64,000 nt of DNA. Origin: Oceanicoccus sp. GTDB lineage: Bacteria > Pseudomonadota > Gammaproteobacteria > Pseudomonadales > Dasaniaceae. The notes beneath the pieces were generated by a model. It saw only the letters and a program-made list of their open reading frames with translations, did no database searches and was not told the origin of the DNA. How positions within the stretch are numbered: position 1 is the first letter of the stretch; each line of letters starts with the position of its first letter. Below are positions 1 through 64,000 of this stretch, in pieces. The stretch is from NCBI RefSeq assembly GCF_029238675.1, contig NZ_JAQWFR010000004.1:1-64000 (forward strand), written 5' to 3'. Both the position numbers and the translations under genes were made by a program.

Positions 1-426
1 GCCGTCTAAATCACCATAGACTTCATCCGTAGAAATATGATGGAATCGAAAATTAGATTTCTTATCTCCACTCAAGTTTTGCCAGTAGTGCCTCGCGGCT
101 TCAAGCAGGGTATAAGTGCCGACTACATTGGTTTGAATAAATGCACCAGGCCCATCAATTGAGCGATCAACATGAGACTCGGCAGCCAAGTGCATAACGC
201 CGTCCGGCTCCTCTTTTTCAAAGATCTTTGCCAACTCAAGCGGGTCACAAACATCGGCTTAATAAAATGAATACCTATCTGATGGCAGCACCTCTTCAAC
301 CGAGGATAAATTGCCAGCGTAAGTTAATTTGTCGACATTAACTATTTCATCCGTTGTATTTTTAATGATATGACGTACTAATGCACTGCCGATAAAACCA
401 GCTCCGCCAGTTACTAATATTTTTAA
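1..426 (-). pseudogene. dTDP-glucose 4,6-dehydratase remnant (rmlB/rfbB-like), 5' part, cut by the window edge
   Basis: Reading leftward from about 426, the translation matches the N-terminus of an RmlB-type short-chain dehydrogenase: the Rossmann motif [10 protein letters not shown], then [19 protein letters not shown] and [11 protein letters not shown]. This family converts dTDP-glucose to the 4-keto-6-deoxy sugar used in O-antigen synthesis. Two defects are visible. The codon where ATG is expected before KILVTGG is TTA (424-426), although a GAGGG ribosome-binding-like sequence lies just upstream. A TAA stop at 259-261 interrupts the frame between DRYSFY and ADVCDP, where a single C-to-T change from CAA would explain it. 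The frame is otherwise clean to the window edge. A sequencing error could explain one defect, less easily both. Confidence 0.8.
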
Positions 427-522
427 TTTGCCTTTCCCTCTTTGTATTTTCTAATCCCACTTAGATAGCAAATAAAAAACATCACCCCTACCCGGAATTC
501 TAACAACTCCCTTACAGCGCTT

Positions 523-2274
523 TTACGCATTATCATTGAATTGCAAAGCATGCAATTTTGCATAATGCCCGGATTGCGCTATTAATTCCTCATGCTTACC
601 CTGCTCAACTATTCGCCCCGCATCCATCACCACAATCCGATCAGCCTTTTCAATCGTCGACAACCGATGCGCAATCACAATCGTAGTCCTACCTTCCATC
701 ACCTTATCAAGCGCTTCCTGAATGGTACGCTCTGACTCCGTATCCAAAGCTGAAGTGGCCTCATCAAGAATAAGAATCGGGGCATCTTTTAATAAGGCCC
801 TGGCAATGGAAAGGCGCTGCCGCTGGCCGCCGGATAAACGGGTGCCATCTTCACCCACAATGGTTTGCAGTCCTTCGGGTAAGGTATTTATAAATTCCAT
901 GGCGTGGGCATCCGTGGCGGCTTTTTCGATGGCGCTGTGATCAACATCGGCCAATTGGCCATAGGCTATATTGGCGGCAACGGTATCGTTAAATAACACT
1001 ACCTGCTGGTTAACCAAAGCAACCTGTCTGCGTAAGCAATCGATGTCCAAATCACGCAGGGCTATATCGTCTAATAAGATATCACCGCTGCCAAGCTCAT
1101 AGAAACGTAATAACAAACTGGCCAAGGTGGTTTTACCACTGCCAGAACGGCCAACCAATGCCACGGTTTCGCCGGGCTCAATGGTCAGGTTGATATTATC
1201 GAGTACCGGCTTACCGGCTTCATATTCAAAGTTGATATTGCGCAGCTCAATTCGGCCGCTGACTCGCTCCACCACTTGTGAGCCACTATTGTGCTCCTGC
1301 TGTTCATCCAGCAAACCAAAAATAGAATCTGCCGCTGCTATACCGCGCTGAATGGTGGAGTTGATCTCACTTAGTTGTCTTACCGGCTTGGCTAACAAGC
1401 CCGCCGCAACCACATAAGCCACTAACTCCCCCGCTGAGGTATCGGCAGCCATCAGCAGGACGATATACATCAAGGCGGCTATAGCCAGCGATAATAAAAA
1501 GGTGAATACCGGCGTTTGGACAGAGGCAATACGGCTGAATTTTATACCCTGGAGGGTATTGCTGTTGCTGGCAGTGTGGAAGCGCTGCTTCTCATAGCCC
1601 TCACCACCGTAACTGCGCACGAGCCGATAACCCTGAATAGCTTCGTTAGAGATATGAGTCACCCGCCCCATGGACGATTGCATCTTTTCACTCATACGGC
1701 GGAATAGTTTACTGGTATAGACAATCAGGCCAGCAAGCACCGGCGTTACCAGTATAAAGATCAGCGTTAGTTCCCAGTTTTGATATAGCAAATATCCCAA
1801 TAGGGCGATAACAGTAAGCCCTTCCCTAAATAACACCTTGATGGCATTAGTCGCGGCATTAGTCACCTGATTCACGTTGTAGGTGATCATCGATACCAGT
1901 TCGCCGGAGTTACATTGGTCATGGAAGGCGCTGGGCAGCACCAGCATATGGTCAAACATCTGCTTGCGCAGATCATTCACTACACTCAGGGAGATTTTCG
2001 ACATAAAGTAGTTGCCGCAGAAAAAGCCAATACCGCGCACAATACTGATAGCCACAACAGCCAGGGGGATAAAGGTGACCAGGTCGGCATCTTTGCTCTC
2101 TAGCCCATCAACGAAGTACTTCATCATATGGGCCAATGCACTCTGGGTACTGGCATAGGCGGCAAAACCCAACAAACTAATCACAAAATAGGGCCAATAG
2201 CGGGCGCTATAGCCTAATAACCGGCGGTAGATTGACCAGCCATCAGCGGTTTGTGTGGATGAAGGTTTAGCCAT
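523..2274 (-). CDS. msbA: Lipid A export ABC transporter MsbA (permease-ATPase half-transporter)
   Basis: Homodimeric ABC exporter of the inner membrane that flips lipid A-core from the inner to the outer leaflet using ATP. The 583-residue length is that of MsbA. Residues about 20-310 form the six-helix ABC exporter domain. The nucleotide-binding domain follows from about 340, with Walker A GRSGSGKTT near 375, signature LSGGQRQR near 480 and Walker B ILILDEATSALD near 500, then the switch His in IAHRLST. It lies in an LPS-core locus, which fits this role better than a drug exporter. No lpxK follows it, unlike in E. coli. The ATG at 2274 has only a weak ribosome-binding site. Confidence 0.92.
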   Translation of the reverse strand: MAKPSSTQTADGWSIYRRLLGYSARYWPYFVISLLGFAAYASTQSALAHMMKYFVDGLESKDADLVTFIPLAVVAISIVRGIGFFCGNYFMSKISLSVVNDLRKQMFDHMLVLPSAFHDQCNSGELVSMITYNVNQVTNAATNAIKVLFREGLTVIALLGYLLYQNWELTLIFILVTPVLAGLIVYTSKLFRRMSEKMQSSMGRVTHISNEAIQGYRLVRSYGGEGYEKQRFHTASNSNTLQGIKFSRIASVQTPVFTFLLSLAIAALMYIVLLMAADTSAGELVAYVVAAGLLAKPVRQLSEINSTIQRGIAAADSIFGLLDEQQEHNSGSQVVERVSGRIELRNINFEYEAGKPVLDNINLTIEPGETVALVGRSGSGKTTLASLLLRFYELGSGDILLDDIALRDLDIDCLRRQVALVNQQVVLFNDTVAANIAYGQLADVDHSAIEKAATDAHAMEFINTLPEGLQTIVGEDGTRLSGGQRQRLSIARALLKDAPILILDEATSALDTESERTIQEALDKVMEGRTTIVIAHRLSTIEKADRIVVMDAGRIVEQGKHEELIAQSGHYAKLHALQFNDNA

Positions 2275-2474
2275 TAAGAGTAGCCGCAGTCCTGAGCATT
2301 GATCGTTTTAAAAGGGATTTCAGTTATTGGCGGGCATTATACGGCATTCTGACGCAATTGATGACTACATTTACGCCCTATCCAGCAATTTAAATACTGA
2401 GCATAAGGCGGTATGATGGCCCTCCTTTACAGCCAAAACCATAATAAACACCAATAGATAGATTGCGCGCCATT

Positions 2475-3527
2475 ATGAGCCGACCACCGCTACAACCATT
2501 TTCCAACTTGCTAGTGGTTATGACTGACCGCCATATCGGTAATTTGTTAGTCAGTCTATATGCCATTAAAGCCGCGCAACAACAATTATCTAACGAGCAA
2601 ACCCTTAGCTGCGTTATTGATTACCATCTGCTATCGCTGGCCACATATTTTTTACCTGATATTGAATTTATTCCCTGCAACTTGCGCGGCTCCAAACTTT
2701 CTATATGGCAAAAGTCCAAGCTGTTTATCAAACTGTATACTCGACTAAAACAACTCAAGATAGATACTGCTGTGGATTTATATGGTCATGGCGAATCCCT
2801 TAAAATTGCCCAGCTTTCAGGTGCCAACTATATTTCTGCTTTCTATAGTCGACCGAAATTGAAAGAGAAATATGATTGGTGTGATAGAGACAGTGATTTA
2901 ACCGCCAACCACCAAATAGATTTTTACCGGTATCCATTTTATCCGCTCTTTGGTGAGCTTACGCATGTAAAACTCAATGCACCAAAGCTCGACAATGTTT
3001 ACTCAGGGCTGCGAACAAAGCTGAACGCATTAGCTGTTGATCAAAACAGGCCTCTGGTGGTTATTCATCCCGGTGCTGGTAAAACATATAAATTATGGCC
3101 TACTCATCACTGGCAAAAACTGATTGCCATGCTGGAGCAAGATAACAAACAGGTGTTATTGATTGGCGCCGGGGTTGATAAGCCTGAAGTGGAAGCGATT
3201 ATTAAGGATACGTCGATTGCCCCCATCAATGGCTTTGGGCAATTTAACCTAATTGAAACTATTCACCTGGGGTTTATCTGTGAGTCGATGATTGGTAATG
3301 ACTCTGGGCCCACTCACCTAATGGCAACAACACCAACTTACGTCTATAGCCTATTTGGACCTACTGACGATACGCTATGGTCACCGCTGTCGGACAATAG
3401 CCACATTCTTCGCTCAGAAACTCCCTGCCTTGAAGCCTGTAGTAAACAAAGCTGTGCCAGAACCCAAAGCTGCTTACAGTTGCTTTCTGCAAACACTGTG
3501 TACCAGCAATCACAGACCCAGGCTTAG
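2475..3527 (+). CDS. GT9-family glycosyltransferase (ADP-heptosyltransferase-like)
   Basis: About 350 residues with the C-terminal hallmarks of glycosyltransferase family 9: VVIHPGAGKTYKLWP followed by MIGNDSGPTHLMA, the sugar-nucleotide-binding loops of heptosyltransferases. The N-terminal VVMTDRHIGNLLVSL resembles the family's opening GDxxLxxP region, but diverged. It probably adds a heptose or related sugar to the LPS core at the cytoplasmic face. It is divergent from msbA and convergent with the next gene, overlapping its 3' end by 4 bp. The frame is open from a TTG at 2463, but the ATG at 2475 was chosen as start; neither has a clear Shine-Dalgarno sequence. The acceptor is unknown, and a WaaC or WaaQ-like role is possible. 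Confidence 0.75.
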   Translation: MSRPPLQPFSNLLVVMTDRHIGNLLVSLYAIKAAQQQLSNEQTLSCVIDYHLLSLATYFLPDIEFIPCNLRGSKLSIWQKSKLFIKLYTRLKQLKIDTAVDLYGHGESLKIAQLSGANYISAFYSRPKLKEKYDWCDRDSDLTANHQIDFYRYPFYPLFGELTHVKLNAPKLDNVYSGLRTKLNALAVDQNRPLVVIHPGAGKTYKLWPTHHWQKLIAMLEQDNKQVLLIGAGVDKPEVEAIIKDTSIAPINGFGQFNLIETIHLGFICESMIGNDSGPTHLMATTPTYVYSLFGPTDDTLWSPLSDNSHILRSETPCLEACSKQSCARTQSCLQLLSANTVYQQSQTQA

Positions 3528-5035
3528 CCTTGCTCCATTAGGCAATGCTCGTTTTTGGCAACATAGACACTAATTGTCCGGCGACGATGTTTAACGTAAT
3601 AGGCCAGGCAGTTTTTTCCAGAAACCACTACCTGCTCATCTGAACGGCCATAATAAACAACGGCAACATCAGGCTTTAAGCCTGATTCCAGCACCTTTAA
3701 TACTTTTGTTGGTTCGGCCTTGAGTGTACGTGCTTTCTTATAATCCACACGGTTAACCAGCGATACTTGCAAAGCGTTAGAATAAACAGCAGGGCCTGAC
3801 AGGCCCATAGCTTCAACTTTACTTTGCGCCTCATTTAAGAAGCGTTTGCTTCCCGAGGGAGCATCCAGCACTTTAAACAGGGGCACAATGATAATAAGTG
3901 TCAGTAATATTTTTGAAAACCGCGCCTGCCTGGCGGCGGCAGACAAGATTAATATGATCGATAAGGCGGTTAGAAAATAGGTTAACGGAAGGTTATATCT
4001 AAAAACTAAAAACCCTCGGCTAAATAAAAATACCAAACAATAAACAACGATTGATAAGGCGTAAACCGAGAGTAAGATAGTGGCATTATTTTTCTGTTTC
4101 CGCTGAAAGTAAAAAAGCCCCAGCAGATATACCGACAACGAGCTGGAAAGATAGAAAAAATAGGTGCCTATATAGAGGCTAAACAAGCCAACGCCACTAT
4201 GTCCAGCCCAGTATTTGGATAATAACTCCGCCTCCAGAATTTCTTGCCCCTGTGAAAAGGTGACAAAAACACTGGGAATTTTACCGCTAACATACTTCCA
4301 GGCATCTGCCTGGGGCATATCAATAGCAAGCAGACCAATAGCCGCCGCCAACAATAGTACAACCCCTGCCAACAAGCCCAATAGGTACTGACGAGTTAAA
4401 TAAATAACCGCCAGGAAACCAAAAGCCAATATAACCAAAGCCTCAATACGAAATAACGCTGCAATCACAAAAGATAGAACAAACAAAATCAATGACTTTT
4501 TATCACGGCTGGATGTTAGCCTGTCGGTGTTAATGCAAATAAGGCTGTAATAAACACCGATCATAATAAAGAGAATAAAGCCCTGGTCTCGCATTAAGTA
4601 GTTACGAAAATTGTGGAAGCTTATTGAAATAATAAATAATACGACGGCCCAAAATAGACGTGACTGGTGCACACGCAATGCACTGCAAATGCGATAAAAA
4701 AAGTAGATTTGGCCACACTGAAAAACAAAATTAAGCACCCAGCCACTGACCAGTAAATTATTGAAAAAAGCCATATCGACATAGGCAACAAGCACGGAGT
4801 AATAGGCCCATGGGTAGGTTTTAAGCGCCTCGGCCAGGCCATGGTCGATAAAGTTTCTAGCGGCATAGAGGTACAGGGCGCCATCGTCGTTCACCGCCCA
4901 GCCGTATTGCCATAGACGAAGTAGAAAGGTAATGACTAATAACGACAGAAAAAAAGTAACCAGACGGCCACGGGATTCCAACATATAGCTGGTAAAAGCT
5001 CTTAACCCGGTAACAATACTATCCTGCATTGACAT
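3524..5035 (-). CDS. Polytopic membrane protein, GT-C/GT39-like glycosyltransferase candidate
   Basis: A 503-residue protein with roughly ten to twelve hydrophobic segments. An acidic NDD motif at residues 49-51 follows the first membrane segment, in the first periplasmic loop. That layout is typical of GT-C enzymes such as ArnT and protein O-mannosyltransferases, which use polyprenyl-phosphate sugars. The C-terminal soluble tail (about 400-503) has several Lys/Arg and two Cys. I infer a lipid-linked sugar transferase acting on LPS or another surface glycan, because of the neighbouring LPS genes. The ATG at 5035 is preceded by GAGAAT. The exact substrate and family are not recognisable by eye, and a non-enzymatic membrane protein cannot be excluded. 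Confidence 0.55.
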   Translation of the reverse strand: MSMQDSIVTGLRAFTSYMLESRGRLVTFFLSLLVITFLLRLWQYGWAVNDDGALYLYAARNFIDHGLAEALKTYPWAYYSVLVAYVDMAFFNNLLVSGWVLNFVFQCGQIYFFYRICSALRVHQSRLFWAVVLFIISISFHNFRNYLMRDQGFILFIMIGVYYSLICINTDRLTSSRDKKSLILFVLSFVIAALFRIEALVILAFGFLAVIYLTRQYLLGLLAGVVLLLAAAIGLLAIDMPQADAWKYVSGKIPSVFVTFSQGQEILEAELLSKYWAGHSGVGLFSLYIGTYFFYLSSSLSVYLLGLFYFQRKQKNNATILLSVYALSIVVYCLVFLFSRGFLVFRYNLPLTYFLTALSIILILSAAARQARFSKILLTLIIIVPLFKVLDAPSGSKRFLNEAQSKVEAMGLSGPAVYSNALQVSLVNRVDYKKARTLKAEPTKVLKVLESGLKPDVAVVYYGRSDEQVVVSGKNCLAYYVKHRRRTISVYVAKNEHCLMEQG

Positions 5036-5284
5036 ATATTCTCATTCCATAGTTCCATTGGGAGCTTATAGCAGTGACTTGCAAGCCATCATTTCTAAAC
5101 ACATAGCATATCGACATATCTGATTACAGCCAACAGTAAATTCTAAATAGACTTCTCTCGCCAGAGTATCTATTCTTAGCCACCAATAAACAATAACCCT
5201 TTAGTATTAAGCGTGCGCCAGTTGAATGACTATCGTGGCATATCCATAAAGCAGCATTACCCTTTCATACCATAAAGGCTCTGG

Positions 5285-6838
5285 ATGTTATTTAATTCTT
5301 TCGAGTTTATCCTGCTGTATCTACCCCTGGTGGTACTGGGCTATTACCTGCTGCGCAGGCTATCGACGGGGTCTACTCCAACACTTTCTCCAACACTTTA
5401 TCTGGTGATTGCTTCACTGGGCTTTTATGGCTGGTGGAAACTTGAGTATGTCGCTCTGCTGCTTGCCTCCATCTTGCTGAATTATGGCCTGAGCCTAATG
5501 CTATTGCGAGCAGGCCCCGGGGGCTATAAAAAACTCGTGCTGGGCCTTGGGGTAGCGGCCAACCTGCTGACATTGATGTATTTTAAGTATGCGGACTTTA
5601 TTATTGAAAGCATTAACCTGATGCTCGACAGCCAAAGCCCATCGCTGTCTATTATCTTGCCATTGGCTATTTCCTTTTACACCTTTCAGCAAATCGCTTA
5701 CCTGGTTGATAGTTACCAGGGGAAAACCCATGCCCATGGGTTTCTCGATTACTGTTTGTTTGTCTGTTTTTTCCCTCAACTTATTGCTGGCCCGATTGTT
5801 CACTACAGCGAAATGCTGCCGCAATTTGCCCGGCAGAGGAAAACCCTCTTCAACCCATCAAATATCTCGGTAGGCTTAATTCTATTTACTCTGGGCCTGG
5901 CAAAGAAGGTATTGATTGCCGACAATATGGCGCCCTACTCCACCGCCATTTTTGCCAAGGCAGACGCGGGCCAAACCATAACGCTACTGGAGGCATGGCA
6001 GGGCGCCCTGGCTTACAGCTTACAACTGTATTTTGACTTTAGTGGCTACTGCGATATGGCGATGGGCGCCGCCAGAATGTTTGGTATTGTGCTGCCTATT
6101 AATTTTAATTCGCCTTATAAGGCCAAAAATATTATCGATTTCTGGCGTCGCTGGCATATGACACTGTCACGGTTTTTAAGAGACTATTTATATATCGCCC
6201 TTGGAGGTAACCGCAAGGGTCAAAGCCGCCGCTATATCAATCTGTTTATTACCATGTTGCTGGGTGGGCTCTGGCACGGAGCCGGCTGGAATTTTGTTAT
6301 CTGGGGAGCCTTGCATGGCAGTTATCTTATTATCAACCACGCTTGGCATGCTGTGCACAGGGGCCTGCCAGCCCTACCCCGGTCAGTCAATTGGCTGGGT
6401 AGCAAGCTAGGGGTTGCTATTACATTATTAGCCATTATTGTAGGCTGGGTGTTCTTTAGAGCCGAAACCTATTCAGGGGCCATGAAAATGCTGGCGGGAA
6501 TGTTTGGCCAAAACGGCATTGCCATACCGATAAAATATGCCGAGCGTTGGGGCTCATTCAGTGACAACTTAATCAGTGCCGGTGTTGAATTCCGTTATCT
6601 GGATGGCTTTAGCTCTATCTCACCACTGTATACCATTCTATTATTATGGGTCTTTGCCCGCTATGCACCCAATAGCTTTAGTTTACTACGGGCCTATAAG
6701 CCTGCTTTAGGCACGATTGATGCTTCCCGTTTTGAAATTAAGCTGACTAAAACAAATGCTGTTTTAGTTGGGCTGCTTTTTATCATCGCAACGGTATCAC
6801 TCAATACTGTTTCTGAATTCCTTTACTTTCAATTTTAG
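5285..6838 (+). CDS. MBOAT-family membrane-bound O-acyltransferase (AlgI-like)
   Basis: A 517-residue protein opening with MLFNSFEFILLYLPLVV, the usual start of the AlgI/PatA branch of MBOAT enzymes. The conserved active-site His lies in GGLWHGAGWNF near residue 330, and the upstream RRWHMTLSRFLRDYLY motif is also characteristic. These multi-pass proteins pass acyl groups, usually acetyl, across the inner membrane toward periplasmic glycans. An AAGG ribosome-binding site lies 6 bases before the ATG. The next gene follows within 7 bp and encodes an SGNH-like partner, which matches known MBOAT/SGNH acylation pairs. No alginate genes are present, so an alginate role is not supported; the target may be LPS or another local glycan. 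Confidence 0.88.
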   Translation: MLFNSFEFILLYLPLVVLGYYLLRRLSTGSTPTLSPTLYLVIASLGFYGWWKLEYVALLLASILLNYGLSLMLLRAGPGGYKKLVLGLGVAANLLTLMYFKYADFIIESINLMLDSQSPSLSIILPLAISFYTFQQIAYLVDSYQGKTHAHGFLDYCLFVCFFPQLIAGPIVHYSEMLPQFARQRKTLFNPSNISVGLILFTLGLAKKVLIADNMAPYSTAIFAKADAGQTITLLEAWQGALAYSLQLYFDFSGYCDMAMGAARMFGIVLPINFNSPYKAKNIIDFWRRWHMTLSRFLRDYLYIALGGNRKGQSRRYINLFITMLLGGLWHGAGWNFVIWGALHGSYLIINHAWHAVHRGLPALPRSVNWLGSKLGVAITLLAIIVGWVFFRAETYSGAMKMLAGMFGQNGIAIPIKYAERWGSFSDNLISAGVEFRYLDGFSSISPLYTILLLWVFARYAPNSFSLLRAYKPALGTIDASRFEIKLTKTNAVLVGLLFIIATVSLNTVSEFLYFQF

Positions 6839-6845
6839 GATAACG

Positions 6846-7907
6846 ATGAATCAAGCAACTCCTCGCTATGCTGTCTTCTTTTTTATTACCGTCACGGTAG
6901 CGGCGCTATTGTTAATGGCTTTAAATTATACGATTGATCCCTGGATGTATTTCCGCGACAGCAAGTTTTCTATTGATACGGGACAGGGCCGGCATCAAAA
7001 TGCGGGTATCGGCAAGCATAAACAATTTTCAATATTGGTTATTGGCACATCACTCAGTCAAAATTTTTTAGCTACGGATGCTGAAAATAAATTCTCCGGC
7101 GAGGTGGCAGTACTATCCATACCCGCCGGCAGCGGTAAAGAGCAGAATCTTACCGTAGCCAATGCATTAAAATATCAAACACTGAGTCGAGTTATTTGGG
7201 AGCTACACCCAGCCGCTTTTGTACTGGATAAGGATGCGGTTAAAACCTCTTCATTCCCTGAATATTTATACGACAATAACCCCCTAACTGATGCCTATTA
7301 TCTTTACAATCTCACCAACCTGAAGAAAAGCCTATCAAGCCTGCAAGAGATTAGTGGTAAAAAAGATATCAAGCCCAGGAATTGGAAAAACCTATACGCT
7401 GCCAAAGACAATGAATATGGCTGCCCTTCTTTATTACATATGCAAATTAAGAAAGCGGGTATGCCGCAACAGGACAGTGACCTATTAGATACAAGTAATA
7501 ATATCGCTGACAACATCGAGGCCAATATCGTTTCTTTGGTTAATGCTCACCCCGATATACAATTTGATTTTTTCTTCCCGCCATTTTCAAAATTATATTG
7601 GGGCTTGATAAAAGAACATGAGCCGGTTAGGTATGCGTTGTATCTTCAAGTTGCCCAAACTGCGCAGGCCCTATTGGCAGGCAAAGAAAATACCAGACTC
7701 TATGATTTCAGGGCAAAAGAGGCGCTATCAGGTGATTTGAATAATTACCGCGATTTGACGCATTACTCTTCAGCGGCCAATAAACAGATTATTAGCGATA
7801 TTGCCAAAGGAGATTATCAAGCCACGGAGCAAGGCTTAGCCGCCTTTAACGCCTGGGTTAGTCAGTATGCTACCGATGATGTTGTTCAAAAATGCCTTAA
7901 AAAGTAA
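6846..7907 (+). CDS. SGNH-hydrolase-like membrane-anchored protein, likely partner of the MBOAT acyltransferase
   Basis: The protein is 353 residues from the ATG at 6846. That start has a TAGGAT ribosome-binding site and follows the MBOAT stop by 7 bp; the frame is also open upstream, inside the MBOAT gene. A single N-terminal membrane segment (about 10-30) is followed by a periplasmic domain. VIGTSLSQNF near residue 65 resembles the SGNH block with the nucleophilic Ser, and RDLTHYSS near 303 resembles the Asp-x-x-His pair near the C-terminus. Such proteins (AlgJ/AlgX, DltD and PatB types) complete acyl transfer begun by an MBOAT protein. The assignment rests on these motifs and the operon context; overall sequence similarity to a named family is not obvious. 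Confidence 0.6.
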   Translation: MNQATPRYAVFFFITVTVAALLLMALNYTIDPWMYFRDSKFSIDTGQGRHQNAGIGKHKQFSILVIGTSLSQNFLATDAENKFSGEVAVLSIPAGSGKEQNLTVANALKYQTLSRVIWELHPAAFVLDKDAVKTSSFPEYLYDNNPLTDAYYLYNLTNLKKSLSSLQEISGKKDIKPRNWKNLYAAKDNEYGCPSLLHMQIKKAGMPQQDSDLLDTSNNIADNIEANIVSLVNAHPDIQFDFFFPPFSKLYWGLIKEHEPVRYALYLQVAQTAQALLAGKENTRLYDFRAKEALSGDLNNYRDLTHYSSAANKQIISDIAKGDYQATEQGLAAFNAWVSQYATDDVVQKCLKK

Positions 7908-8700
7908 TAACAGATGGTTTGCGGCCGTATTTTTTGAGATGCTTTTTTTGAAAATCAGGGATGATTAAACGGATATCACTAGCCAATGTTTTTTTATCGA
8001 CTGCCGCCGTCTTATAATAGACCTCCATCAGGCCCGTTAAAAAAGACTGTTCAATACTGGCCTCTGAAAGTCCCACTAAAAGCCTCGCCAAATCCCTCGC
8101 CGGAGAATACTTTTTGGAAATCGCCCTGACACTATCTAAATCTACAAAATAGACTGATGCATTATCTATAAGCAGATTATGCAGTTTGGTATCTCCATGG
8201 ACATAACCAGCACTATGAACACGGGCTAGCTGCTGGGCAACTTGCGATAAAACATGGCTTAGTTCCTGATCATCTGCTGTGGCAACAAAATCATATAATG
8301 TTTGGGCATCTTCAAGATACTCACTGAAATGCACTGACTCGCGGGCTAGCAAACCGGTTTTCTTGATCACATAACCCATTGACTGTGGCGCTGTAGCACC
8401 AGCGGCGATAAATAGATTAACTTTGTCATGGCTTTGTTGTGCCCTGTTACCTTTGAACACAGCCCTAAGCATGGCTGCAATACCAGAATCACGGTAGGAT
8501 TTACAAAAAAGTGTTTGCTGATTCAATAGTGTTGCGCTAAAAATACTGCGGGAAGGCTCTTCTTTGATCACGCTTATTGCGCTAAATAAATCCGGGATAC
8601 TCGCTAAGCTCTCGTCGATGTCCAGGCCTGAATTTTTTTTAATCAGGCCGGTAGTGCCATCACTTGAGATCGGGTAAAAATCACGGCGATCAGTACTCAT
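7897..8700 (-). CDS. Small protein kinase-fold enzyme, LPS kinase (WaaP/Kdo kinase)-like
   Basis: A roughly 267-residue protein with the kinase catalytic loop HGDTKLHN (residues 168-175) and a DLD metal-binding motif (187-189) in YFVDLDSVR. This pattern occurs in the RIO/WaaP/KdkA group of small kinases. It probably phosphorylates a sugar in the LPS core, since it ends a minus-strand run of LPS genes after waaP and a sulfotransferase. The ATG at 8700 was chosen. A TTG at 8721 would place the start 6 bp after the upstream stop, but its AAGG is too close to work well. The 3' end overlaps the convergent SGNH-like gene by 11 bp. A protein-kinase role is a weaker alternative. Confidence 0.65.
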   Translation of the reverse strand: MSTDRRDFYPISSDGTTGLIKKNSGLDIDESLASIPDLFSAISVIKEEPSRSIFSATLLNQQTLFCKSYRDSGIAAMLRAVFKGNRAQQSHDKVNLFIAAGATAPQSMGYVIKKTGLLARESVHFSEYLEDAQTLYDFVATADDQELSHVLSQVAQQLARVHSAGYVHGDTKLHNLLIDNASVYFVDLDSVRAISKKYSPARDLARLLVGLSEASIEQSFLTGLMEVYYKTAAVDKKTLASDIRLIIPDFQKKHLKKYGRKPSVITF

Positions 8701-8726
8701 TGGATAATCCGCACAATGCAAACACC

Positions 8727-9470
8727 TTATAAGGATGATATTAAAGCGTCGATCTGTTCCTGGTAACCCAACAATGCGATATCTTTTTTATATCTCTCAG
8801 CCGCAACTTTGGCTGAACGCAATGTATAAGGTGAAGGTCGGTCAGATTTGGTTGACTTATTTTTATGAGGCAAGGCCGGCAGGTCATATTTTTTGGCGAG
8901 TACGGTCCAATCTTCGGCCATATTTTCAAACTTGCCTATATAGTCCACTACGACATTATCACCATCACAAAGAAAACTTGTCTGGGCGCGCAGGTGTCGA
9001 TCAATTTTTTCATCCGGTATTTCAGCCACCCGGTCTACAAACTCTTCGAATGTCATATCCAATGTAATACCCAGATTCCAGAATATATTTTTACTGCCTC
9101 CGGAGTTTCTGACATCTTGTATTTTATCGGTATAACTTGAGTGCAAACGATCGAGGGGATTTCTAACGAAGGCAAAAATAAATGGCGGTTTATCGGCCAC
9201 TAAAAACTGTTTGATGGTTTCATGGCTGGCATAGTTATTCGCATAATGGCGCACCAGTTGCGGGGTAACCTCTTCAATATCACCACCGGCCTGTGTTGCA
9301 TGTAAATGCCTGGCCAGGGTCAACTCAATAGAGGTTGAAGCCACTTTGGTAATTTTAATATAACCCAACTCCGGTGAAGGCAGGCGCCATATTTTAGGGC
9401 GGTGCCTGGCTACCTTGTAATTTCTTAACCATTTCTGGAAAAAGCCAGGATTAGGGCCGTAGTCTTTCAT
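8727..9470 (-). CDS. Sulfotransferase-family protein (PAPS-dependent carbohydrate sulfotransferase-like)
   Basis: A 247-residue protein with both cofactor motifs of the sulfotransferase superfamily. YIKITKVASTSIE (38-49 region) fits the 5'-phosphosulfate loop, with Lys42 as candidate catalytic residue. FAFVRNPLDRLHSSY (99-113) fits the 3'-phosphate-binding region. The layout resembles the Sulfotransfer_2 branch that acts on glycans. It sits between two kinase genes in a run of LPS-core genes, so the simplest inference is cytoplasmic sulfation of a core or lipid-linked sugar. There is no signal peptide or membrane segment. The ribosome-binding site before the ATG is weak, suggesting translation coupled to the operon. 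The acceptor cannot be deduced. Confidence 0.78.
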   Translation of the reverse strand: MKDYGPNPGFFQKWLRNYKVARHRPKIWRLPSPELGYIKITKVASTSIELTLARHLHATQAGGDIEEVTPQLVRHYANNYASHETIKQFLVADKPPFIFAFVRNPLDRLHSSYTDKIQDVRNSGGSKNIFWNLGITLDMTFEEFVDRVAEIPDEKIDRHLRAQTSFLCDGDNVVVDYIGKFENMAEDWTVLAKKYDLPALPHKNKSTKSDRPSPYTLRSAKVAAERYKKDIALLGYQEQIDALISSL

Positions 9471-9490
9471 AAATGTTTACTCAAATATGC

Positions 9491-10312
9491 TTAGATCAGT
9501 GTCGGAGTACGCTTAAAGTCTCTCCGATACAGTTTAACCGCACGACGCTCAACAGCACGTAAAAAGTCATGGTGCTGGCTGAATATATCCTTAAGCGGCA
9601 TTTGATAATAGGCTCGCAAAAACCGATAGACATCACCCCTTGTCAGGCCGATATCCAACGCTGAAAAATAAATACTACCTACATCTTTTACCCACCAACG
9701 CCTGGGCACTTGCTGGCGTATTTGTGCACGATGCAAGTCCACGATGAACAGACGGATTTTTTCCTTATCGGTAAAAGCTTCACCCGATGAGATATCTAAA
9801 AGAAAATGACAGATATAGAGGTCGCGATGGTTAATGCCATGGTTATGCATCGTGCTGGCAACTTCGGCAACTTTCTCAATGATGGCTTTTTTATGACTAA
9901 ACGCCGGAGGTTTTTCAGGCCATTGTTCAGCATATTGAGCCAGGCTTAAAGTGTCTGTCAGTTCTTCGGTAATAATAAATGACTGCTCTGCTGCCGGGTT
10001 ATAACCGCGTTTTCCATAGGCCACTGCGGTTAATGTATCCAGCCCTAGCTGGTGTAATTTTTTTATCGCCAACCATTCGTTGCTAGCGCCGGTAATCGGC
10101 AGCCTTAGTTGTAATAGGTTTTTTATGACTTCTTGCCAGCCAATACCCTCATGCAACTTCACGTAAAAACCTTCACCGTTGATCTTAAAGCACTGGGTGG
10201 TTCTTCCCTCTTTTGAACGGACTACCTTGCCTTTTATAGCTTTGATTTTTTCAAAAGGGTCTGCGTTACCCAGCCAATCTCGAATCACCTGTGAGTCAAT
10301 AATCAATGGCAT
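9491..10312 (-). CDS. waaP: LPS core heptose(I) kinase WaaP/RfaP
   Basis: Cytoplasmic kinase that adds phosphate to the first heptose of the LPS core, important for outer-membrane stability. The 273-residue protein follows the E. coli RfaP plan throughout: NADPFEKIKAIKGKVVR near the start, IKNLLQLRLPITGASNEW (63-80), the catalytic loop INHRDLYICHF (160-170) and VDLHRAQIR (191-199). The ATG at 10312 overlaps the waaG stop by 10 bp, indicating coupled translation. This is the conserved waaG-waaP order of Pseudomonas and relatives. Confidence 0.95.
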   Translation of the reverse strand: MPLIIDSQVIRDWLGNADPFEKIKAIKGKVVRSKEGRTTQCFKINGEGFYVKLHEGIGWQEVIKNLLQLRLPITGASNEWLAIKKLHQLGLDTLTAVAYGKRGYNPAAEQSFIITEELTDTLSLAQYAEQWPEKPPAFSHKKAIIEKVAEVASTMHNHGINHRDLYICHFLLDISSGEAFTDKEKIRLFIVDLHRAQIRQQVPRRWWVKDVGSIYFSALDIGLTRGDVYRFLRAYYQMPLKDIFSQHHDFLRAVERRAVKLYRRDFKRTPTLI

Positions 10313-11430
10313 CGCTTCACTCCAATAGCTTCGATTTTTTCTGCGATCCGTAACGGGCGTGAATAGATATCCGCTGACTGCGCAAAGTCAGCACACCGTG
10401 TACGCCAATCAACTGGATCTACCATTAACTTAGCTAATTGTTGATTCATTGTAGTTTGATTAAAGGGCTCAGGAGTTACTGCGCCCAGATTATTGTCTTC
10501 GATATAAAAAGCATAGCCACAGATACCACTACAAATAACGGGCAACCCAGCGACCACTGCTTCTAATAATACGTTGCCAGTATTTTCCAAGTAAGCCGGA
10601 TGCGCCAAACAGTTCGCTGCAAATAATAATTCAGGAACGTCATCACGTTGCCCAACAAACAGCACCCTATCACGAATGCCCAGCTTTGCCGCTAACGTCT
10701 CATAATCTTTGCTGCGCTTATCGCGGCCTATCACTAACACTTTTAAAGTGGCCTTCTGGTCCGCTGGAAGTGCTGCCGCCGCTTTTAACAAGCGGTCTAG
10801 TCCTTTTCTTTTATAATCTGAACCAAGAAAGGCAATCACTTTTTCTTCGGGTGCAATATCCAGCTCTTGTCGAATTCGCACTGCTTGCTGGTCACTCTCT
10901 GCGGTTCTCACTCGGGTCCGACTAATACCCGGGGGCATTAGATGCATGCGTACAAAGGGCGTTGAGTAGTAGCGATTAAACGCGTCGCCCTGGTCTGCTG
11001 ATAACAACAGAACTTCAGTCTTGGAATCTTTGGCGAATACAGCGCGCTCATAACGAATAGACCATCGGCTGCGAGGCGATAAGCGGTATAGCCAACTTTT
11101 GTCTTCAAAGGCTTTTGCCGCAAAACAAGTGTCGGCACAATAATAAATATCCAAACCCGGCATTTTATTAAAACCCACTACGATATCGGCGGGTTTTCTT
11201 TTCAGCTCCTGCTGTAATAGCTTATAAAAATGTTTGTTGTAACCATGATTGGTAACGCCCGAGGCTGCAAGCAAGGTCACTGATAAATTGGCCGGACACT
11301 CCCCCTCCCACTCACCGGTGTACACGGTAATATCATGGCCACGTTTTAACAGTTCTTCGCTAATAGCTAAAAAATTTCTCTGCAAACCACCATAGGGAAA
11401 ATATTTATACAGGCACAATGCAATCTTCAT
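10303..11430 (-). CDS. waaG: LPS core glucosyltransferase I WaaG (GT4)
   Basis: Retaining GT4 glycosyltransferase that adds the first hexose to heptose II of the LPS core, at the inner-membrane face. The 375-residue protein opens with KIALCLYKYFPYGGLQRNF, as in WaaG, and has VVGFNKMPGLDIYY in the N-terminal domain. The C-terminal domain has FLGSDYKRKGLDRLL and the E-x7-E motif in LENTGNVLLEAV, then GLPVICSGICGY. The ATG at 11430 overlaps the upstream acyltransferase stop in a TAATG arrangement, so it was preferred to a TTG two codons earlier. It overlaps waaP by 10 bp. Confidence 0.95.
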   Translation of the reverse strand: MKIALCLYKYFPYGGLQRNFLAISEELLKRGHDITVYTGEWEGECPANLSVTLLAASGVTNHGYNKHFYKLLQQELKRKPADIVVGFNKMPGLDIYYCADTCFAAKAFEDKSWLYRLSPRSRWSIRYERAVFAKDSKTEVLLLSADQGDAFNRYYSTPFVRMHLMPPGISRTRVRTAESDQQAVRIRQELDIAPEEKVIAFLGSDYKRKGLDRLLKAAAALPADQKATLKVLVIGRDKRSKDYETLAAKLGIRDRVLFVGQRDDVPELLFAANCLAHPAYLENTGNVLLEAVVAGLPVICSGICGYAFYIEDNNLGAVTPEPFNQTTMNQQLAKLMVDPVDWRTRCADFAQSADIYSRPLRIAEKIEAIGVKRCH

Positions 11431-12362
11431 TAGCAACCCGCCGCTTTATACAATTTTTGATTGCCATCGGGCTGGGTTTTAAAGCGCTTATGTACCCACA
11501 TATATTGCTCGGGCGCTTTACGAATGGCCTGTTCCAGCGTTTGATTAACTAACTCAGCATCGCGGGTTTCATCCCCTGAAGGAAACTCAGGCATCGCTGT
11601 TATTTCCATGGTGTAACCGGCATTATCTTTATTGCGATAATGGGCCAGCATCAAGATGGGTGAATTATTTAATCGCACCATTTTTGAGGTGGCTACAATG
11701 GTCGCTGCCGTCTGGCCAAAAAACGGTACAAAAACTGCACCCTTATTGCCAAAGTCCTGGTCTGGCGCATACCAGACACAGCGGTTTTTTCTAAGGTCGC
11801 GTAGTAGCTCGCGGAATTTTTTTCGGTCTACCACTTTGGTAAAGCGCGAGCGTTTTTTGCAAATCCAATAATCCATTAAGGCATTATTATGGGGGCGATA
11901 AACACAATCAAAGGGCTTGCCGTAAAAAGACAGTAATAAGCCGCCTAAATCTAAGGTACTAAAATGGCCGCCTAGTAGAATCACGCCCCGCTCTTGTTTC
12001 AACGCTTCTTCTAGCAGTTCGAAACCTACAAAGGTGGTTCGGTTTTCGATACTTTGCCGGTTGCCCCAATAGGCCCAGGCCGTTTCTATAAAACCGATAG
12101 CATTGGCTTTAAAAATATCTTTAACGAGTTTAGTTTGTTCGCTGGCTGTCAGTTCTTTAAAACAGAGGGCGATATTCACGTCTGTCACTCGTCGGCGTTT
12201 TGTCGCTAAGCGATATAGCAGTGAGCCTAATCCACTGCCCACTGCAAGGCCCGCCTTAAAAGGTAATAGCGCGATTAAACGCATCAACAATAAAAGCAGC
12301 CAGGTCGGCCAATAGCCGGGGGCTAGAAAATCTGACCACTGTGGGTCGAGTGGGCGACTCAT
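11430..12362 (-). CDS. Lipid A biosynthesis acyltransferase, LpxL/HtrB family
   Basis: A 310-residue inner-membrane acyltransferase of the LpxL/LpxM family, which transfers secondary acyl chains to Kdo-lipid A. It has the H-x4-D catalytic motif in GGHFSTLDLGG near residue 131, WYAPDQDFG as in LpxL, and the C-terminal YMWVHKRFKT block. One hydrophobic N-terminal segment follows APGYWPTWLL. The frame is open 18 codons further upstream, but the ATG at 12362 forms an ATGA overlap with the waaF stop and gives the family's usual length. In Pseudomonas this position between waaF and waaG holds waaC instead. Confidence 0.92.
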   Translation of the reverse strand: MSRPLDPQWSDFLAPGYWPTWLLLLLMRLIALLPFKAGLAVGSGLGSLLYRLATKRRRVTDVNIALCFKELTASEQTKLVKDIFKANAIGFIETAWAYWGNRQSIENRTTFVGFELLEEALKQERGVILLGGHFSTLDLGGLLLSFYGKPFDCVYRPHNNALMDYWICKKRSRFTKVVDRKKFRELLRDLRKNRCVWYAPDQDFGNKGAVFVPFFGQTAATIVATSKMVRLNNSPILMLAHYRNKDNAGYTMEITAMPEFPSGDETRDAELVNQTLEQAIRKAPEQYMWVHKRFKTQPDGNQKLYKAAGC

Positions 12363-13393
12363 AGCAATGTGTCCAATGCTGTAATCACACGCTGCGGCGA
12401 CAAGTCTTTTAAACAATGCATCTGCCTGTCTTTAAGTGGGCACTCCCGCTGGAAACAGGGGCCGCACTCCACCGCCATTTTTTCTACCGCGACATTGTCG
12501 CTCAGTGGCGGCGTAAAGTCCGGGGAGGTTGAGCCATAAACTACTACCATTGGCCGGGCTAAAGCGGCGGCAACATGCATAAGGCCGGAGTCATTACTGA
12601 CCACGGCGGAAGCGGCGGATAGTATATCAACGGCCTCGGCTAATTCGGTTTCTCCTGCTAAATTAATGCAGGCGTTTTTCTGCTTTTCAGGTAGCAATGC
12701 AATTATGGATTCGGTCACGTCTATATCATTGGCGGAACCAAACAGAGCCACCTGCCAGCCGCGATCAATAAAGGATTGCGCGACGGCGGCATAATGATTT
12801 TCTGGCCAGCGTTTTGCGGGGCCAAACTCTGCACCTGGACATAAGGCAATAAAGGGTTGCTGGTTAAAACCGTAGCGTTGCAGTAACCCGGCAACACGGG
12901 ATGAATCGACCACTAAGGACGGTCTTGGTAACTCATCGGGCAACGGTGTAAAGGGTTTATGGGCCAGGGCCACAAAACGTTGCACCATTAATGGGTAGTC
13001 AGATTTTTTTAGTAAGCGAATATCGTTTAACAAACCATAACGCATTTCACCCCGCCAACCGGTACGCTCTGGAATTTTTGCAAGCCAGGGGACTAGTGCT
13101 GATTTTAACGAGTTGGGTAATAGAATGGCTTGATCGTATTGCTCGGCTTGCAGGCTTGTGGCTAACTCAAAACGCACACTTAAATTGAGTTTGCCATGGC
13201 CTACCGGCATCGCTATTCCCTTGCGCACTTCTGGCATGCGCTCAAGAATGGCTAAGCTCCATGCTGGAGCCAGGACATCAATAGAACTATCTGGGTGTTG
13301 CTGTTTCAAGGCAATAAATAAAGATTGCGCCATTACCATATCGCCAACCCAGGACGGGCCAACGATAAGGATTTTTTTGGGGCTGGATGTCAT
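12359..13393 (-). CDS. waaF: ADP-heptose:LPS heptosyltransferase II WaaF
   Basis: GT9 enzyme that adds the second L-glycero-D-manno-heptose to the inner core. The 344 residues follow WaaF closely: ILIVGPSWVGDMVMAQSL at the start, VLAPAWSLAILERMPEV, LPNSLKSALVPWLA, RTGWRGEMRYGLLND, then the nucleotide-sugar loop LCPGAEFGPAKRWPENHY and VSNDSGLMHVAAAL. It starts 7 bp after the ilvE stop and overlaps the acyltransferase by 4 bp, so it belongs to the ilvE-waa transcription unit. Confidence 0.96.
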   Translation of the reverse strand: MTSSPKKILIVGPSWVGDMVMAQSLFIALKQQHPDSSIDVLAPAWSLAILERMPEVRKGIAMPVGHGKLNLSVRFELATSLQAEQYDQAILLPNSLKSALVPWLAKIPERTGWRGEMRYGLLNDIRLLKKSDYPLMVQRFVALAHKPFTPLPDELPRPSLVVDSSRVAGLLQRYGFNQQPFIALCPGAEFGPAKRWPENHYAAVAQSFIDRGWQVALFGSANDIDVTESIIALLPEKQKNACINLAGETELAEAVDILSAASAVVSNDSGLMHVAAALARPMVVVYGSTSPDFTPPLSDNVAVEKMAVECGPCFQRECPLKDRQMHCLKDLSPQRVITALDTLL

Positions 13394-13399
13394 AGGGGC

Positions 13400-14323
13400 T
13401 TAAACCGGAGCCAGCCAATCCATATTTTGCTCACGACGACCTTTAACCGCATCGAAGTACATGGTCTGCATCTGTTCAGTAATCGGGCCGCGACCACCTT
13501 CACCAATCAAACGGCCATCCAATTCACGGATCGGCAATACTTCTGCTGCGGTGCCGGTGAAAAATGCTTCATCGGCCACATAGACTTCATCGCGGGTAAT
13601 ACGCTTTTCCCTGACCTCGTAACCCAACTCTTCAGCAAAAGAAAAAATGGTATTGCGGGTTATGCCATCTAAACAGCTGGTTAACTCCGGCGTAAAAATA
13701 ATGCCGTTGCGAACAATAAAGATATTCTCGCCACTGCCTTCGGCAACATAGCCTTCATTATCTAATAGCAGCGCTTCTTCACAGCCACTGTCCAGAGCTT
13801 CTTTTAGTGCCAACATCGAGTTGATGTAGTGGCCATTGGCTTTGGCTTTACACATGGAGATATTGACGTGATGGCGAGTATAGGAAGAGGTGCGCACTTT
13901 AATGCCCTGCTCTTTAGCCTCTGGCGACATATAAGAAGGCCACTCCCAGGCAGCAACAATGACATGGGATTTTAAGTTATCGGCACGCAAGCCCATACCT
14001 TCTGACCCATAAAAGCACATGGGACGAAGATAGCCTTCCTCTAAATTATTTTCGCGTACTACCGCTCTTTGCGCTTCATTAATGGTTTCTTTGTCGAAGG
14101 GCATGGTCATATTCAAAATATGGGCACTGCGAAACAGGCGGTCGGTATGCTCCTGTAACTTGAAAATACAGGTGCCGTTATTCTGCGTGTGATAAGCGCG
14201 CACGCCTTCAAACACGCCCAAACCATAGTGGAGGGTGTGGGTCAGCACATGGACTTTGGCATCGCGCCAGGGCACCATTTCACCATCAAACCAGATAACA
14301 CCATCGCGGTCAGCCATGGACAT
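13400..14323 (-). CDS. ilvE: Branched-chain amino acid aminotransferase IlvE
   Basis: PLP enzyme of fold type IV that performs the last step of valine, leucine and isoleucine synthesis. The 307-residue protein has VIWFDGEMVPWRDAKVHVL at the N-terminus, the PLP lysine region MCKAKANGHYINSMLALKEA (Lys near 157), EALLLDNEGYVAEGSGENIF and the cofactor phosphate region LDGITRNTI. AAGGAG precedes the ATG at 14323. It lies between glnE and waaF, the same order as in Pseudomonas, and is probably the first gene of the waa run or cotranscribed with glnE. Confidence 0.96.
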   Translation of the reverse strand: MSMADRDGVIWFDGEMVPWRDAKVHVLTHTLHYGLGVFEGVRAYHTQNNGTCIFKLQEHTDRLFRSAHILNMTMPFDKETINEAQRAVVRENNLEEGYLRPMCFYGSEGMGLRADNLKSHVIVAAWEWPSYMSPEAKEQGIKVRTSSYTRHHVNISMCKAKANGHYINSMLALKEALDSGCEEALLLDNEGYVAEGSGENIFIVRNGIIFTPELTSCLDGITRNTIFSFAEELGYEVREKRITRDEVYVADEAFFTGTAAEVLPIRELDGRLIGEGGRGPITEQMQTMYFDAVKGRREQNMDWLAPV

Positions 14324-14398
14324 AACAAACTCCTTACAACGTCAAATCGTTTTTATTGCTTCTATATATTCTGTTTACTTAAGCTATCAAGCATCAGC

Positions 14399-17323
14399 CT
14401 ATCGCCTGCAGCCTATCACCTGCAACCATAAGGTCACCACCGCCTGGCGGTGCCGGGCAAAATCCGCCAGGGGCACTTCGCTGGGTTGCTGCTGCAAACT
14501 CAAGCGGTGTGCGTGGGCGCGGTATGCCTTGTAAGCTTCCGTTAGGGCCTCCGCCTCAGCGATGGAAAATAGCCCCTGTTGTTGTAGGGCCTCCAGTATT
14601 CGGATGTTGTCCGTATATACTGCTAATGCGGGGTGTTGGTGTGACCAAGCCAGAACCGCGTATTGCACCATAAATTCGATGTCGACGATAGCTCCAGTGC
14701 CATGTTTGAGGTGAAAAATTGGCGGATCGGCCTGTTCCAGCCCCTTTGGCAGCAAATGATCGCGCATCTTTTCCCGCATGGCGCCAACTTGCTTCTTTAA
14801 TTGGTCCTCATCACGGTGCTGGCACAGCAGTTCAACTCTTAAGGCTTCAAAGGTCTGGGAGAGCTGTTTATCTCCGGCCACCACCCGCGCTCGCACCAAA
14901 GCCTGGTGCTCCCAGGTCCAGGCATCTTGCTTTTGATAGGTTTCAAAGGCGCTTAAGGAAGTAACCAATAGACCCGATGTGCCGGAGGGCCGCAGCCGCA
15001 TATCCACCTCATAGAGCATGCCGGAGGGGGTCTGGGCGGTCATAATATGGATCATGCGCTGGCCTAGACGGGTAAAAAACATCCCGTTATCAATGGGGCG
15101 GTCGCCGTCGGTGGACAGGCCCGAGGCCGCATTATGGATAAAGACCAGGTCTAAATCAGAGCCGTGGCCCAGCTCGATGCCCCCCAGCTTGCCGTAGCCG
15201 ACAATAATAAAGTCTTTATCGCAGGCCACCCCCTTGGATTTTTGGGGGCGGCCATGTTTGGCCACCAGGTTACTCCAGGCCAGCTCCAGCACATGTTCAA
15301 GTACAACTTCGGCGATCATGGTCAGATAGTCACTGACTTTCATTAAGGGTAATTTGCCGATGACTTCTGCGGCGGAAATGTGTAGTTGATGGGCCTGTTT
15401 AAAATAACGCAGGCCATCCATATGCGCTTCCAGGTCATCCCAGGCTACGCGCAGCAGGTGTTGTTGCAACTCTGCGCGCAGCTTGTCTTTTTCCGGAACC
15501 TGGTAGAGAGTTCGAGTATCTAATAGCTCATCTAACAGTACCGGTTGGGTGGCGAGTTTTTCTGCAATCCAGGGGCTGGCCGAGCAAAGAATAACCAACT
15601 GCTTTAATGCGTTTGGGTTTTCTACTAGCAGTACTAGATAGGCCGAACGCCGCAATACGGATTCGACCAGGGGAACAATGCGCAATAGTGTCGCGGAGGG
15701 GCTTGCAGTATTAGCTACGGCCTGAAGTAACAGGGGAATAAATTGATCGAGACGCTCGCGGCTAACCGCTTGCATTCGCTGTACTGTGCGATCTTTTTGT
15801 AAACGTTGCAATTGGGTGAGTACTGCCTGGCCATCTTCATGTCCCGCTTCGGCTAGATAGGCCAGGACTTGATCGTTGTCGTTGTCGCTATCGGCTAACC
15901 AAACCGTATCCCAGTTTGAGGGTTTATCCATGGCGACGGCTTCCTTGTCATCGGCAATAATTTGCTGGAAGTGTTTGCTAACGTTGTTTCTGTGTTTCGT
16001 TAATGCCGCAATAAAATCTGGCCATTGTCGAAAGCCTAACACCATGGCCAGGGCGGCCTGGGGTAAATGATCTATTGGCAGCGTTTGTGTTTGTTGATCG
16101 TTAAAAGCTTGAATGCCGTGTTCGGTATTTCGCAGAAAGAGATAGGCGGCCTGTAATTCTTCTACGGCTTTTACCGGCATCGTGTTTTGTTCCGCCAGGA
16201 CCGTTAACACTGTTTGTACACGACGTTCTTGTAGCTCCAGCTCTCGGCCACCACGTATTAGTTGAAAACACTGGGCAATAAATTCAATGTCCCGAATACC
16301 GCCGGGGCCCAGCTTTACGTCATTGTCTAAACGCCGGCGCTTTACTTCCTGCTGTATCATTTTTTTCATGGAGCGCAATGATTCAAAGGCTGAGAAATCT
16401 ACATAACGGCGGTAGGTAAAGGGCCGTAGTACATTCATTAATTGCCCGGCAGCCTTCGCCTCACCGGCAATCACCCTGGCCTTGATCATCGCATAGCGTT
16501 CCCAGTCACGGCCTTGATCCTGATAGTACTCTTCCATGGCGCCTAAACTTAATACCAGTGCACCACTTTCACCATAGGGCCGCAGCCGCATATCGACACG
16601 GAACACAAAACCATCAACCGTCATCTGGTCAATAGATTGAATCAGCTTTCTTGCAACACGGGTAAAAAACTCACCATTGTCCTGGGGGTTTTTCTTGTGA
16701 TCGGTTTCTCCGCGACGGGGGTAACAAAACATTAAATCGATATCAGAAGAGAGATTTAATTCCCGGGCACCCAGTTTGCCCATACCGATAACCATCATTT
16801 TTTGTTCTGTGGAAATACTATTAATGATGGCCATGGGGCGGCCATATAATTTGACAAGATTGTTATGATGGAAATCCAATGCCTGTTGAATGCTGGCTTC
16901 AGCCAGCAGAGAAATATCCCGGGTTGTTTCTTCAAGGTCGGCCAGACGGTTGATATCACGCCAAATAATGCGCAGCATTTCCTGGTTGCGGTTAAGGCGT
17001 AATTGGCTGTCTAGCTCTTTAGGGTTGCTAGTATGGACAAGCCGATGGGAAAGGTTATTCTGAATGGATGCTTTGGTATAGGTGGTTTTTAAGTTATTGC
17101 TATCAACCAACTCACGAAATAGTAGCGGCTTGCGGCAACAAAGATCAAAGGCATACTGGCTACCGCACCATACTCTATCTAACTGCTCTGAAAATTTTTT
17201 ATCCGCTACACACTGTTCAAACCACGCAAGATAATCGGGGTTGGTGCTAGTAAATTGCTGCCTGTTTTGGTTGATTTGCTCCGACAATAATGCCGGAAAA
17301 TCGGCGGGCGACAATACCTTCAT
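14399..17323 (-). CDS. glnE: Bifunctional glutamine synthetase adenylyltransferase/deadenylylase GlnE
   Basis: Controls glutamine synthetase by adding and removing AMP, responding to PII and glutamine. The 974-residue protein carries the two nucleotidyltransferase domains expected: LSSDIDLMFCYP near residue 190 (deadenylylase half) and GHGSDLDLVFIHN near 720 (adenylylase half). Each is followed by a VDMRLRPYG or VDMRLRPSG block and an HD-like regulatory helix bundle. The frame is open for 36 more codons upstream, but these have no family counterpart and run into the preceding gene's stop. The ATG at 17323 gives a length close to the E. coli protein (946). Confidence 0.95.
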   Translation of the reverse strand: MKVLSPADFPALLSEQINQNRQQFTSTNPDYLAWFEQCVADKKFSEQLDRVWCGSQYAFDLCCRKPLLFRELVDSNNLKTTYTKASIQNNLSHRLVHTSNPKELDSQLRLNRNQEMLRIIWRDINRLADLEETTRDISLLAEASIQQALDFHHNNLVKLYGRPMAIINSISTEQKMMVIGMGKLGARELNLSSDIDLMFCYPRRGETDHKKNPQDNGEFFTRVARKLIQSIDQMTVDGFVFRVDMRLRPYGESGALVLSLGAMEEYYQDQGRDWERYAMIKARVIAGEAKAAGQLMNVLRPFTYRRYVDFSAFESLRSMKKMIQQEVKRRRLDNDVKLGPGGIRDIEFIAQCFQLIRGGRELELQERRVQTVLTVLAEQNTMPVKAVEELQAAYLFLRNTEHGIQAFNDQQTQTLPIDHLPQAALAMVLGFRQWPDFIAALTKHRNNVSKHFQQIIADDKEAVAMDKPSNWDTVWLADSDNDNDQVLAYLAEAGHEDGQAVLTQLQRLQKDRTVQRMQAVSRERLDQFIPLLLQAVANTASPSATLLRIVPLVESVLRRSAYLVLLVENPNALKQLVILCSASPWIAEKLATQPVLLDELLDTRTLYQVPEKDKLRAELQQHLLRVAWDDLEAHMDGLRYFKQAHQLHISAAEVIGKLPLMKVSDYLTMIAEVVLEHVLELAWSNLVAKHGRPQKSKGVACDKDFIIVGYGKLGGIELGHGSDLDLVFIHNAASGLSTDGDRPIDNGMFFTRLGQRMIHIMTAQTPSGMLYEVDMRLRPSGTSGLLVTSLSAFETYQKQDAWTWEHQALVRARVVAGDKQLSQTFEALRVELLCQHRDEDQLKKQVGAMREKMRDHLLPKGLEQADPPIFHLKHGTGAIVDIEFMVQYAVLAWSHQHPALAVYTDNIRILEALQQQGLFSIAEAEALTEAYKAYRAHAHRLSLQQQPSEVPLADFARHRQAVVTLWLQVIGCRR

Positions 17324-17349
17324 GGTTTTTCTCGACGTAAGCTGGGTCT

Positions 17350-19149
17350 TTATTTTCTTGGCGGCGCCACTCTTAATACTTCTGCAATCGTGGTATCGCC
17401 TGCGGCCACTTTTTGTGCGCCGGATAAGCATAGGGTTTTCATACCTTCCTTCATCGATTGTTGACGAATTTTTTCGATATCCACCCGCTCATCCACATGC
17501 TCTTGCACTTCATCGGATAATAATAATATTTCATAAATACCCTGGCGCCCCAAGTAGCCAGTGTTACGGCATTCCAAACAGCCCTTGGGTTGATAAATCG
17601 TTGCTGGCTTTGGCACTTTCCAGGGTTTTGTTAACGAGGTCCAATCCGCTTCCGACACTGTATCGGGTTGTTTGCAATGTGGGCATAAGGTTCTGACTAA
17701 ACGCTGGGCCATTGCTCCCAACACGGTGGCTTTTAATAAATAAGGCGGCACACCTAATTCCAGTAATCGGGTCAGTGCGCTCGGGGCATCGTTGGTGTGC
17801 AGGGTGGATAAAACCAGGTGGCCTGTCAGTGCGGCTTGAATAGCCATCTCAGCGGTTTCCAAATCCCGGATCTCACCGATCATAATAATATCCGGATCTT
17901 GCCGCATTAATGCACGCACGCCGCTGGCAAAATCCAAATCAATATTATGTTGCACTTGCATCTGGTTAAAACTGTCTTCCATCATTTCGATAGGGTCTTC
18001 GATGGTGCAGACATTGACTTCTGAAGTGGCTAGCTGTTTTAAGCTGGAATATAAAGTGGTGGTTTTTCCGGAACCGGTTGGCCCGGTTACCAAAACAATA
18101 CCGTGGGGGTTTTTTATCATGCCATGCCAGCGGGCATAATCTTCGTTGGCTAAACCCAACTGTTCAAAACTTCGCAGCATCACATCGGGATCAAATATCC
18201 GCATCACCAGTTTTTCACCGAAGGCGGTGGGCAAAGTGGATAACCGTAGTTCCACTTCATTGCCTTGCGGGGTGACGGTTTTTAAACGGCCGTCCTGGGG
18301 TTTGCGTTTTTCTGCCACATTTAACCGACCAAGAATTTTTAAGCGGCTGGTAATGGCCATCGCCACCTGTAGCGGAAATTCACTGACGTTATATAACACT
18401 CCATCAATTCGGAATCGTACATTGCCGACTTCACGGCGCGGTTCGATATGAATATCACTGGCACGTTGGTCAAAGGCGTATTGTAAAATCCAGTCAACAA
18501 TATTAACGATATGCTGGTCATTGGCATCGGGGTCTTTCATATCCCCCAGTTCTAATAACTGCTCGAAGTTGGTGACGCCAGCAAAAGTTTTACCGGCGGC
18601 TTTGCCCGAAGCACCGCGCACGGACTTTGATAGCGAATAAAATTCTACCGTATAACGTTTCAGGTCAGCGGGGTCGATCAGCACACGTTTAATCGGCCGG
18701 CGCAGTACATGCTCCAGGTTGGACTGCCAACCATTCAGGTAAGGCTCGCAACTGGCGATGGTGACTTCTTCGGCGGAGACATCCACCGCCAGGATTTTAT
18801 GGCGCTGGGCAAACTCGAAGGACATTACTTCGGTAATGGCGGGTACGTTGATTTTTAGCGGGTCCAGGTTATAGACCGGCTGCTCGCAGGACAGGGACAG
18901 CCAGGCCAATAGTGCATCTATATTGAGGACGGCACCCGGGCGAGCGGCATCCGGTAGTTTCTGGTCAGCTATATAGCTAAGGGGGTGCCTGAGGGCATCT
19001 TGCTGGCTGCGGCTACTATTGAGCACCTGCACATGGTCTTTGTGACCGATGCGCTGGTCCCGCAGCAAATCATCCATCAGGCCCCGTAAATCCAAGGCTC
19101 GCTCCGCCTGTTTGGCCCCAAAAGCTGCATTGTCTGTTGAACCCGCCAT
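17350..19149 (-). CDS. Type II secretion/type IV pilus-type assembly ATPase (GspE/PilB family), isolated gene
   Basis: A 599-residue hexameric ATPase of the PilB/GspE group that powers pilus or pseudopilus assembly from the cytoplasm. The N-terminal GspE-N/MshEN-like domain spans about 60-180. The ATPase core has RASDIHIEP, Walker A GPTGSGKTTTLYS (near 355-365), the Asp box region and LVLSTLHTNDAPSA. A zinc-binding CPHC...CLEC module follows near 500-530. No pilC, pilD, pilin or other gsp genes adjoin it; it lies between glnE and a phosphate transporter. It could serve a pilus or secretion system encoded elsewhere, so no specific symbol is given. Confidence 0.88.
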   Translation of the reverse strand: MAGSTDNAAFGAKQAERALDLRGLMDDLLRDQRIGHKDHVQVLNSSRSQQDALRHPLSYIADQKLPDAARPGAVLNIDALLAWLSLSCEQPVYNLDPLKINVPAITEVMSFEFAQRHKILAVDVSAEEVTIASCEPYLNGWQSNLEHVLRRPIKRVLIDPADLKRYTVEFYSLSKSVRGASGKAAGKTFAGVTNFEQLLELGDMKDPDANDQHIVNIVDWILQYAFDQRASDIHIEPRREVGNVRFRIDGVLYNVSEFPLQVAMAITSRLKILGRLNVAEKRKPQDGRLKTVTPQGNEVELRLSTLPTAFGEKLVMRIFDPDVMLRSFEQLGLANEDYARWHGMIKNPHGIVLVTGPTGSGKTTTLYSSLKQLATSEVNVCTIEDPIEMMEDSFNQMQVQHNIDLDFASGVRALMRQDPDIIMIGEIRDLETAEMAIQAALTGHLVLSTLHTNDAPSALTRLLELGVPPYLLKATVLGAMAQRLVRTLCPHCKQPDTVSEADWTSLTKPWKVPKPATIYQPKGCLECRNTGYLGRQGIYEILLLSDEVQEHVDERVDIEKIRQQSMKEGMKTLCLSGAQKVAAGDTTIAEVLRVAPPRK

Positions 19150-19307
19150 GTAAATCTAACTCCTTCGATAAGCCGCTAATCTTCTGTCTTAGCCTTTAAG
19201 TATGGCCCAGTATGGCAGGGCCGCCAGCGGTGGCGGTGATATTAATCACAGCTTTGACCAGAGCATGGTGATGTACTTTTTCCGCCACGACAAATAATGT
19301 AATAAAA

Positions 19308-19325
19308 ATGTCATTTTTCTGAAAC
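19308..19325 (+). promoter_or_regulatory. Candidate Pho box upstream of the DUF47-Pit operon
   Basis: ATGTCATTTTTCTGAAAC matches about 14 of 18 positions of the degenerate PhoB-box consensus (two CTGTCAT-like half-sites spaced 11 bp). A TACAAT hexamer that could serve as a -10 box lies at 19344-19349. The gap between box and -10 is about 18 bp, longer than the roughly 10-11 bp usual in E. coli, which lowers confidence. Phosphate control would make sense for the downstream transporter. Confidence 0.3.
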
Positions 19326-19448
19326 AATAGCCTGATCTTCGAGTACAATTACGGCTTTCTGAACCTGTAAACTGGGCGGCTGTGCCTATTAGCCGGCCTG
19401 AAATATAGCTCGGATACAAATAACAATACCTATTCAAGGAGCTCACTT

Positions 19449-20126
19449 ATGGCTGGCAATCCCTTCGGGAATCTATTTGGCCAATCCCCTATTCGGCCTA
19501 TTCAAGAGCATATGGCAACTGCCCATAGCTGTGCGTCAAAGCTTAGCGACTATTTTGAAGCTGTGATCGCAAGTGATTGGGATAAAGCCAAAGATCTGCA
19601 AAAGCAGATTTCTAAGCTGGAAGGCGATGCCGACAAGCTGAAAAAGCAGGTGCGCCTGAATATGCCCAAAAGCCTGTTTATGCCGGTGCCTCGTTCTGAC
19701 TTGCTCGACCTGGTGGCCATGCAAGACAAAATCGCCAACTGCGCCAAGGATATTGCCGGCATTATGCTGGGCCGCAAGATGGTAATCCCTGAAAAAATAG
19801 CCCCTATTATGGTCGACTATGTGCACGAAGCCGTTGCCACATCAGCCCAGGCTCTCAAAGCGATTCAAGAAATGGATGAGTTGTTAGAAACCGGATTTCG
19901 TGGCCGTGAAGTCAAGGTGGTTGAAGAGCTGATTAAAGAGCTGGACCGTCTTGAACATAAAAACGACAAGCTTCAGGTTAAAGTCCGCGCCATGCTGTTT
20001 AAGCTGGAAAAAGACCTGCCCCCTGTCGACGTTATGTTTCTCTACAAAATCATCGACTGGGTTGGCGAATTAGCCGACCGCGCACAAAAAGTAGGCTCTC
20101 GCTTAGAGCGCTTGCTTGCCAGTTAA
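19449..20126 (+). CDS. DUF47/PhoU-like Pit accessory protein
   Basis: A 225-residue all-helical protein of the DUF47 family (TIGR00153 type), related in fold to PhoU. It begins NPFGNLFGQSPIRPIQEHM, has acidic and lysine-rich amphipathic helices throughout (for example KLEGDADKLKKQVRLNMPK) and ends with IIDWVGELADRAQKVGSRLERLL, all typical of the family. It is a cytoplasmic protein thought to modulate the adjacent Pit transporter. AAGGAG precedes the ATG. The pit gene starts 39 bp downstream, so the two form an operon. Confidence 0.9.
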   Translation: MAGNPFGNLFGQSPIRPIQEHMATAHSCASKLSDYFEAVIASDWDKAKDLQKQISKLEGDADKLKKQVRLNMPKSLFMPVPRSDLLDLVAMQDKIANCAKDIAGIMLGRKMVIPEKIAPIMVDYVHEAVATSAQALKAIQEMDELLETGFRGREVKVVEELIKELDRLEHKNDKLQVKVRAMLFKLEKDLPPVDVMFLYKIIDWVGELADRAQKVGSRLERLLAS

Positions 20127-20165
20127 TAAACACACTAATAACTAATAATTTTTCGGAAAAGAACT

Positions 20166-21449
20166 ATGTCTATTATTGCTGAGCACGGCCACATACTTTT
20201 AATAATGGCCTGCCTTTTTGGCTTTTTTATGGCCTGGGGTGTTGGAGCCAATGATGTTGCCAATGCTATGGGTACCTCGGTAGGGTCAAAAGCCCTGACT
20301 ATCAAGCAGGCGATTTTAATCGCTATGGTCTTTGAGTTTGCGGGAGCTTACCTCGCCGGTGGTGAGGTAACGTCCACCATTCGCAAGGGCATCCTTGACC
20401 CGGCCTTGATCAATAACTCACCAGAGTTACTGGTCTACGGGATGATGGCCGCACTCCTGGCGGCGGGTACCTGGCTATTAATCGCCAGTATGAAAGGCTG
20501 GCCGGTTTCCACTACCCACTCTATTGTAGGCGCACTGGTAGGTTTTGCCGCGGTAGGTATTTCGGTGGATGCGGTTAACTGGGGCAAGGTCGGTACTATT
20601 GTTGCCAGTTGGGTTGTCTCGCCAGTTCTCGCGGGAACTATATCCTTCGGCCTGTTTATGAGTGTACAAAAGCTGATACTCAATACCGACAAGCCGTTTC
20701 AAAATGCTAAAAAATATGTCCCCATGTATATGTTTGCTGTGGGCTTTATGATTGCCATGGTGACCTTGTTAAAAGGTCTAAAGCATCTGGGTATTGAGAT
20801 CGACCTCGGCCTGGGCAGCAAGTTTGCCAACGCTTTGCCCGTTGCTGCTGTTATCGGCATCATTGTCGCTATCATTGGTAAAGGTATGCTGGGCAAAGTT
20901 AAAGAAGAGGTGATTCCGGAAGATGGCAACCGCTTTGGCAATGTAGAAAGAGTGTTTGCGATATTAATGATTTTCACTGCCTGTGCCATGGCCTTTGCCC
21001 ACGGTTCTAACGATGTAGCTAACGCCGTTGGCCCACTGGCGGCGATTGCCAGTGTGATTGGCAGCGGTGGTGAGATTGCCAGCAAGTCAGCTCTTCCACC
21101 CTGGATTCTTTTGCTGGGCGGTGGCGGTATTGTTATCGGTTTGGCTACCTACGGCTTTAAGGTAATGGCAACCATCGGTAAGAAGATTACTGAACTGACC
21201 CCAAGTCGCGGTTTTGCTGCGGAACTGGGCGCTGCGACTACGGTAGTATTTGCCTCTGCAACGGGATTACCTATTTCTACCACCCACACTCTGGTAGGTG
21301 CTGTGCTGGGTGTTGGTTTGGCCAGGGGTATTGGCGCTCTGAACCTGCGAGTTGTTGGTAGTATCTTTATGTCCTGGGTGATTACTTTGCCAGCAGGTGC
21401 CGGCTTAGCCATTCTGTTCTTCTTTACCTTTAAGGGTATATTTAGTTAA
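20166..21449 (+). CDS. Low-affinity inorganic phosphate transporter, PiT family
   Basis: A 427-residue inner-membrane phosphate:cation symporter. Both inverted repeats carry the PiT signature: GANDVANAMGTSVGS near residue 27 and HGSNDVANAVGPL near 280. Each repeat also has a second motif, VSTTHSIVGALVG near 117 and ISTTHTLVGAVLG near 375. About ten to eleven membrane segments are visible, with a hydrophilic stretch around 240-260 (KVKEEVIPEDGNRFG). It is paired with the DUF47 protein as in many Pit systems. A strong terminator follows the stop. Some PiT-like proteins carry sulfate, but the DUF47 partner supports phosphate. Confidence 0.92.
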   Translation: MSIIAEHGHILLIMACLFGFFMAWGVGANDVANAMGTSVGSKALTIKQAILIAMVFEFAGAYLAGGEVTSTIRKGILDPALINNSPELLVYGMMAALLAAGTWLLIASMKGWPVSTTHSIVGALVGFAAVGISVDAVNWGKVGTIVASWVVSPVLAGTISFGLFMSVQKLILNTDKPFQNAKKYVPMYMFAVGFMIAMVTLLKGLKHLGIEIDLGLGSKFANALPVAAVIGIIVAIIGKGMLGKVKEEVIPEDGNRFGNVERVFAILMIFTACAMAFAHGSNDVANAVGPLAAIASVIGSGGEIASKSALPPWILLLGGGGIVIGLATYGFKVMATIGKKITELTPSRGFAAELGAATTVVFASATGLPISTTHTLVGAVLGVGLARGIGALNLRVVGSIFMSWVITLPAGAGLAILFFFTFKGIFS

Positions 21450-21471
21450 TCAGGTAATTCTGGTTTAAAAG

Positions 21472-21501
21472 GCGGCGCAGTTTTCTGTAGCTGCTTTTTT
21501 T
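21472..21501 (+). terminator. Rho-independent terminator after pit
   Basis: A GC-rich stem pairs 21472-21480 with 21485-21494 (one bulged A) around a TTTT loop, followed by a run of seven T. It starts 22 bp after the pit stop codon and closes the DUF47-pit operon. Confidence 0.8.
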
Positions 21502-21557
21502 ATGCCCGTAGTTCCCGACTAAAGCACCCGAGGGCAGGCTTCGGCAAAAATGACTAT

Positions 21558-21660
21558 CGTCATTCCCGCGAAGGCGGGAATCCAGTGCTGTAGATTTCCG
21601 CCCTGGCGGAAATAACAGCATAAGCATGCAGTCTGGATTCCCGCCTTCGCGGGAATGACG
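21558..21660. repeat. REPIN-like palindromic repeat, full-length copy A
   Basis: A 103-bp element bounded by CGTCATTCCCGCGAAGGCGG and its inverse. Each end is itself a small hairpin (ATTCCCGC, 4-base loop, GCGGGAAT). The interior contains TTTCCGCC..GGCGGAAA, a third hairpin. The interior is the inverse of copy C, so A and C are the same element in opposite orientations. It lies between the pit terminator and argE. Confidence 0.92.
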
Positions 21661-21744
21661 AGGGGTTCGGACGGGCACAGCAAGGGTGGTGTCAGTGGCA
21701 TTTAGTAGTATGATTCTGTAATACATCCATCAATGGAATAAACC

Positions 21745-22893
21745 ATGTCTACAGTCCCCCCTCTTCTCACCATGATGAACGAGCTACTCAGTGAAATCTC
21801 AGTCAGTTCAACCTCGGCCCAGTGGGATACCGGCAACCGCCAGGTGATTGATAAGCTCGCTGGCTGGTTAAGTAGCCTTGGTTTTAACTGCGAAATTATT
21901 CCTTTGGCTGAACAAGCTAATAAAGCCAACTTAATTGCCACCCTTGGTAGCGGGCCTGGTGGGCTGGTGTTATCCGGTCATACCGATACTGTACCCTTTA
22001 ACGAAGAACTATGGGATATGAACCCCCTTAGCCTGACTGAGCAAGATAATAAATTATTCGGCCTTGGCTCAACGGATATGAAAGGATTTTTTCCCATCGC
22101 GATTGAAGCGGCTAAAGCTTTTCTTGACCAACCCTTAAAAGAACCCCTGATTATTCTTGCTACCGCTGATGAGGAAAGCTCAATGGACGGCGCAAGGGAA
22201 CTGGCGGCGCAGGGCGCACCCAAAGCGCGCTTTGCGGTCATTGGTGAGCCCACGGATTTAAAACCCATTCGCATGCATAAAGGCATGATGATGAATGCTA
22301 TCAAAGTGGAAGGCCGCGCCGGGCATTCATCGAACCCAAGTTTGGGTAACAATGCGATGGAAGCGATGCATATTGTGATGGCGGACTTAATGGCCTTTCG
22401 GGCTGAGTTGCAAGAGCGCTATAACAACCCTTTATTTAAAGTGACTGTCCCTACGCTTAATCTGGGTTGTATTCATGGCGGCGATAACCCCAACCGAATT
22501 TGCGGCCAGTGTGAATTGCATTTTGATGTGCGTGCCCTGCCCGGCATGAATAACGCCGATGTACTTAATGAAATTTCCCAACGACTAAAACCATTGGCCA
22601 CACAACTTAAGGTTAATATCAGCCTACGGTCGCTGATCAAACCACTGGCACCTTTTGAGCAAAGCGCGGATTCTGTCTTGGTCAAAGCGGCGGAACAACT
22701 GACGGGGCATAGTGCCGAGTCGGTTGCCTTTGCTACTGAGGGGCCGCTGTTACAGCAGTTAGGGATGGAGACGATTGTGATGGGGCCCGGCTCTATTGAT
22801 CAGGCGCATCAACCTAATGAATATATGGCGCTCAACCAGGTACAACCGGCGGTGGATTTGCTCAAGCAATTGATCGGCCGATTCTGTCTCTAA
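21745..22893 (+). CDS. argE: Acetylornithine deacetylase ArgE
   Basis: Zinc-dependent M20-family amidase that converts N-acetylornithine to ornithine in arginine synthesis. The 382-residue length matches E. coli ArgE (383). Metal ligands are visible in SGHTDTVPF (His near 78), GLGSTDMKGFF (Asp near 110) and the catalytic/ligand acidic pair in ATADEESSMDG (near 142). The dimerisation domain insert begins with GRAGHSSNPSLGNNA. GGAA lies before the ATG. argA follows about 120 bp downstream on the same strand, separated by partial palindromic repeats. DapE/CPG2-type deacylases are related, but the length, motifs and argA neighbour favour ArgE. Confidence 0.93.
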   Translation: MSTVPPLLTMMNELLSEISVSSTSAQWDTGNRQVIDKLAGWLSSLGFNCEIIPLAEQANKANLIATLGSGPGGLVLSGHTDTVPFNEELWDMNPLSLTEQDNKLFGLGSTDMKGFFPIAIEAAKAFLDQPLKEPLIILATADEESSMDGARELAAQGAPKARFAVIGEPTDLKPIRMHKGMMMNAIKVEGRAGHSSNPSLGNNAMEAMHIVMADLMAFRAELQERYNNPLFKVTVPTLNLGCIHGGDNPNRICGQCELHFDVRALPGMNNADVLNEISQRLKPLATQLKVNISLRSLIKPLAPFEQSADSVLVKAAEQLTGHSAESVAFATEGPLLQQLGMETIVMGPGSIDQAHQPNEYMALNQVQPAVDLLKQLIGRFCL

Positions 22894-22944
22894 CGTCATT
22901 CCCGCGCCCCCCACGTCATTCCCGCGGGGGCGGGAATCCAGGCT
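22894..22944. repeat. Partial REPIN-like repeat (one truncated and one complete end unit)
   Basis: Two same-direction copies of the CGTCATTCCCGCG end lie at 22894-22906 and 22914-22926. The second continues through a complete hairpin (ATTCCCGC, short loop, GCGGGAAT) into CCAGGCTG. The first begins at the base right after the argE stop codon. The opposite end of the element is missing, so this is a decayed or rearranged copy. Confidence 0.8.
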
Positions 22945-23014
22945 GCCTCTTGCCCTAATACTCATTAGGCCCCACAATAAGCCAACGATTAATTCACCCA
23001 ATATAAAAAACACC

Positions 23015-24319
23015 ATGCCCACAAAAGATTACGTCAAATGGTTCCGTAACTCAGCGCCCTATATCAATGCGCATAGAGGGAAGACCTTTGTGCTGATGTT
23101 TAGTGGTGATGCGGTGGCGCATCCGAATTTTGCCAATATCATTCACGATATCGCTTTGCTTAACAGCCTTGGGGTAAAGCTTATTCTGGCCCATGGTGCC
23201 AGGCCACAAATTGAAGAGCGTGTTGCCCTCAGGGGGATCAGCTCGCGGATCGAAAACGATATTCGCATTACCGATGGCCCAACACTGGAATGCGTTAAAG
23301 ATGCCGCCGGTTCTGTGCGGGCACAAATTGAAGCACTGTTAACCATGGGCTTGGCCAACTCCCCCATGCATGGCGCACAAATCAGAGTATGCTCCGGTAA
23401 CTTTGTGGTGGCAAAACCTATTGGCATTCGCAACGGTGTTGATTATGAACATACCGGAATGGTTAGAAGAGTTGATACTCAGGGCATTGCAAAACAACTG
23501 GATGATGGCTCTATTGTGTTACTTTCGCCTACCGGCTATTCACCGACGGGTGAAGTCTTTAATTTGTCGTTGGAAGATGTAGCCACACAGTCGGCCATTG
23601 CGATGCAGGCTGATAAGCTGATTGTTTTTTCTGCGCAGGATGGCCTGCTGGATACCAGTGGTGATTTAATTCAAAACTGCTCAGTGAGTGAAATAAAATA
23701 TTTGCTCGATCATAGCGATGACCCGGAAACCGCCAGCTTGCTAAGAGCTATTGCTACCAGCGGTGAAAACGGTATCAGCCGCTGCCACTGTGTTAGCTAC
23801 AGCGACGATGGTGCATTGCTACAAGAACTATTTACCAGAGACGGCGCTGGTACATTAATTTCGCAAGATCACTATGAGCAATTGCGCACTGCTACGATTG
23901 AAGATGTAGGCGGTATATTAGAATTAATTGAACCCCTTGAAGCTGAAGGCTCGCTAGTAAAACGTTCGCGTGAATTACTGGAAAACGAGATCAATCTGTT
24001 TACTGTTATTGAAAGAGACGGGATGATTGTTGCCTGCGCAGGCCTTTATCCTTATGAAGAGTCTGCCTCAGGAGAAATTGCCTGCGTAGCCACTCACCCG
24101 GATTACAGAGGTGAAGATAGAGGTGAAAGATTATTAGCTGCCCTGGAAATGCAAGCACGGGAAAAGCAGTTGGCCAGTGTTTTTGTACTGACAACGCAAA
24201 CTGCGCATTGGTTTCAGGAATTGGGTTTTGTGGAAATTACGCAGCAGCAGTTGCCGGAAAAGAAAAAGCAGCTCTATAATTTGCAGCGCAATTCAAAAGT
24301 ATTTAGTAAGAACATTTAA
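23015..24319 (+). CDS. argA: Amino-acid N-acetyltransferase (N-acetylglutamate synthase) ArgA
   Basis: Catalyses acetyl-CoA + glutamate to N-acetylglutamate, the first and arginine-inhibited step of arginine synthesis. The 434-residue protein has the two-domain plan: an amino-acid-kinase-like regulatory domain (about 1-280; FRNSAPYINAHRGKTFVLMF, LILAHGARPQIEERV) and a C-terminal GNAT domain (about 290-434; CVATHPDYRGEDRGERLL, the acetyl-CoA loop, then LTTQTAHWFQELGF). The ribosome-binding site is weak. It follows argE in the same direction and converges with the dioxygenase gene 10 bp beyond. Confidence 0.94.
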   Translation: MPTKDYVKWFRNSAPYINAHRGKTFVLMFSGDAVAHPNFANIIHDIALLNSLGVKLILAHGARPQIEERVALRGISSRIENDIRITDGPTLECVKDAAGSVRAQIEALLTMGLANSPMHGAQIRVCSGNFVVAKPIGIRNGVDYEHTGMVRRVDTQGIAKQLDDGSIVLLSPTGYSPTGEVFNLSLEDVATQSAIAMQADKLIVFSAQDGLLDTSGDLIQNCSVSEIKYLLDHSDDPETASLLRAIATSGENGISRCHCVSYSDDGALLQELFTRDGAGTLISQDHYEQLRTATIEDVGGILELIEPLEAEGSLVKRSRELLENEINLFTVIERDGMIVACAGLYPYEESASGEIACVATHPDYRGEDRGERLLAALEMQAREKQLASVFVLTTQTAHWFQELGFVEITQQQLPEKKKQLYNLQRNSKVFSKNI

Positions 24320-24329
24320 CGCATTATAA

Positions 24330-25181
24330 TTAAAACAGGTTTGGATAATCTCGCCAGTAATACTGATATTCTTTTCCCTGCCAATGTTGATAAATACTTT
24401 CCCAATTTAAACCTTCGATGCGCCAACCATGATGCGGTTCCAGATTGGTTGAAAACACCGGCGCGCCATAATCACAAAAGCGGGTATCTACGCTAATCCT
24501 TACCAGGTCTTTGGCGGTATTCGATTCTGCTTTGTGAATAGTGCAGGAGTGAAAAAGAATCACATCTCCTTGCTCCACATTAGAAACATGCCACGTTGTT
24601 TCATCGGGAAAAATTTCACACTGCACACCCCCTACCCCATCGGCTGAGCCAATTTTTCTAACACCTTTTTTATGGGAGCGGGGTAATATTTTTAAGCGGC
24701 CCATTTGGTCATTGACATCATGCAGGGCTACCCAAATGCCTGCCATAGTCGGGCCAGCATTGTGTGAGTGAGCGTCCTGGTGGGGTGGTGTTTCAAAGCC
24801 GAGATTATTGGGAGTGGCGATGCGCGCCATTTTAATCGGATAAACAAAACAGGCTTTGCCCTGAAGTTTTTCCATTAGTGACTCGATAGCCGGTGAATGA
24901 AAAAAACTATGGAACGATTCCAGTGCCTGCATTTTTGGATACACTTCGTCCCAGATAGGGTCGGTTTCGCCAAACCCATCGCCCACTAATATCGGTTTGT
25001 GCCGGCTCTTATCAAAACCAATATAAGGCTCAAGTACCGCCAAAAAATCCTGCAAAAGTTGATCACACTGCTCGGCTGCCACATAGTTTTTAAAATGCAG
25101 ATAACCCCACTCCTGAAATCGTTGTTGTAAGGTGTGTTGGTCTTCCTGGATATCGGAAACGATCAGTGGCTGGTCAGGCAT
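24330..25181 (-). CDS. Phytanoyl-CoA dioxygenase (PhyH) family protein
   Basis: A 283-residue Fe(II)/2-oxoglutarate-dependent dioxygenase-like protein. The iron-binding facial triad is visible: His-x-Asp in TPPHQDAHSHN (near 133-135) and the distal His in LFHSCTIHKAESN (near 215), followed by the Arg in LVRISVDTRF that would bind 2-oxoglutarate. Bacterial members hydroxylate diverse small molecules, so the substrate is unknown. The ATG at 25181 was chosen over a GTG 13 codons upstream; neither has a strong ribosome-binding site. It is convergent with argA and lies downstream of a small gene ended by a strong terminator, so it probably has its own promoter. Confidence 0.85.
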   Translation of the reverse strand: MPDQPLIVSDIQEDQHTLQQRFQEWGYLHFKNYVAAEQCDQLLQDFLAVLEPYIGFDKSRHKPILVGDGFGETDPIWDEVYPKMQALESFHSFFHSPAIESLMEKLQGKACFVYPIKMARIATPNNLGFETPPHQDAHSHNAGPTMAGIWVALHDVNDQMGRLKILPRSHKKGVRKIGSADGVGGVQCEIFPDETTWHVSNVEQGDVILFHSCTIHKAESNTAKDLVRISVDTRFCDYGAPVFSTNLEPHHGWRIEGLNWESIYQHWQGKEYQYYWRDYPNLF

Positions 25182-25240
25182 ATTATAAGTTTTGTTCAGG
25201 TCGGTAGAATTTGGCAACACGATACCACTGTCTGGCAGGC

Positions 25241-25267
25241 AAAAAAAAGGGGCGGATAAACCGCCCC
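25241..25267 (-). terminator. Rho-independent terminator after the 85-residue hypothetical gene
   Basis: A perfect 7-bp stem (GGGGCGG 25249-25255 with CCGCCCC 25261-25267) and 5-base loop is followed, on the minus strand, by eight T residues (25241-25248). Confidence 0.92.
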
Positions 25268-25295
25268 AACATGCTGAGCTAACTTCTCGAGTGAG

Positions 25296-25553
25296 TTAGT
25301 GCACCGTGGCATCACAGTGTTTGTTAGACGCGCCATCTTCATAGCGGCAAGCTTCCATCCATAAAGGCCATTCCATGGGTAGTACGTCTTCAATATCTTG
25401 ATGAGCTTGCATTTGGTCCGCTGTGGGTAGCGTAGTCACGAAGTCCATCAGTTGATTCATAGTGTCGCGGGCCAAACACAATACATCGATATCATCTTGC
25501 TGCTGTGCCCAGATGATGCTGCTTTGTAGGCTATCGATATAGTTGTTTAGCAT
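25296..25553 (-). CDS. Hypothetical small acidic protein (85 residues)
   Basis: I do not recognise a family. From the ATG at 25553 the product is 85 residues, acidic and probably helical (LNNYIDSLQSSIIWAQQQDD, then VLCLARDTMNQLMDFVTTL), with an aromatic Met-Glu-Trp-Pro-Leu-Trp segment and a His-rich tail. There is no signal peptide or membrane segment, so it is likely cytoplasmic. The frame is open 12 codons further to a TTG, but AAGGGG at 25560-25565 sits 6 bases before the ATG and fixes the start. A perfect terminator 29 bp after the stop makes this an independent short transcript and supports a real gene. Confidence 0.7.
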   Translation of the reverse strand: MLNNYIDSLQSSIIWAQQQDDIDVLCLARDTMNQLMDFVTTLPTADQMQAHQDIEDVLPMEWPLWMEACRYEDGASNKHCDATVH

Positions 25554-25781
25554 GTCTTGCCCCTTGTGGCTGATTTGTTTTTGCTTCAATACCAGTACTA
25601 AAGCAATCGGCGGGCCAACTTTATAAACAAGGCTAGAATTGGCCTGTATCTTATTGATAAATGGAAAGAAATTGTTTTTACATGGATGGTATTAAGTCAC
25701 TTTTTAATCCGTGGCTGACGGAGTTTTGCCGCTAAAAAAGCGGAATATAGAAGCTAATTGGAGGGGGCGCCAAAAAACGGA

Positions 25782-25884
25782 CGTCATTCCCGCGCAGGCG
25801 GGAATCCAGCCTGCATGCTTATGCTGTTATTTCCGCCAGAGCGGAAATCTACAGCACTGGATTCCCGCCTGCGCGGGAATGACG
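25782..25884. repeat. REPIN-like palindromic repeat, full-length copy C
   Basis: A 103-bp copy in the opposite orientation to the copy at 21558. The end units carry a CAGG loop variant (GCGCAGGCGC) instead of GAAG, changed in both ends. It lies 12 bp beyond the symporter stop codon. The rest of the 343-bp gene-free interval around it (25554-25781) shows only a small CCGC/GCGG hairpin near 25728-25742 and no convincing gene. Confidence 0.92.
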
Positions 25885-25896
25885 GGGGCTTTCGAG

Positions 25897-27171
25897 CTAG
25901 GATGCGATATTGGTCTGCTCGCCTTCTGAGCGGGCAATGATTACGGCACCGGCGGAATCGCTGGTGACATTTACCGCTGTACGCATCATATCCAGGATAC
26001 GGTCAGTGACTAACAGCAAGCCAAGGCCTTCCAACGGCAAACCAATAACGCCAAGGATGACTGTAATCGCTACCAGACTGGCGGCGGGGATACCCGCAAC
26101 ACCGATGGAAGTTAATAAAGCCACTAACACAATGGTAAATTGCTGCACGATGGTTAGGTCTAATCCATAGGCCTGGGCAATAAACATGGCGGCTACACAT
26201 TCATATAAGGCGGTGCCGTCCATATTAATGGTTGCGCCTAGTGGCAATACAAAACTGGTGGTTTTGTTGGACACACCGATGTCTTTTTCAACAGTCTCCA
26301 ACGTTAATGGCAGTGTTGCAGAGCTGGAAGCGGTGGAAAATGCAGTGAGCATCACCGGTGACATTTGTTTAAAAAATGTACCGGGGCGGACCCGGCCCAA
26401 AACACGTAATAATATGGGCAAGGTGATAAAGGCATGGATGCCTAAGGCTGCAACCACCGTAACAAAGAATATTAATAGCGGTGAGAACGCAGCAAAACCC
26501 GTTGCCGCTACGGTTTTTGCCACCAAACCAAATACACCCAGCGGTGCAAATTTCATCACCCACATGGTGATATGCATCATGGTATCAAACACCGCTTGCC
26601 AAAAGTTTTTTAACACATCGCTTTTATCTTTATCAATGCGGGTGATAAAAAACCCGAATAACAGGGAGAAAAAGATCAAACCTAACATTTGACCACCGGC
26701 TGCAGCGGCAACGACGTTAGTCGGCACCAAACGTAAAAACACATCGCTAATATCGCTGGCGCCTTTGCCTTCTACTTTTTCTACCACCATAGCTAATTCG
26801 TTAGCATCGGTGCTTAAGTTCAGTTGGTCACCGGCTGCTTGGCCATCAATCAGGCCGGGGGTGGTGATGTTGACTAAAACAAGACCCACTAAGATGGCGA
26901 GCAAACTGGTGGTGGCATAAAACAAAATGGTTTTGCCACCAAGGCGACCGAGGTTTTCGCTATTACCAATGCCAGAAATACCGGTAATAATGGAAGACAT
27001 CACCAAGGGCACGATAATCATTTTTAAAGCGTTTAAAAATAAGGTGCCGACAAAGGCATAAATAGCGTAAAAGCTAATACCCAAAATACTGGTATCGGTT
27101 CCCGTGATTATTCCCGCAATGATTGCAGCGATAATTGCGATTAAAATTTGCCAATGTAGTGCAAGCTTCAT
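25897..27171 (-). CDS. Dicarboxylate/amino acid:cation symporter (DAACS, GltP/DctA-like)
   Basis: A 424-residue inner-membrane symporter of the glutamate/dicarboxylate family. Landmarks are LKMIIVPLVMSSIITGISG near residue 48, the re-entrant loop SSSATLPLTLE (near 280), the substrate/Na+ motif region NMDGTALYECVAAMFIAQ (near 320), and the final VNVTSDSAGAVIIARSEGE with the conserved Asp. It carries a glutamate-, aspartate- or C4-dicarboxylate-type substrate with Na+ or H+. The start ATG overlaps the DUF1415 stop as ATGA. A palindromic repeat follows the stop by 12 bp. Confidence 0.92.
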   Translation of the reverse strand: MKLALHWQILIAIIAAIIAGIITGTDTSILGISFYAIYAFVGTLFLNALKMIIVPLVMSSIITGISGIGNSENLGRLGGKTILFYATTSLLAILVGLVLVNITTPGLIDGQAAGDQLNLSTDANELAMVVEKVEGKGASDISDVFLRLVPTNVVAAAAGGQMLGLIFFSLLFGFFITRIDKDKSDVLKNFWQAVFDTMMHITMWVMKFAPLGVFGLVAKTVAATGFAAFSPLLIFFVTVVAALGIHAFITLPILLRVLGRVRPGTFFKQMSPVMLTAFSTASSSATLPLTLETVEKDIGVSNKTTSFVLPLGATINMDGTALYECVAAMFIAQAYGLDLTIVQQFTIVLVALLTSIGVAGIPAASLVAITVILGVIGLPLEGLGLLLVTDRILDMMRTAVNVTSDSAGAVIIARSEGEQTNIAS

Positions 27172-27722
27172 GAAGTTGATTCCATTGCTAATAATTTGAG
27201 TAGGGCCGGCTTGCCCAGGGCTTGTAGTTTACGAATATTATTGTCAGGTATTAATTCTGGCTGTGGATAGTTTCCCAACGCCCGGCTTAGCTGCGCTTCG
27301 CGAATAAAATGTAACATCGGATAAGGTGAGCGATTGGTATAGTGGCTCACATCCTCTTCGGGCACACCCTCAAAACAGTAATCGGGGTGAAAGCTGGCAA
27401 TTTGAATCACCCCCTCTAAACCTACCTGCTGTAATAATTCGTTGGCCACTTCAACTAATGACCAATATTGGTCGAAGTCCTTCAAGCCGTTACTGAATAC
27501 TAGCAGGCTAGTGGCTATTGTGCTTTCGTCAGTTTGTTGCAGTTGGTCTAGCTGTTCTAACACTGCCGCTATGATGGCCTGGTCTTGTTCGGCTGGGCAT
27601 ACGTCAATATGCACGCCATCGGCCTTGAGTACGGGGCCGGCGAAGGGGCAAAGGTTTAGACCCACCACAATGGTTTCAAGCCATTGGCGAGTTTGTTGGG
27701 CGGCTAGGCTGGTTTCTATCAT
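27168..27722 (-). CDS. DUF1415 family protein
   Basis: A 184-residue cytoplasmic protein matching DUF1415, whose function is unknown. Family landmarks visible are TRQWLETIVVGLNLCPFAGP near the start (Cys near 27), LLVFSNGLKDFDQYW in the middle, and IQIASFHPDYCFEGVPEEDVS followed by TNRSPYPMLHFIREAQL. The conserved Cys and His/Asp residues hint at metal binding, but this is not shown. It overlaps the symporter start by 4 bp and is probably cotranscribed with it. A short palindromic repeat copy lies 9 bp before its start. Confidence 0.85.
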   Translation of the reverse strand: MIETSLAAQQTRQWLETIVVGLNLCPFAGPVLKADGVHIDVCPAEQDQAIIAAVLEQLDQLQQTDESTIATSLLVFSNGLKDFDQYWSLVEVANELLQQVGLEGVIQIASFHPDYCFEGVPEEDVSHYTNRSPYPMLHFIREAQLSRALGNYPQPELIPDNNIRKLQALGKPALLKLLAMESTS

Positions 27723-27730
27723 AGAAGTTC

Positions 27731-27790
27731 CGTCATTCCCGCGAAGGCGGGAATCTACCGTGCTGGGTTCCCGCCTTCGCGGGAATGACG
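27731..27790. repeat. REPIN-like palindromic repeat, short copy D
   Basis: A 60-bp copy: two inverted end units (CGTCATTCCCGCGAAGGCGG and its inverse) joined by a short spacer (TCTACCGTGCTGGG) in place of the long interior. It sits between the hup terminator and the DUF1415 start. Confidence 0.9.
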
Positions 27791-27797
27791 TTCTGGT

Positions 27798-27832
27798 AAA
27801 AAAAAACGGACAACACTCTCATGTCATCCGTT
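27798..27832 (-). terminator. Rho-independent terminator after hup
   Basis: On the minus strand a 12-bp stem (with three G-T pairs) closes a GAGA tetraloop and is followed by eight to nine T residues. It lies about 25 bp beyond the HU stop codon. Confidence 0.9.
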
Positions 27833-27857
27833 TTTCGTTATCGTTCAAGAGCAGCTG

Positions 27858-28130
27858 CTAGTTCAACGCTTCTTTTAAGGCCTTACCAGGCTTAAAGCCT
27901 ACGGTGTTGCTAGCTTTAATCTGGATTGGCTCACCGGTTTGAGGGTTTTTGCCGGTGCGGGCATTGCGATGGCGAGTTTCAAAGGTACCAAAACCAATCA
28001 GGCTTACGGACTCTTTGCGGCTCAGTGAATTAGTGATTTCGTCCAGGATGGCTGACAGCACATCGTTCGCTTTGTTGATGGGAATGTCGGCCTTGTCGGC
28101 AATTTGTTCAGCTAGATCTGGCTTGCGCAT
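27858..28130 (-). CDS. DNA-binding protein HU (HU-beta type)
   Basis: A 90-residue nucleoid protein of the HU/IHF family. MRKPDLAEQIADKADIPINKA forms the helical dimer base. GFGTFETRHRNARTGKNPQTG is the signature beta-arm start with the Pro intercalation region (RNARTGKNPQTGEPIQI). VGFKPGKALKEALN ends the protein. It forms dimers that bend DNA without strong sequence preference. AAGGAA precedes the ATG, and a strong terminator follows. It is monocistronic, not next to lon as in E. coli hupB, so a hupA/hupB distinction is not made. Confidence 0.96.
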   Translation of the reverse strand: MRKPDLAEQIADKADIPINKANDVLSAILDEITNSLSRKESVSLIGFGTFETRHRNARTGKNPQTGEPIQIKASNTVGFKPGKALKEALN

Positions 28131-28152
28131 AATCGTTCCTTTTTCTTGTTAT

Positions 28153-28168
28153 GTCTTTAAATAAAGAC
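28153..28168. promoter_or_regulatory. Dyad in the hup leader
   Basis: GTCTTTA, two bases, TAAAGAC: a perfect 7-bp inverted repeat 23 bp before the hup start codon. It could be a protein-binding site or a weak leader hairpin. No specific regulator is recognisable. Confidence 0.35.
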
Positions 28169-28230
28169 GCTTAGTTATTGTTAGAGTTAGCTATTCCATT
28201 GCTTGGGATAGCTTGATAACAACCTTATCC

Positions 28231-28278
28231 AGCTATCTTGATGGCTATCTCAATGGCCATGTTAATGACTATCTCAAT
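28231..28278. repeat. Four 12-bp tandem repeats upstream of hup
   Basis: Four consecutive imperfect 12-mers with consensus close to GGCTATCTCAAT occupy 28231-28242, 28243-28254, 28255-28266 and 28267-28278. They lie about 100-150 bp before the hup start, where upstream regulatory sites may occur. Confidence 0.7.
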
Positions 28279-28343
28279 TTTCCCCGGGTTAGTAAACCAC
28301 AGTTTTTGGATTAATTAACCCTGATGACATCCAACCGTGACGA

Positions 28344-29720
28344 TTAGGCCATGATGGGGGGCAGTTCTTTTTGTAGTCGCATTTTCTCTTTCGTGCCTTC
28401 ACCGGTCAGGGCAAAGCCGATTAAGCCACCGTCAGCACCGCGAAATTCTGCAATCACATTATTGCCGTTTTCCTGCACTGTCCACTCACCCTGGACATCT
28501 TTAGGTACCGGGTTTACCGCGACGGGGCAGGCCGGTGTTTTAATGGTAACGGGCATAGCGGCATAGCTAACTTCCGTGGGCTCGCCGGCCAGGGTTTTAC
28601 CCAGGGCTCTGGCGCCGGCCATGAGTGGGGCTACATAAACCAATACATGACCGGCTACTTCCGCACAATCACCCAGGGTGTAAACATTGTTGGCAGAGGT
28701 TTCTAATAAGCGGTTAGCGACAATACCGCGGTTAACTTCAATACCGGCCGCTTTAGCCAGCTCGGTGCGTGGACGCACACCTACAGCACAAACGACGATA
28801 TCAGCATTGATGGTAACACCGGTATTCAGGGTCACAACAACGCCTGACTCTGCCTTGTTTACTTCGGTGACTAAGGGGCCAAAATGGAATTTTGCGCCTT
28901 TTTCTTCCAGTGCACGCTGTACCGCTTTGCCGGCTACCTCTGGTAACAAAGTAGGCAGGCAGTAATCCAGTGGGTCAACGGTCTCAACCTCAAAACCACC
29001 ATTAAGCAGGTCGTTGGTGTATTCACAGCCGATCAGGCCGCCACCGATAACACAGACTTTTTTTGCGCCGGTTTTTTTCATGGCTTTACGGAAATCATCA
29101 AAGTCCAGCAAGTCATTGATGGAGTAAACATAGTCCAGCGCGTCACCCGCAATCGGCGGCTTGATGGTTTCAGCACCCAGGGTTAGTACCAGTTTGCTGT
29201 AGTGGATGCTGGTGGCGGCATCGCCGACTTTGATCATTTGCTGGTCGGTATCGATGGATAACACATCGGTCATGGTCCAGACACTGGCTTTTAAGGTTCT
29301 GGCCATGCTGCCGGCATCGGACTGGGCCAGGTCAGTGGCTTCAGTATTTTTGGTATAACCGGTAGATAGCATGGGCTTTGAGTACGCGCGGCCATCGTCA
29401 TTGGTGATTAAGATTAATGGTGTCTCGGCATCATGCTTGCGGAATTCTTTGGCCAGGCCATAGCCGGCAAGACCGGTGCCCAGAATAATCACCGGGGCTA
29501 CCACAGGGTCGGTGGTGTCTTCATCTTCATGGTGAGGCACTTCAGTTGTGGCCCCGGTAACTTCTATCATCTCGAAGTCTTCCTTGCCTACGCCACAGTC
29601 AGGGCATAACCAGTCGTCGGGGACATCAGCCCATTGGGTGCCGGGTGCTAAGCCTGATTCCGGGTCTCCCTTGGCTTCGTCATAAACCCAGCCACAAACA
29701 ATACATTCCCATTTAGTCAT
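28344..29720 (-). CDS. Rubredoxin-rubredoxin reductase fusion (FAD-dependent NAD(P)H oxidoreductase)
   Basis: A 458-residue protein combining an N-terminal rubredoxin with a reductase. The rubredoxin iron site is complete: Cys6 and Cys9 in CIVCGWVYD, Cys39 and Cys42 in [12 protein letters not shown]. An acidic linker (about 55-72) leads to a flavoprotein with the FAD motif [14 protein letters not shown] (near 77), the NAD(P)H motif [14 protein letters not shown] (near 225) and a C-terminal FAD motif [11 protein letters not shown]. It would pass electrons from NAD(P)H through FAD to its own rubredoxin and then to an oxygenase or peroxide/oxygen-defence protein. The two proteins are separate in Pseudomonas (RubA and RubB). 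No alkane hydroxylase gene is nearby. Confidence 0.9.
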
Positions 29721-29798
29721 TTGAAGTTCTGCCTATTCTTTGTCATTCTATTTTTGCCTGATTTATTGCCAGTACTTGTTCGTCCAGCACGTGAGCGT

Positions 29799-29834
29799 TT
29801 GCATGTTTACTTGCATGTTTACTTGCATGTTTAA
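29799..29834. repeat. Three 12-bp tandem repeats in the rubredoxin/ubiC intergenic region
   Basis: TTGCATGTTTAC occurs twice exactly (29799-29810, 29811-29822) and once with a final A (29823-29834). The array lies between divergent genes, about 55 bp from the ubiC start and 80 bp from the rubredoxin start, so it overlaps their likely promoter zone. Confidence 0.8.
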
Positions 29835-29888
29835 TGGCATTCGCGCATTCTCACGGCTATTGACACCTAACCCGCTGGAAGCCCGATA

Positions 29889-30446
29889 TTGTACGCCCTT
29901 CAACCATCCGGATACCACCCCACAGAGTCCAACTGGCAGGATTATCACCACTTCACATCCTCCCAGCTGCCCGGCTCGGTCCGTCCCTGGCTATTAGATC
30001 GGGGCTCTTTGACCCAGCGACTTATCAAGTCCAGTCGCGGGCAGTTCAAAGTGCAGGTACTCAAGCAGCAATGGCAGCGGCCACGACTCTCTGAAGCCAC
30101 TCTGTTGGGGATGCAGCATCGGGAGATGGCCATTATTCGCGAAGTGGCCCTGCTTTGCGGCGGCCAGCCCTGGGTGTTTGCCCGCAGTGTTATGCCCGCC
30201 AGTTCACTGGTAGGCAGGCTGCGCAGGTTGCGTAAGTTTAATGATAGCTCCCTCGGGGAGATGCTGTTTCGTGACCCCAGTATGCAACGCCACCCTTTCC
30301 AGATTGCCTCAATTGAAGGTAACAGCTCGCAGCTACCTGCCAGTTTGCAGCAAGAAACAACATTATGGGGACGGCGCTGCCGTTTTGAGCTGGCCACTAA
30401 ACCGATTATGGTCAGCGAAATTTTTCTGCCCGCTTTTAAGCCCTAA
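29889..30446 (+). CDS. ubiC: Chorismate-pyruvate lyase UbiC
   Basis: Releases pyruvate from chorismate to give 4-hydroxybenzoate, the first committed step of ubiquinone synthesis. The 185-residue protein matches UbiC in REVALLCGGQPWVFARSVMPAS (Arg of the active site), LGEMLFRDPSM and the terminal VSEIFLPAF with the conserved Glu. It is longer than E. coli UbiC (165). The TTG at 29889 is the only plausible start before an in-frame stop, and GGAAG lies 7 bases before it. ubiA follows about 95 bp downstream on the same strand, which makes the assignment secure. Confidence 0.9.
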   Translation: MYALQPSGYHPTESNWQDYHHFTSSQLPGSVRPWLLDRGSLTQRLIKSSRGQFKVQVLKQQWQRPRLSEATLLGMQHREMAIIREVALLCGGQPWVFARSVMPASSLVGRLRRLRKFNDSSLGEMLFRDPSMQRHPFQIASIEGNSSQLPASLQQETTLWGRRCRFELATKPIMVSEIFLPAFKP

Positions 30447-30542
30447 AAATCCAGCATTTGGTAGCGGCAACGCCAAGCTATAACCTTGTTCTGGCGGTAA
30501 CTGTTATACTGCAGGCCGCCTGTAATAAGAACGCCAAATGCT

Positions 30543-31424
30543 ATGACCGCCCTGCATACGACTATCCTGAATAAAGCCCCCGCCTATCTGGCGCTGATTC
30601 GCTTTGATCGCCCTATTGGCACTTATCTATTGTTGTGGCCAACGCTATGGGCCCTTTGGCTTGCCGCCGAGGGTTTGCCCGACGCAAAACTGCTAGTGAT
30701 TTTTATTCTCGGTACGTTTTTAATGCGTTCAGCTGGCTGTGCCATTAATGACTATGCTGACCGCAATATTGACGCCCATGTTAAACGCACGGCCAACCGA
30801 CCACTTGCCTCGGGTAAAATCAGCGCGAAGGAAGCACTGGTTTTTACCGCGGTGCTTTGTTTGCTGGCCTTTGTACTGGTGTTATTTACCAACCTGAAAA
30901 CCATCCTGCTATCCTTCGCCGCCGTTGCCCTGGCTGCCTGTTACCCCTTTATGAAGCGCTATACCCATTTACCGCAGGTGGTGCTAGGGGCTGCTTTTTC
31001 CTGGGGTATCCCCATGGCCTTTGCCGCCCAGCAAAATGCCCTGCCCAAACCACTGTGGCTGCTGTACTTTGCAGTGGTGCTCTGGACTGTGGCCTACGAT
31101 ACGTTTTACGCCATGGTCGACAGGGATGACGATATTACTATTGGTGTAAAGTCTACCGCCGTTTTGTTTGGTCAGTATGATCGGCTAATTACCGGGCTGC
31201 TGCAGCTGGTTGTTATTATGCTACTGGTAGTTGTGGGCCACGCCTTTAGCCTGGGTGATGTCTATTATTTAAGTTTGATCGTCACCGCCTTACTCTTCGT
31301 ATACCAACAATACTTGGTTCGTCACCGTGACCGTGATCAATGCTTTAAGGCCTTTTTAAATAATCACTGGGTCGGTGCAGTTATTTTTTGTGGTATTGCC
31401 TTGAGCTATTTTTATGCAGCTTAG
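30543..31424 (+). CDS. ubiA: 4-hydroxybenzoate polyprenyltransferase UbiA
   Basis: Inner-membrane prenyltransferase that attaches the octaprenyl (or similar) tail to 4-hydroxybenzoate. The 293 residues show about eight to nine membrane helices and both aspartate-rich Mg2+-diphosphate motifs: [15 protein letters not shown] (near 73) and [13 protein letters not shown] (near 188). [20 protein letters not shown] at the N-terminus is characteristic. It follows ubiC as in E. coli and overlaps the next gene by 11 bp. Confidence 0.95.
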
Positions 31425-32565
31425 TTTTATCGACAGTATTGAACAGATCGATGCTGACCAATGGAATGCTGTTGCCGGCACTGACTATCCTTTTACCCGT
31501 TATGAATTTTTACATGCGCTGGAAGTCAGCAAGGCCACCGAGAAAAAATCCGGCTGGCAACCGCAGCATGCGTTGGTAAAAGATGGGGACGAGCTGGTTG
31601 CGGTAATGCCGCTGTATTTAAAATACCACTCCTATGGCGAATATGTGTTTGACTGGTCATGGGCGGATGCCTACCAGCGACATGGTTTTGCCTATTACCC
31701 GAAATTACTTTCCGCGATTCCGTTTACACCGGCAACAGGCCCCAGGCTTTGTATTAAACCGGGGCAAGATACAGGGGCTATTTATAGCCGGTTATCAGAG
31801 GGCCTTTTGGAGCATGCCAAACAAATGGATGCTTCATCCATCCATATTTTATTTCCGCCAGTGGATGATAAAAATCGCTTTGAGAAATTAGGCTTTAAAC
31901 CGCGCCGGGGTACACAGTACCATTGGTTTAATCAGGGCTTTGCCAGCTTTGATGATTTTCTAAATACCTTTAGTTCCAGAAAACGCAAAAACCTGAAAAA
32001 AGAACGGCGTAAAGTTGAAGCACAAAATCTGCAATTAGAGATTATTGAAGGCCCGGATATTTCCCCGGAAATCTGGCAGCGGTTTTATTATTTTTACCAG
32101 CTAACTTATGCCAAGCGCAGTGGCCATGGTGGGTATTTAAACCAGGCCTTTTTTGAATTAATAGCCGAGACTATGGCAGAGCATATCGTTTTGGTTTTGG
32201 CCTATGATCATAATAAGGGTGGCGAAGCCATTGCCGGTGCGATTAATTTTCGCGATTCCAATACACTCTATGGGCGCTATTGGGGGTGTATGGTGGAATA
32301 TGAATTTTTGCATTTTGAAGCCTGTTATTACCAGGGTATTGACTATTGTATTGCCAATGGTCTGCGACGCTTTGACCCGGGCGCCCAGGGTGAGCATAAA
32401 ATCCAGCGGGGGTTTACGCCGATAGAAACCTGGTCTAACCACTGGATTGCCGAGCCTGCCTTTGCCGCGGCGATTGAGGATTTTATTGCGCAGGATAATC
32501 AGTCTATGGAAGGTTATATCGCACAGGCTAGTGAGATGTTGCCGTTTAGGAAGGCTGAGAAATAA
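31414..32565 (+). CDS. FemAB/GNAT-like predicted N-acyltransferase (COG3146 type)
   Basis: A 383-residue cytoplasmic protein resembling the COG3146 group of predicted N-acyltransferases, which share the GNAT fold with FemAB peptidoglycan enzymes. Visible family blocks are [42 protein letters not shown], the basic stretch [16 protein letters not shown], and LYGRYWGCM followed by the C-terminal [16 protein letters not shown]. Substrate is unknown. Its ATG lies inside ubiA, with translation probably coupled; the functional link to ubiquinone synthesis is unproven. Confidence 0.85.
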
Positions 32566-32592
32566 TCCACCCTACGCGGTGATATCTTCCGT

Positions 32593-33183
32593 TTACTGTT
32601 TTTTCCAAACTAAACAGCGGTTATTGGCTGGCATGGCTAAATCATCCAGCAACACTAGTCCAGCCTGCTCTGCCAAACCCTGAACGGCTTCAAAGTCGCG
32701 GATGCCACTGAGTGGATTGCGATTTTTTAGTAATTGCTCAAAGTTGGCGTTGCTTTCGCTGGTAAATTTACCGTCATAGTTAAAGGGGCCATAGAGACAA
32801 AAGATACCGCCCACTTCTAACACTTTGTTGATACCGGAAAAAAAACGTTCAACCTCCTGCCAACTCATTATATGGACGGTATTGGCTGAAAAGATTGCGG
32901 GGGCCGTTGATACCGGCCACTCCTGATTAACGTCTAAGGGTAACGGCGGTAATAGATTGTCGCGCTCTGCCCAATCAAGCCAGCGGTTGATCCCCTCTAA
33001 ATAGTCTTGCTGGTCAGCAGCTTGCCAATAGAGATGGGGTAAGTGCTCGGCAAAAAATACTGCGTGTTGGCCAGTACCGCTGCCAACTTCCAGCACATAA
33101 TCTACATCTGCAAAATAACGCTGCAACACCTCGAGTATTACGGCTTTATTATTTTCACAGGCTTGGGAAAAAGGAAGGTCCAT
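32593..33183 (-). CDS. DUF938 SAM-dependent methyltransferase-like protein
   Basis: A 196-residue class I methyltransferase-fold protein matching DUF938. FSQACENNKAVILEVLQRYF leads into the SAM-binding motif VLEVGSGTGQHAVFFAEHLP. Later blocks are FSANTVHIMSWQEVERFF and LYGPFNYDGKFTSESNANFE, followed by SGIRDFEAV. The substrate is unknown. It is convergent with the upstream acyltransferase, and yaaA lies just upstream on the same strand, about 50 bp away. Confidence 0.88.
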   Translation of the reverse strand: MDLPFSQACENNKAVILEVLQRYFADVDYVLEVGSGTGQHAVFFAEHLPHLYWQAADQQDYLEGINRWLDWAERDNLLPPLPLDVNQEWPVSTAPAIFSANTVHIMSWQEVERFFSGINKVLEVGGIFCLYGPFNYDGKFTSESNANFEQLLKNRNPLSGIRDFEAVQGLAEQAGLVLLDDLAMPANNRCLVWKKQ

Positions 33184-33235
33184 AAACAGATCAACTCAGG
33201 TTTAAGGCTATTGCAGTCGACTAGCTAAAAGTGCA

Positions 33236-34012
33236 TCAGGCGGGTTCATCGCGGGTAAACACCCACTCTCTGGCTGAGGACATTGCGGCATTGTAGCGGT
33301 AGCCATCGGTATCAAATTGCTTGATATCCTCTACATCCGTCAGCTGGTTTTTGATCACATAGGCGCTCATCAAGCCGCGGGCTTTTTTGGCATAGAAGCT
33401 GATGATTTTATATTTGCCGTTTTTTAAGTCTTTAAATACCGGGGTAATAATATCGGCGTTGATATTTTTTTGCTGGATAGACTTAAAGTATTCGTTTGAG
33501 GCGAGATTTAATAGCACTTCACTGTTGGATTTTTTTAACTGGGCATTCATCGCATCGGTTATTTGCTCACCCCAAAATTGGTAGAGGTTGTCACCGCCTT
33601 CGTTGGCAAATTTGGTGCCCATTTCTAAACGGTAGGGCTGGATATAATCCAAAGGGCGAAGCAGGCCATAAAGGCCGGACAAAATCCGTAGGTGCTTTTG
33701 AGCAAACTTAAAATCTTTGCCGTTAAAGCTTTCTGCATCCAGGCCAGTATATACGTCACCCTTAAAAGCCAGTACCGCCTGTTTGGCGTTGTCGACATCA
33801 AAAGGAGTATGCCAATTTAAAAAGCGATCAAAGTTCAGGTTACCCAGCTTGTCACTGATACTCATTAATCCTGAGATATCTGAAGGGGATAGTTCACGCA
33901 ACTGATCGATCAACAGCTGTGATTGATCCAAAAAATCCGGCTGGGTTGAAACTTTGGTTTTTGCCGGGGTTTCAAAGTCCAGTGTTTTTGCGGGGGAGAT
34001 AACCATTAACAT
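33236..34012 (-). CDS. yaaA: Peroxide stress protein YaaA (UPF0246/DUF328)
   Basis: A 258-residue cytoplasmic protein matching YaaA along its length: [54 protein letters not shown] followed by [33 protein letters not shown] and [17 protein letters not shown]. In E. coli, YaaA limits intracellular iron during hydrogen peroxide stress and binds DNA. It starts an apparent short operon with the DUF938 gene. Confidence 0.94.
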
Positions 34013-34045
34013 GTTATTTACTCTTTGTTGCGCTGCTGTTAATTT

Positions 34046-34576
34046 TTATTCAGTGGGCGCCAGAATAGGTTGCCACCAATTCAATGGTTCACCGGTTTGC
34101 GGGTCATAAACATTGCCGTAAAACCATGCCACATCTTCATAGCATGACAGCGCTTCATCTAACATTTTTTCTATGGCGTTAAAGCCACAGCTGACATGAA
34201 TGCTGTAAACCAGGGCTTTGGGTTCTTTGATATCCAAATCACCCCCAAGCTTTTCAATTTCTGAGGTGAGGTTCTGTTCCAGAGCCGATAAGGCGGTATT
34301 GCTAAAATCTTCTTTGCTAAATACCCGCAGGCAAAGGTTGCCACCATGTTGTAGTACTTTAAAGGCGCCTTTCGGTTTTTCCATCGCCTGAATAATATCA
34401 GCCCGGGCAATGCCGCGAACAAATAAGGGGGATTTTAATAGTTGATAGCTATTGGCTTGTTGCTGGGGGTTGATCAACACTTTTTCTACCACCAACTCAC
34501 CGTTGGGGTGTTGCCCGGCGATCAGCTCAATGGTGGGCTCGCCGCCAATAAGGGCTTCTGTTTGCTTGTCTGTCAT
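34046..34576 (-). CDS. DUF4265-like hypothetical protein
   Basis: A 176-residue cytoplasmic protein of unknown function. The segment LLKSPLFVRGIARADIIQA, followed by Leu/Val-rich strands and a later acidic helix, resembles the DUF4265 layout. The start was set at the ATG at 34576 because the frame's earlier start lies inside the upstream lipoprotein gene; the ATG falls 13 bp after that gene's stop. It is likely cotranscribed with the lipoprotein gene. The domain call rests on pattern recognition only. Confidence 0.6.
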   Translation of the reverse strand: MTDKQTEALIGGEPTIELIAGQHPNGELVVEKVLINPQQQANSYQLLKSPLFVRGIARADIIQAMEKPKGAFKVLQHGGNLCLRVFSKEDFSNTALSALEQNLTSEIEKLGGDLDIKEPKALVYSIHVSCGFNAIEKMLDEALSCYEDVAWFYGNVYDPQTGEPLNWWQPILAPTE

Positions 34577-34589
34577 AATAAACCGGCCC

Positions 34590-34814
34590 TTAGCAGACGT
34601 AGATACCTTGTGAACGACGACGCTCGCATTCACGCTTATAGTTTTTGCACACTTGAATCATCGCAGCTGCCGGATCGTCGATCGTGTAGCACTCGGCATT
34701 TTTGGCGGCCAATTCATCATCGGGCATTTTTTCCCATTTGCTTTCGCAGGCGGTTAAAAAAACCGTGGTGCCCAATAACAGAGGGTAAATAACGGCATGT
34801 AGTGATGGTTTCAT
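34590..34814 (-). CDS. Small lipoprotein of unknown function
   Basis: A 74-residue precursor with a short signal peptide (HAVIYPLLLGTTVF) and lipobox LTAC, so lipidation is predicted at Cys23. The mature part is about 52 residues, charged, with four further Cys residues (in AECY, QVCKN, ECERR and the terminal YVC), which could form disulfides in the periplasm. Residue 2 after the Cys is Ser, which favours outer-membrane sorting. I do not recognise the family. The ATG at 34814 has no good ribosome-binding site, so the start is less certain. Confidence 0.65.
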   Translation of the reverse strand: MKPSLHAVIYPLLLGTTVFLTACESKWEKMPDDELAAKNAECYTIDDPAAAMIQVCKNYKRECERRRSQGIYVC

Positions 34815-34912
34815 AGGAGGGGTTTGCCACTAAAATTAAATGATTCCTGAGCCGAACCATAGCAGATTTTGCCCCAATCTGGCCAGTAAGCCCTGCACCA
34901 CTTCCGAACAAC

Positions 34913-35014
34913 TGTCATTCCCGCGCAGGCGGGAATCCAGTGCTGTCAATTTCCGCTTTAGCGGAAATAACAGCATAACCATGCAGGCTGGATTCCCGCC
35001 TGCGCGGGAATGAC
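34913..35014. repeat. REPIN-like palindromic repeat, full-length copy E
   Basis: A 102-bp copy bounded by TGTCATTCCCGCGCAGGCGG and its inverse, with the CAGG loop variant at both ends and the TTTCCGC..GCGGAAA interior hairpin. It lies between the lipoprotein gene and dctQ. The interior runs in the same direction as the copy at 21558. Confidence 0.92.
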
Positions 35015-35057
35015 AAAGGGTTTGCAAATCACGGCGTTTTAAGAAGGGGGGGAAAGC

Positions 35058-35075
35058 GGTGGATTGTAATCCACC
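35058..35075. repeat. GGTGGATT-GT-AATCCACC palindrome
   Basis: A perfect 8-bp inverted repeat with 2-base centre, followed by CTACA. Related sequence occurs at 46848-46861 and as a half-site near 32566 (AATCCACCCTACG). It appears to be a second small dispersed repeat family. Confidence 0.6.
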
Positions 35076-35121
35076 CTACATTCTATAATGCCGCCACCAT
35101 TGAACCTTTGCCCTCAATATT

Positions 35122-35634
35122 ATGCCCATGTCCTTTATTCATCGCTTTATTGATCAGCTCTCTGAGCTGACAGGTCGTGTACTGGCCTGGTTAAGCCTGT
35201 TGATGATGGTGCTGCTCTGCCTGGTGGTGATACTGCGTTATGGCTTTGAGATTGGGTCTATTGGTTTGCAGGAAGGGGTGACCTATCTGCATGCCAGTAT
35301 TTTTATGTTGGGGGCCGCTTATACCCTGAAGCATGACGGCCATGTTCGGGTCGATATTTTCTACCGCAACTTTTCACCCAGGAGCAAAGCCTGGATTAAT
35401 AGTTTGGGCGGGATTATTTTTCTGCTCCCTCTTTGTGTGTATATCTTTTTTATCAGCTGGGATTTTGTGTTGCAGTCGTGGGCCATTGGCGAAGTCTCTA
35501 CGGAGCCCGGCGGTATTCCCGCAGTGTTTTTGCTAAAAAGCTTAATTCCCATTATGGCGATCAATCTTGGTTTGCAGGCGTTGGCAGACATTTTACGCAG
35601 TGCCCTTGTACTGGTGGAAGCCGCTAATGATTGA
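35122..35634 (+). CDS. TRAP transporter small permease subunit (DctQ)
   Basis: A 170-residue inner-membrane protein with four predicted helices, the DctQ topology. Typical elements are LTGRVLAWLSLLMMVLLCLVVILRY, LQEGVTYLHASIFMLGAAYTLKHDGHVRVD and the final helices around PLCVYIFFISWDFVLQSW. It works with the large permease and a periplasmic binding protein to import organic acids using Na+. Its stop overlaps the dctM start by 8 bp. No binding-protein gene is next to it. Confidence 0.9.
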   Translation: MPMSFIHRFIDQLSELTGRVLAWLSLLMMVLLCLVVILRYGFEIGSIGLQEGVTYLHASIFMLGAAYTLKHDGHVRVDIFYRNFSPRSKAWINSLGGIIFLLPLCVYIFFISWDFVLQSWAIGEVSTEPGGIPAVFLLKSLIPIMAINLGLQALADILRSALVLVEAAND

Positions 35635-36994
35635 GTTGATTCCACTGTTTATGTTTATCGCGGTATGCCTGGTATTGATGCTGGGCTACCCCGTCGCCTT
35701 CAGCCTCGCCGGTACCGCGCTGGTCTTTGCCGGGGCAGGTATTATTACCGGTCATTTTGACCCCTCCTTTTTAACCGCCATGCCTAACCGCCTGTTTGGC
35801 ACCATTAAAAACACCACGCTAATTGCAGTGCCGTTATTTGTGATGATGGGTGTAATGCTGGAAAAATCTCGAGTTGCCGAGCAGTTGCTGGGTAATATGG
35901 CTGCGCTGTTTGGTCGGGTACAAGGTGGTTTGGCGATCTCTGTCGTCTTAGTCGGCATGTTGCTCGCCGCCAGTACCGGTATTGTGGGTGCTACGGTGGT
36001 AACCATGGGCTTGATGTCATTGCCTTCGATGTTAAATCGTGGCTATGACCCTAAGCTGGCCACCGGCGTTATCTGCGCCACTGGCACGCTGGGGCAGATT
36101 ATCCCACCATCTATCGCGCTGGTTTTATTAGGGGATATTCTCTCTACCGCCTATCAACAGGCGCAACTCAATATGGGGGTTTTTAATCCCAAAACGGTTT
36201 CCGTTGGCGACCTGTTTATGGGTGCACTGGTGCCCGGCTTTATCTTAGTCACGCTCTATATTGTTTATCTTTTGGTCTTGGTAAAAATGCGACCAGAGGC
36301 TGCACCTGCAGCTGATGATCAGCAGCCGCCCTCCTGGTCCGATCTATTTGGTGGCTTAATGCCACCGGTGTTACTCATTATGGCGGTACTGGGTTCTATT
36401 CTGGTAGGCGCTGCTACTCCTACAGAAGCCGCCGGTGTTGGGGCATTAGGAGCAACATTGCTGGCCGCTTTAAAAGGTGAGTTAAATACAGCGCGCCTGG
36501 GTGAAGTGGGCCGCTCTACCCTGCAAGTGACCTGTATGGTCTTTATGATTTTAATTGGCGCGGCGGTGTTCTCTTTAGTGTTCCGCGGCTTTGGTGGTGA
36601 AGAAACTATCCACCACCTGTTTCAGCAAATGCCCGGCGGTGTGGTTGGAGCTATCGCGGTGGTGATGCTGGTGATTTTTTTGCTGGGCTTTATTCTCGAT
36701 TTTATTGAAATCACTTTTGTGGTGGTACCGATTGTAGGGCCTATTTTATTGGCTATGGGTGTTGACCCTATTTGGCTGGGAATTATGATTGCGATTAATC
36801 TGCAAACTTCCTTCCTGACGCCGCCCTTTGGCTTTGCCCTGTTCTATTTGAGAGGCGTTGCGCCGGAGTCGATAAAAACCGGGGATATTTATCGCGGAGT
36901 TATCCCTTTTGTATTGATTCAACTGCTACTACTAGGCATGATTGCGCAGTGGCCATCTCTGGTTACCGGTCTCCCCGAGTTATTAACGCAGTAA
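35627..36994 (+). CDS. TRAP transporter large permease subunit (DctM)
   Basis: A 455-residue permease with about twelve membrane segments. MLGYPVAFSLAGTALVFAG, TLIAVPLFVMMGVMLEKS and ICATGTLGQIIPPSIALVLLG are characteristic, as is LQTSFLTPPFGFALFYLRG near the C-terminus. The frame is open 20 codons upstream inside dctQ, but the ATG at 35627 has GGAAG before it and matches the family N-terminus (MIELIPLFMFI). Length and motifs resemble the mannitol/chloroaromatic-type TRAP branch. The substrate cannot be named without its binding protein. Confidence 0.93.
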   Translation: MIELIPLFMFIAVCLVLMLGYPVAFSLAGTALVFAGAGIITGHFDPSFLTAMPNRLFGTIKNTTLIAVPLFVMMGVMLEKSRVAEQLLGNMAALFGRVQGGLAISVVLVGMLLAASTGIVGATVVTMGLMSLPSMLNRGYDPKLATGVICATGTLGQIIPPSIALVLLGDILSTAYQQAQLNMGVFNPKTVSVGDLFMGALVPGFILVTLYIVYLLVLVKMRPEAAPAADDQQPPSWSDLFGGLMPPVLLIMAVLGSILVGAATPTEAAGVGALGATLLAALKGELNTARLGEVGRSTLQVTCMVFMILIGAAVFSLVFRGFGGEETIHHLFQQMPGGVVGAIAVVMLVIFLLGFILDFIEITFVVVPIVGPILLAMGVDPIWLGIMIAINLQTSFLTPPFGFALFYLRGVAPESIKTGDIYRGVIPFVLIQLLLLGMIAQWPSLVTGLPELLTQ

Positions 36995-37032
36995 TAACAC
37001 TTTTTGCCTTCAGCGATTTTTAAGGATTGTTT

Positions 37033-37431
37033 ATGAGTGACAACGATTTAAATGATGATATCCCTCTTCCCGGCGGCGACCTCGCCCTGCAAACCATGGC
37101 CATGCCCGCAGACACTAACGCCAACGGTGATATTTTTGGTGGCTGGCTGGTATCGCAGATGGATTTGGCTGGCGCGATTGCTGCACTTAAAATTGCCCAG
37201 GGACGTATAGCAACCGTAGCGATTAATGGCATGGTATTTTTAACACCGGTGCATGTCGGTGCGGTGGTTAGTTGCTATGCTGATGTCACCGAGGTTGGCC
37301 GCAGCTCAATCAAGGTGAGTGTTGAGGTTTGGATTAGGCATAAAAAAACCCAGGAGCCCACCAAGGTCACCGAGGGTGACTTTGTGTTTGTTGCCCTTGA
37401 TGACTCGGGTAAAACCCGCGTTATTACATAA
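37033..37431 (+). CDS. yciA: Acyl-CoA thioesterase YciA-like (hotdog fold)
   Basis: A 132-residue cytoplasmic thioesterase that hydrolyses short- to long-chain acyl-CoA in YciA relatives. The key block ADTNANGDIFGGWLVSQMD (Asn/Asp catalytic region, near 25-45) is followed by AGAIAAL, INGMVFLTPVHVGAVVSCYA and VTEGDFVFVALD. The ATG at 37033 lies 6 bases after AAGGA; an in-frame TTG two codons earlier is too close to that site. It lies 38 bp downstream of dctM but has no obvious functional link to transport. Confidence 0.92.
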   Translation: MSDNDLNDDIPLPGGDLALQTMAMPADTNANGDIFGGWLVSQMDLAGAIAALKIAQGRIATVAINGMVFLTPVHVGAVVSCYADVTEVGRSSIKVSVEVWIRHKKTQEPTKVTEGDFVFVALDDSGKTRVIT

Positions 37432-37447
37432 ATAACAATGGCGGCCG

Positions 37448-39154
37448 CTAAACTGCCGCCGTGGCTCTCTGATCAATCATCAAATTAAAGTCCGTCGCAC
37501 TCACTGCAGGGCTAAAATAAAATCCCTGTACCTGGTCACAGTGATTTTGCCAAAGGAACTGCACCTGCTCTAACGTTTCTACGCCTTCGGCAATCACCTG
37601 CAAACGTAAACTATGGGCCAGGTTTATCATCGCTTTTACAATAATGCCGTCGTCGTCATTTTTAACCACGTTGCGCACAAAGCTGCGATCTACTTTTAAC
37701 GCAGAAATCGGCAAGCGCTGGATATGGGCAAAGGATGAAAAGCCGGTACCAAAATCATCTAACGAAAAGGTAATGCCGAGTTTGCTTAAAGCCATCATTC
37801 CTTCGTAGGTCTGTTGGTAGTTCGACATGATGGCCGTTTCGGTTAATTCAAATTCCAAGCGATGGGCATCTACACCGCTTTGTTCAATAATGCGGGTAGC
37901 GGTATCGACAAACATATTATCTTGCAGTTGTTTGAAGGATAGATTGATAGCAATGTCTAAACTATCGTGGCCGTTTTCATCGAAAAAGCGCATATCTTCG
38001 CAGGCCTGTTGAATCACCCAGTAACCGATAGGAACAATTAAGCCGCACTCTTCGGCGACGGGAATAAATTCATTAGGTGACACCAAACCACGTGTGGGAT
38101 GGCGCCAGCGAATTAGCGCTTCCATGCCAACGGTGACTCCGGTGCCGATGGCAACGCGGGGCTGGTAGTGCATTTCAAATTCACTATTGCGCAAAGCGCG
38201 ACGAAGATCAGCTTCCAGATTTATCCGATACATGGCGTCGGCATTGGTATCTTCGTTGTAAAAATTATATTGGCTGCCCCGTTGGGTTTTGGCTTCTAAC
38301 ATCGCCATATTGGCGCGCTTTAATAAGTCATCAACAGACTCACCAGCTTCTGGATAAATGGCAATACCAATACTGCAACTGACAATTAACCCCTGACCCG
38401 CAACGGTAAACGGTGCCGATAAAACATCAATCACTTTTTTTGCCACCAGAGCGACATCATCATTGCCGTGGCAGTCTTCCAGTACCAAAGTAAATTCATC
38501 GCCACCAACACGGGCGATACCATCGCTCTTGCGCACACAGCGTGTCAGGCGTTGGGCCATGGTGGCCACTAATCGATCGCCGGCTTCGCTACCATAGCTT
38601 TCGTTAACCTTTTTAAAACCGTCGAGGTTGATTAATAACAGCGCCAGTGAAATTTGTTGGGTCTTGGCCAGTTCAATCGCCCGCTCCATAGTTTGACGGA
38701 ATAACATGCGATTGGGAATGCCGGTTAAGGGATCATAGAGGTTGAGCTGGTTAATCTTTTTCTCGACCTGGCTTTTATCAATGGCATAGCCGATGCAACG
38801 CTGGAAAACGTAATCGTCGAGGTTATCCAATGAGAGGTAATCGGCAGCGCCATATTGCAGGGCTTGCTGGGAAGCGGTGTTATCAACTTCGGCGGTCAGG
38901 GCAATAATGGGTAACAGGCAACCTTGTTCCAGGGTCTCTTGCAACAAGAGTAGCGCGGTGTCTGGCTGATGCTGGCAGTCCAGAAGAACGGCATCATAGT
39001 TCCCCGAGACTATTTCAGCCTTGCCGTTTTCCAACTGCTCACACCACAGCAGCTGAAATGAGCTTTGCTGTATAGACGACAGCATCGCTTCAAATCGGCG
39101 ATATTCGGCGAGGTTACTGCCTAATAGCAGTATTCGCGCCATGGACTCTTGCAT
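37448..39154 (-). CDS. REC-GGDEF-EAL protein, cyclic-di-GMP turnover
   Basis: A 568-residue cytoplasmic signalling protein. A receiver-like domain (about 5-120) has ILLLGSNLAEYRRFEAML and the candidate phospho-acceptor Asp in YDAVLLDCQH. The GGDEF domain follows (LYDPLTGIPNR, then RVGGDEFTLVL near 219) with an intact motif. The EAL domain has GMEALIRWRHP near 344, ELTETAIMSN, LDDFGTGFSS and LKVDRSFV, all intact, so phosphodiesterase activity is likely and cyclase activity possible. The ATG at 39154 has AGGT 6 bases upstream; a GTG and a later ATG are alternatives. It is divergent from rep. Confidence 0.9.
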   Translation of the reverse strand: MQESMARILLLGSNLAEYRRFEAMLSSIQQSSFQLLWCEQLENGKAEIVSGNYDAVLLDCQHQPDTALLLLQETLEQGCLLPIIALTAEVDNTASQQALQYGAADYLSLDNLDDYVFQRCIGYAIDKSQVEKKINQLNLYDPLTGIPNRMLFRQTMERAIELAKTQQISLALLLINLDGFKKVNESYGSEAGDRLVATMAQRLTRCVRKSDGIARVGGDEFTLVLEDCHGNDDVALVAKKVIDVLSAPFTVAGQGLIVSCSIGIAIYPEAGESVDDLLKRANMAMLEAKTQRGSQYNFYNEDTNADAMYRINLEADLRRALRNSEFEMHYQPRVAIGTGVTVGMEALIRWRHPTRGLVSPNEFIPVAEECGLIVPIGYWVIQQACEDMRFFDENGHDSLDIAINLSFKQLQDNMFVDTATRIIEQSGVDAHRLEFELTETAIMSNYQQTYEGMMALSKLGITFSLDDFGTGFSSFAHIQRLPISALKVDRSFVRNVVKNDDDGIIVKAMINLAHSLRLQVIAEGVETLEQVQFLWQNHCDQVQGFYFSPAVSATDFNLMIDQRATAAV

Positions 39155-39510
39155 TTCAATACCTATCACTCAGCAGCGGCCTAACTGAAGGCCTATCTCT
39201 AATGGTGCTTGCTCCTTCAAGCGATTTATTACGGCTTTACGGCCGTTTTGTCCCTGGCAATTCCCACGGCTTTTAGGGCCTGATCTTGCTCTTCTTTTTG
39301 CTGTTTTCTTCCCAACATCAAAAAATAGCTATATTTATTTCAATATCAAGTAGTTATAGGCGACATCTAATAGAACTTCTAGTATTTATGCAAGATTTTT
39401 CATATGATTTCTATATATAGTGCCGCCAGACCTCCTACTGCAAGAAATCCGCTGCTACAATGCCTGCCCTTTGTCGCCCGTGAACCCCTCTTAACCGATG
39501 ATCCCTATCC
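39155..39510. other. Intergenic region between the REC-GGDEF-EAL gene and rep
   Basis: A 356-bp gap between divergent genes, expected to hold both promoters. The centre (about 39300-39425) is AT-rich, with TATATATAG at 39412-39420. A TACAAT hexamer at 39456-39461 could be the rep -10 box, but no good -35 is paired with it. I see no ORF, repeat or hairpin of note. Confidence 0.5.
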
Positions 39511-41523
39511 GTGAGTAATCTAAACCCCCGTCAGCTGGAAGCCGTTAAGTATATTGACGGCCCACTTTTGGTGCTTGCCGGGGCCGGCAGCGGCAAGACC
39601 AGCGTGATTACCCGCAAGATCGCCTACTTGATTGAGGAATGCGGTACCAAAGGCCGTAATATCGCCGCCCTGACCTTTACCAATAAGGCAGCCCGGGAGA
39701 TGAAAGAGCGTGTCTCGCAGTTGGTTTCAGGTCCCGCAGCAAGGGGGTTGATTGTTTCTACCTTCCATAACCTGGGTCTACGGATTATCCGCAAGGAACA
39801 CCAGTCACTGGGCTATAAGAGTGGCTTCTCCATTTTTGATGCCCAGGACGCCCAGGCCCTGATCAAGGATTTGCTGATTCAGCAGCACGGTGAAGATAAC
39901 GACCAGGCGGACCATATCCAGCACCAGATCTCCAACTGGAAGAACGATATGATCACCCCGGAACAGGCGATCGCCCAAGCCAATGGCCCTGCGGATATGC
40001 TCTGCGCACAGGCTTACCTGCGCTACCAGCGGGCCTTGAAGGCCTATAATGCGCTGGACTTTGATGACCTGATATTGCTGCCGGTGCAGATGTTTCAGCA
40101 GTTCCCAAAAATCCTTCAACACTGGCAGCACCGCATTCACTATATGTTGGTGGATGAGTATCAGGACACCAATGTTAGTCAGTACTTACTAGTCCAGCTA
40201 CTCATAGGGGACAGGGGCAAACTAACTGTAGTTGGGGATGATGACCAATCAATTTACGCCTGGCGCGGGGCTCGCCCGGAGAATCTGGCGCAGCTTCAGG
40301 ATGACTATCCCAAGCTGAAATTGATTAAGCTGGAACAAAATTATCGCTCCACCGCCCGCATCCTAAAAGCCGCCAACCATGTGATTGACCACAACCCTCA
40401 TGTGTTTGAAAAAGCCCTGTGGAGTGAGCTGGGCTATGGTGATCCGATCCGGGTGATTCGCTGTCGCAATGAAGAAGCTGAATGCGAGCGCGTGGTCACC
40501 GAAATCCTCGACCGCCGGGTTAGGAGCAGCGGCCAGTACTCTGACTTTGCGGTGCTATACAGGGGCAACTTCCAAGCCCGATTGCTGGAACTGAAATTCC
40601 AAGTCCATAATATCCCCTATAAAATCAGTGGCGGCACCTCCTTTTTTGCCCGCAATGAAATCAAAGACATCATGGCCTATTTGCGGCTGCTGATTAACCG
40701 CGATGATGACAATGCCTTCTTACGAATCGTCAATGTCCCCAGACGTAAAATCGGCGCATCAACATTGGAGGGCTTAGGCACTTACGCTACCGAGCGCAGT
40801 ATCAGTATGTTTGCAGCCTGCGATGAAATCGGCATAGAACAAACCCTCCCCGAAGCCAGCGTAAAACGCCTGCGACAATTCTCCGCCTGGATGAACCGAG
40901 TAACCCAACGCTGTGATAGCGGCGATGGTATGGCCGCCGTGCGGGAAATGGTTGGCGATATTGATTACGAGGCCTGGTTACACCAAAACAGTTCCAGCAG
41001 CACCGTGGCTGAACGACGAATGGCCAATGTCTTCACCCTGATTGATTCTCTGCAGTCCACCCTGGAAAAAGCCGACGACGATGAAGACAATATCCAGGCC
41101 GCTGTTGCCAAGTTGGTACTGCGGGATCTAATGGACCGACAAGAGGAAGATGATGAAGCCCTGGATCAGGTGCAACTAATGACCTTGCATGCATCCAAAG
41201 GTTTGGAGTTTCCCCATGTCTATGTCATCGGCGTTGAAGAAGAGATCCTGCCCCACCGCGTTAGCATCGAAGAAGATAATATCGAAGAAGAACGCAGGCT
41301 TTGTTATGTGGGGATTACCCGCGCCAAACAAACGCTGGCACTGACTTATTGCGGTAAGCGTAAGCAGTATGGTGAACGAATCGATTGTGCGCCTAGCCGG
41401 TTTTTGGATGAGCTGCCCTATGATGATTTGGTGTGGGAAGGGGAAGAGAAGGATGAGGCGTTAAATGTGCAACGGGGGCAGGATACGTTGTCGGGGTTGA
41501 AAGGCTTGTTTGATACTTTCTAG
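39511..41523 (+). CDS. rep: ATP-dependent DNA helicase Rep
   Basis: Superfamily 1A 3'-5' helicase that removes proteins ahead of the replication fork and aids restart. The 670-residue protein (E. coli 673) opens with LNPRQLEAVKYIDGPLLVLA, then Walker A AGAGSGKTSVITRKI (near 23-30), LTFTNKAAREMKERV, the motif II DEYQDTN, VVGDDDQSIYAWRGA and LEQNYRST. The C-terminal motifs include VQLMTLHASKGLEF and RRLCYVGITRAKQ. The start is GTG at 39511. The overall pattern and the RNEEAECERVVTEI block favour Rep over UvrD or PcrA. Confidence 0.95.
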   Translation: MSNLNPRQLEAVKYIDGPLLVLAGAGSGKTSVITRKIAYLIEECGTKGRNIAALTFTNKAAREMKERVSQLVSGPAARGLIVSTFHNLGLRIIRKEHQSLGYKSGFSIFDAQDAQALIKDLLIQQHGEDNDQADHIQHQISNWKNDMITPEQAIAQANGPADMLCAQAYLRYQRALKAYNALDFDDLILLPVQMFQQFPKILQHWQHRIHYMLVDEYQDTNVSQYLLVQLLIGDRGKLTVVGDDDQSIYAWRGARPENLAQLQDDYPKLKLIKLEQNYRSTARILKAANHVIDHNPHVFEKALWSELGYGDPIRVIRCRNEEAECERVVTEILDRRVRSSGQYSDFAVLYRGNFQARLLELKFQVHNIPYKISGGTSFFARNEIKDIMAYLRLLINRDDDNAFLRIVNVPRRKIGASTLEGLGTYATERSISMFAACDEIGIEQTLPEASVKRLRQFSAWMNRVTQRCDSGDGMAAVREMVGDIDYEAWLHQNSSSSTVAERRMANVFTLIDSLQSTLEKADDDEDNIQAAVAKLVLRDLMDRQEEDDEALDQVQLMTLHASKGLEFPHVYVIGVEEEILPHRVSIEEDNIEEERRLCYVGITRAKQTLALTYCGKRKQYGERIDCAPSRFLDELPYDDLVWEGEEKDEALNVQRGQDTLSGLKGLFDTF

Positions 41524-41639
41524 TTCACCCTAACTCGTCACCCCAAAAATCAAAAGCTGTTTTGCTTTCCCCGGTGTTTATTGAAAAATAATCACCCAGA
41601 GGGATTGACTTCATTTTGATCGAGGCGCAAGATCCTCGG

Positions 41640-41662
41640 CCTGCTTATGAAAGCAGGTTTTT
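41640..41662 (+). terminator. Rho-independent terminator downstream of rep
   Basis: A 7-bp stem CCTGCTT/AAGCAGG with ATGA loop is followed by five T. A smaller hairpin (CGAGG/CCTCG, 41621-41638) sits directly upstream. It lies about 117 bp after the rep stop. Confidence 0.75.
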
Positions 41663-41872
41663 AAAACAACGAATAGACTTAAACAAATGAACACCTTAAA
41701 TCGAATTATATGTTCCACACCCGCGTCCCTCGGCAAACCGTTTGCCGCAGTGGCGTCCAGTGTGCGTATGCATGTGCATACGTATAAAGGGATCGATTCT
41801 TTGAGGTTAAGTTAAACACGTTCATTTGATAATGAAAAAGCCTCCGAGGATCAACAGCCCGGAGGCTTTTTT
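41663..41872 (+). ncRNA. Possible structured non-coding RNA between rep and the MFS gene
   Basis: This gene-free segment lies between the rep terminator and a second strong terminator. It contains three inverted repeats: CGGCAAAC/GTTTGCCG (41731-41747), CGTATGC-ATGT-GCATACG (41765-41782) and an outer pair CAAATGAAC near 41690 with GTTCATTTG near 41820. No ORF or recognised RNA family is apparent. A transcript ending at 41872 is an inference from the orphan terminator, and no promoter was identified. Confidence 0.3.
41835..41872 (+). terminator. Strong terminator upstream of the MFS gene
   Basis: An 11-bp perfect stem AAAAGCCTCCG (41836-41846) with CGGAGGCTTTT (41860-41870) encloses a 13-base loop and ends in T residues. 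The A-rich left arm could make it work in both directions. No coding gene lies directly before it. Confidence 0.88.
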
Positions 41873-41953
41873 CGTTATGAACACTTCCTTTTTCATTCCT
41901 TAAAAATCTCCGGCCGTTGCTTCTCTGGTGCTACACGCAGTAAGGAGTCCGCC

Positions 41954-43171
41954 ATGGAAAGAGCACTACGTCGCAATATTACTAACATATACCTTATGTC
42001 GTTTTTTCAAAACGCCATGATTATTACCGCTATCTTTGTACCGCTGTTGCAAAGGCACGGCCTAAGCATGACTGAAGTTCTGCAAACTCAGGCTTTATTT
42101 GCACTGGTGGTGGCTATCTGTGAGGTCCCCAGTGGTTATTTGGCAGATTTGTGGGGACGAAAAAATACCATCGCAGTGGGTGCGGGCATTTGCTGTATTA
42201 GCTTTATCTATTTGTTGTTTGCCGATGACTTTGCCGACTTTATTATTTATGAAGCACTAATGGGTATAGGTATCAGCCTGTGCTCTGGTGCTGACCTGGC
42301 ACTGCTTTACGATAGCCAGAGCCACCTTAATCGCGGTGGACACCAAAAATACAAAGGCGACAATAGCCGTCATATTGCACGCCTTGTTTCTATCGAGGGC
42401 TTTGCCGGTGGCTTTGCTGCGATATTAGCCAGTATTTTAAGTCTTTGGTATTTGGATTGGGTGCTTTGGGCCCAGGCGATTATTGGTGTGCTGGGTTTTG
42501 TGTTTGCACTGTCATTGGTGGAAGCTCCCCGACAGTTAAGCGCCCAAAGCCATAGTGAAAACTGGCAGCAGGTTTATCATGACATCGTAAAAAACCCACT
42601 GGTGTTATGGACCGCACTGGCAATTATTGTTTTTAGCCTGGCGGCTTTATATACCTTTTGGCTTTACCAGAAGTATTGGGAGTTGCAGTCTATTCCTGTT
42701 ACCTGGTTTGGTTATATCTGGGCCTGCCACTGTATTATCCGTGGTGTCACTGCACGCTTTGCCACTGAGATAGAAGCGGCGCTGGGTTTTCGCAATGTTT
42801 TTATTTTGATTGCCCTGTTACCGATGGTCGGTTTTTTTGGTATGGGTTCTTTTGGAGGCTGGCTGGGGCTCGCGATGGCTTTAGCGTTTCCCGTTAGCCG
42901 AGGTTTAAGTCTGGTTGTTTTTTATGACGCTTTAAATAGGCGGGTAAAAGCAAACTTTCGTGCCACTATTAACTCTTTGGTCAGCCTGGGGGTAAGGGGT
43001 ATTTTTATTACTACCGGGCCAATACTGGGCTATTGGGTGGATGCCTATGGTGTGCAGAACAGTTTGCTAACGCTTGGAGTTATTTTTATTCCCTTGTTTG
43101 CGCTAGTGTTGTTGCCACTGGTTGGCAGTATTAAGGCCAGCACCGTCGTTCCCGCGAAGGCGGGAACCTAG
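41954..43171 (+). CDS. Major facilitator superfamily (MFS) transporter
   Basis: A 405-residue inner-membrane protein with about twelve helices. The MFS motif A variant GYLADLWGRKNTIAVG lies near residue 60, in the first cytoplasmic loop. The N-terminus FFQNAMIITAIFVPLLQRHGL and the rest suggest a drug/metabolite efflux type, but the substrate is unknown. AAGGAG precedes the ATG. The last eight residues (VVPAKAGT) and the stop codon are encoded by a palindromic repeat that has entered the 3' end, so the original C-terminus has been replaced or extended. Confidence 0.85.
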   Translation: MERALRRNITNIYLMSFFQNAMIITAIFVPLLQRHGLSMTEVLQTQALFALVVAICEVPSGYLADLWGRKNTIAVGAGICCISFIYLLFADDFADFIIYEALMGIGISLCSGADLALLYDSQSHLNRGGHQKYKGDNSRHIARLVSIEGFAGGFAAILASILSLWYLDWVLWAQAIIGVLGFVFALSLVEAPRQLSAQSHSENWQQVYHDIVKNPLVLWTALAIIVFSLAALYTFWLYQKYWELQSIPVTWFGYIWACHCIIRGVTARFATEIEAALGFRNVFILIALLPMVGFFGMGSFGGWLGLAMALAFPVSRGLSLVVFYDALNRRVKANFRATINSLVSLGVRGIFITTGPILGYWVDAYGVQNSLLTLGVIFIPLFALVLLPLVGSIKASTVVPAKAGT

Positions 43172-43194
43172 ATCCCCGCCTTCGCGGGGATGAC
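43144..43194. repeat. REPIN-like palindromic repeat, short copy F
   Basis: About 51 bp: CGTCGTTCCCGCGAAGGCGG facing an inverted end unit (CCCCGCCTTCGCGGGGATGAC). Both hairpins carry compensating changes. The first overlaps the MFS 3' end; the second is followed by five T and could terminate MFS transcription. Confidence 0.88.
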
Positions 43195-43197
43195 TTT

Positions 43198-43611
43198 TTA
43201 AGCGTAACTGGCGTTACTGGAAAACTCTTTAACGGCGTGCAACAGCTGGCGGCAGGAAATCTGGCCGATTAACTTACCATTCTGGATAACCGGACGACGG
43301 CGCTGGCTTTTGCTCATCATATCATTGGCGACATTGATAATATTTTCATGAACATCGACCACATCGATTTCCCGGGTCATATAATCGGCGACGCTGCCAA
43401 TGCTGGCGCTATTATAAGTGGCGGCCATAAAACCCTTCAGGCAATCCAGCTCTGACAACACCCCCAATAATTGTTTATTGCTATCAACAACACACAGGCC
43501 TGAAATTTTGTGACGTAAAATACTATTTACCGCTTCGGATAGTGGTGCATCGGGGGAGATGGTCACCGGGTTTTTCAGCATATGGTCTTTGATATCAACA
43601 GAACCTAGCAT
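43198..43611 (-). CDS. CBS-domain-pair protein
   Basis: A 137-residue cytoplasmic protein made of two CBS motifs: residues about 8-60 (MLKNPVTISPDAPLSEAVNSI, then ISGLCVVDSNKQLLGVLSE) and 75-130 (YMTREIDVVDVHENIINVAN, then RRPVIQNGKLIGQISC). Such stand-alone Bateman modules bind adenine nucleotides or SAM and regulate partners. No partner domain is fused. AAAGGAG lies before the ATG. It is convergent with the MFS gene across a palindromic repeat. Confidence 0.9.
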   Translation of the reverse strand: MLGSVDIKDHMLKNPVTISPDAPLSEAVNSILRHKISGLCVVDSNKQLLGVLSELDCLKGFMAATYNSASIGSVADYMTREIDVVDVHENIINVANDMMSKSQRRRPVIQNGKLIGQISCRQLLHAVKEFSSNASYA

Positions 43612-43920
43612 AGGGAACTCCTTTGGTACGCAAATACTGATCAGCGTTTATTATTTATATTAACTGGATGTTACGTCTTGATCTAATGAACAGGGGTTAT
43701 AAAAACACAAAGTCCACAGACTTTAAACTACTATTAGCTAACTGTCATTCCCGCGAAGGCGGGAATCCAGCCACTTCGCCACAAGCAGAGCACCCGCTGC
43801 TATAAGTTCAGCATCGCAATATATTAAACCGACCGGGTATTCTCTATTTTACAGGTGGGGATTATAGGCTTAAAAGTGTCTTATCTTCCGATAGAGCTTT
43901 TTTAATACGGAGGTTTAATA
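43612..43920. other. Intergenic region between the CBS gene and the DUF900 cassette
   Basis: This 309-bp gap between divergent genes holds a 16-bp dyad AAAGTC-CACA-GACTTT (43709-43724), a single palindromic repeat unit (43743-43770) and a GGAGG ribosome-binding site 5 bases before the next ATG. Promoters for both genes are expected here, but no clear -35/-10 pair is visible. Confidence 0.5.
43743..43770. repeat. REPIN-like single unit, copy H
   Basis: One end unit only: TGTCATTCCCGCGAAGGCGG followed by GAATCCAG. The matching inverted unit is missing, so this is a solo or decayed copy. Confidence 0.85.
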
Positions 43921-44145
43921 ATGAAAATAAGCAAAGCAAGGGGTTTAGGGCGTTTTTTCAAACTCATACTGTTTTTTATTATGGGCAACATCGGGCTTGC
44001 CTATGCCTACTGTCCCTATGGTGCCTTTATTGCCGGGTACGCCCATGCATTTGATGTGTATCCACAGCAGGTTTGTAATGCCTGGGGTTGTAGCGTTGTT
44101 TCGCAACAGGGGCCTTGCCAACACCCCATATGGAGATGTCGCTAA
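43921..44145 (+). CDS. Small secreted Cys-rich hypothetical protein
   Basis: A 74-residue precursor with a basic N-terminus and hydrophobic core (FFKLILFFIMGNIGLAYA) ending in AYA, a good signal peptidase I site. The mature peptide of about 44 residues begins YCPYGAFIAGY and contains five Cys, so disulfides are likely in the periplasm or outside. I do not recognise a family. GGAGG lies 5 bases before the ATG. Its stop overlaps the next start as TAATG, making it the first gene of a three-gene operon with a membrane-anchored protein and a DUF900 hydrolase. Confidence 0.7.
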   Translation: MKISKARGLGRFFKLILFFIMGNIGLAYAYCPYGAFIAGYAHAFDVYPQQVCNAWGCSVVSQQGPCQHPIWRCR

Positions 44146-44771
44146 TGAACAAATTAAAACAGGCCACTGAGAAATTAAATACTGTCATACATTCTATTAG
44201 TCCCTGGGTTTATCTGGCAGGTCTTGTTATCGTATTTCTTATTCCACAGACCTTTAAAAATATTCCTTTAAAACAGATTATTGTTAAGGTTGAAACGGTG
44301 GATTTGAGCACCATCGTTAACAGTGAAGCGCCGCCCAACCCCGCTTCTCCTGCTGCCAGGTTTCAACAAATGGTGACCTATACAATTCGCTGCGCCGCAG
44401 CATCAACCAGTGATGTGTGTGACGCTACCGCTCTGGAGTTTCACTTTCCTGCAACACCTCCCCCCAGTATCGATATCACACTCAATAGAAGTAACTATAA
44501 CGCCAATATCCAACATGCCACATTTGATGGAAATGGAAGAAAAAAATATAAAATTACTCTCAGTTCAATGACGGCCAAAGATGAACTGAAAATTGTTAGC
44601 GGGATCAAGGGCCATGTTGACCAGGAGGATCTGGACTTGCTTGATCATGCCAGCCAGGACCTTATAGGCCATCGGATTTCCTGCTCAAAAATTGCCGGGG
44701 ATAACTGGTTTTTAATCTGCAATGAGTCGCCAACATTTGCTCAGCGCATAAGTGCTATTTCACCCTTTTAA
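44145..44771 (+). CDS. Membrane-anchored hypothetical protein, second gene of the DUF900 cassette
   Basis: A 208-residue protein with one membrane helix near residues 21-40 (SPWVYLAGLVIVFLIPQTF) and a C-terminal domain probably facing the periplasm. That domain has paired Cys residues (IRCAAAST with VCDATAL; RISCSKIAG with FLICNES) consistent with disulfides. No family is recognised. The ATG at 44145 was chosen because it overlaps the upstream stop (TAATG) and has GGAG 10 bases before it; the frame is open 10 codons further upstream inside the previous gene. The context suggests it acts with the secreted peptide and the hydrolase. Confidence 0.7.
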   Translation: MNKLKQATEKLNTVIHSISPWVYLAGLVIVFLIPQTFKNIPLKQIIVKVETVDLSTIVNSEAPPNPASPAARFQQMVTYTIRCAAASTSDVCDATALEFHFPATPPPSIDITLNRSNYNANIQHATFDGNGRKKYKITLSSMTAKDELKIVSGIKGHVDQEDLDLLDHASQDLIGHRISCSKIAGDNWFLICNESPTFAQRISAISPF

Positions 44772-44801
44772 CTCTGATAAACATTCTGTCAGGAGATATC
44801 T

Positions 44802-45779
44802 ATGCTGTTCGCCACTAATCGCACTCCGCGCCAATCGGCAAAGTCTAAAAAAAATAGAACCATTAATTTTTCATTGCAAAATACCAGTGTCCGGCAAGAT
44901 ATGTACTTTTGCCGCCGGCATGGCGTTGATGATTATTCTGAGATCGGCAACCAGGCTTTTTTTCAACAGCTAAAAGACCTGGATGGTAAAACTCAAATTT
45001 TATTTTATATTCATGGTTTTAATAATACGGGTGAAGCCGATGTATTTCCCAATGCCCTGATGTTACAGAGTATGTTCGACGAGTTAAGCCCGGGGCTGGT
45101 ACATATTGTTCCTTTAATCTGGCCCTGTGATGATGATTCCGCGGTTGCTTTTATGGATGATTACTGGGATGACCAGCGGGCTTCAAGAGCCAGTGGTGAT
45201 GCCTTTGCCCGCATGCTTGGCCTGTTTGATAGCTGGCGTAAAGAAGAGGCGAAAAAACCTAACCCCTGTAGCCGCCGGATGAATGTGCTAGCCCATTCTA
45301 TGGGTAACCGTGTATTGCGCAATGCTATTAATAGCTGGGTAAAGTTTGATATGGCGGGCAATATGCCGCAGCTATTTCGCAATGTATTTATGGTGGCCGC
45401 TGATGTTGTTAACCATACCCTGGAATATGAACACGACGGCCGCTATATCCCTGATTCTGCCAGAAATGTGGTGGTGTATTATGCCAATGATGATTTAGCT
45501 ATGCCTGCCAGCAAGGTAGCCAATCTTAAAAATATAACGGCATCGCGTCGGCTGGGTATGACGGGGCCGGAGTCTATGTCGGAGGAGCGGTTGGCAAAAA
45601 ATGTTTTTGAAGTGGACTGCGATAATTTTAATAATAGTTGGGGGGATAAAAAGGGGCATACATATTTTTTACGTAATGATGCCGGGGTGATTAGTCCGGT
45701 GGTTCATCATATGTTGGCGGCGATTGATGGGGGGCGGGTTTTGCCGGCTAAGCGGCAACATGTGTTGGAGAAGCCTTAG
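44802..45779 (+). CDS. DUF900 alpha/beta hydrolase
   Basis: A 325-residue protein with the alpha/beta-hydrolase layout of the DUF900/COG4782 group. The oxyanion region is LFYIHGFNNTG (near 65), the nucleophile elbow AHSMGNRVL (Ser near 165), and a candidate Asp and His lie in YYANDDLAM and KKGHTYFL. It lacks the signal peptide or lipobox found in many DUF900 proteins, so it is predicted to be cytoplasmic. AGGAG lies 7 bases before the ATG, 30 bp after the preceding gene. An esterase or lipase role is likely; the substrate is unknown. Confidence 0.82.
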   Translation: MLFATNRTPRQSAKSKKNRTINFSLQNTSVRQDMYFCRRHGVDDYSEIGNQAFFQQLKDLDGKTQILFYIHGFNNTGEADVFPNALMLQSMFDELSPGLVHIVPLIWPCDDDSAVAFMDDYWDDQRASRASGDAFARMLGLFDSWRKEEAKKPNPCSRRMNVLAHSMGNRVLRNAINSWVKFDMAGNMPQLFRNVFMVAADVVNHTLEYEHDGRYIPDSARNVVVYYANDDLAMPASKVANLKNITASRRLGMTGPESMSEERLAKNVFEVDCDNFNNSWGDKKGHTYFLRNDAGVISPVVHHMLAAIDGGRVLPAKRQHVLEKP

Positions 45780-45819
45780 CCCTTCAAGATCTCGTAGTAT
45801 TTTAATGTTAGAGAATTTT

Positions 45820-46227
45820 ATGAAGCCACGAATGAGTATGATCACTTTAGGTGTTGAGGATTTAAATCGATCGGTGGCGTTTTACCAAAACGGTTTAGGT
45901 TTTCCTCGCCAGGGTGATGAAGAGAATGTTGCGTTTTTTAATTTGAATGGCACCTGGCTTGGACTTTATGGCCGGGAAGCGTTGGCGGAGGATGCCCAGG
46001 TCAGTGCCGAAGGCTCGGGTTTTAATAGTTTTGCCATTGCCCATAATGTGCATTCGGAACAGGAGGTGGAAGCGGTGATGCAAACGGCGCTGGATGCCGG
46101 GGCGGAGCTGGTTAAAAAACCGCAGAAAGTATTTTGGGGTGGCTTTAGTGGTTATTTTAAAGACCCGGATGGTCATTTATGGGAGGTGGCTTATAATCCA
46201 TTTACCTGGATTGGCCCGGCAGATTAA
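45820..46227 (+). CDS. VOC-family (glyoxalase/bleomycin resistance-like) protein
   Basis: A 135-residue metal-binding VOC-fold protein with paired beta-alpha-beta modules: ITLGVEDLNRSVAFYQNGLGF near the start, and GYFKDPDGHLWEVAYNPF near the end, where His and Glu are likely metal ligands. Function is unspecified; such proteins include lyases, dioxygenases and thiol transferases. The ATG at 45820 has AGAG 8 bases upstream. The frame is open upstream to an ATG inside the DUF900 gene, but that part has no family counterpart. It lies 40 bp after that gene. Confidence 0.82.
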   Translation: MKPRMSMITLGVEDLNRSVAFYQNGLGFPRQGDEENVAFFNLNGTWLGLYGREALAEDAQVSAEGSGFNSFAIAHNVHSEQEVEAVMQTALDAGAELVKKPQKVFWGGFSGYFKDPDGHLWEVAYNPFTWIGPAD

Positions 46228-46235
46228 AGGACTTC

Positions 46236-46835
46236 ATGAAACCTTCCGATATTGGCAAAGCCTACAATACCATTACCCACCTGTGGCAAAGCCCCAGGTT
46301 TAATCGCAACAATGGTATTGACGCGCATAAACGGGCGATCGCTTTTTTAACTAATAAGCGCACAGCATTGGATGTAGGTTGCGGATGTACTGGGCGCTTT
46401 ATCGATCTGTTACTCGCCGAAGGCTTTGTTCCTGAGGGAGTAGATATCTCCGATAAGATGATAGCCCTGGCCCAGGAGCGGCACCCTGATATTTGTTTTT
46501 ACCAACAGGATATCTGTGAGTGGGATATTCCCAGTCACTATGACCTGATTACCGCCTGGGATAGTATCTGGCATATCCCCCTTGAGCGGCAAAAGGATGT
46601 GCTGGCCAAACTGGTAGCCGCTCTCAATAAAGGTGGGGTATTTATTTTTTCCTGTGGTGCCACTGAAGAAGCCGGTGACCATACCGATGATTTTATGGGG
46701 CCCGAGGTCTATTACTCAACACTGGGTATTCACGGTTTTCTGGAACATTTGACCAGTCTGGGCTGTATCAGTCGGCACTTTGAATATGACCAGTACCCGG
46801 AGCTGCACGCTTATTTTATTGTGCAAAAGCCGTAG
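46236..46835 (+). CDS. Class I SAM-dependent methyltransferase
   Basis: A 199-residue cytoplasmic methyltransferase. The SAM-binding motif I is ALDVGCGCTGRFIDLLLAEG (near 46), followed by motif II VDISDKMIALAQERHPD and motif IV DLITAWDSIWHIP. The substrate is unknown; the fold is similar to UbiE/ArsM-like small-molecule enzymes. AAAGGA lies 5 bases before the ATG, and the VOC gene ends 8 bp upstream, so the two are cotranscribed. Confidence 0.88.
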   Translation: MKPSDIGKAYNTITHLWQSPRFNRNNGIDAHKRAIAFLTNKRTALDVGCGCTGRFIDLLLAEGFVPEGVDISDKMIALAQERHPDICFYQQDICEWDIPSHYDLITAWDSIWHIPLERQKDVLAKLVAALNKGGVFIFSCGATEEAGDHTDDFMGPEVYYSTLGIHGFLEHLTSLGCISRHFEYDQYPELHAYFIVQKP

Positions 46836-46847
46836 TGATGCCTAGGC

Positions 46848-46861
46848 TGGATTGCAATCCA
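46848..46861. repeat. TGGATTGCAATCCA palindrome
   Basis: A perfect 14-bp palindrome 12 bp after the methyltransferase stop, related to the one at 35058-35075. It could form a cruciform or a short hairpin in the 3' untranslated region. Confidence 0.5.
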
Positions 46862-46917
46862 CCACTTCCAAGCATGCGCAGATTGGGTTGTTGGCCAACT
46901 GGAAAATTAACCCACGC

Positions 46918-46977
46918 CGTCGTCCCCGCGTAGGCGGGGACCCAGCGTCTCTAGATTCCCGCCTTCGCGGGAATGAC
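46918..46977. repeat. REPIN-like palindromic repeat, short copy G
   Basis: A 60-bp copy: CGTCGTCCCCGCGTAGGCGG on the left and an inverted CCCGCCTTCGCGGGAATGAC unit on the right. The right unit overlaps the 3' end of the DUF523/DUF1722 gene and encodes its last residues. Confidence 0.88.
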
Positions 46978-47919
46978 ATTGTCCATTAGAAAAGTCTGCT
47001 GACCTATATAATCATTAGGGTAAGTATTAAAGTAATGATTAAGCAATTTTACCGGTACAATTAATGGCACCTCGCCGGTGCGGTACTGGTCAATTAATTG
47101 ATCAAAGGAAATTCTTTCGGTACTGCTGATATCCCGTTTTAAATAACCTTTAATATGTGATAGCGCATTGCTATAACCCTTGCGGGTAGCCGAACACTTA
47201 AGCGCCGTCATTAATAGCTCAATAAAATGGTCCGCCTGCTGTTGCGGATTCTCACGATCGGGTTTGGATAACAATCGGCCAATTTTCTTGTAGTGGGTAA
47301 CACTATGTGCCATCACCAAATATTTATAACGGGAGTAAAACTGGCTGAGCTGGTGTAGTGTTGGTATATCACCGACTTTGTTTAATTGCTTCCATTCATG
47401 ATAGGCATGCACCCTACGGACAAAATTTTCACGCAGGTTGGGGTCATGCAGGCGACCATTTTCTTCTACGGGTAGTAAAGGATCATTATCCATTATCTGT
47501 TGCGCGTAAACACCGACACCGGTATTGGCTAAGGCATTGCCTTCATCGTTATAGCGTTTAACTCGCTCATAGCCACAACTGGGGGAGCCTTTTACAAAAA
47601 CATAACCGGCAAATTCCCGATGCTTTGCTGTCATCTCATTGGCAAAATTTCTTAATGGCTGCGCATATTCAATGGTTTGTGTTTCGCTGTCCTTAACATA
47701 GATGCCTTCATTGTTTTCAACAATTCTGATCGGCTCACGGGGTACAGGTAAACCAATGGCCACCTCTGGGCATAGCGGAATCATATCCATGGTTTCAGCC
47801 AGCTTTTCCAATACATGACTGCGCTTTTTAGCATCGCCACTATAGCGAACAGCATGGCCGACCAAACAAGCTCCGATACCGACTTGAGGCTTTGTGGACG
47901 CTGCACTTTCTGAGCTCAT
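46951..47919 (-). CDS. DUF523-DUF1722 protein (YbgA-like fusion)
   Basis: A 322-residue protein of two domains. DUF523 (about 12-155) has VGIGACLVGHAVRYSG, PLCPEVAIGLPVPREPI and the Cys motif VKGSPSCGYERVK. DUF1722 (about 185-300) has YKYLVMAHSVTHYKKIGRL. The function is not established; recent work on this family should be checked. GGGAG lies 8 bases before the ATG at 47919, which is preferred to a GTG seven codons upstream. The C-terminal NVIPAKAGI and stop are encoded by a palindromic repeat unit, indicating a repeat insertion at the gene end. Confidence 0.88.
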   Translation of the reverse strand: MSSESAASTKPQVGIGACLVGHAVRYSGDAKKRSHVLEKLAETMDMIPLCPEVAIGLPVPREPIRIVENNEGIYVKDSETQTIEYAQPLRNFANEMTAKHREFAGYVFVKGSPSCGYERVKRYNDEGNALANTGVGVYAQQIMDNDPLLPVEENGRLHDPNLRENFVRRVHAYHEWKQLNKVGDIPTLHQLSQFYSRYKYLVMAHSVTHYKKIGRLLSKPDRENPQQQADHFIELLMTALKCSATRKGYSNALSHIKGYLKRDISSTERISFDQLIDQYRTGEVPLIVPVKLLNHYFNTYPNDYIGQQTFLMDNVIPAKAGI

Positions 47920-48090
47920 TATATTTCTCCCAAGAACCACTTTTTTTCATATACGGCGCAGGGCGAATTTCCGATCAATCTGGCCAATATTCAGTGTTTA
48001 CGGGGGCTGCAATAGCTTTAAATGGCGGATTTATGCATAATAAGCCGCGTTTATTAGTCGATTAGCCACAGGCATTAAAGGCCAGAGCTT

Positions 48091-49716
48091 ATGTACCACA
48101 GCTACTTTGGTTTAAAAGAAGCGCCCTTTTCTATAGCGGTAAACCCACGCTACCTCTTTATGAGCGCCCGCCACCGGGATGCTCTGGCCCATCTGCTCTA
48201 TGGTGTGGGTGTGGGCGGCGGTTTTATTCTGCTAACCGGCGAAGTGGGAACCGGTAAAACGACGGTTAATCGAAGCCTGTTAGAACAAATTCCCGACAAT
48301 ACCGATATCGCCCTAATCCTCAACCCGGCACTCAACGCGGTTGAGTTGTTGGCTACCGTCTGTGATGAGCTGGGGATCGAGTACGATAGTGGTGAGCAAA
48401 GTCTTAAAGTCTTAACGGATAAGTTGCATCAGTTTTTATTAAGCAACTATGCCAGCGGCCGCAATACCGTGCTGTTGATTGATGAAGCACAGCATTTGCA
48501 GTTTGAGGTGTTAGAGCAAATACGGCTGTTAACCAACCTTGAAACCAACACCAAGAAGTTGCTGCAAATTGTTTTGGTGGGGCAGCCTGAGTTACGCGCC
48601 CTGCTCAACAAGCCCGAGCTAAGACAGCTCGCCCAACGTATTACCGCTCGCTACCAATTAAAGCCGCTCAATCTTGCCGAGACCGATGCTTATATCCGTC
48701 ATCGCCTACAGGTTGCTGGCTTACCCGCCAATCAAACCCTGTTCCCGAAAAAAGTGGTTAAAGGTATTCATACCGTTAGCCGCGGCGTACCCCGCATTAT
48801 TAATGTGTTATGTGATCGCATGTTGCTGGGCACTTATGGGCAAAATAAAACTATGGTTGATCGCGCTATGTTAAAACAGGCGATTACCGAAGTGATGGGC
48901 GAAGAAGATGATATCGAACTGCATGCGCCGAAAAACTTTTGGCCCATTATTGCCAGCCTGGTAGCAGCAATCTGTATCGCAGCCGCTTGGTGGGCATGGC
49001 CCACTGCCAGCATAGAACAAGCTGCGCCTAAGGTTGTAGCCACGCCAGACATTAAAGAACCTGTGATAGTGGCCCCATCCATACCTGTTAAACCCGTCCC
49101 TGCCACACCCATCTGGATCAATAACGAACAGCAAGCGATCAATGAATTAGCTTCTGTACTTAAAATAGATACCACTACGCTAACTATCGACTGCAACAAG
49201 AAAGGCTATACCAGCCCACGCTGTGAACGGCTGACGGTAAAAACCTGGCAAGAATTAATGGAATATAACCGACCTGCGGTTTTATCGATGATTACCGCCG
49301 CCAAAATGCAAGTCTATGTGACGCTGGTTGCTATTGATAATCAACAGGCCACGGTGCAGCTGAACAATCAAATCGTGGAAGTCCCCCTATCGGCTATTGG
49401 CGAAATTTGGACTGGGGATTTTATGTTTATCTGGACACCGCCGCCGGGCTATAGCAAACCTTTTTCTGCAGAATATAGCGGCCCGATGGTGAAATGGCTG
49501 GCGCAGCAATTTGCCGAGCTGGATGACCAAAATTCATTATTGGCTGAAGCTACTTTTAATGCGGCACTCGTGCAGCGGGTTAAAATTTTCCAGAAAAATA
49601 ATCAGTTATTAGATGATGGTGTTGTCGGCTTAAAAACTTTACTAAAACTTAATGAGCGGTTAAACAAAGCCACAACGCTTAATCCTTTGACTGATAATAC
49701 AGCGACGGAGGGTTAA
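48091..49716 (+). CDS. gspA: GspA/ExeA-type AAA ATPase with peptidoglycan-binding domain
   Basis: A 541-residue inner-membrane ATPase that with GspB helps the type II secretin assemble across peptidoglycan. The N-terminal AAA domain opens MYHSYFGLKEAPFSIAVNPR, with Walker A GEVGTGKTTVNRS near 49 and Walker B VLLIDEAQHL near 130. A membrane helix follows near 285-306 (FWPIIASLVAAICIAAAWW), then a Pro-rich stretch and a C-terminal peptidoglycan-binding motif region (about 470-525, RVKIFQKNNQLLDDGVVG). gspB follows 2 bp downstream. No other gsp genes are in the window. Confidence 0.9.
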   Translation: MYHSYFGLKEAPFSIAVNPRYLFMSARHRDALAHLLYGVGVGGGFILLTGEVGTGKTTVNRSLLEQIPDNTDIALILNPALNAVELLATVCDELGIEYDSGEQSLKVLTDKLHQFLLSNYASGRNTVLLIDEAQHLQFEVLEQIRLLTNLETNTKKLLQIVLVGQPELRALLNKPELRQLAQRITARYQLKPLNLAETDAYIRHRLQVAGLPANQTLFPKKVVKGIHTVSRGVPRIINVLCDRMLLGTYGQNKTMVDRAMLKQAITEVMGEEDDIELHAPKNFWPIIASLVAAICIAAAWWAWPTASIEQAAPKVVATPDIKEPVIVAPSIPVKPVPATPIWINNEQQAINELASVLKIDTTTLTIDCNKKGYTSPRCERLTVKTWQELMEYNRPAVLSMITAAKMQVYVTLVAIDNQQATVQLNNQIVEVPLSAIGEIWTGDFMFIWTPPPGYSKPFSAEYSGPMVKWLAQQFAELDDQNSLLAEATFNAALVQRVKIFQKNNQLLDDGVVGLKTLLKLNERLNKATTLNPLTDNTATEG

Positions 49717-49718
49717 GC

Positions 49719-50450
49719 ATGTCATTGATACTTGATGCCCTGAATCGTGCCGACCGGGAAAGAGCGGAAGAAAACCATATCCCTAACCTCCATGCCAGTC
49801 ATGGGCCTGCCCTTCAAACTAGCAGCCCGATTCGGCGCTGGATTATAGAGGGGGTTATCATTGCAACTGCCATTGCAGTCTTTGCCTATTCACAGTGGTC
49901 GGATGAAACCGTTACTCCAGTAGCTCCAATAACTTCAATAACTTCAATAAAACCAACAACACCTGTACCAGCCCAGCCGGCTCCGGTTAAACCCAGGCCG
50001 GCAGAACCTGAACCTGTTGTTGAAAAGTCGGTTGTTACCAAAGCTACTGAAAAACCTGAAACCGACACCGCGATAAATGCTTTATATAAAAAACCTGTGA
50101 AAGAAGCACCGGTGGTTAAAAAATCTATCGTCAGTACGCCACCTGTTACTGAGCCGGTAGTTGAACAAGAGGTGGATAATACGCTGTTTATTTTGCAACA
50201 AATCCCCTTAATCACTGAACGCTCAACGCGTTTTCAGCGGGGAATACCCACCATAAATTATGAGGTGCATGTCTACTCAGCGGAAGATGGCGCAGGTTTT
50301 GTAAAACTGAATGGAAGCATTGCCCGAGTCGGCACTCAAGTGGCGCCGGGGTTGAGGCTGATTGCTATATTAAATGACAGTATTGTACTGGATATGAATG
50401 GCACGCAATTTCGTTTGCCCGCCTTAAATAGCTGGGTCAATTACAATTAG
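49719..50450 (+). CDS. gspB: GspB/ExeB-type type II secretion protein
   Basis: A 243-residue protein with a short cytoplasmic part (MSLILDALNRADRERA, typical of GspB), one membrane helix near 40-60, a Pro/Val/Lys-rich linker (about 65-155) and a C-terminal GspB domain (about 165-243; FQRGIPTINYEVHVYSAEDG, FVKLNGSIARVG). It acts with GspA in secretin placement. GGAGG lies before the ATG, 2 bp after the gspA stop. The 3' end converges with the LysR gene with 3 bp between stops. Confidence 0.9.
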   Translation: MSLILDALNRADRERAEENHIPNLHASHGPALQTSSPIRRWIIEGVIIATAIAVFAYSQWSDETVTPVAPITSITSIKPTTPVPAQPAPVKPRPAEPEPVVEKSVVTKATEKPETDTAINALYKKPVKEAPVVKKSIVSTPPVTEPVVEQEVDNTLFILQQIPLITERSTRFQRGIPTINYEVHVYSAEDGAGFVKLNGSIARVGTQVAPGLRLIAILNDSIVLDMNGTQFRLPALNSWVNYN

Positions 50451-50453
50451 GTC

Positions 50454-51338
50454 TTATTTTAAATGTCGCCGGCAAAGCGCTAACCAGCGCTGGATACCTG
50501 CACTGCGATATTTGTTTTTGTGCAGTACACAATAAAACGCCCGTTTTAAATCCCGGTGGGGTACTTGCAGGGGAATAAGGGAGCCGCGCTGAAACGCATC
50601 GGATAAAGTGATGGCAGACAAACAGGATATACCAAGACCCGCTTCTACTGCCCGCTTGATTGCTTCGGTATGTTGTAACTCCAACTTAATGGTCTGCTCC
50701 GCTAAGAGGCCATGCATCGCGCGGTCAAAACCTTGCCGGGTACCCGACCCGGTTTCCCTAAGAATCCATTGTGCAGCAAGCAAGTCATCATCATCCAGTA
50801 ATGGCTTTTTAGCCAACGGGTGATCGGGTGCGCAAAACACCACTAACTCATCATCACGCCAGTGACTCACTTCCAGGTCGGCGTGGTGGAACTCACCCTC
50901 TATTAAGCCCAGGTCTAAATCAAAGTTAAGTACCTGCCTGGCAATAGACTCGGTATTGGCAACTTCCAGTTCTATCTCTGCCCCGGGGTTTTCACCCATA
51001 AACTCGGCGATTAAACCCACCGCCAGATAGTTACCAATGGTCAGGGTTGCACCCAGTTTGATATGGCCAATATCTTTGTGGTTAACCAACTCCTGCTCTA
51101 ACGCCCTGGCTTGTTCAATCAGGGCCTGCGCTTTCGGCCGCAGTGACAAGCCTTGTTCGTTAGCCTGCAGGCGCTTGCCCACCCGGTCAAACAACTGCAT
51201 ATCAAACTGTTGCTCAAGATCTTTAAGCGCCCCACTCGCCGCAGACTGGGACATAGCGAGGCTTTGCGCCGCTTTAGTGACATTCTCAAAGTGGGCGGTG
51301 GCAAGAAAGACTTCTAGTTGTCTGAGGGTATAACGCAT
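50454..51338 (-). CDS. LysR-family transcriptional regulator (FinR-like)
   Basis: A 294-residue regulator with an N-terminal winged helix (LRQLEVFLATAHFENVTKAA, QSLAMSQSAASGALKDLE, residues about 5-45) and a C-terminal effector-binding domain (about 90-290). It is divergent from fpr across 110 bp. In Pseudomonas the LysR regulator FinR lies divergent from fpr and activates it, so this is probably the equivalent; that is an inference from context. AGAG lies before the ATG. Confidence 0.88.
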   Translation of the reverse strand: MRYTLRQLEVFLATAHFENVTKAAQSLAMSQSAASGALKDLEQQFDMQLFDRVGKRLQANEQGLSLRPKAQALIEQARALEQELVNHKDIGHIKLGATLTIGNYLAVGLIAEFMGENPGAEIELEVANTESIARQVLNFDLDLGLIEGEFHHADLEVSHWRDDELVVFCAPDHPLAKKPLLDDDDLLAAQWILRETGSGTRQGFDRAMHGLLAEQTIKLELQHTEAIKRAVEAGLGISCLSAITLSDAFQRGSLIPLQVPHRDLKRAFYCVLHKNKYRSAGIQRWLALCRRHLK

Positions 51339-51448
51339 AGCTCTATATCTGTAAATCCGATTATATAAACAAGAATAACCCGTTTTACTAATATATCAAC
51401 CCCCCTTACTCTAACCTCATGAATCAACGGCAAGATTAAGGAACCACC
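51339..51448. promoter_or_regulatory. Divergent control region of the LysR gene and fpr
   Basis: The 110-bp region is AT-rich (TTATATAAACAAG, TTTACTAATATATCAA) and contains several T-N11-A matches, the loose LysR-binding pattern. An AAGGAA ribosome-binding site precedes the fpr start. No precise operator can be assigned. Confidence 0.4.
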
Positions 51449-52219
51449 ATGAGCAACTTACTGACCGAACAAGTGACCGACGTTAACCACTGGACAGACA
51501 CGCTATTCAGCTTTAAAACCACCCGACAATCCGGCTTTCGCTTTAAGAATGGCCATTTCACCATGATTGGGCTGGAGCGAGAAGGTAAGCCATTAATGCG
51601 AGCTTATAGTATTGCCAGTGCCAACTATGAAGATGAGCTGGAGTTTTTTAGCATTAAAGTACCGGATGGCCCCCTAACCTCTGAGCTTCAGAAGATTCAA
51701 CCCGGCGACAATATCTTGGTCAGCAGCAAACCTACGGGCACTTTGATTCTGGACAACCTGCTGCCGGGCAAGAACCTGTATCTTATTAGTACTGGCACTG
51801 GCCTGGCTCCCTTTATGAGTATTATCAAAGATCCTGAGACTTATGAGCAGTATGACAAGGTTATCCTGACTCATGGCTGCCGCTATGTGGATGAGCTGGC
51901 CTATCAGGAGTCGATTAATGAGCACCTGCCAGAGAATGAATACTTTGGCGAGCAAATTAAACAGCAGTTAATTTATTACCCCACAGTAACCCGTGAAGCT
52001 TTTAAGAATGAAGGCCGCATTACGGATTTGTTAGCCAATGGTAAACTGGCCAGTGATATTGGCCTGCCCGTCTTCAATAAAGAAGACGATCGCTTTATGA
52101 TTTGCGGCAGCCCCAGTATGCTGAAAGATACCTGTGCAATTTTGGATGCACAGGGTTTACAAGAAGCCCGACGCGGTAATGCTGGCCATTATGTGATTGA
52201 AAGGGCTTTTGTTGAATAA
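51449..52219 (+). CDS. fpr: Ferredoxin/flavodoxin-NADP+ reductase Fpr
   Basis: A 256-residue FAD enzyme that moves electrons between NADPH and ferredoxin or flavodoxin, used for Fe-S assembly and oxidative stress defence. The FAD-binding motif is RAYSIASANYEDELEFF (near 51-67). The NADPH domain has LYLISTGTGLAPFMSII and RFMICGSPSMLKDTCAIL, and the C-terminus is GHYVIERAFVE as in Pseudomonas Fpr, where the terminal residues cover the flavin. AAGGAA precedes the ATG. Confidence 0.95.
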   Translation: MSNLLTEQVTDVNHWTDTLFSFKTTRQSGFRFKNGHFTMIGLEREGKPLMRAYSIASANYEDELEFFSIKVPDGPLTSELQKIQPGDNILVSSKPTGTLILDNLLPGKNLYLISTGTGLAPFMSIIKDPETYEQYDKVILTHGCRYVDELAYQESINEHLPENEYFGEQIKQQLIYYPTVTREAFKNEGRITDLLANGKLASDIGLPVFNKEDDRFMICGSPSMLKDTCAILDAQGLQEARRGNAGHYVIERAFVE

Positions 52220-52240
52220 ATGACTCTGCAGGAAGTAATG

Positions 52241-52456
52241 ATGGAAAATGACAATGCCGACACCGAAAAGCCACTCTCTTTTTTTCAAATGGTCGGCAGT
52301 GTTTTAGCTTCGTTTTTTGGGGTGCAAAGCAAAAAGAACAAAGAACGAGACTTTAAGCGCGGTAAAGCCTCGCAGTTTATTGCGGTGGGAATTTTAATGA
52401 CCATTGTCTGGTATGGGGCAATTTACTTTTTAGTCAATATTGTATTGGAAAAATAG
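52241..52456 (+). CDS. DUF2970 small membrane protein
   Basis: A 71-residue protein with one C-terminal helix (FIAVGILMTIVWYGAIYFLV) after an amphipathic LSFFQMVGSVLASFFGVQS segment and a basic stretch (KKNKERDFKRGK). These match the DUF2970 pattern; function is unknown. The frame opens at an ATG adjoining the fpr stop (52220), but AGGA at 52230-52233 is correctly spaced for the ATG at 52241. It is cotranscribed with fpr. Confidence 0.82.
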   Translation: MENDNADTEKPLSFFQMVGSVLASFFGVQSKKNKERDFKRGKASQFIAVGILMTIVWYGAIYFLVNIVLEK

Positions 52457-52463
52457 ACTCTGT

Positions 52464-52539
52464 GTCGTCCCCGCGCAGGCGGGGACCCAGTGCTTACGAC
52501 TAGGCCGTAAGTTGGATTCCCACCTCCGTGGGAATGACG
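52464..52539. repeat. REPIN-like palindromic repeat, diverged copy I
   Basis: About 76 bp: a GTCGTCCCCGCGCAGGCGGG unit facing a diverged inverted unit (GGATTCCCACCTCCGTGGGAATGACG). The loop and stem changes in the right unit keep the hairpin paired. It lies after the DUF2970 gene. Confidence 0.82.
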
Positions 52540-52569
52540 GTGGAAGGCAGGGATAACGGCGGCGGTTTA

Positions 52570-52812
52570 TCAGGCAAAAAACCGCAACACCAGATAAGGT
52601 GTTAAAAAAAATACAAACACCAACAGTTTAAATATTCCTAAACCACAGTAGTGAATGGTATCAAAACCATCTTCCGATAATTTAAACCAAGTGCTGTGAA
52701 TCTTAAATACCGTGTCTCTGGCGATTGAAAAGAACAAAAACCAAAGTAATAGCAGTAGATAATTAATCACTGCCCCCCAACCAAAAAATCCGATCAGTAA
52801 TTCGCTATTCAT
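52570..52812 (-). CDS. DUF6868-like small membrane protein
   Basis: An 80-residue protein with two membrane helices (LLIGFFGWGAVINYLLLLLW and GLGIFKLLVFVFFLTPYLVL) around a conserved-looking loop FKIHSTWFKLSEDGFDTIHY. This fits the DUF6868 pattern, with unknown function. The ATG at 52812 has GAGGG 8 bases upstream, which fixes the start; the frame is open further upstream, into the GST gene. It follows the GST gene by 29 bp and is probably cotranscribed. Confidence 0.78.
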   Translation of the reverse strand: MNSELLIGFFGWGAVINYLLLLLWFLFFSIARDTVFKIHSTWFKLSEDGFDTIHYCGLGIFKLLVFVFFLTPYLVLRFFA

Positions 52813-52841
52813 AATCTTTCCCTCTTCATTGATTAAATCGA

Positions 52842-53480
52842 TTATTGAAAAACTTCGGTGGTATCTCCAGGTTTCCAGGGTTGTCTTTTTTGCATACAGC
52901 GGTCGAACATTGCAGAGTCTAAAAGACCAGTTAACCATAGTTGCAGATTATTGTATTGACTCTGGTCAAACCAGGGTTTATCTACAAAGGCAAACTGGCG
53001 AATAAAAGGGAAAATAGCGATATCGGCTATGGAAGGCTTATCATCGATTAAATAACGATGGCCACTAAGCCTTTGTTCCAGCACCGCTAAAAATTGCTCA
53101 CCGTCATTACGATACTCTTCCATGGTTTTTTCAGGATAGCGATCTGCATATTTATAGCGATCAAGGCTGGCTTTAAAGTCGCCATCGTTTTGATCGATAA
53201 GTTTTTGGATTAGGGTTTGGTCTGCCCTGAGAAGCTGCTCGGGGTCATTGTGCTGCAGCGCCCAATTCACAATGTCCCCGCTTTCATCGAGTACACGGCC
53301 ATCGCTTAACACCAAAACCGGTACGGTTCCTTTGGGAGAATACTCAAGCATTGAGGCGGGTTTATCCCGCAGTACGATTTCCCTAAGTTCTACGGCTATC
53401 TGGCTGGATAACAGAGCTATTCGTGCGCGAATGGCATAGGGGCAGCGGCGAAAGCTATAAAGTATCGGTAAATTATCCAA
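52842..53480 (-). CDS. Glutathione S-transferase family protein
   Basis: A 212-residue protein with an N-terminal thioredoxin-fold domain (LYSFRRCPYAIRARIAL, candidate catalytic Cys13; KGTVPVLVLSDGRVLDES for glutathione binding) and a helical C-terminal domain (about 90-200; KPSIADIAIFPFIRQF, the N-capping region). Cys at position 13 suggests thiol transferase/lyase-like chemistry. The start is a TTG directly after the upstream stop codon (TAATTG), since the next in-frame Met is residue 44. Translation is probably coupled to the SMI1/KNR4 gene. Confidence 0.88.
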   Translation of the reverse strand: MDNLPILYSFRRCPYAIRARIALLSSQIAVELREIVLRDKPASMLEYSPKGTVPVLVLSDGRVLDESGDIVNWALQHNDPEQLLRADQTLIQKLIDQNDGDFKASLDRYKYADRYPEKTMEEYRNDGEQFLAVLEQRLSGHRYLIDDKPSIADIAIFPFIRQFAFVDKPWFDQSQYNNLQLWLTGLLDSAMFDRCMQKRQPWKPGDTTEVFQ

Positions 53481-53885
53481 TTAACTATTTAGCCAAACAT
53501 GTTCTGCCCATACCCACACATCGGCCCAGGGGTCTTCATCGGTAACGGCGCCATTTTCCCAGAAAACGACTTCGCCTATTTCATTGGTGCAATAGTAGCT
53601 TCCACGATATTCACATAGGGGGATCAATTCACGAGACACGCCCAGTGACCAGGCCACTGCTGCAACTTCCGGTAAATAAGTATGGGAATTGGGGTCTGCA
53701 ACCGTCACCGGCTCCATCGTTCCGTAAATCACATCACTAACCGTCAGCATAAATTGCCGGAATTCACTATCCAGCGATACCAGTATTTGCTCTTCGGCAT
53801 CAATAATATCGTCCATATCCGGCAAATCGAGGGGGACAGGCACATCTTCACAGCAGGCCCTTAACTCGGCAATCACTCTTTCCAT
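53481..53885 (-). CDS. SMI1/KNR4-like protein
   Basis: A 134-residue acidic cytoplasmic protein with the SMI1/KNR4 pattern: VPLDLPDMDDIIDAEEQIL, LDSEFRQFMLTVSDVIYGTM, LIPLCEYRGSYYCTNEIGEV and the final WADVWVWAEHVWLN. The fold occurs in immunity proteins of toxin systems and in regulatory proteins. No toxin gene is beside it, so an immunity role is not supported here. The ATG at 53885 has GAG 8 bases upstream; a GTG one codon before is possible. It is followed directly by the GST gene. Confidence 0.8.
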   Translation of the reverse strand: MERVIAELRACCEDVPVPLDLPDMDDIIDAEEQILVSLDSEFRQFMLTVSDVIYGTMEPVTVADPNSHTYLPEVAAVAWSLGVSRELIPLCEYRGSYYCTNEIGEVVFWENGAVTDEDPWADVWVWAEHVWLNS

Positions 53886-53939
53886 CACAACATCTCAATC
53901 ATAGAAAGGTGCCATTGTACGCTATTGGCCGGAGATTTC

Positions 53940-55772
53940 TTATTCTACAGTGACTGACTTCGCCAGATTTCTGGGCTGGTCAACATCGGTGCCTTTTAAC
54001 ACAGCGACATGATAAGACAATAGCTGTAGCGGGATGGTGTAGATAATCGGAGCAATGGCATCAGCGACATGAGGCACGCTGATAACATGGAGACCGTCAC
54101 CACTACTAAAACCTGAGGCTCGATCGGCAAAAACGAATAGTTCACCGCCACGTGCCTGCACCTCTTCGAGGTTGGATTTGAGCTTTTCCAGCAATTCATC
54201 ATTGGGTGCCACGGCTATTATCGGCATTTCGGCATCAACTAACGCCAATGGACCGTGTTTTAATTCGCCAGCCGCATAGCTTTCTGCATGAATGTAGGAA
54301 ATCTCTTTCAGCTTTAGTGCACCTTCCATAGCGATGGGCCACTGTGCGCCACGACCTAAAAATAGTGCATTATTTTTTTCGGCAAAAGCTTCGGACATCT
54401 TATGGATAGGTTTATCCAGCGCCAGGGTTTCTTCCAATAAGTCCGGCAGGCCATGAAGAGCCTTAACAATATCTGCCTCGCTTTCTTTGCTCAAACCTCG
54501 GCGGCGACCCAGGGCAACGGTTAACAACATAAGCGCGACTAACTGTGTGGTAAACGCTTTAGTTGACGCCACGCCAATTTCTGGCCCGGCTTCGGTCATT
54601 AACGCTAAATCGGATTCGCGGACTAATGAACTTTGTGCAACATTACAAATGGTCATGGTGGAAGCATAGCCTAAGGTTTTTGCTAAACGTAAGGCAGCTA
54701 ATGAGTCGGCCGTTTCACCTGACTGGGAAATAGTAACGAGTAAGGTATCCTCTTGAACAACAAATTTCCGATAGCGGAATTCACTGGCCACTTCGACGCG
54801 GCAGGGAATACCCGCAATACCTTCAATCCAATACTGGGCCACCATACCTGAGTGATAGCTGGTACCACAGGCAACAATTTGTACCGCTTTAGTCTTATCT
54901 AAAATAGCCTTGGCTTCTGTGCCAAATGCCTGTTCTAAAATATGATCTTTACCAATGCGACCTTGCAAAGTGTTTTTTATAACCTTTGGCTGCTCATAAA
55001 TTTCTTTGAGCATATAGTGGCGGTATTGTCCTTTGCTGGCTGATTCAGCCTGATCCGTTAGATGCAGTTTTTCGCGCTCTACTTCTGCACCCTCTTTGTC
55101 CCAGATTCTATAACTATCTGGCGTAATTTCAGCAAAGTCGCCCTCTTCCAAATAGATAAAGCGATCGGTTACCTGGCGTAAGGCCAGCTGGTCAGAGGCT
55201 AAGAAATTTTCACCAATACCTAAACCTAAAACTAATGGGCTGCCGCTACGGGCACAAATAATTTTCTCGGGCTCATCTTTATTAATAACGGCTAAACCAA
55301 AAGCACCTTCTAATTCTTTAACTGCTACATTAACTGCTTCTAATAAATTTAAACCGGTTTTTATTTTTGAATGAACCAGATGAACAATAGTTTCGGTATC
55401 GGTTTGTGAGCTGAAGGTATAACCCTGTGCTGCTAGCGATTCACGTAATTCTTCATGGTTTTCAATAATACCATTATGAACTAAAGCAATTTGATCGGAA
55501 GATAGATGCGGGTGTGCATTAGCCTCAGAGGGCTGGCCATGGGTTGCCCAGCGTGTATGGGCTATACCGGTGGTACCGGATAGCGGGCTTTCTAAAACGG
55601 CTTCATCTAAAACCGCGACTTTACCCAATTTTTTATGACAGCCAATTTTTCCATCACGATCAGTAATCGCTACACCGGCAGAGTCATAACCTCTATATTC
55701 AAGGCGTTTCAAGCCTTCTACCAGGATTGCCGATACTTCCCTTCGGGCCGCTGCCCCTACAATTCCACACAT
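53940..55772 (-). CDS. glmS: Glucosamine-fructose-6-phosphate aminotransferase GlmS
   Basis: Makes glucosamine-6-phosphate from fructose-6-phosphate and glutamine, the first step to UDP-GlcNAc for peptidoglycan and LPS. The 610-residue protein starts [12 protein letters not shown] with the catalytic N-terminal Cys after Met removal. The glutaminase domain (about 1-240) has [14 protein letters not shown] and [19 protein letters not shown]-like blocks. Two SIS domains follow ([15 protein letters not shown] near 305), ending [13 protein letters not shown]. It follows glmU, the usual order. A ribosome-binding AGGT lies before the ATG. Confidence 0.97.
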
Positions 55773-55800
55773 AATTTTACCTAAGGTCTACATCAATAGA

Positions 55801-57162
55801 TTATGATTTTTTAGTCGGTCGTTTCCAGCTATCAAGATTTTTTTGTTTGCCACGAGCTACGCCGAGTTGGTTATCAGCGACATCGCTGCTTATCGTCGAG
55901 CCCGCACCCACAGTGGCATTGCTGCCAATATTCACCGGTGCTACCAGTGAACTATTGGAGCCAATAAAAGCACCATCACCAATATTAGTGGTCGATTTAT
56001 TAACACCATCGTAGTTACAAGTAATGGTACCTGCACCGACATTGACGCCCTTGCCGATATTGCTATCACCAATATAAGTCAGGTGATTAACTTTGCTGCC
56101 TTCGCCGATATTGGCTTTTTTAGTCTCTACAAAATTGCCAACTTTAGCTTTGTCAGCCAACACAGAGCCGGGGCGCAATCTGGCAAAGGGACCTACATCA
56201 CAATTTTCTGCAACGGTGGCATTTTCTAAAATACTATTAGCTTTGATCACGGTACCTTTGCCAATTGTAGAGTTTTCAATCACACAATTTGGGCCAATAG
56301 TCACGTCATCGGCGATAGTTACATCACCAATAAAGACACAATTAACATCGATAAAAATATCCTGGCCGATGGTTAAGTCACCGCGAATATCAATTCGCGC
56401 CGGGTCAGCCAAAGTCGCGCCTTCAGTCATTAAGCGCTCAGCTTGTTGCTGTTGGTAAAACCGTTCCAAGCCGGCCACTTGTAGACGATTATTTGCACCC
56501 TCTACTTCCATTGCTGATTGTGGATGTTGGGCGGTAACAGTCATGCCGTCCTTCACCGCCATAGCAATAATGTCCGTTAAGTAGTATTCGCCTTGCGCAT
56601 TATTTGAGGATAGTGCGGGCAGCCATTGGTTAAGTTTTGCGGCCGATACGGCCAGTATGCCGGTATTAACTTCATTGATAAGCAGCTGTTCTTCACTGGC
56701 ATCTTTTTGCTCAACAATGGCGGTAATAACGCCTGACTCTCTAACGATACGACCATAGCCGGTTGGATTATCCAGATAAACCGTTAATAGGGATAAGGTA
56801 TTCTCATTGGCAGCATCAACTAAAGCAGATAAGGTTTCAGCGGTGACCAGGGGAACATCGCCATAAGCAATTAGGACAATGCTGTCAGCTTTAACGGCTG
56901 GCATTGCCTGGGCAACAGCATGACCAGTACCTAGCTGTTCGCTTTGGATGGCCCAATGCAGATCAGCATCAGCAAAGTTTTGCTGGACCTGTTCAGCCCC
57001 ATGACCAATCACCACATGAATAGCACCAGCCTGAATTTTCTTTGCAGTATCAATAACATGGCCAACCATAGGCTTACCAGCAAGCTGATGTAAAACCTTG
57101 GGAAGCTTAGAGCGCATACGGGTGCCTTTGCCCGCTGCTAAAATTACGACTTCTGTAGTCAC
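55801..57162 (-). CDS. glmU: Bifunctional UDP-GlcNAc pyrophosphorylase/GlcN-1-P acetyltransferase GlmU
   Basis: Acetylates glucosamine-1-phosphate and transfers UMP to give UDP-GlcNAc. The 453-residue protein has the uridylyltransferase motif ILAAGKGTRMRSKLPKVLHQ near the start. From about 255 a left-handed beta helix of hexapeptide repeats (IGPNCVIENSTIGKGTVIKA, NVGAGTITCNYDGVNKS) carries the acetyltransferase. The start is GTG at 57162 with AAGGAATAGAGA upstream. It stands between the atp terminator and glmS, 28 bp before glmS, and likely has its own promoter. Confidence 0.97.
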   Translation of the reverse strand: MTTEVVILAAGKGTRMRSKLPKVLHQLAGKPMVGHVIDTAKKIQAGAIHVVIGHGAEQVQQNFADADLHWAIQSEQLGTGHAVAQAMPAVKADSIVLIAYGDVPLVTAETLSALVDAANENTLSLLTVYLDNPTGYGRIVRESGVITAIVEQKDASEEQLLINEVNTGILAVSAAKLNQWLPALSSNNAQGEYYLTDIIAMAVKDGMTVTAQHPQSAMEVEGANNRLQVAGLERFYQQQQAERLMTEGATLADPARIDIRGDLTIGQDIFIDVNCVFIGDVTIADDVTIGPNCVIENSTIGKGTVIKANSILENATVAENCDVGPFARLRPGSVLADKAKVGNFVETKKANIGEGSKVNHLTYIGDSNIGKGVNVGAGTITCNYDGVNKSTTNIGDGAFIGSNSSLVAPVNIGSNATVGAGSTISSDVADNQLGVARGKQKNLDSWKRPTKKS

Positions 57163-57257
57163 TCTCTATTCCTTTGTAGCGATGCTTTTCATCTAATACT
57201 GTGGCTAAGTTGCCGTTTTTATTAGATTTTCAGTTTTTATTATTGTAGTCGGGTAAA

Positions 57258-57286
57258 CAAAAAAGGGTAGCCTAAGCTACCCTTTT
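57258..57286 (-). terminator. Terminator between atpC and glmU
   Basis: A perfect 11-bp stem (AAAAGGGTAGC 57261-57271 with GCTACCCTTTT 57276-57286) closes a 4-base loop. On the minus strand T residues follow directly. It lies 22 bp after the atpC stop and ends the atp operon. Confidence 0.9.
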
Positions 57287-57307
57287 CTTTGGAACTAATG
57301 CAGTTGT

Positions 57308-57730
57308 TTAGCCCATCTTTTTACGGATGGCCTGCAAGGTTCTAAGTTGTGCTGTGGCGGCAGCCAGCTGAGCGCTTGCTTTGCCATAGTCGAAGTCACC
57401 AGACTGGTTAGCCAGGGCCTGTTCTGCTTCTTTTTGCGCTTCAAGCGCTGAAGCTTCGTCGATATCACCAGCGCGAACAGCCGTATCGGCTAATACGCTA
57501 ACGGTGCCCGGCTGAACTTCCAGGAAACCACCAGAGACGTAGTAAACTTCTTCTTCGCCATCTTGCTTTTTAATGCGAATGGGCCCTGGCTCCAAAGATG
57601 TCAGTAGGGGGGCGTGACCGTAGCCAATACCTAAGTCCCCTAATGAGCCTGTCGCCACGAGCATTTCTACTAGCCCAGAGTAAATTTCTTCCTCTGCACT
57701 AACGATGTCGCAATGTACTGTCATAGCCAT
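57308..57730 (-). CDS. atpC: ATP synthase F1 subunit epsilon AtpC
   Basis: A 140-residue rotor subunit of F1 that couples rotation to the c-ring and can inhibit ATP hydrolysis. The beta-sandwich part has [20 protein letters not shown] and [21 protein letters not shown]-terminal helical hairpin follows (about 90-140, [15 protein letters not shown] then [19 protein letters not shown]). The operon's last gene, it follows atpD by about 50 bp and is ended by the terminator. Confidence 0.96.
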
Positions 57731-57779
57731 AAATAATACGCCTAATCGTTATGAAGTGTAAGAAACGCTTGCGCGCTTC

Positions 57780-60133
<2,354 letters not shown>

Positions 60134-60178
60134 TCTATTTACCTATAAACGGGGCCAATAACAGCCCCATAAAAAGTA

Positions 60179-61723
60179 TTAGTAAGTCTGAGTCGACTTA
60201 AACTTCTCAACCAACTCAACGAACTTCGCTTTGTAGTCATCATTCCAGTCACCGGAAGCGGCAATCGCTTTCATGGTGTCTGCGTATTCTGAATTAGCAA
60301 ATGACAACAGGGCTGCTTCGAAATCACCGATTTTTTCAACGGCAACATCGTCCAAGTGGCCTTCGTTCGCGCAGTAAACAATCAAGCCCATTTCCGCAAC
60401 ATTTAAGGGTGCGTACTGTTTTTGCTTCATCAATTCTGTAACACGCTCACCGTTATCTAACTGAGCACGTGTTGCATCATCAAGGTCAGAAGCAAACTGG
60501 GAGAATGCCGCCAATTCACGATACTGTGCCAAAGAGGTACGAATACCACCGGACAGCTTCTTCATGATTTTGGTTTGTGCAGCACCACCAACACGCGATA
60601 CAGAGATACCTGCATCCATTGCTGGACGGTTACCGGCGTTAAACATATCCGCTTCAAGGAAGATCTGACCATCGGTAATCGAGATTACGTTAGTCGGTAC
60701 GAAAGCCGATACGTCACCCGCTTGAGTTTCGATAACAGGTAGAGCCGTCAATGAACCGGTCTTACCTTTAACTTCACCGTTGGTAAACTTCTCAACGTAG
60801 TCAGCGTTTACACGAGCAGCACGTTCTAATAGACGCGAGTGCAAGTAGAAAACATCACCAGGGTACGCTTCACGACCTGGAGGACGACGTAGTAACAAAG
60901 AGATCTGACGATATGCCCAAGCCTGCTTGGTCAAGTCATCATAAATGATCAGTGCATCTTCACCGCGGTCACGGAAGTATTCGCCCATGGTACAGCCGGC
61001 AAAAGGCGCCAAAAACTGCATCGCCGCTGGATCAGAAGCTGTTGCTGCAACGATGATGGTGTGATCCATCGCGCCGTGCTCTTCCAACTTACGAACAACC
61101 GCAGCAATCGAAGACGCTTTCTGGCCAACCGCTACATAGACACACTTAATGCCTGAGTCTTTCTGGTTGATGATCGCATCAACAGCAATCGCTGTTTTAC
61201 CGATCTGACGGTCACCGATGATCAGCTCACGCTGGCCACGACCGATGGGTACCATCGAGTCAACGGATTTCAAACCAATCTGTACTGGCTGATCAACCGA
61301 CTGACGCTCGATAACACCGGGAGCAACTTTTTCGATAAAGTCTGTCGCTTTCGCGTTGATAGGACCTTTACCGTCGATAGGGTTACCCAGTGCGTCAACA
61401 ACGCGACCTTGTAGTTCAGGACCAACCGGTACTTCAAGTACGCGACCAGTACACTTACAAGTCTGGCCTTCCGCCAGGCTCTGGTAATCACCAAGAACAA
61501 CCGCACCCACAGAGTCGCGTTCAAGGTTCAACGCCATACCGTAGATACCGCCTTCAAATTCAATCATCTCACCGTACATAACGTTGGTAAGACCGTGGAT
61601 ACGAATAATACCGTCAGTAACAGATACGACGGTGCCCTCGTTTTGGGCTTCGCTAGACACATCAAGTTGATCGATGCGGCTTTTGATAATTTCGCTAATC
61701 TCAGATGGATTCAGCTGTTGCAT
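60179..61723 (-). CDS. atpA: ATP synthase F1 subunit alpha AtpA
   Basis: Non-catalytic nucleotide-binding subunit of F1, 514 residues. [20 protein letters not shown] opens the protein; Walker [16 protein letters not shown] is near 170; [20 protein letters not shown] and [20 protein letters not shown] are characteristic, and the arginine-finger region [16 protein letters not shown] lies near 370. GAGGAAAAG lies before the ATG. Confidence 0.98.
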
Positions 61724-61775
61724 TGTCTTTTCCTCATTATGGGGCCAGGTTCGTTAACCAACCCCTTCTTCTTCA

Positions 61776-62312
61776 CTAGGAATTCATTGCTTCGGCAAGT
61801 TTATTCAAGCGTCCGCGCACACTACCGTCGATCACTACATCCGCAGCGCGAACCACAACGCCACCTAGCAGGTTCTTATCAACAACGGTTGCCACGTTTA
61901 CATCACGCTCTAACTTACCGCTTAAGGCCGTAGCCAATTTTTCCTGAATAGCAGCATCCAACTCAAAGGCAGTTGCTACTTCTACTTCAACACTCTTTTC
62001 GCGATTCGATTTAAACTCTTCAAAAAGTGCTGAAATCGTTGGCAATAGCGGCAGGCGCTTATTGTCAGCTAACACTTTAATAAAGTTCTGTGCGTTCGCA
62101 GTCAGCTCATCACCACACACTTCCAGGAACTGTGCAGCCTGTTGGCCGGAGGTTAAAGATGGTGAGGTTAAAACCTTCACCATGTTGTCTGCTTGAGCTA
62201 CAACGCCAGCGGTTGCTAATTGCTTAGACCAGGCGGCCAAGTCATTAGCGTTTGCTGCAAATTCAAATGCGGCTCTCGCGTATGGTCTTGCCAGGGTGCT
62301 TAATTCAGCCAT
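61776..62312 (-). CDS. atpH: ATP synthase F1 subunit delta AtpH
   Basis: Peripheral stalk subunit linking F1 alpha to the b dimer. The 178-residue protein has [20 protein letters not shown] at the N-terminus, a helical N-terminal domain (about 1-105), and the C-terminal [18 protein letters not shown] followed by [24 protein letters not shown] precedes the ATG, 12 bp after atpF. Confidence 0.96.
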
Positions 62313-62324
62313 GCTAAATCTCCC

Positions 62325-62795
62325 TTACAGACCGGCAGCCAGTTTTTCAACCAACGCCTTATGTGCGCCTTCATCGATAGAAGCTTCAAGTACCTGTTCG
62401 GCACCTGCCAACGCTAAACCAGCTACCTGCGAACGCAGGGCTTCTTTAGCACGGTTAACTTCCTGATCAATTTCAGCTTTCGCAGCAGCTTTAATACGGT
62501 CGCCTTCTTCATGGGCGGCCGTTTTTGCTTCATCGACAATTTGGTTTGCACGCTTGTTAGCGGCATCGATAATAGCAGCAGCTTCCTGCTTGGCTTCACG
62601 TAATTGCTGTGTCGCTTTTTCCTGTGCCAGTTCTAAATCTTTACCAGCACGGTCAGCAGCTTCAAGACCATCAGCAATCTGTGCTTCACGCTCGTCCATG
62701 GCATTGCGAATCGCAGTCCAGACGAAGGCTTTACAGAACCACACAAACGCAAGGAATGTGATGGACTGGCCAATCAAAGTCAGATTAATGTTCAC
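62325..62795 (-). CDS. atpF: ATP synthase F0 subunit b AtpF
   Basis: Peripheral stalk subunit, dimeric, with one N-terminal membrane helix ([22 protein letters not shown]) and a long Ala/Glu/Lys-rich coiled coil (about 30-150). 156 residues, as in E. coli. The start is GTG at 62795 with GAGGTG upstream. A short A/T hairpin lies between it and atpE. Confidence 0.96.
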
Positions 62796-62825
62796 GCCGA
62801 CACCTCAGCTTAAATAAGTTTATAA

Positions 62826-62847
62826 AAAAAGTTGTTGTTAACTTTTT
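62826..62847 (-). other. Intercistronic hairpin between atpE and atpF
   Basis: AAAAAGTT and AACTTTTT form a perfect 8-bp A/T-rich stem around a 6-base loop, 3 bp after the atpE stop on the minus strand. Extra T residues follow. It could protect the atpE message or reduce downstream expression, helping to supply more c than b subunits; this is an inference. Confidence 0.45.
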
Positions 62848-62850
62848 AAC

Positions 62851-63124
<274 letters not shown>

Positions 63125-63140
63125 TAGTTAAAAGTAAAGT

Positions 63141-64000
<860 letters not shown>

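Follow-up and report, generated by a model that had tools for sequence, protein, structure and literature searches.

A sulfotransferase gene among the core kinases of an Oceanicoccus lipopolysaccharide locus: a candidate for core sulfation

A gene for a PF03567 sulfotransferase (ST) lies between the lipopolysaccharide (LPS) heptose kinase gene waaP and a second kinase gene in the window, a 64,000-nucleotide stretch of an Oceanicoccus sp. genome, and from sequence and gene context the LPS core of this bacterium probably carries sulfate in addition to phosphate. We think it fairly likely that ST is a soluble, cytoplasmic, PAPS-dependent carbohydrate O-sulfotransferase that would tailor the LPS core before its export by MsbA. 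The genes concerned are:

523 to 2274, minus strand: MsbA lipid A-core flippase, for export after core assembly (Pfam and NCBIfam)
3524 to 5035, minus strand: M503, a polytopic membrane protein of 503 amino acids with no Pfam match
7897 to 8721, minus strand: KIN2, a second LPS-type kinase of family PF06293, 274 amino acids (Pfam and alignment)
8727 to 9470, minus strand: ST, PF03567 sulfotransferase, 247 amino acids, with 5'-PSB-type K42, conserved H83 and 3'-PB-type R103 and S111
9491 to 10312, minus strand: WaaP/RfaP LPS heptose(I) kinase, 273 amino acids (Pfam, NCBIfam, solved-structure match and alignment)
10303 to 11436, minus strand: WaaG/WapG-type GT4 glycosyltransferase (Pfam; named from its place and relatives)
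11430 to 12416, minus strand: LpxL-type lipid A acyltransferase (Pfam and NCBIfam)
12359 to 13393, minus strand: WaaF heptosyltransferase II (Pfam and NCBIfam)

In the ORF list the minus-strand genes waaF, lpxL and waaG are followed by those for WaaP, ST and KIN2, all tightly packed. The waaG-type and waaP ORFs overlap by 10 bases, WaaP is separated from ST by 20 bases and ST from KIN2 by 5, and neighbouring ORFs otherwise overlap. Judged by this spacing, the run from waaF to KIN2 reads as one operon; a scan for promoters and terminators gave counts within those of shuffles (8 against a mean of 12.4, and 10 against a mean of 8.4). The first-pass annotation had placed a sulfotransferase between waaP and a second kinase, downstream of waaG, and the three ORFs agree with this exactly. 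The wider layout is glnE-ilvE-waaF-...-waaG-waaP-...-kinase-...-msbA. Among the named genes at the locus are core and lipid A genes (waaF, lpxL, waaG, waaP, msbA), and nothing there could be recognised as a polymerase of O-antigen or capsule. By eye, M503 looks like a GT-C glycosyltransferase, and its relatives adjoin sulfotransferase/kinase pairs in other genomes.

An MBOAT pair had also been assigned to the same module. This pair is a separate unit converging on KIN2, because both of its genes are on the plus strand and the partner gene ends in an 11-base overlap with the end of KIN2. The proposed link with ST found no support among relatives either: G004 has ST and no MBOAT relative in 20 kb of the matching locus, and G001 and G002 have an MBOAT relative near WaaP and no ST.

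The WaaP ORF scored 357.3 bits against the NCBIfam RfaP/WaaP equivalog (cut-off 170), matched the solved WaaP 6dfl at 1.3e-82 and keeps the kinase lysine, the HRD-type motif and the D. KIN2 matched PF06293, the Kdo/WaaP kinases, at 6.5e-11 (42.5 bits, cut-off 21.3), and every row of a 13-row alignment of KIN2 with WaaP proteins has the kinase-core lysine, HxD and D. It fell below every NCBIfam LPS-kinase equivalog cut-off (the best was the Kdo kinase PRK01723, 39.5 against 142 bits) and is therefore filed only as a PF06293 kinase. The weak likeness of KIN2 to named LPS kinases counts against the core reading.

ST matched a single Pfam family at E<=0.01, PF03567 (Sulfotransfer_2), at 3.2e-18 with 67.2 bits (gathering cut-off 22). 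It gave no PF00685 match and belongs to the carbohydrate-type family, which supports the first-pass reading. Both cofactor motifs reported for it are conserved among 27 aligned homologues, with K42 in 27/27, R103 in 27/27 and S111 in 26/27; E182 is invariant, and H83 is present in 23/27 rows. K42 would be the PAPS-binding lysine (5'-PSB) and R103 and S111 the arginine and serine of the 3'-PB, as in heparan sulfate enzymes, and H83 may be the base histidine, as in the 2-O and 6-O enzymes. When the 27-row profile was searched against solved structures, heparan sulfate 6-O- and 2-O-sulfotransferases came first, weakly (E 0.0017 and 0.0045), and the region of H83 aligned with a histidine of the 6-O enzyme in this weak match; a cytosolic SULT stood further down (E 0.18). 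The single protein found nothing at E<=1 in a phmmer search of solved structures, and an AlphaFold2 model from 3 rows was poor (mean pLDDT 49.3). Relative to two orthologues, second codon positions of ST differ at 0.14 and 0.17 and third positions at 0.55 and 0.62. This is the pattern of a constrained gene, which argues that ST is a constrained coding gene and not a chance ORF; the constraint is about as strict as in WaaP and stricter than in KIN2.

Relatives keep the same neighbours. Among 10 family genomes, ST was matched (E<=0.001) in four: the genome itself (G000), G004 (70% identical), G008 (67%) and, distantly, G009 (34%), where the ST contig spans 15 kb and carries no WaaP. The order WaaP-ST-KIN2 is the same in G004 and G008, and G004 carries a dissimilar second ST (24%) on the opposite side of KIN2. 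In the Porticoccaceae genome L009, the contig opens with the final part of a KIN2 relative (37% over 60 amino acids, 1e-9), directly followed by an ST of 56% identity; the rest of that side lies off the contig. In G140, from another family, the ST is 42% identical and the row consists of WaaG, WaaP, a kinase-capsule-domain fusion and ST. A co-occurrence of ST with WaaP in related genomes, which the first-pass annotation had suggested checking, was thus found, with these four relatives beside WaaP and/or a KIN2-type kinase.

Without ST, the ORFs of WaaP and the following kinase overlap directly in G001, G002 and G007 (by 20, 77 and 28 bases, for ORFs listed from the first start codon). This arrangement is a natural empty site, and the ST gene is therefore an optional insert. 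G006 gave no WaaF, WaaP or PF06293 match. An apparent absence of ST in the same species (G005) was rejected: contig ends fall within waaF and within the 6768-7907 gene, which leaves the stretch between them unassembled and uninformative about absence. Rejected, too, was a general rule that ST replaces a kinase, given the PF06293 matches per genome. These number 2, 4 and 6 in G000, G004 and G008, which have ST (of the four in G004, two sit close to the two ends of the only contig), and 4, 4 and 2 in G001, G002 and G007, which have WaaP and no ST.

We then consider the wider order, in which 37/390 genomes matched a 5-row ST profile at E<=1e-15; all five sequences are WaaP- or kinase-linked, so the profile is biased towards such matches. 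The top four matches of a single-protein ST search fell in the same genomes. For each of the 37, a WaaP profile was run over the neighbourhood of the best match, about 10 kb to either side if the contig was long enough, some stretches being much shorter (5.1 kb in L079, 4.7 kb in L164). WaaP was found within about 10 kb in 9/37 (G000, G004, G008, G140, G163, G242, G662, G747 and G243) and not in the other 28. Two of these 28 still have a core-type setting: in G061 the match adjoins ilvE/glnE, and in G694 it falls between msbA/lpxL on one side and glnE on the other. If the chance of WaaP proximity is taken as 0.5-1%, a value assumed from genome sizes and not measured, 8 of the 36 other genomes correspond to a probability of 1e-11 to 2e-9, and counting lineages instead (4 of 36) to 3e-5 to 5e-4. 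In the class sample, 21/369 genomes matched ST. Twelve of the 20 non-own matches were fetched, and 2/12 had WaaP in the stretch: G294, with the row waaF, M503 relative, PF06293 kinase and ST, and G653, whose ST relative is short and possibly broken, the match running through two stop codons.

On a tree of 54 ST rows, 6 changes are needed to explain the WaaP-linked label, compared with 11.9 in shuffles (0/500 reached so few), and at least 5 are required by well-supported branches; counted as linked are also G004's distant second ST and L009, the latter by its kinase tail only. The window's ST forms a clade with those of G004, G008 and L009 (support 100/98), which joins G653, G140 and G150, the last not WaaP-linked, with weaker support (92/76). 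The ST set of family f41 (G163, G242, G662 and G747; support 100/98) lies across well-supported branches from this clade. Because WaaP-linked STs fall in separate branches, the tree indicates that sulfotransferases entered WaaP loci more than once.

A sulfotransferase of this type would depend on PAPS, and a search for PAPS-synthesis genes (cysND/cysC) had been proposed. On contig C1 a sulfate adenylyltransferase gene (397 bits, cut-off 323) adjoins one for APS kinase (281 bits, cut-off 163); the former is a one-subunit enzyme (sopT) rather than cysND. A CysH-like protein on C27 is below the equivalog cut-offs. CysQ is above its cut-off in 5/10 family genomes (G000, G004, G005, G006 and G008) and not in the other five, a sample too small to read anything from this split. 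APS kinase matches occur in 9/10 family genomes and are therefore not special to ST carriers. Cysteine synthesis uses the PAPS genes anyway, so their presence allows for sulfation without singling out LPS.

Taken together, these observations suggest a route to a sulfated core. PAPS would be supplied by the sulfate adenylyltransferase and APS kinase, whose genes are present. The inner core would be built and phosphorylated on the cytoplasmic face by WaaF, WaaG and WaaP, whose activities are read from their genes. ST would bind PAPS through K42, R103 and S111 and, with H83 as the likely base, transfer sulfate to a core-sugar hydroxyl alongside phosphorylation by WaaP and KIN2. The acceptor is most likely a heptose or the WaaG-added sugar; Kdo is another candidate, and the sequence does not discriminate between them. 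CysQ would remove PAP, MsbA would export the sulfated and phosphorylated core, and the outcome would be additional fixed negative charge. A cytoplasmic ST is suggested by an N-terminus with no hydrophobic stretch and by the cytoplasmic, soluble nature of WaaP described in PMC6147952. For core sulfation speak the PF03567 family, the PAPS motifs and the weak heparan-sulfate-enzyme profile match; the tight waaG-waaP-KIN2 operon with the same neighbours in G004, G008, G140 and L009; the PAPS synthesis and recycling genes; and the separate arrival of another PF03567 branch, that of family f41, at WaaP loci.

Alternatively, the surface glycan sulfated by ST could be the O-antigen, a capsule or an exopolysaccharide, its place in an LPS locus being incidental. 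The 28/37 order genomes with a relative and no WaaP nearby imply that the PF03567 family as a whole serves other glycans, and sections of PMC11641403 and PMC3210612 describe sulfated capsules and O-antigens in marine bacteria. The genome itself has one PF03567 match above cut-off, but PF13469 matched five times, and contig C10 carries four of these in the company of GT4 and Wzy_C genes. This group resembles a polysaccharide cluster, and it means that sulfated glycans need not be LPS; a sulfated exopolysaccharide besides LPS is possible, so that bulk sulfate assays could mislead. Yet close ST relatives stay beside core kinases across genera and families, and the locus combines core and lipid A genes with no recognised O-antigen or capsule polymerase. 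We judge this explanation unlikely, while giving it real weight.

That ST acts on a small molecule, lipid or protein appears improbable. Its substrate cannot be read from sequence, and a bacterial tyrosine sulfotransferase, RaxST, exists according to PMC4216712; against this stand PF03567 as the sole Pfam family, the weak profile proximity to heparan sulfate enzymes and the operon context. A variable LPS locus might carry ST along as a neutral or decaying gene; this would fit the patchy distribution, with ST missing from the same place in G001, G002 and G007, and the short G653 relative, whose match runs through two stop codons. The intact motif residues and the strict codon-position pattern make this very improbable for the window's gene.

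The core-sulfation reading can be set beside known systems. The Pseudomonas core operon, as given in the gene table of PMC8005017, runs waaF, waaC, wapG/waaG, waaP, wapP, wapQ, PA5006 ... msbA. On that table the locus here is syntenic, bounded by waaF and msbA, with WaaG, WaaP and kinases in succession, and by analogy KIN2 occupies the position of wapP/wapQ. In contrast to Pseudomonas, ST separates WaaP from the kinase that follows, an LpxL-type gene takes the waaC position, and the genome as assembled has only two PF06293 kinases. In Sinorhizobium meliloti, LpsS sulfates LPS (Cronan and Keating 2004, cited in PMC5498481) and would thus work alike; it comes from another bacterial class, and the passages of PMC5498481 covered state no WaaP-operon link for it. 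Like sulfated capsule clusters of marine Vibrio and Cobetia, as outlined in PMC11641403 and PMC11766843, the locus places a sulfotransferase gene inside a glycan cluster of a gammaproteobacterium. Those clusters carry their own PAPS genes in the same outlines, whereas here a core-kinase operon is involved and the PAPS genes lie elsewhere. Sulfated O-antigen is described for Pseudoalteromonas in PMC3210612. Nothing on enzymatic LPS-core sulfation appears in the covered parts of PMC3526765, PMC4052302 and PMC7816849, and no paper linking a WaaP-operon sulfotransferase to the LPS core was found among titles and abstract openings of open-licence papers.

The heparan sulfate 2-O- and 6-O-sulfotransferases are animal enzymes acting on polymers. 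They share with ST the cofactor lysine and the arginine-serine motif, and perhaps a conserved histidine, but the profile match is weak. The parts of the locus are of known kinds, their combination has received little study, and its new aspect is the repeated placing of sulfotransferases among core kinases. A broader idea, which we offer tentatively as possible but doubtful, is that several gammaproteobacterial lineages independently placed PF03567 STs in the WaaP locus, giving an inner core whose sulfates and phosphates form a mixed code, determined by kinases and STs in pairs; sulfate, plentiful in seawater, would supply part of the charge given elsewhere by phosphate. ST would then be an addition and not a swap, since the kinase counts show no simple replacement.

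In the standard picture of outer-membrane stability, divalent cations bridge phosphates. A sulfated core would give the LPS of a little-cultured bacterial group a type of charge absent from this picture, and phages, peptides and immune receptors might then recognise it differently. As a single gene in the WaaP operon, ST offers a direct genetic handle for testing core sulfation.

Beside the sulfotransferase and its two flanking kinases, three other genes of the window drew attention:

3524-5035, minus strand, 503-aa polytopic membrane protein
5285-6838, plus strand, MBOAT acyltransferase (PF03062, 4.3e-40)
6768-7907, plus strand, 379-aa partner of the MBOAT gene, which it overlaps

The MBOAT pair is convergent with the second LPS-type kinase gene, and when neighbourhoods were compared across genomes the sulfotransferase and the pair were found not to be co-inherited. 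A Pfam search gave no match for the 379-aa partner, and none for the 503-aa protein even at E<=1. Relatives of the latter adjoin LPS kinase/sulfotransferase pairs in G004 of the same family (54%), in G294 of the class sample (30%) and, as weak relatives, in the f41 genomes; it is possibly an as yet unnamed GT-C glycosyltransferase of the core.

Two fused or apparently fused kinases were encountered in compared genomes:

L152:15851-18088, 745-aa protein of G653, RfaP/WaaP equivalog in its first third (339 bits)
L072:9970-11991, 673-aa protein at the WaaP locus of G140 that fuses a PF06293 kinase to a PF05159 capsule-synthesis domain

Further kinase-like stretches follow the RfaP/WaaP third of the 745-aa protein, which looks like a fusion of several LPS-core kinases. 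A comparable open frame, 708 aa long, is present in G294.

Searching the 98% complete genome of a congener (G006) for WaaF, WaaP and PF06293 kinases returned no match, suggesting that this organism may lack the heptose core found in its congeners. In the window's own genome a polysaccharide-like cluster (contig C10, L195 and L196) has several PF13469/PF00685 sulfotransferases, GT4 enzymes and a Wzy_C protein, and is a candidate source of a second sulfated glycan of the same organism.
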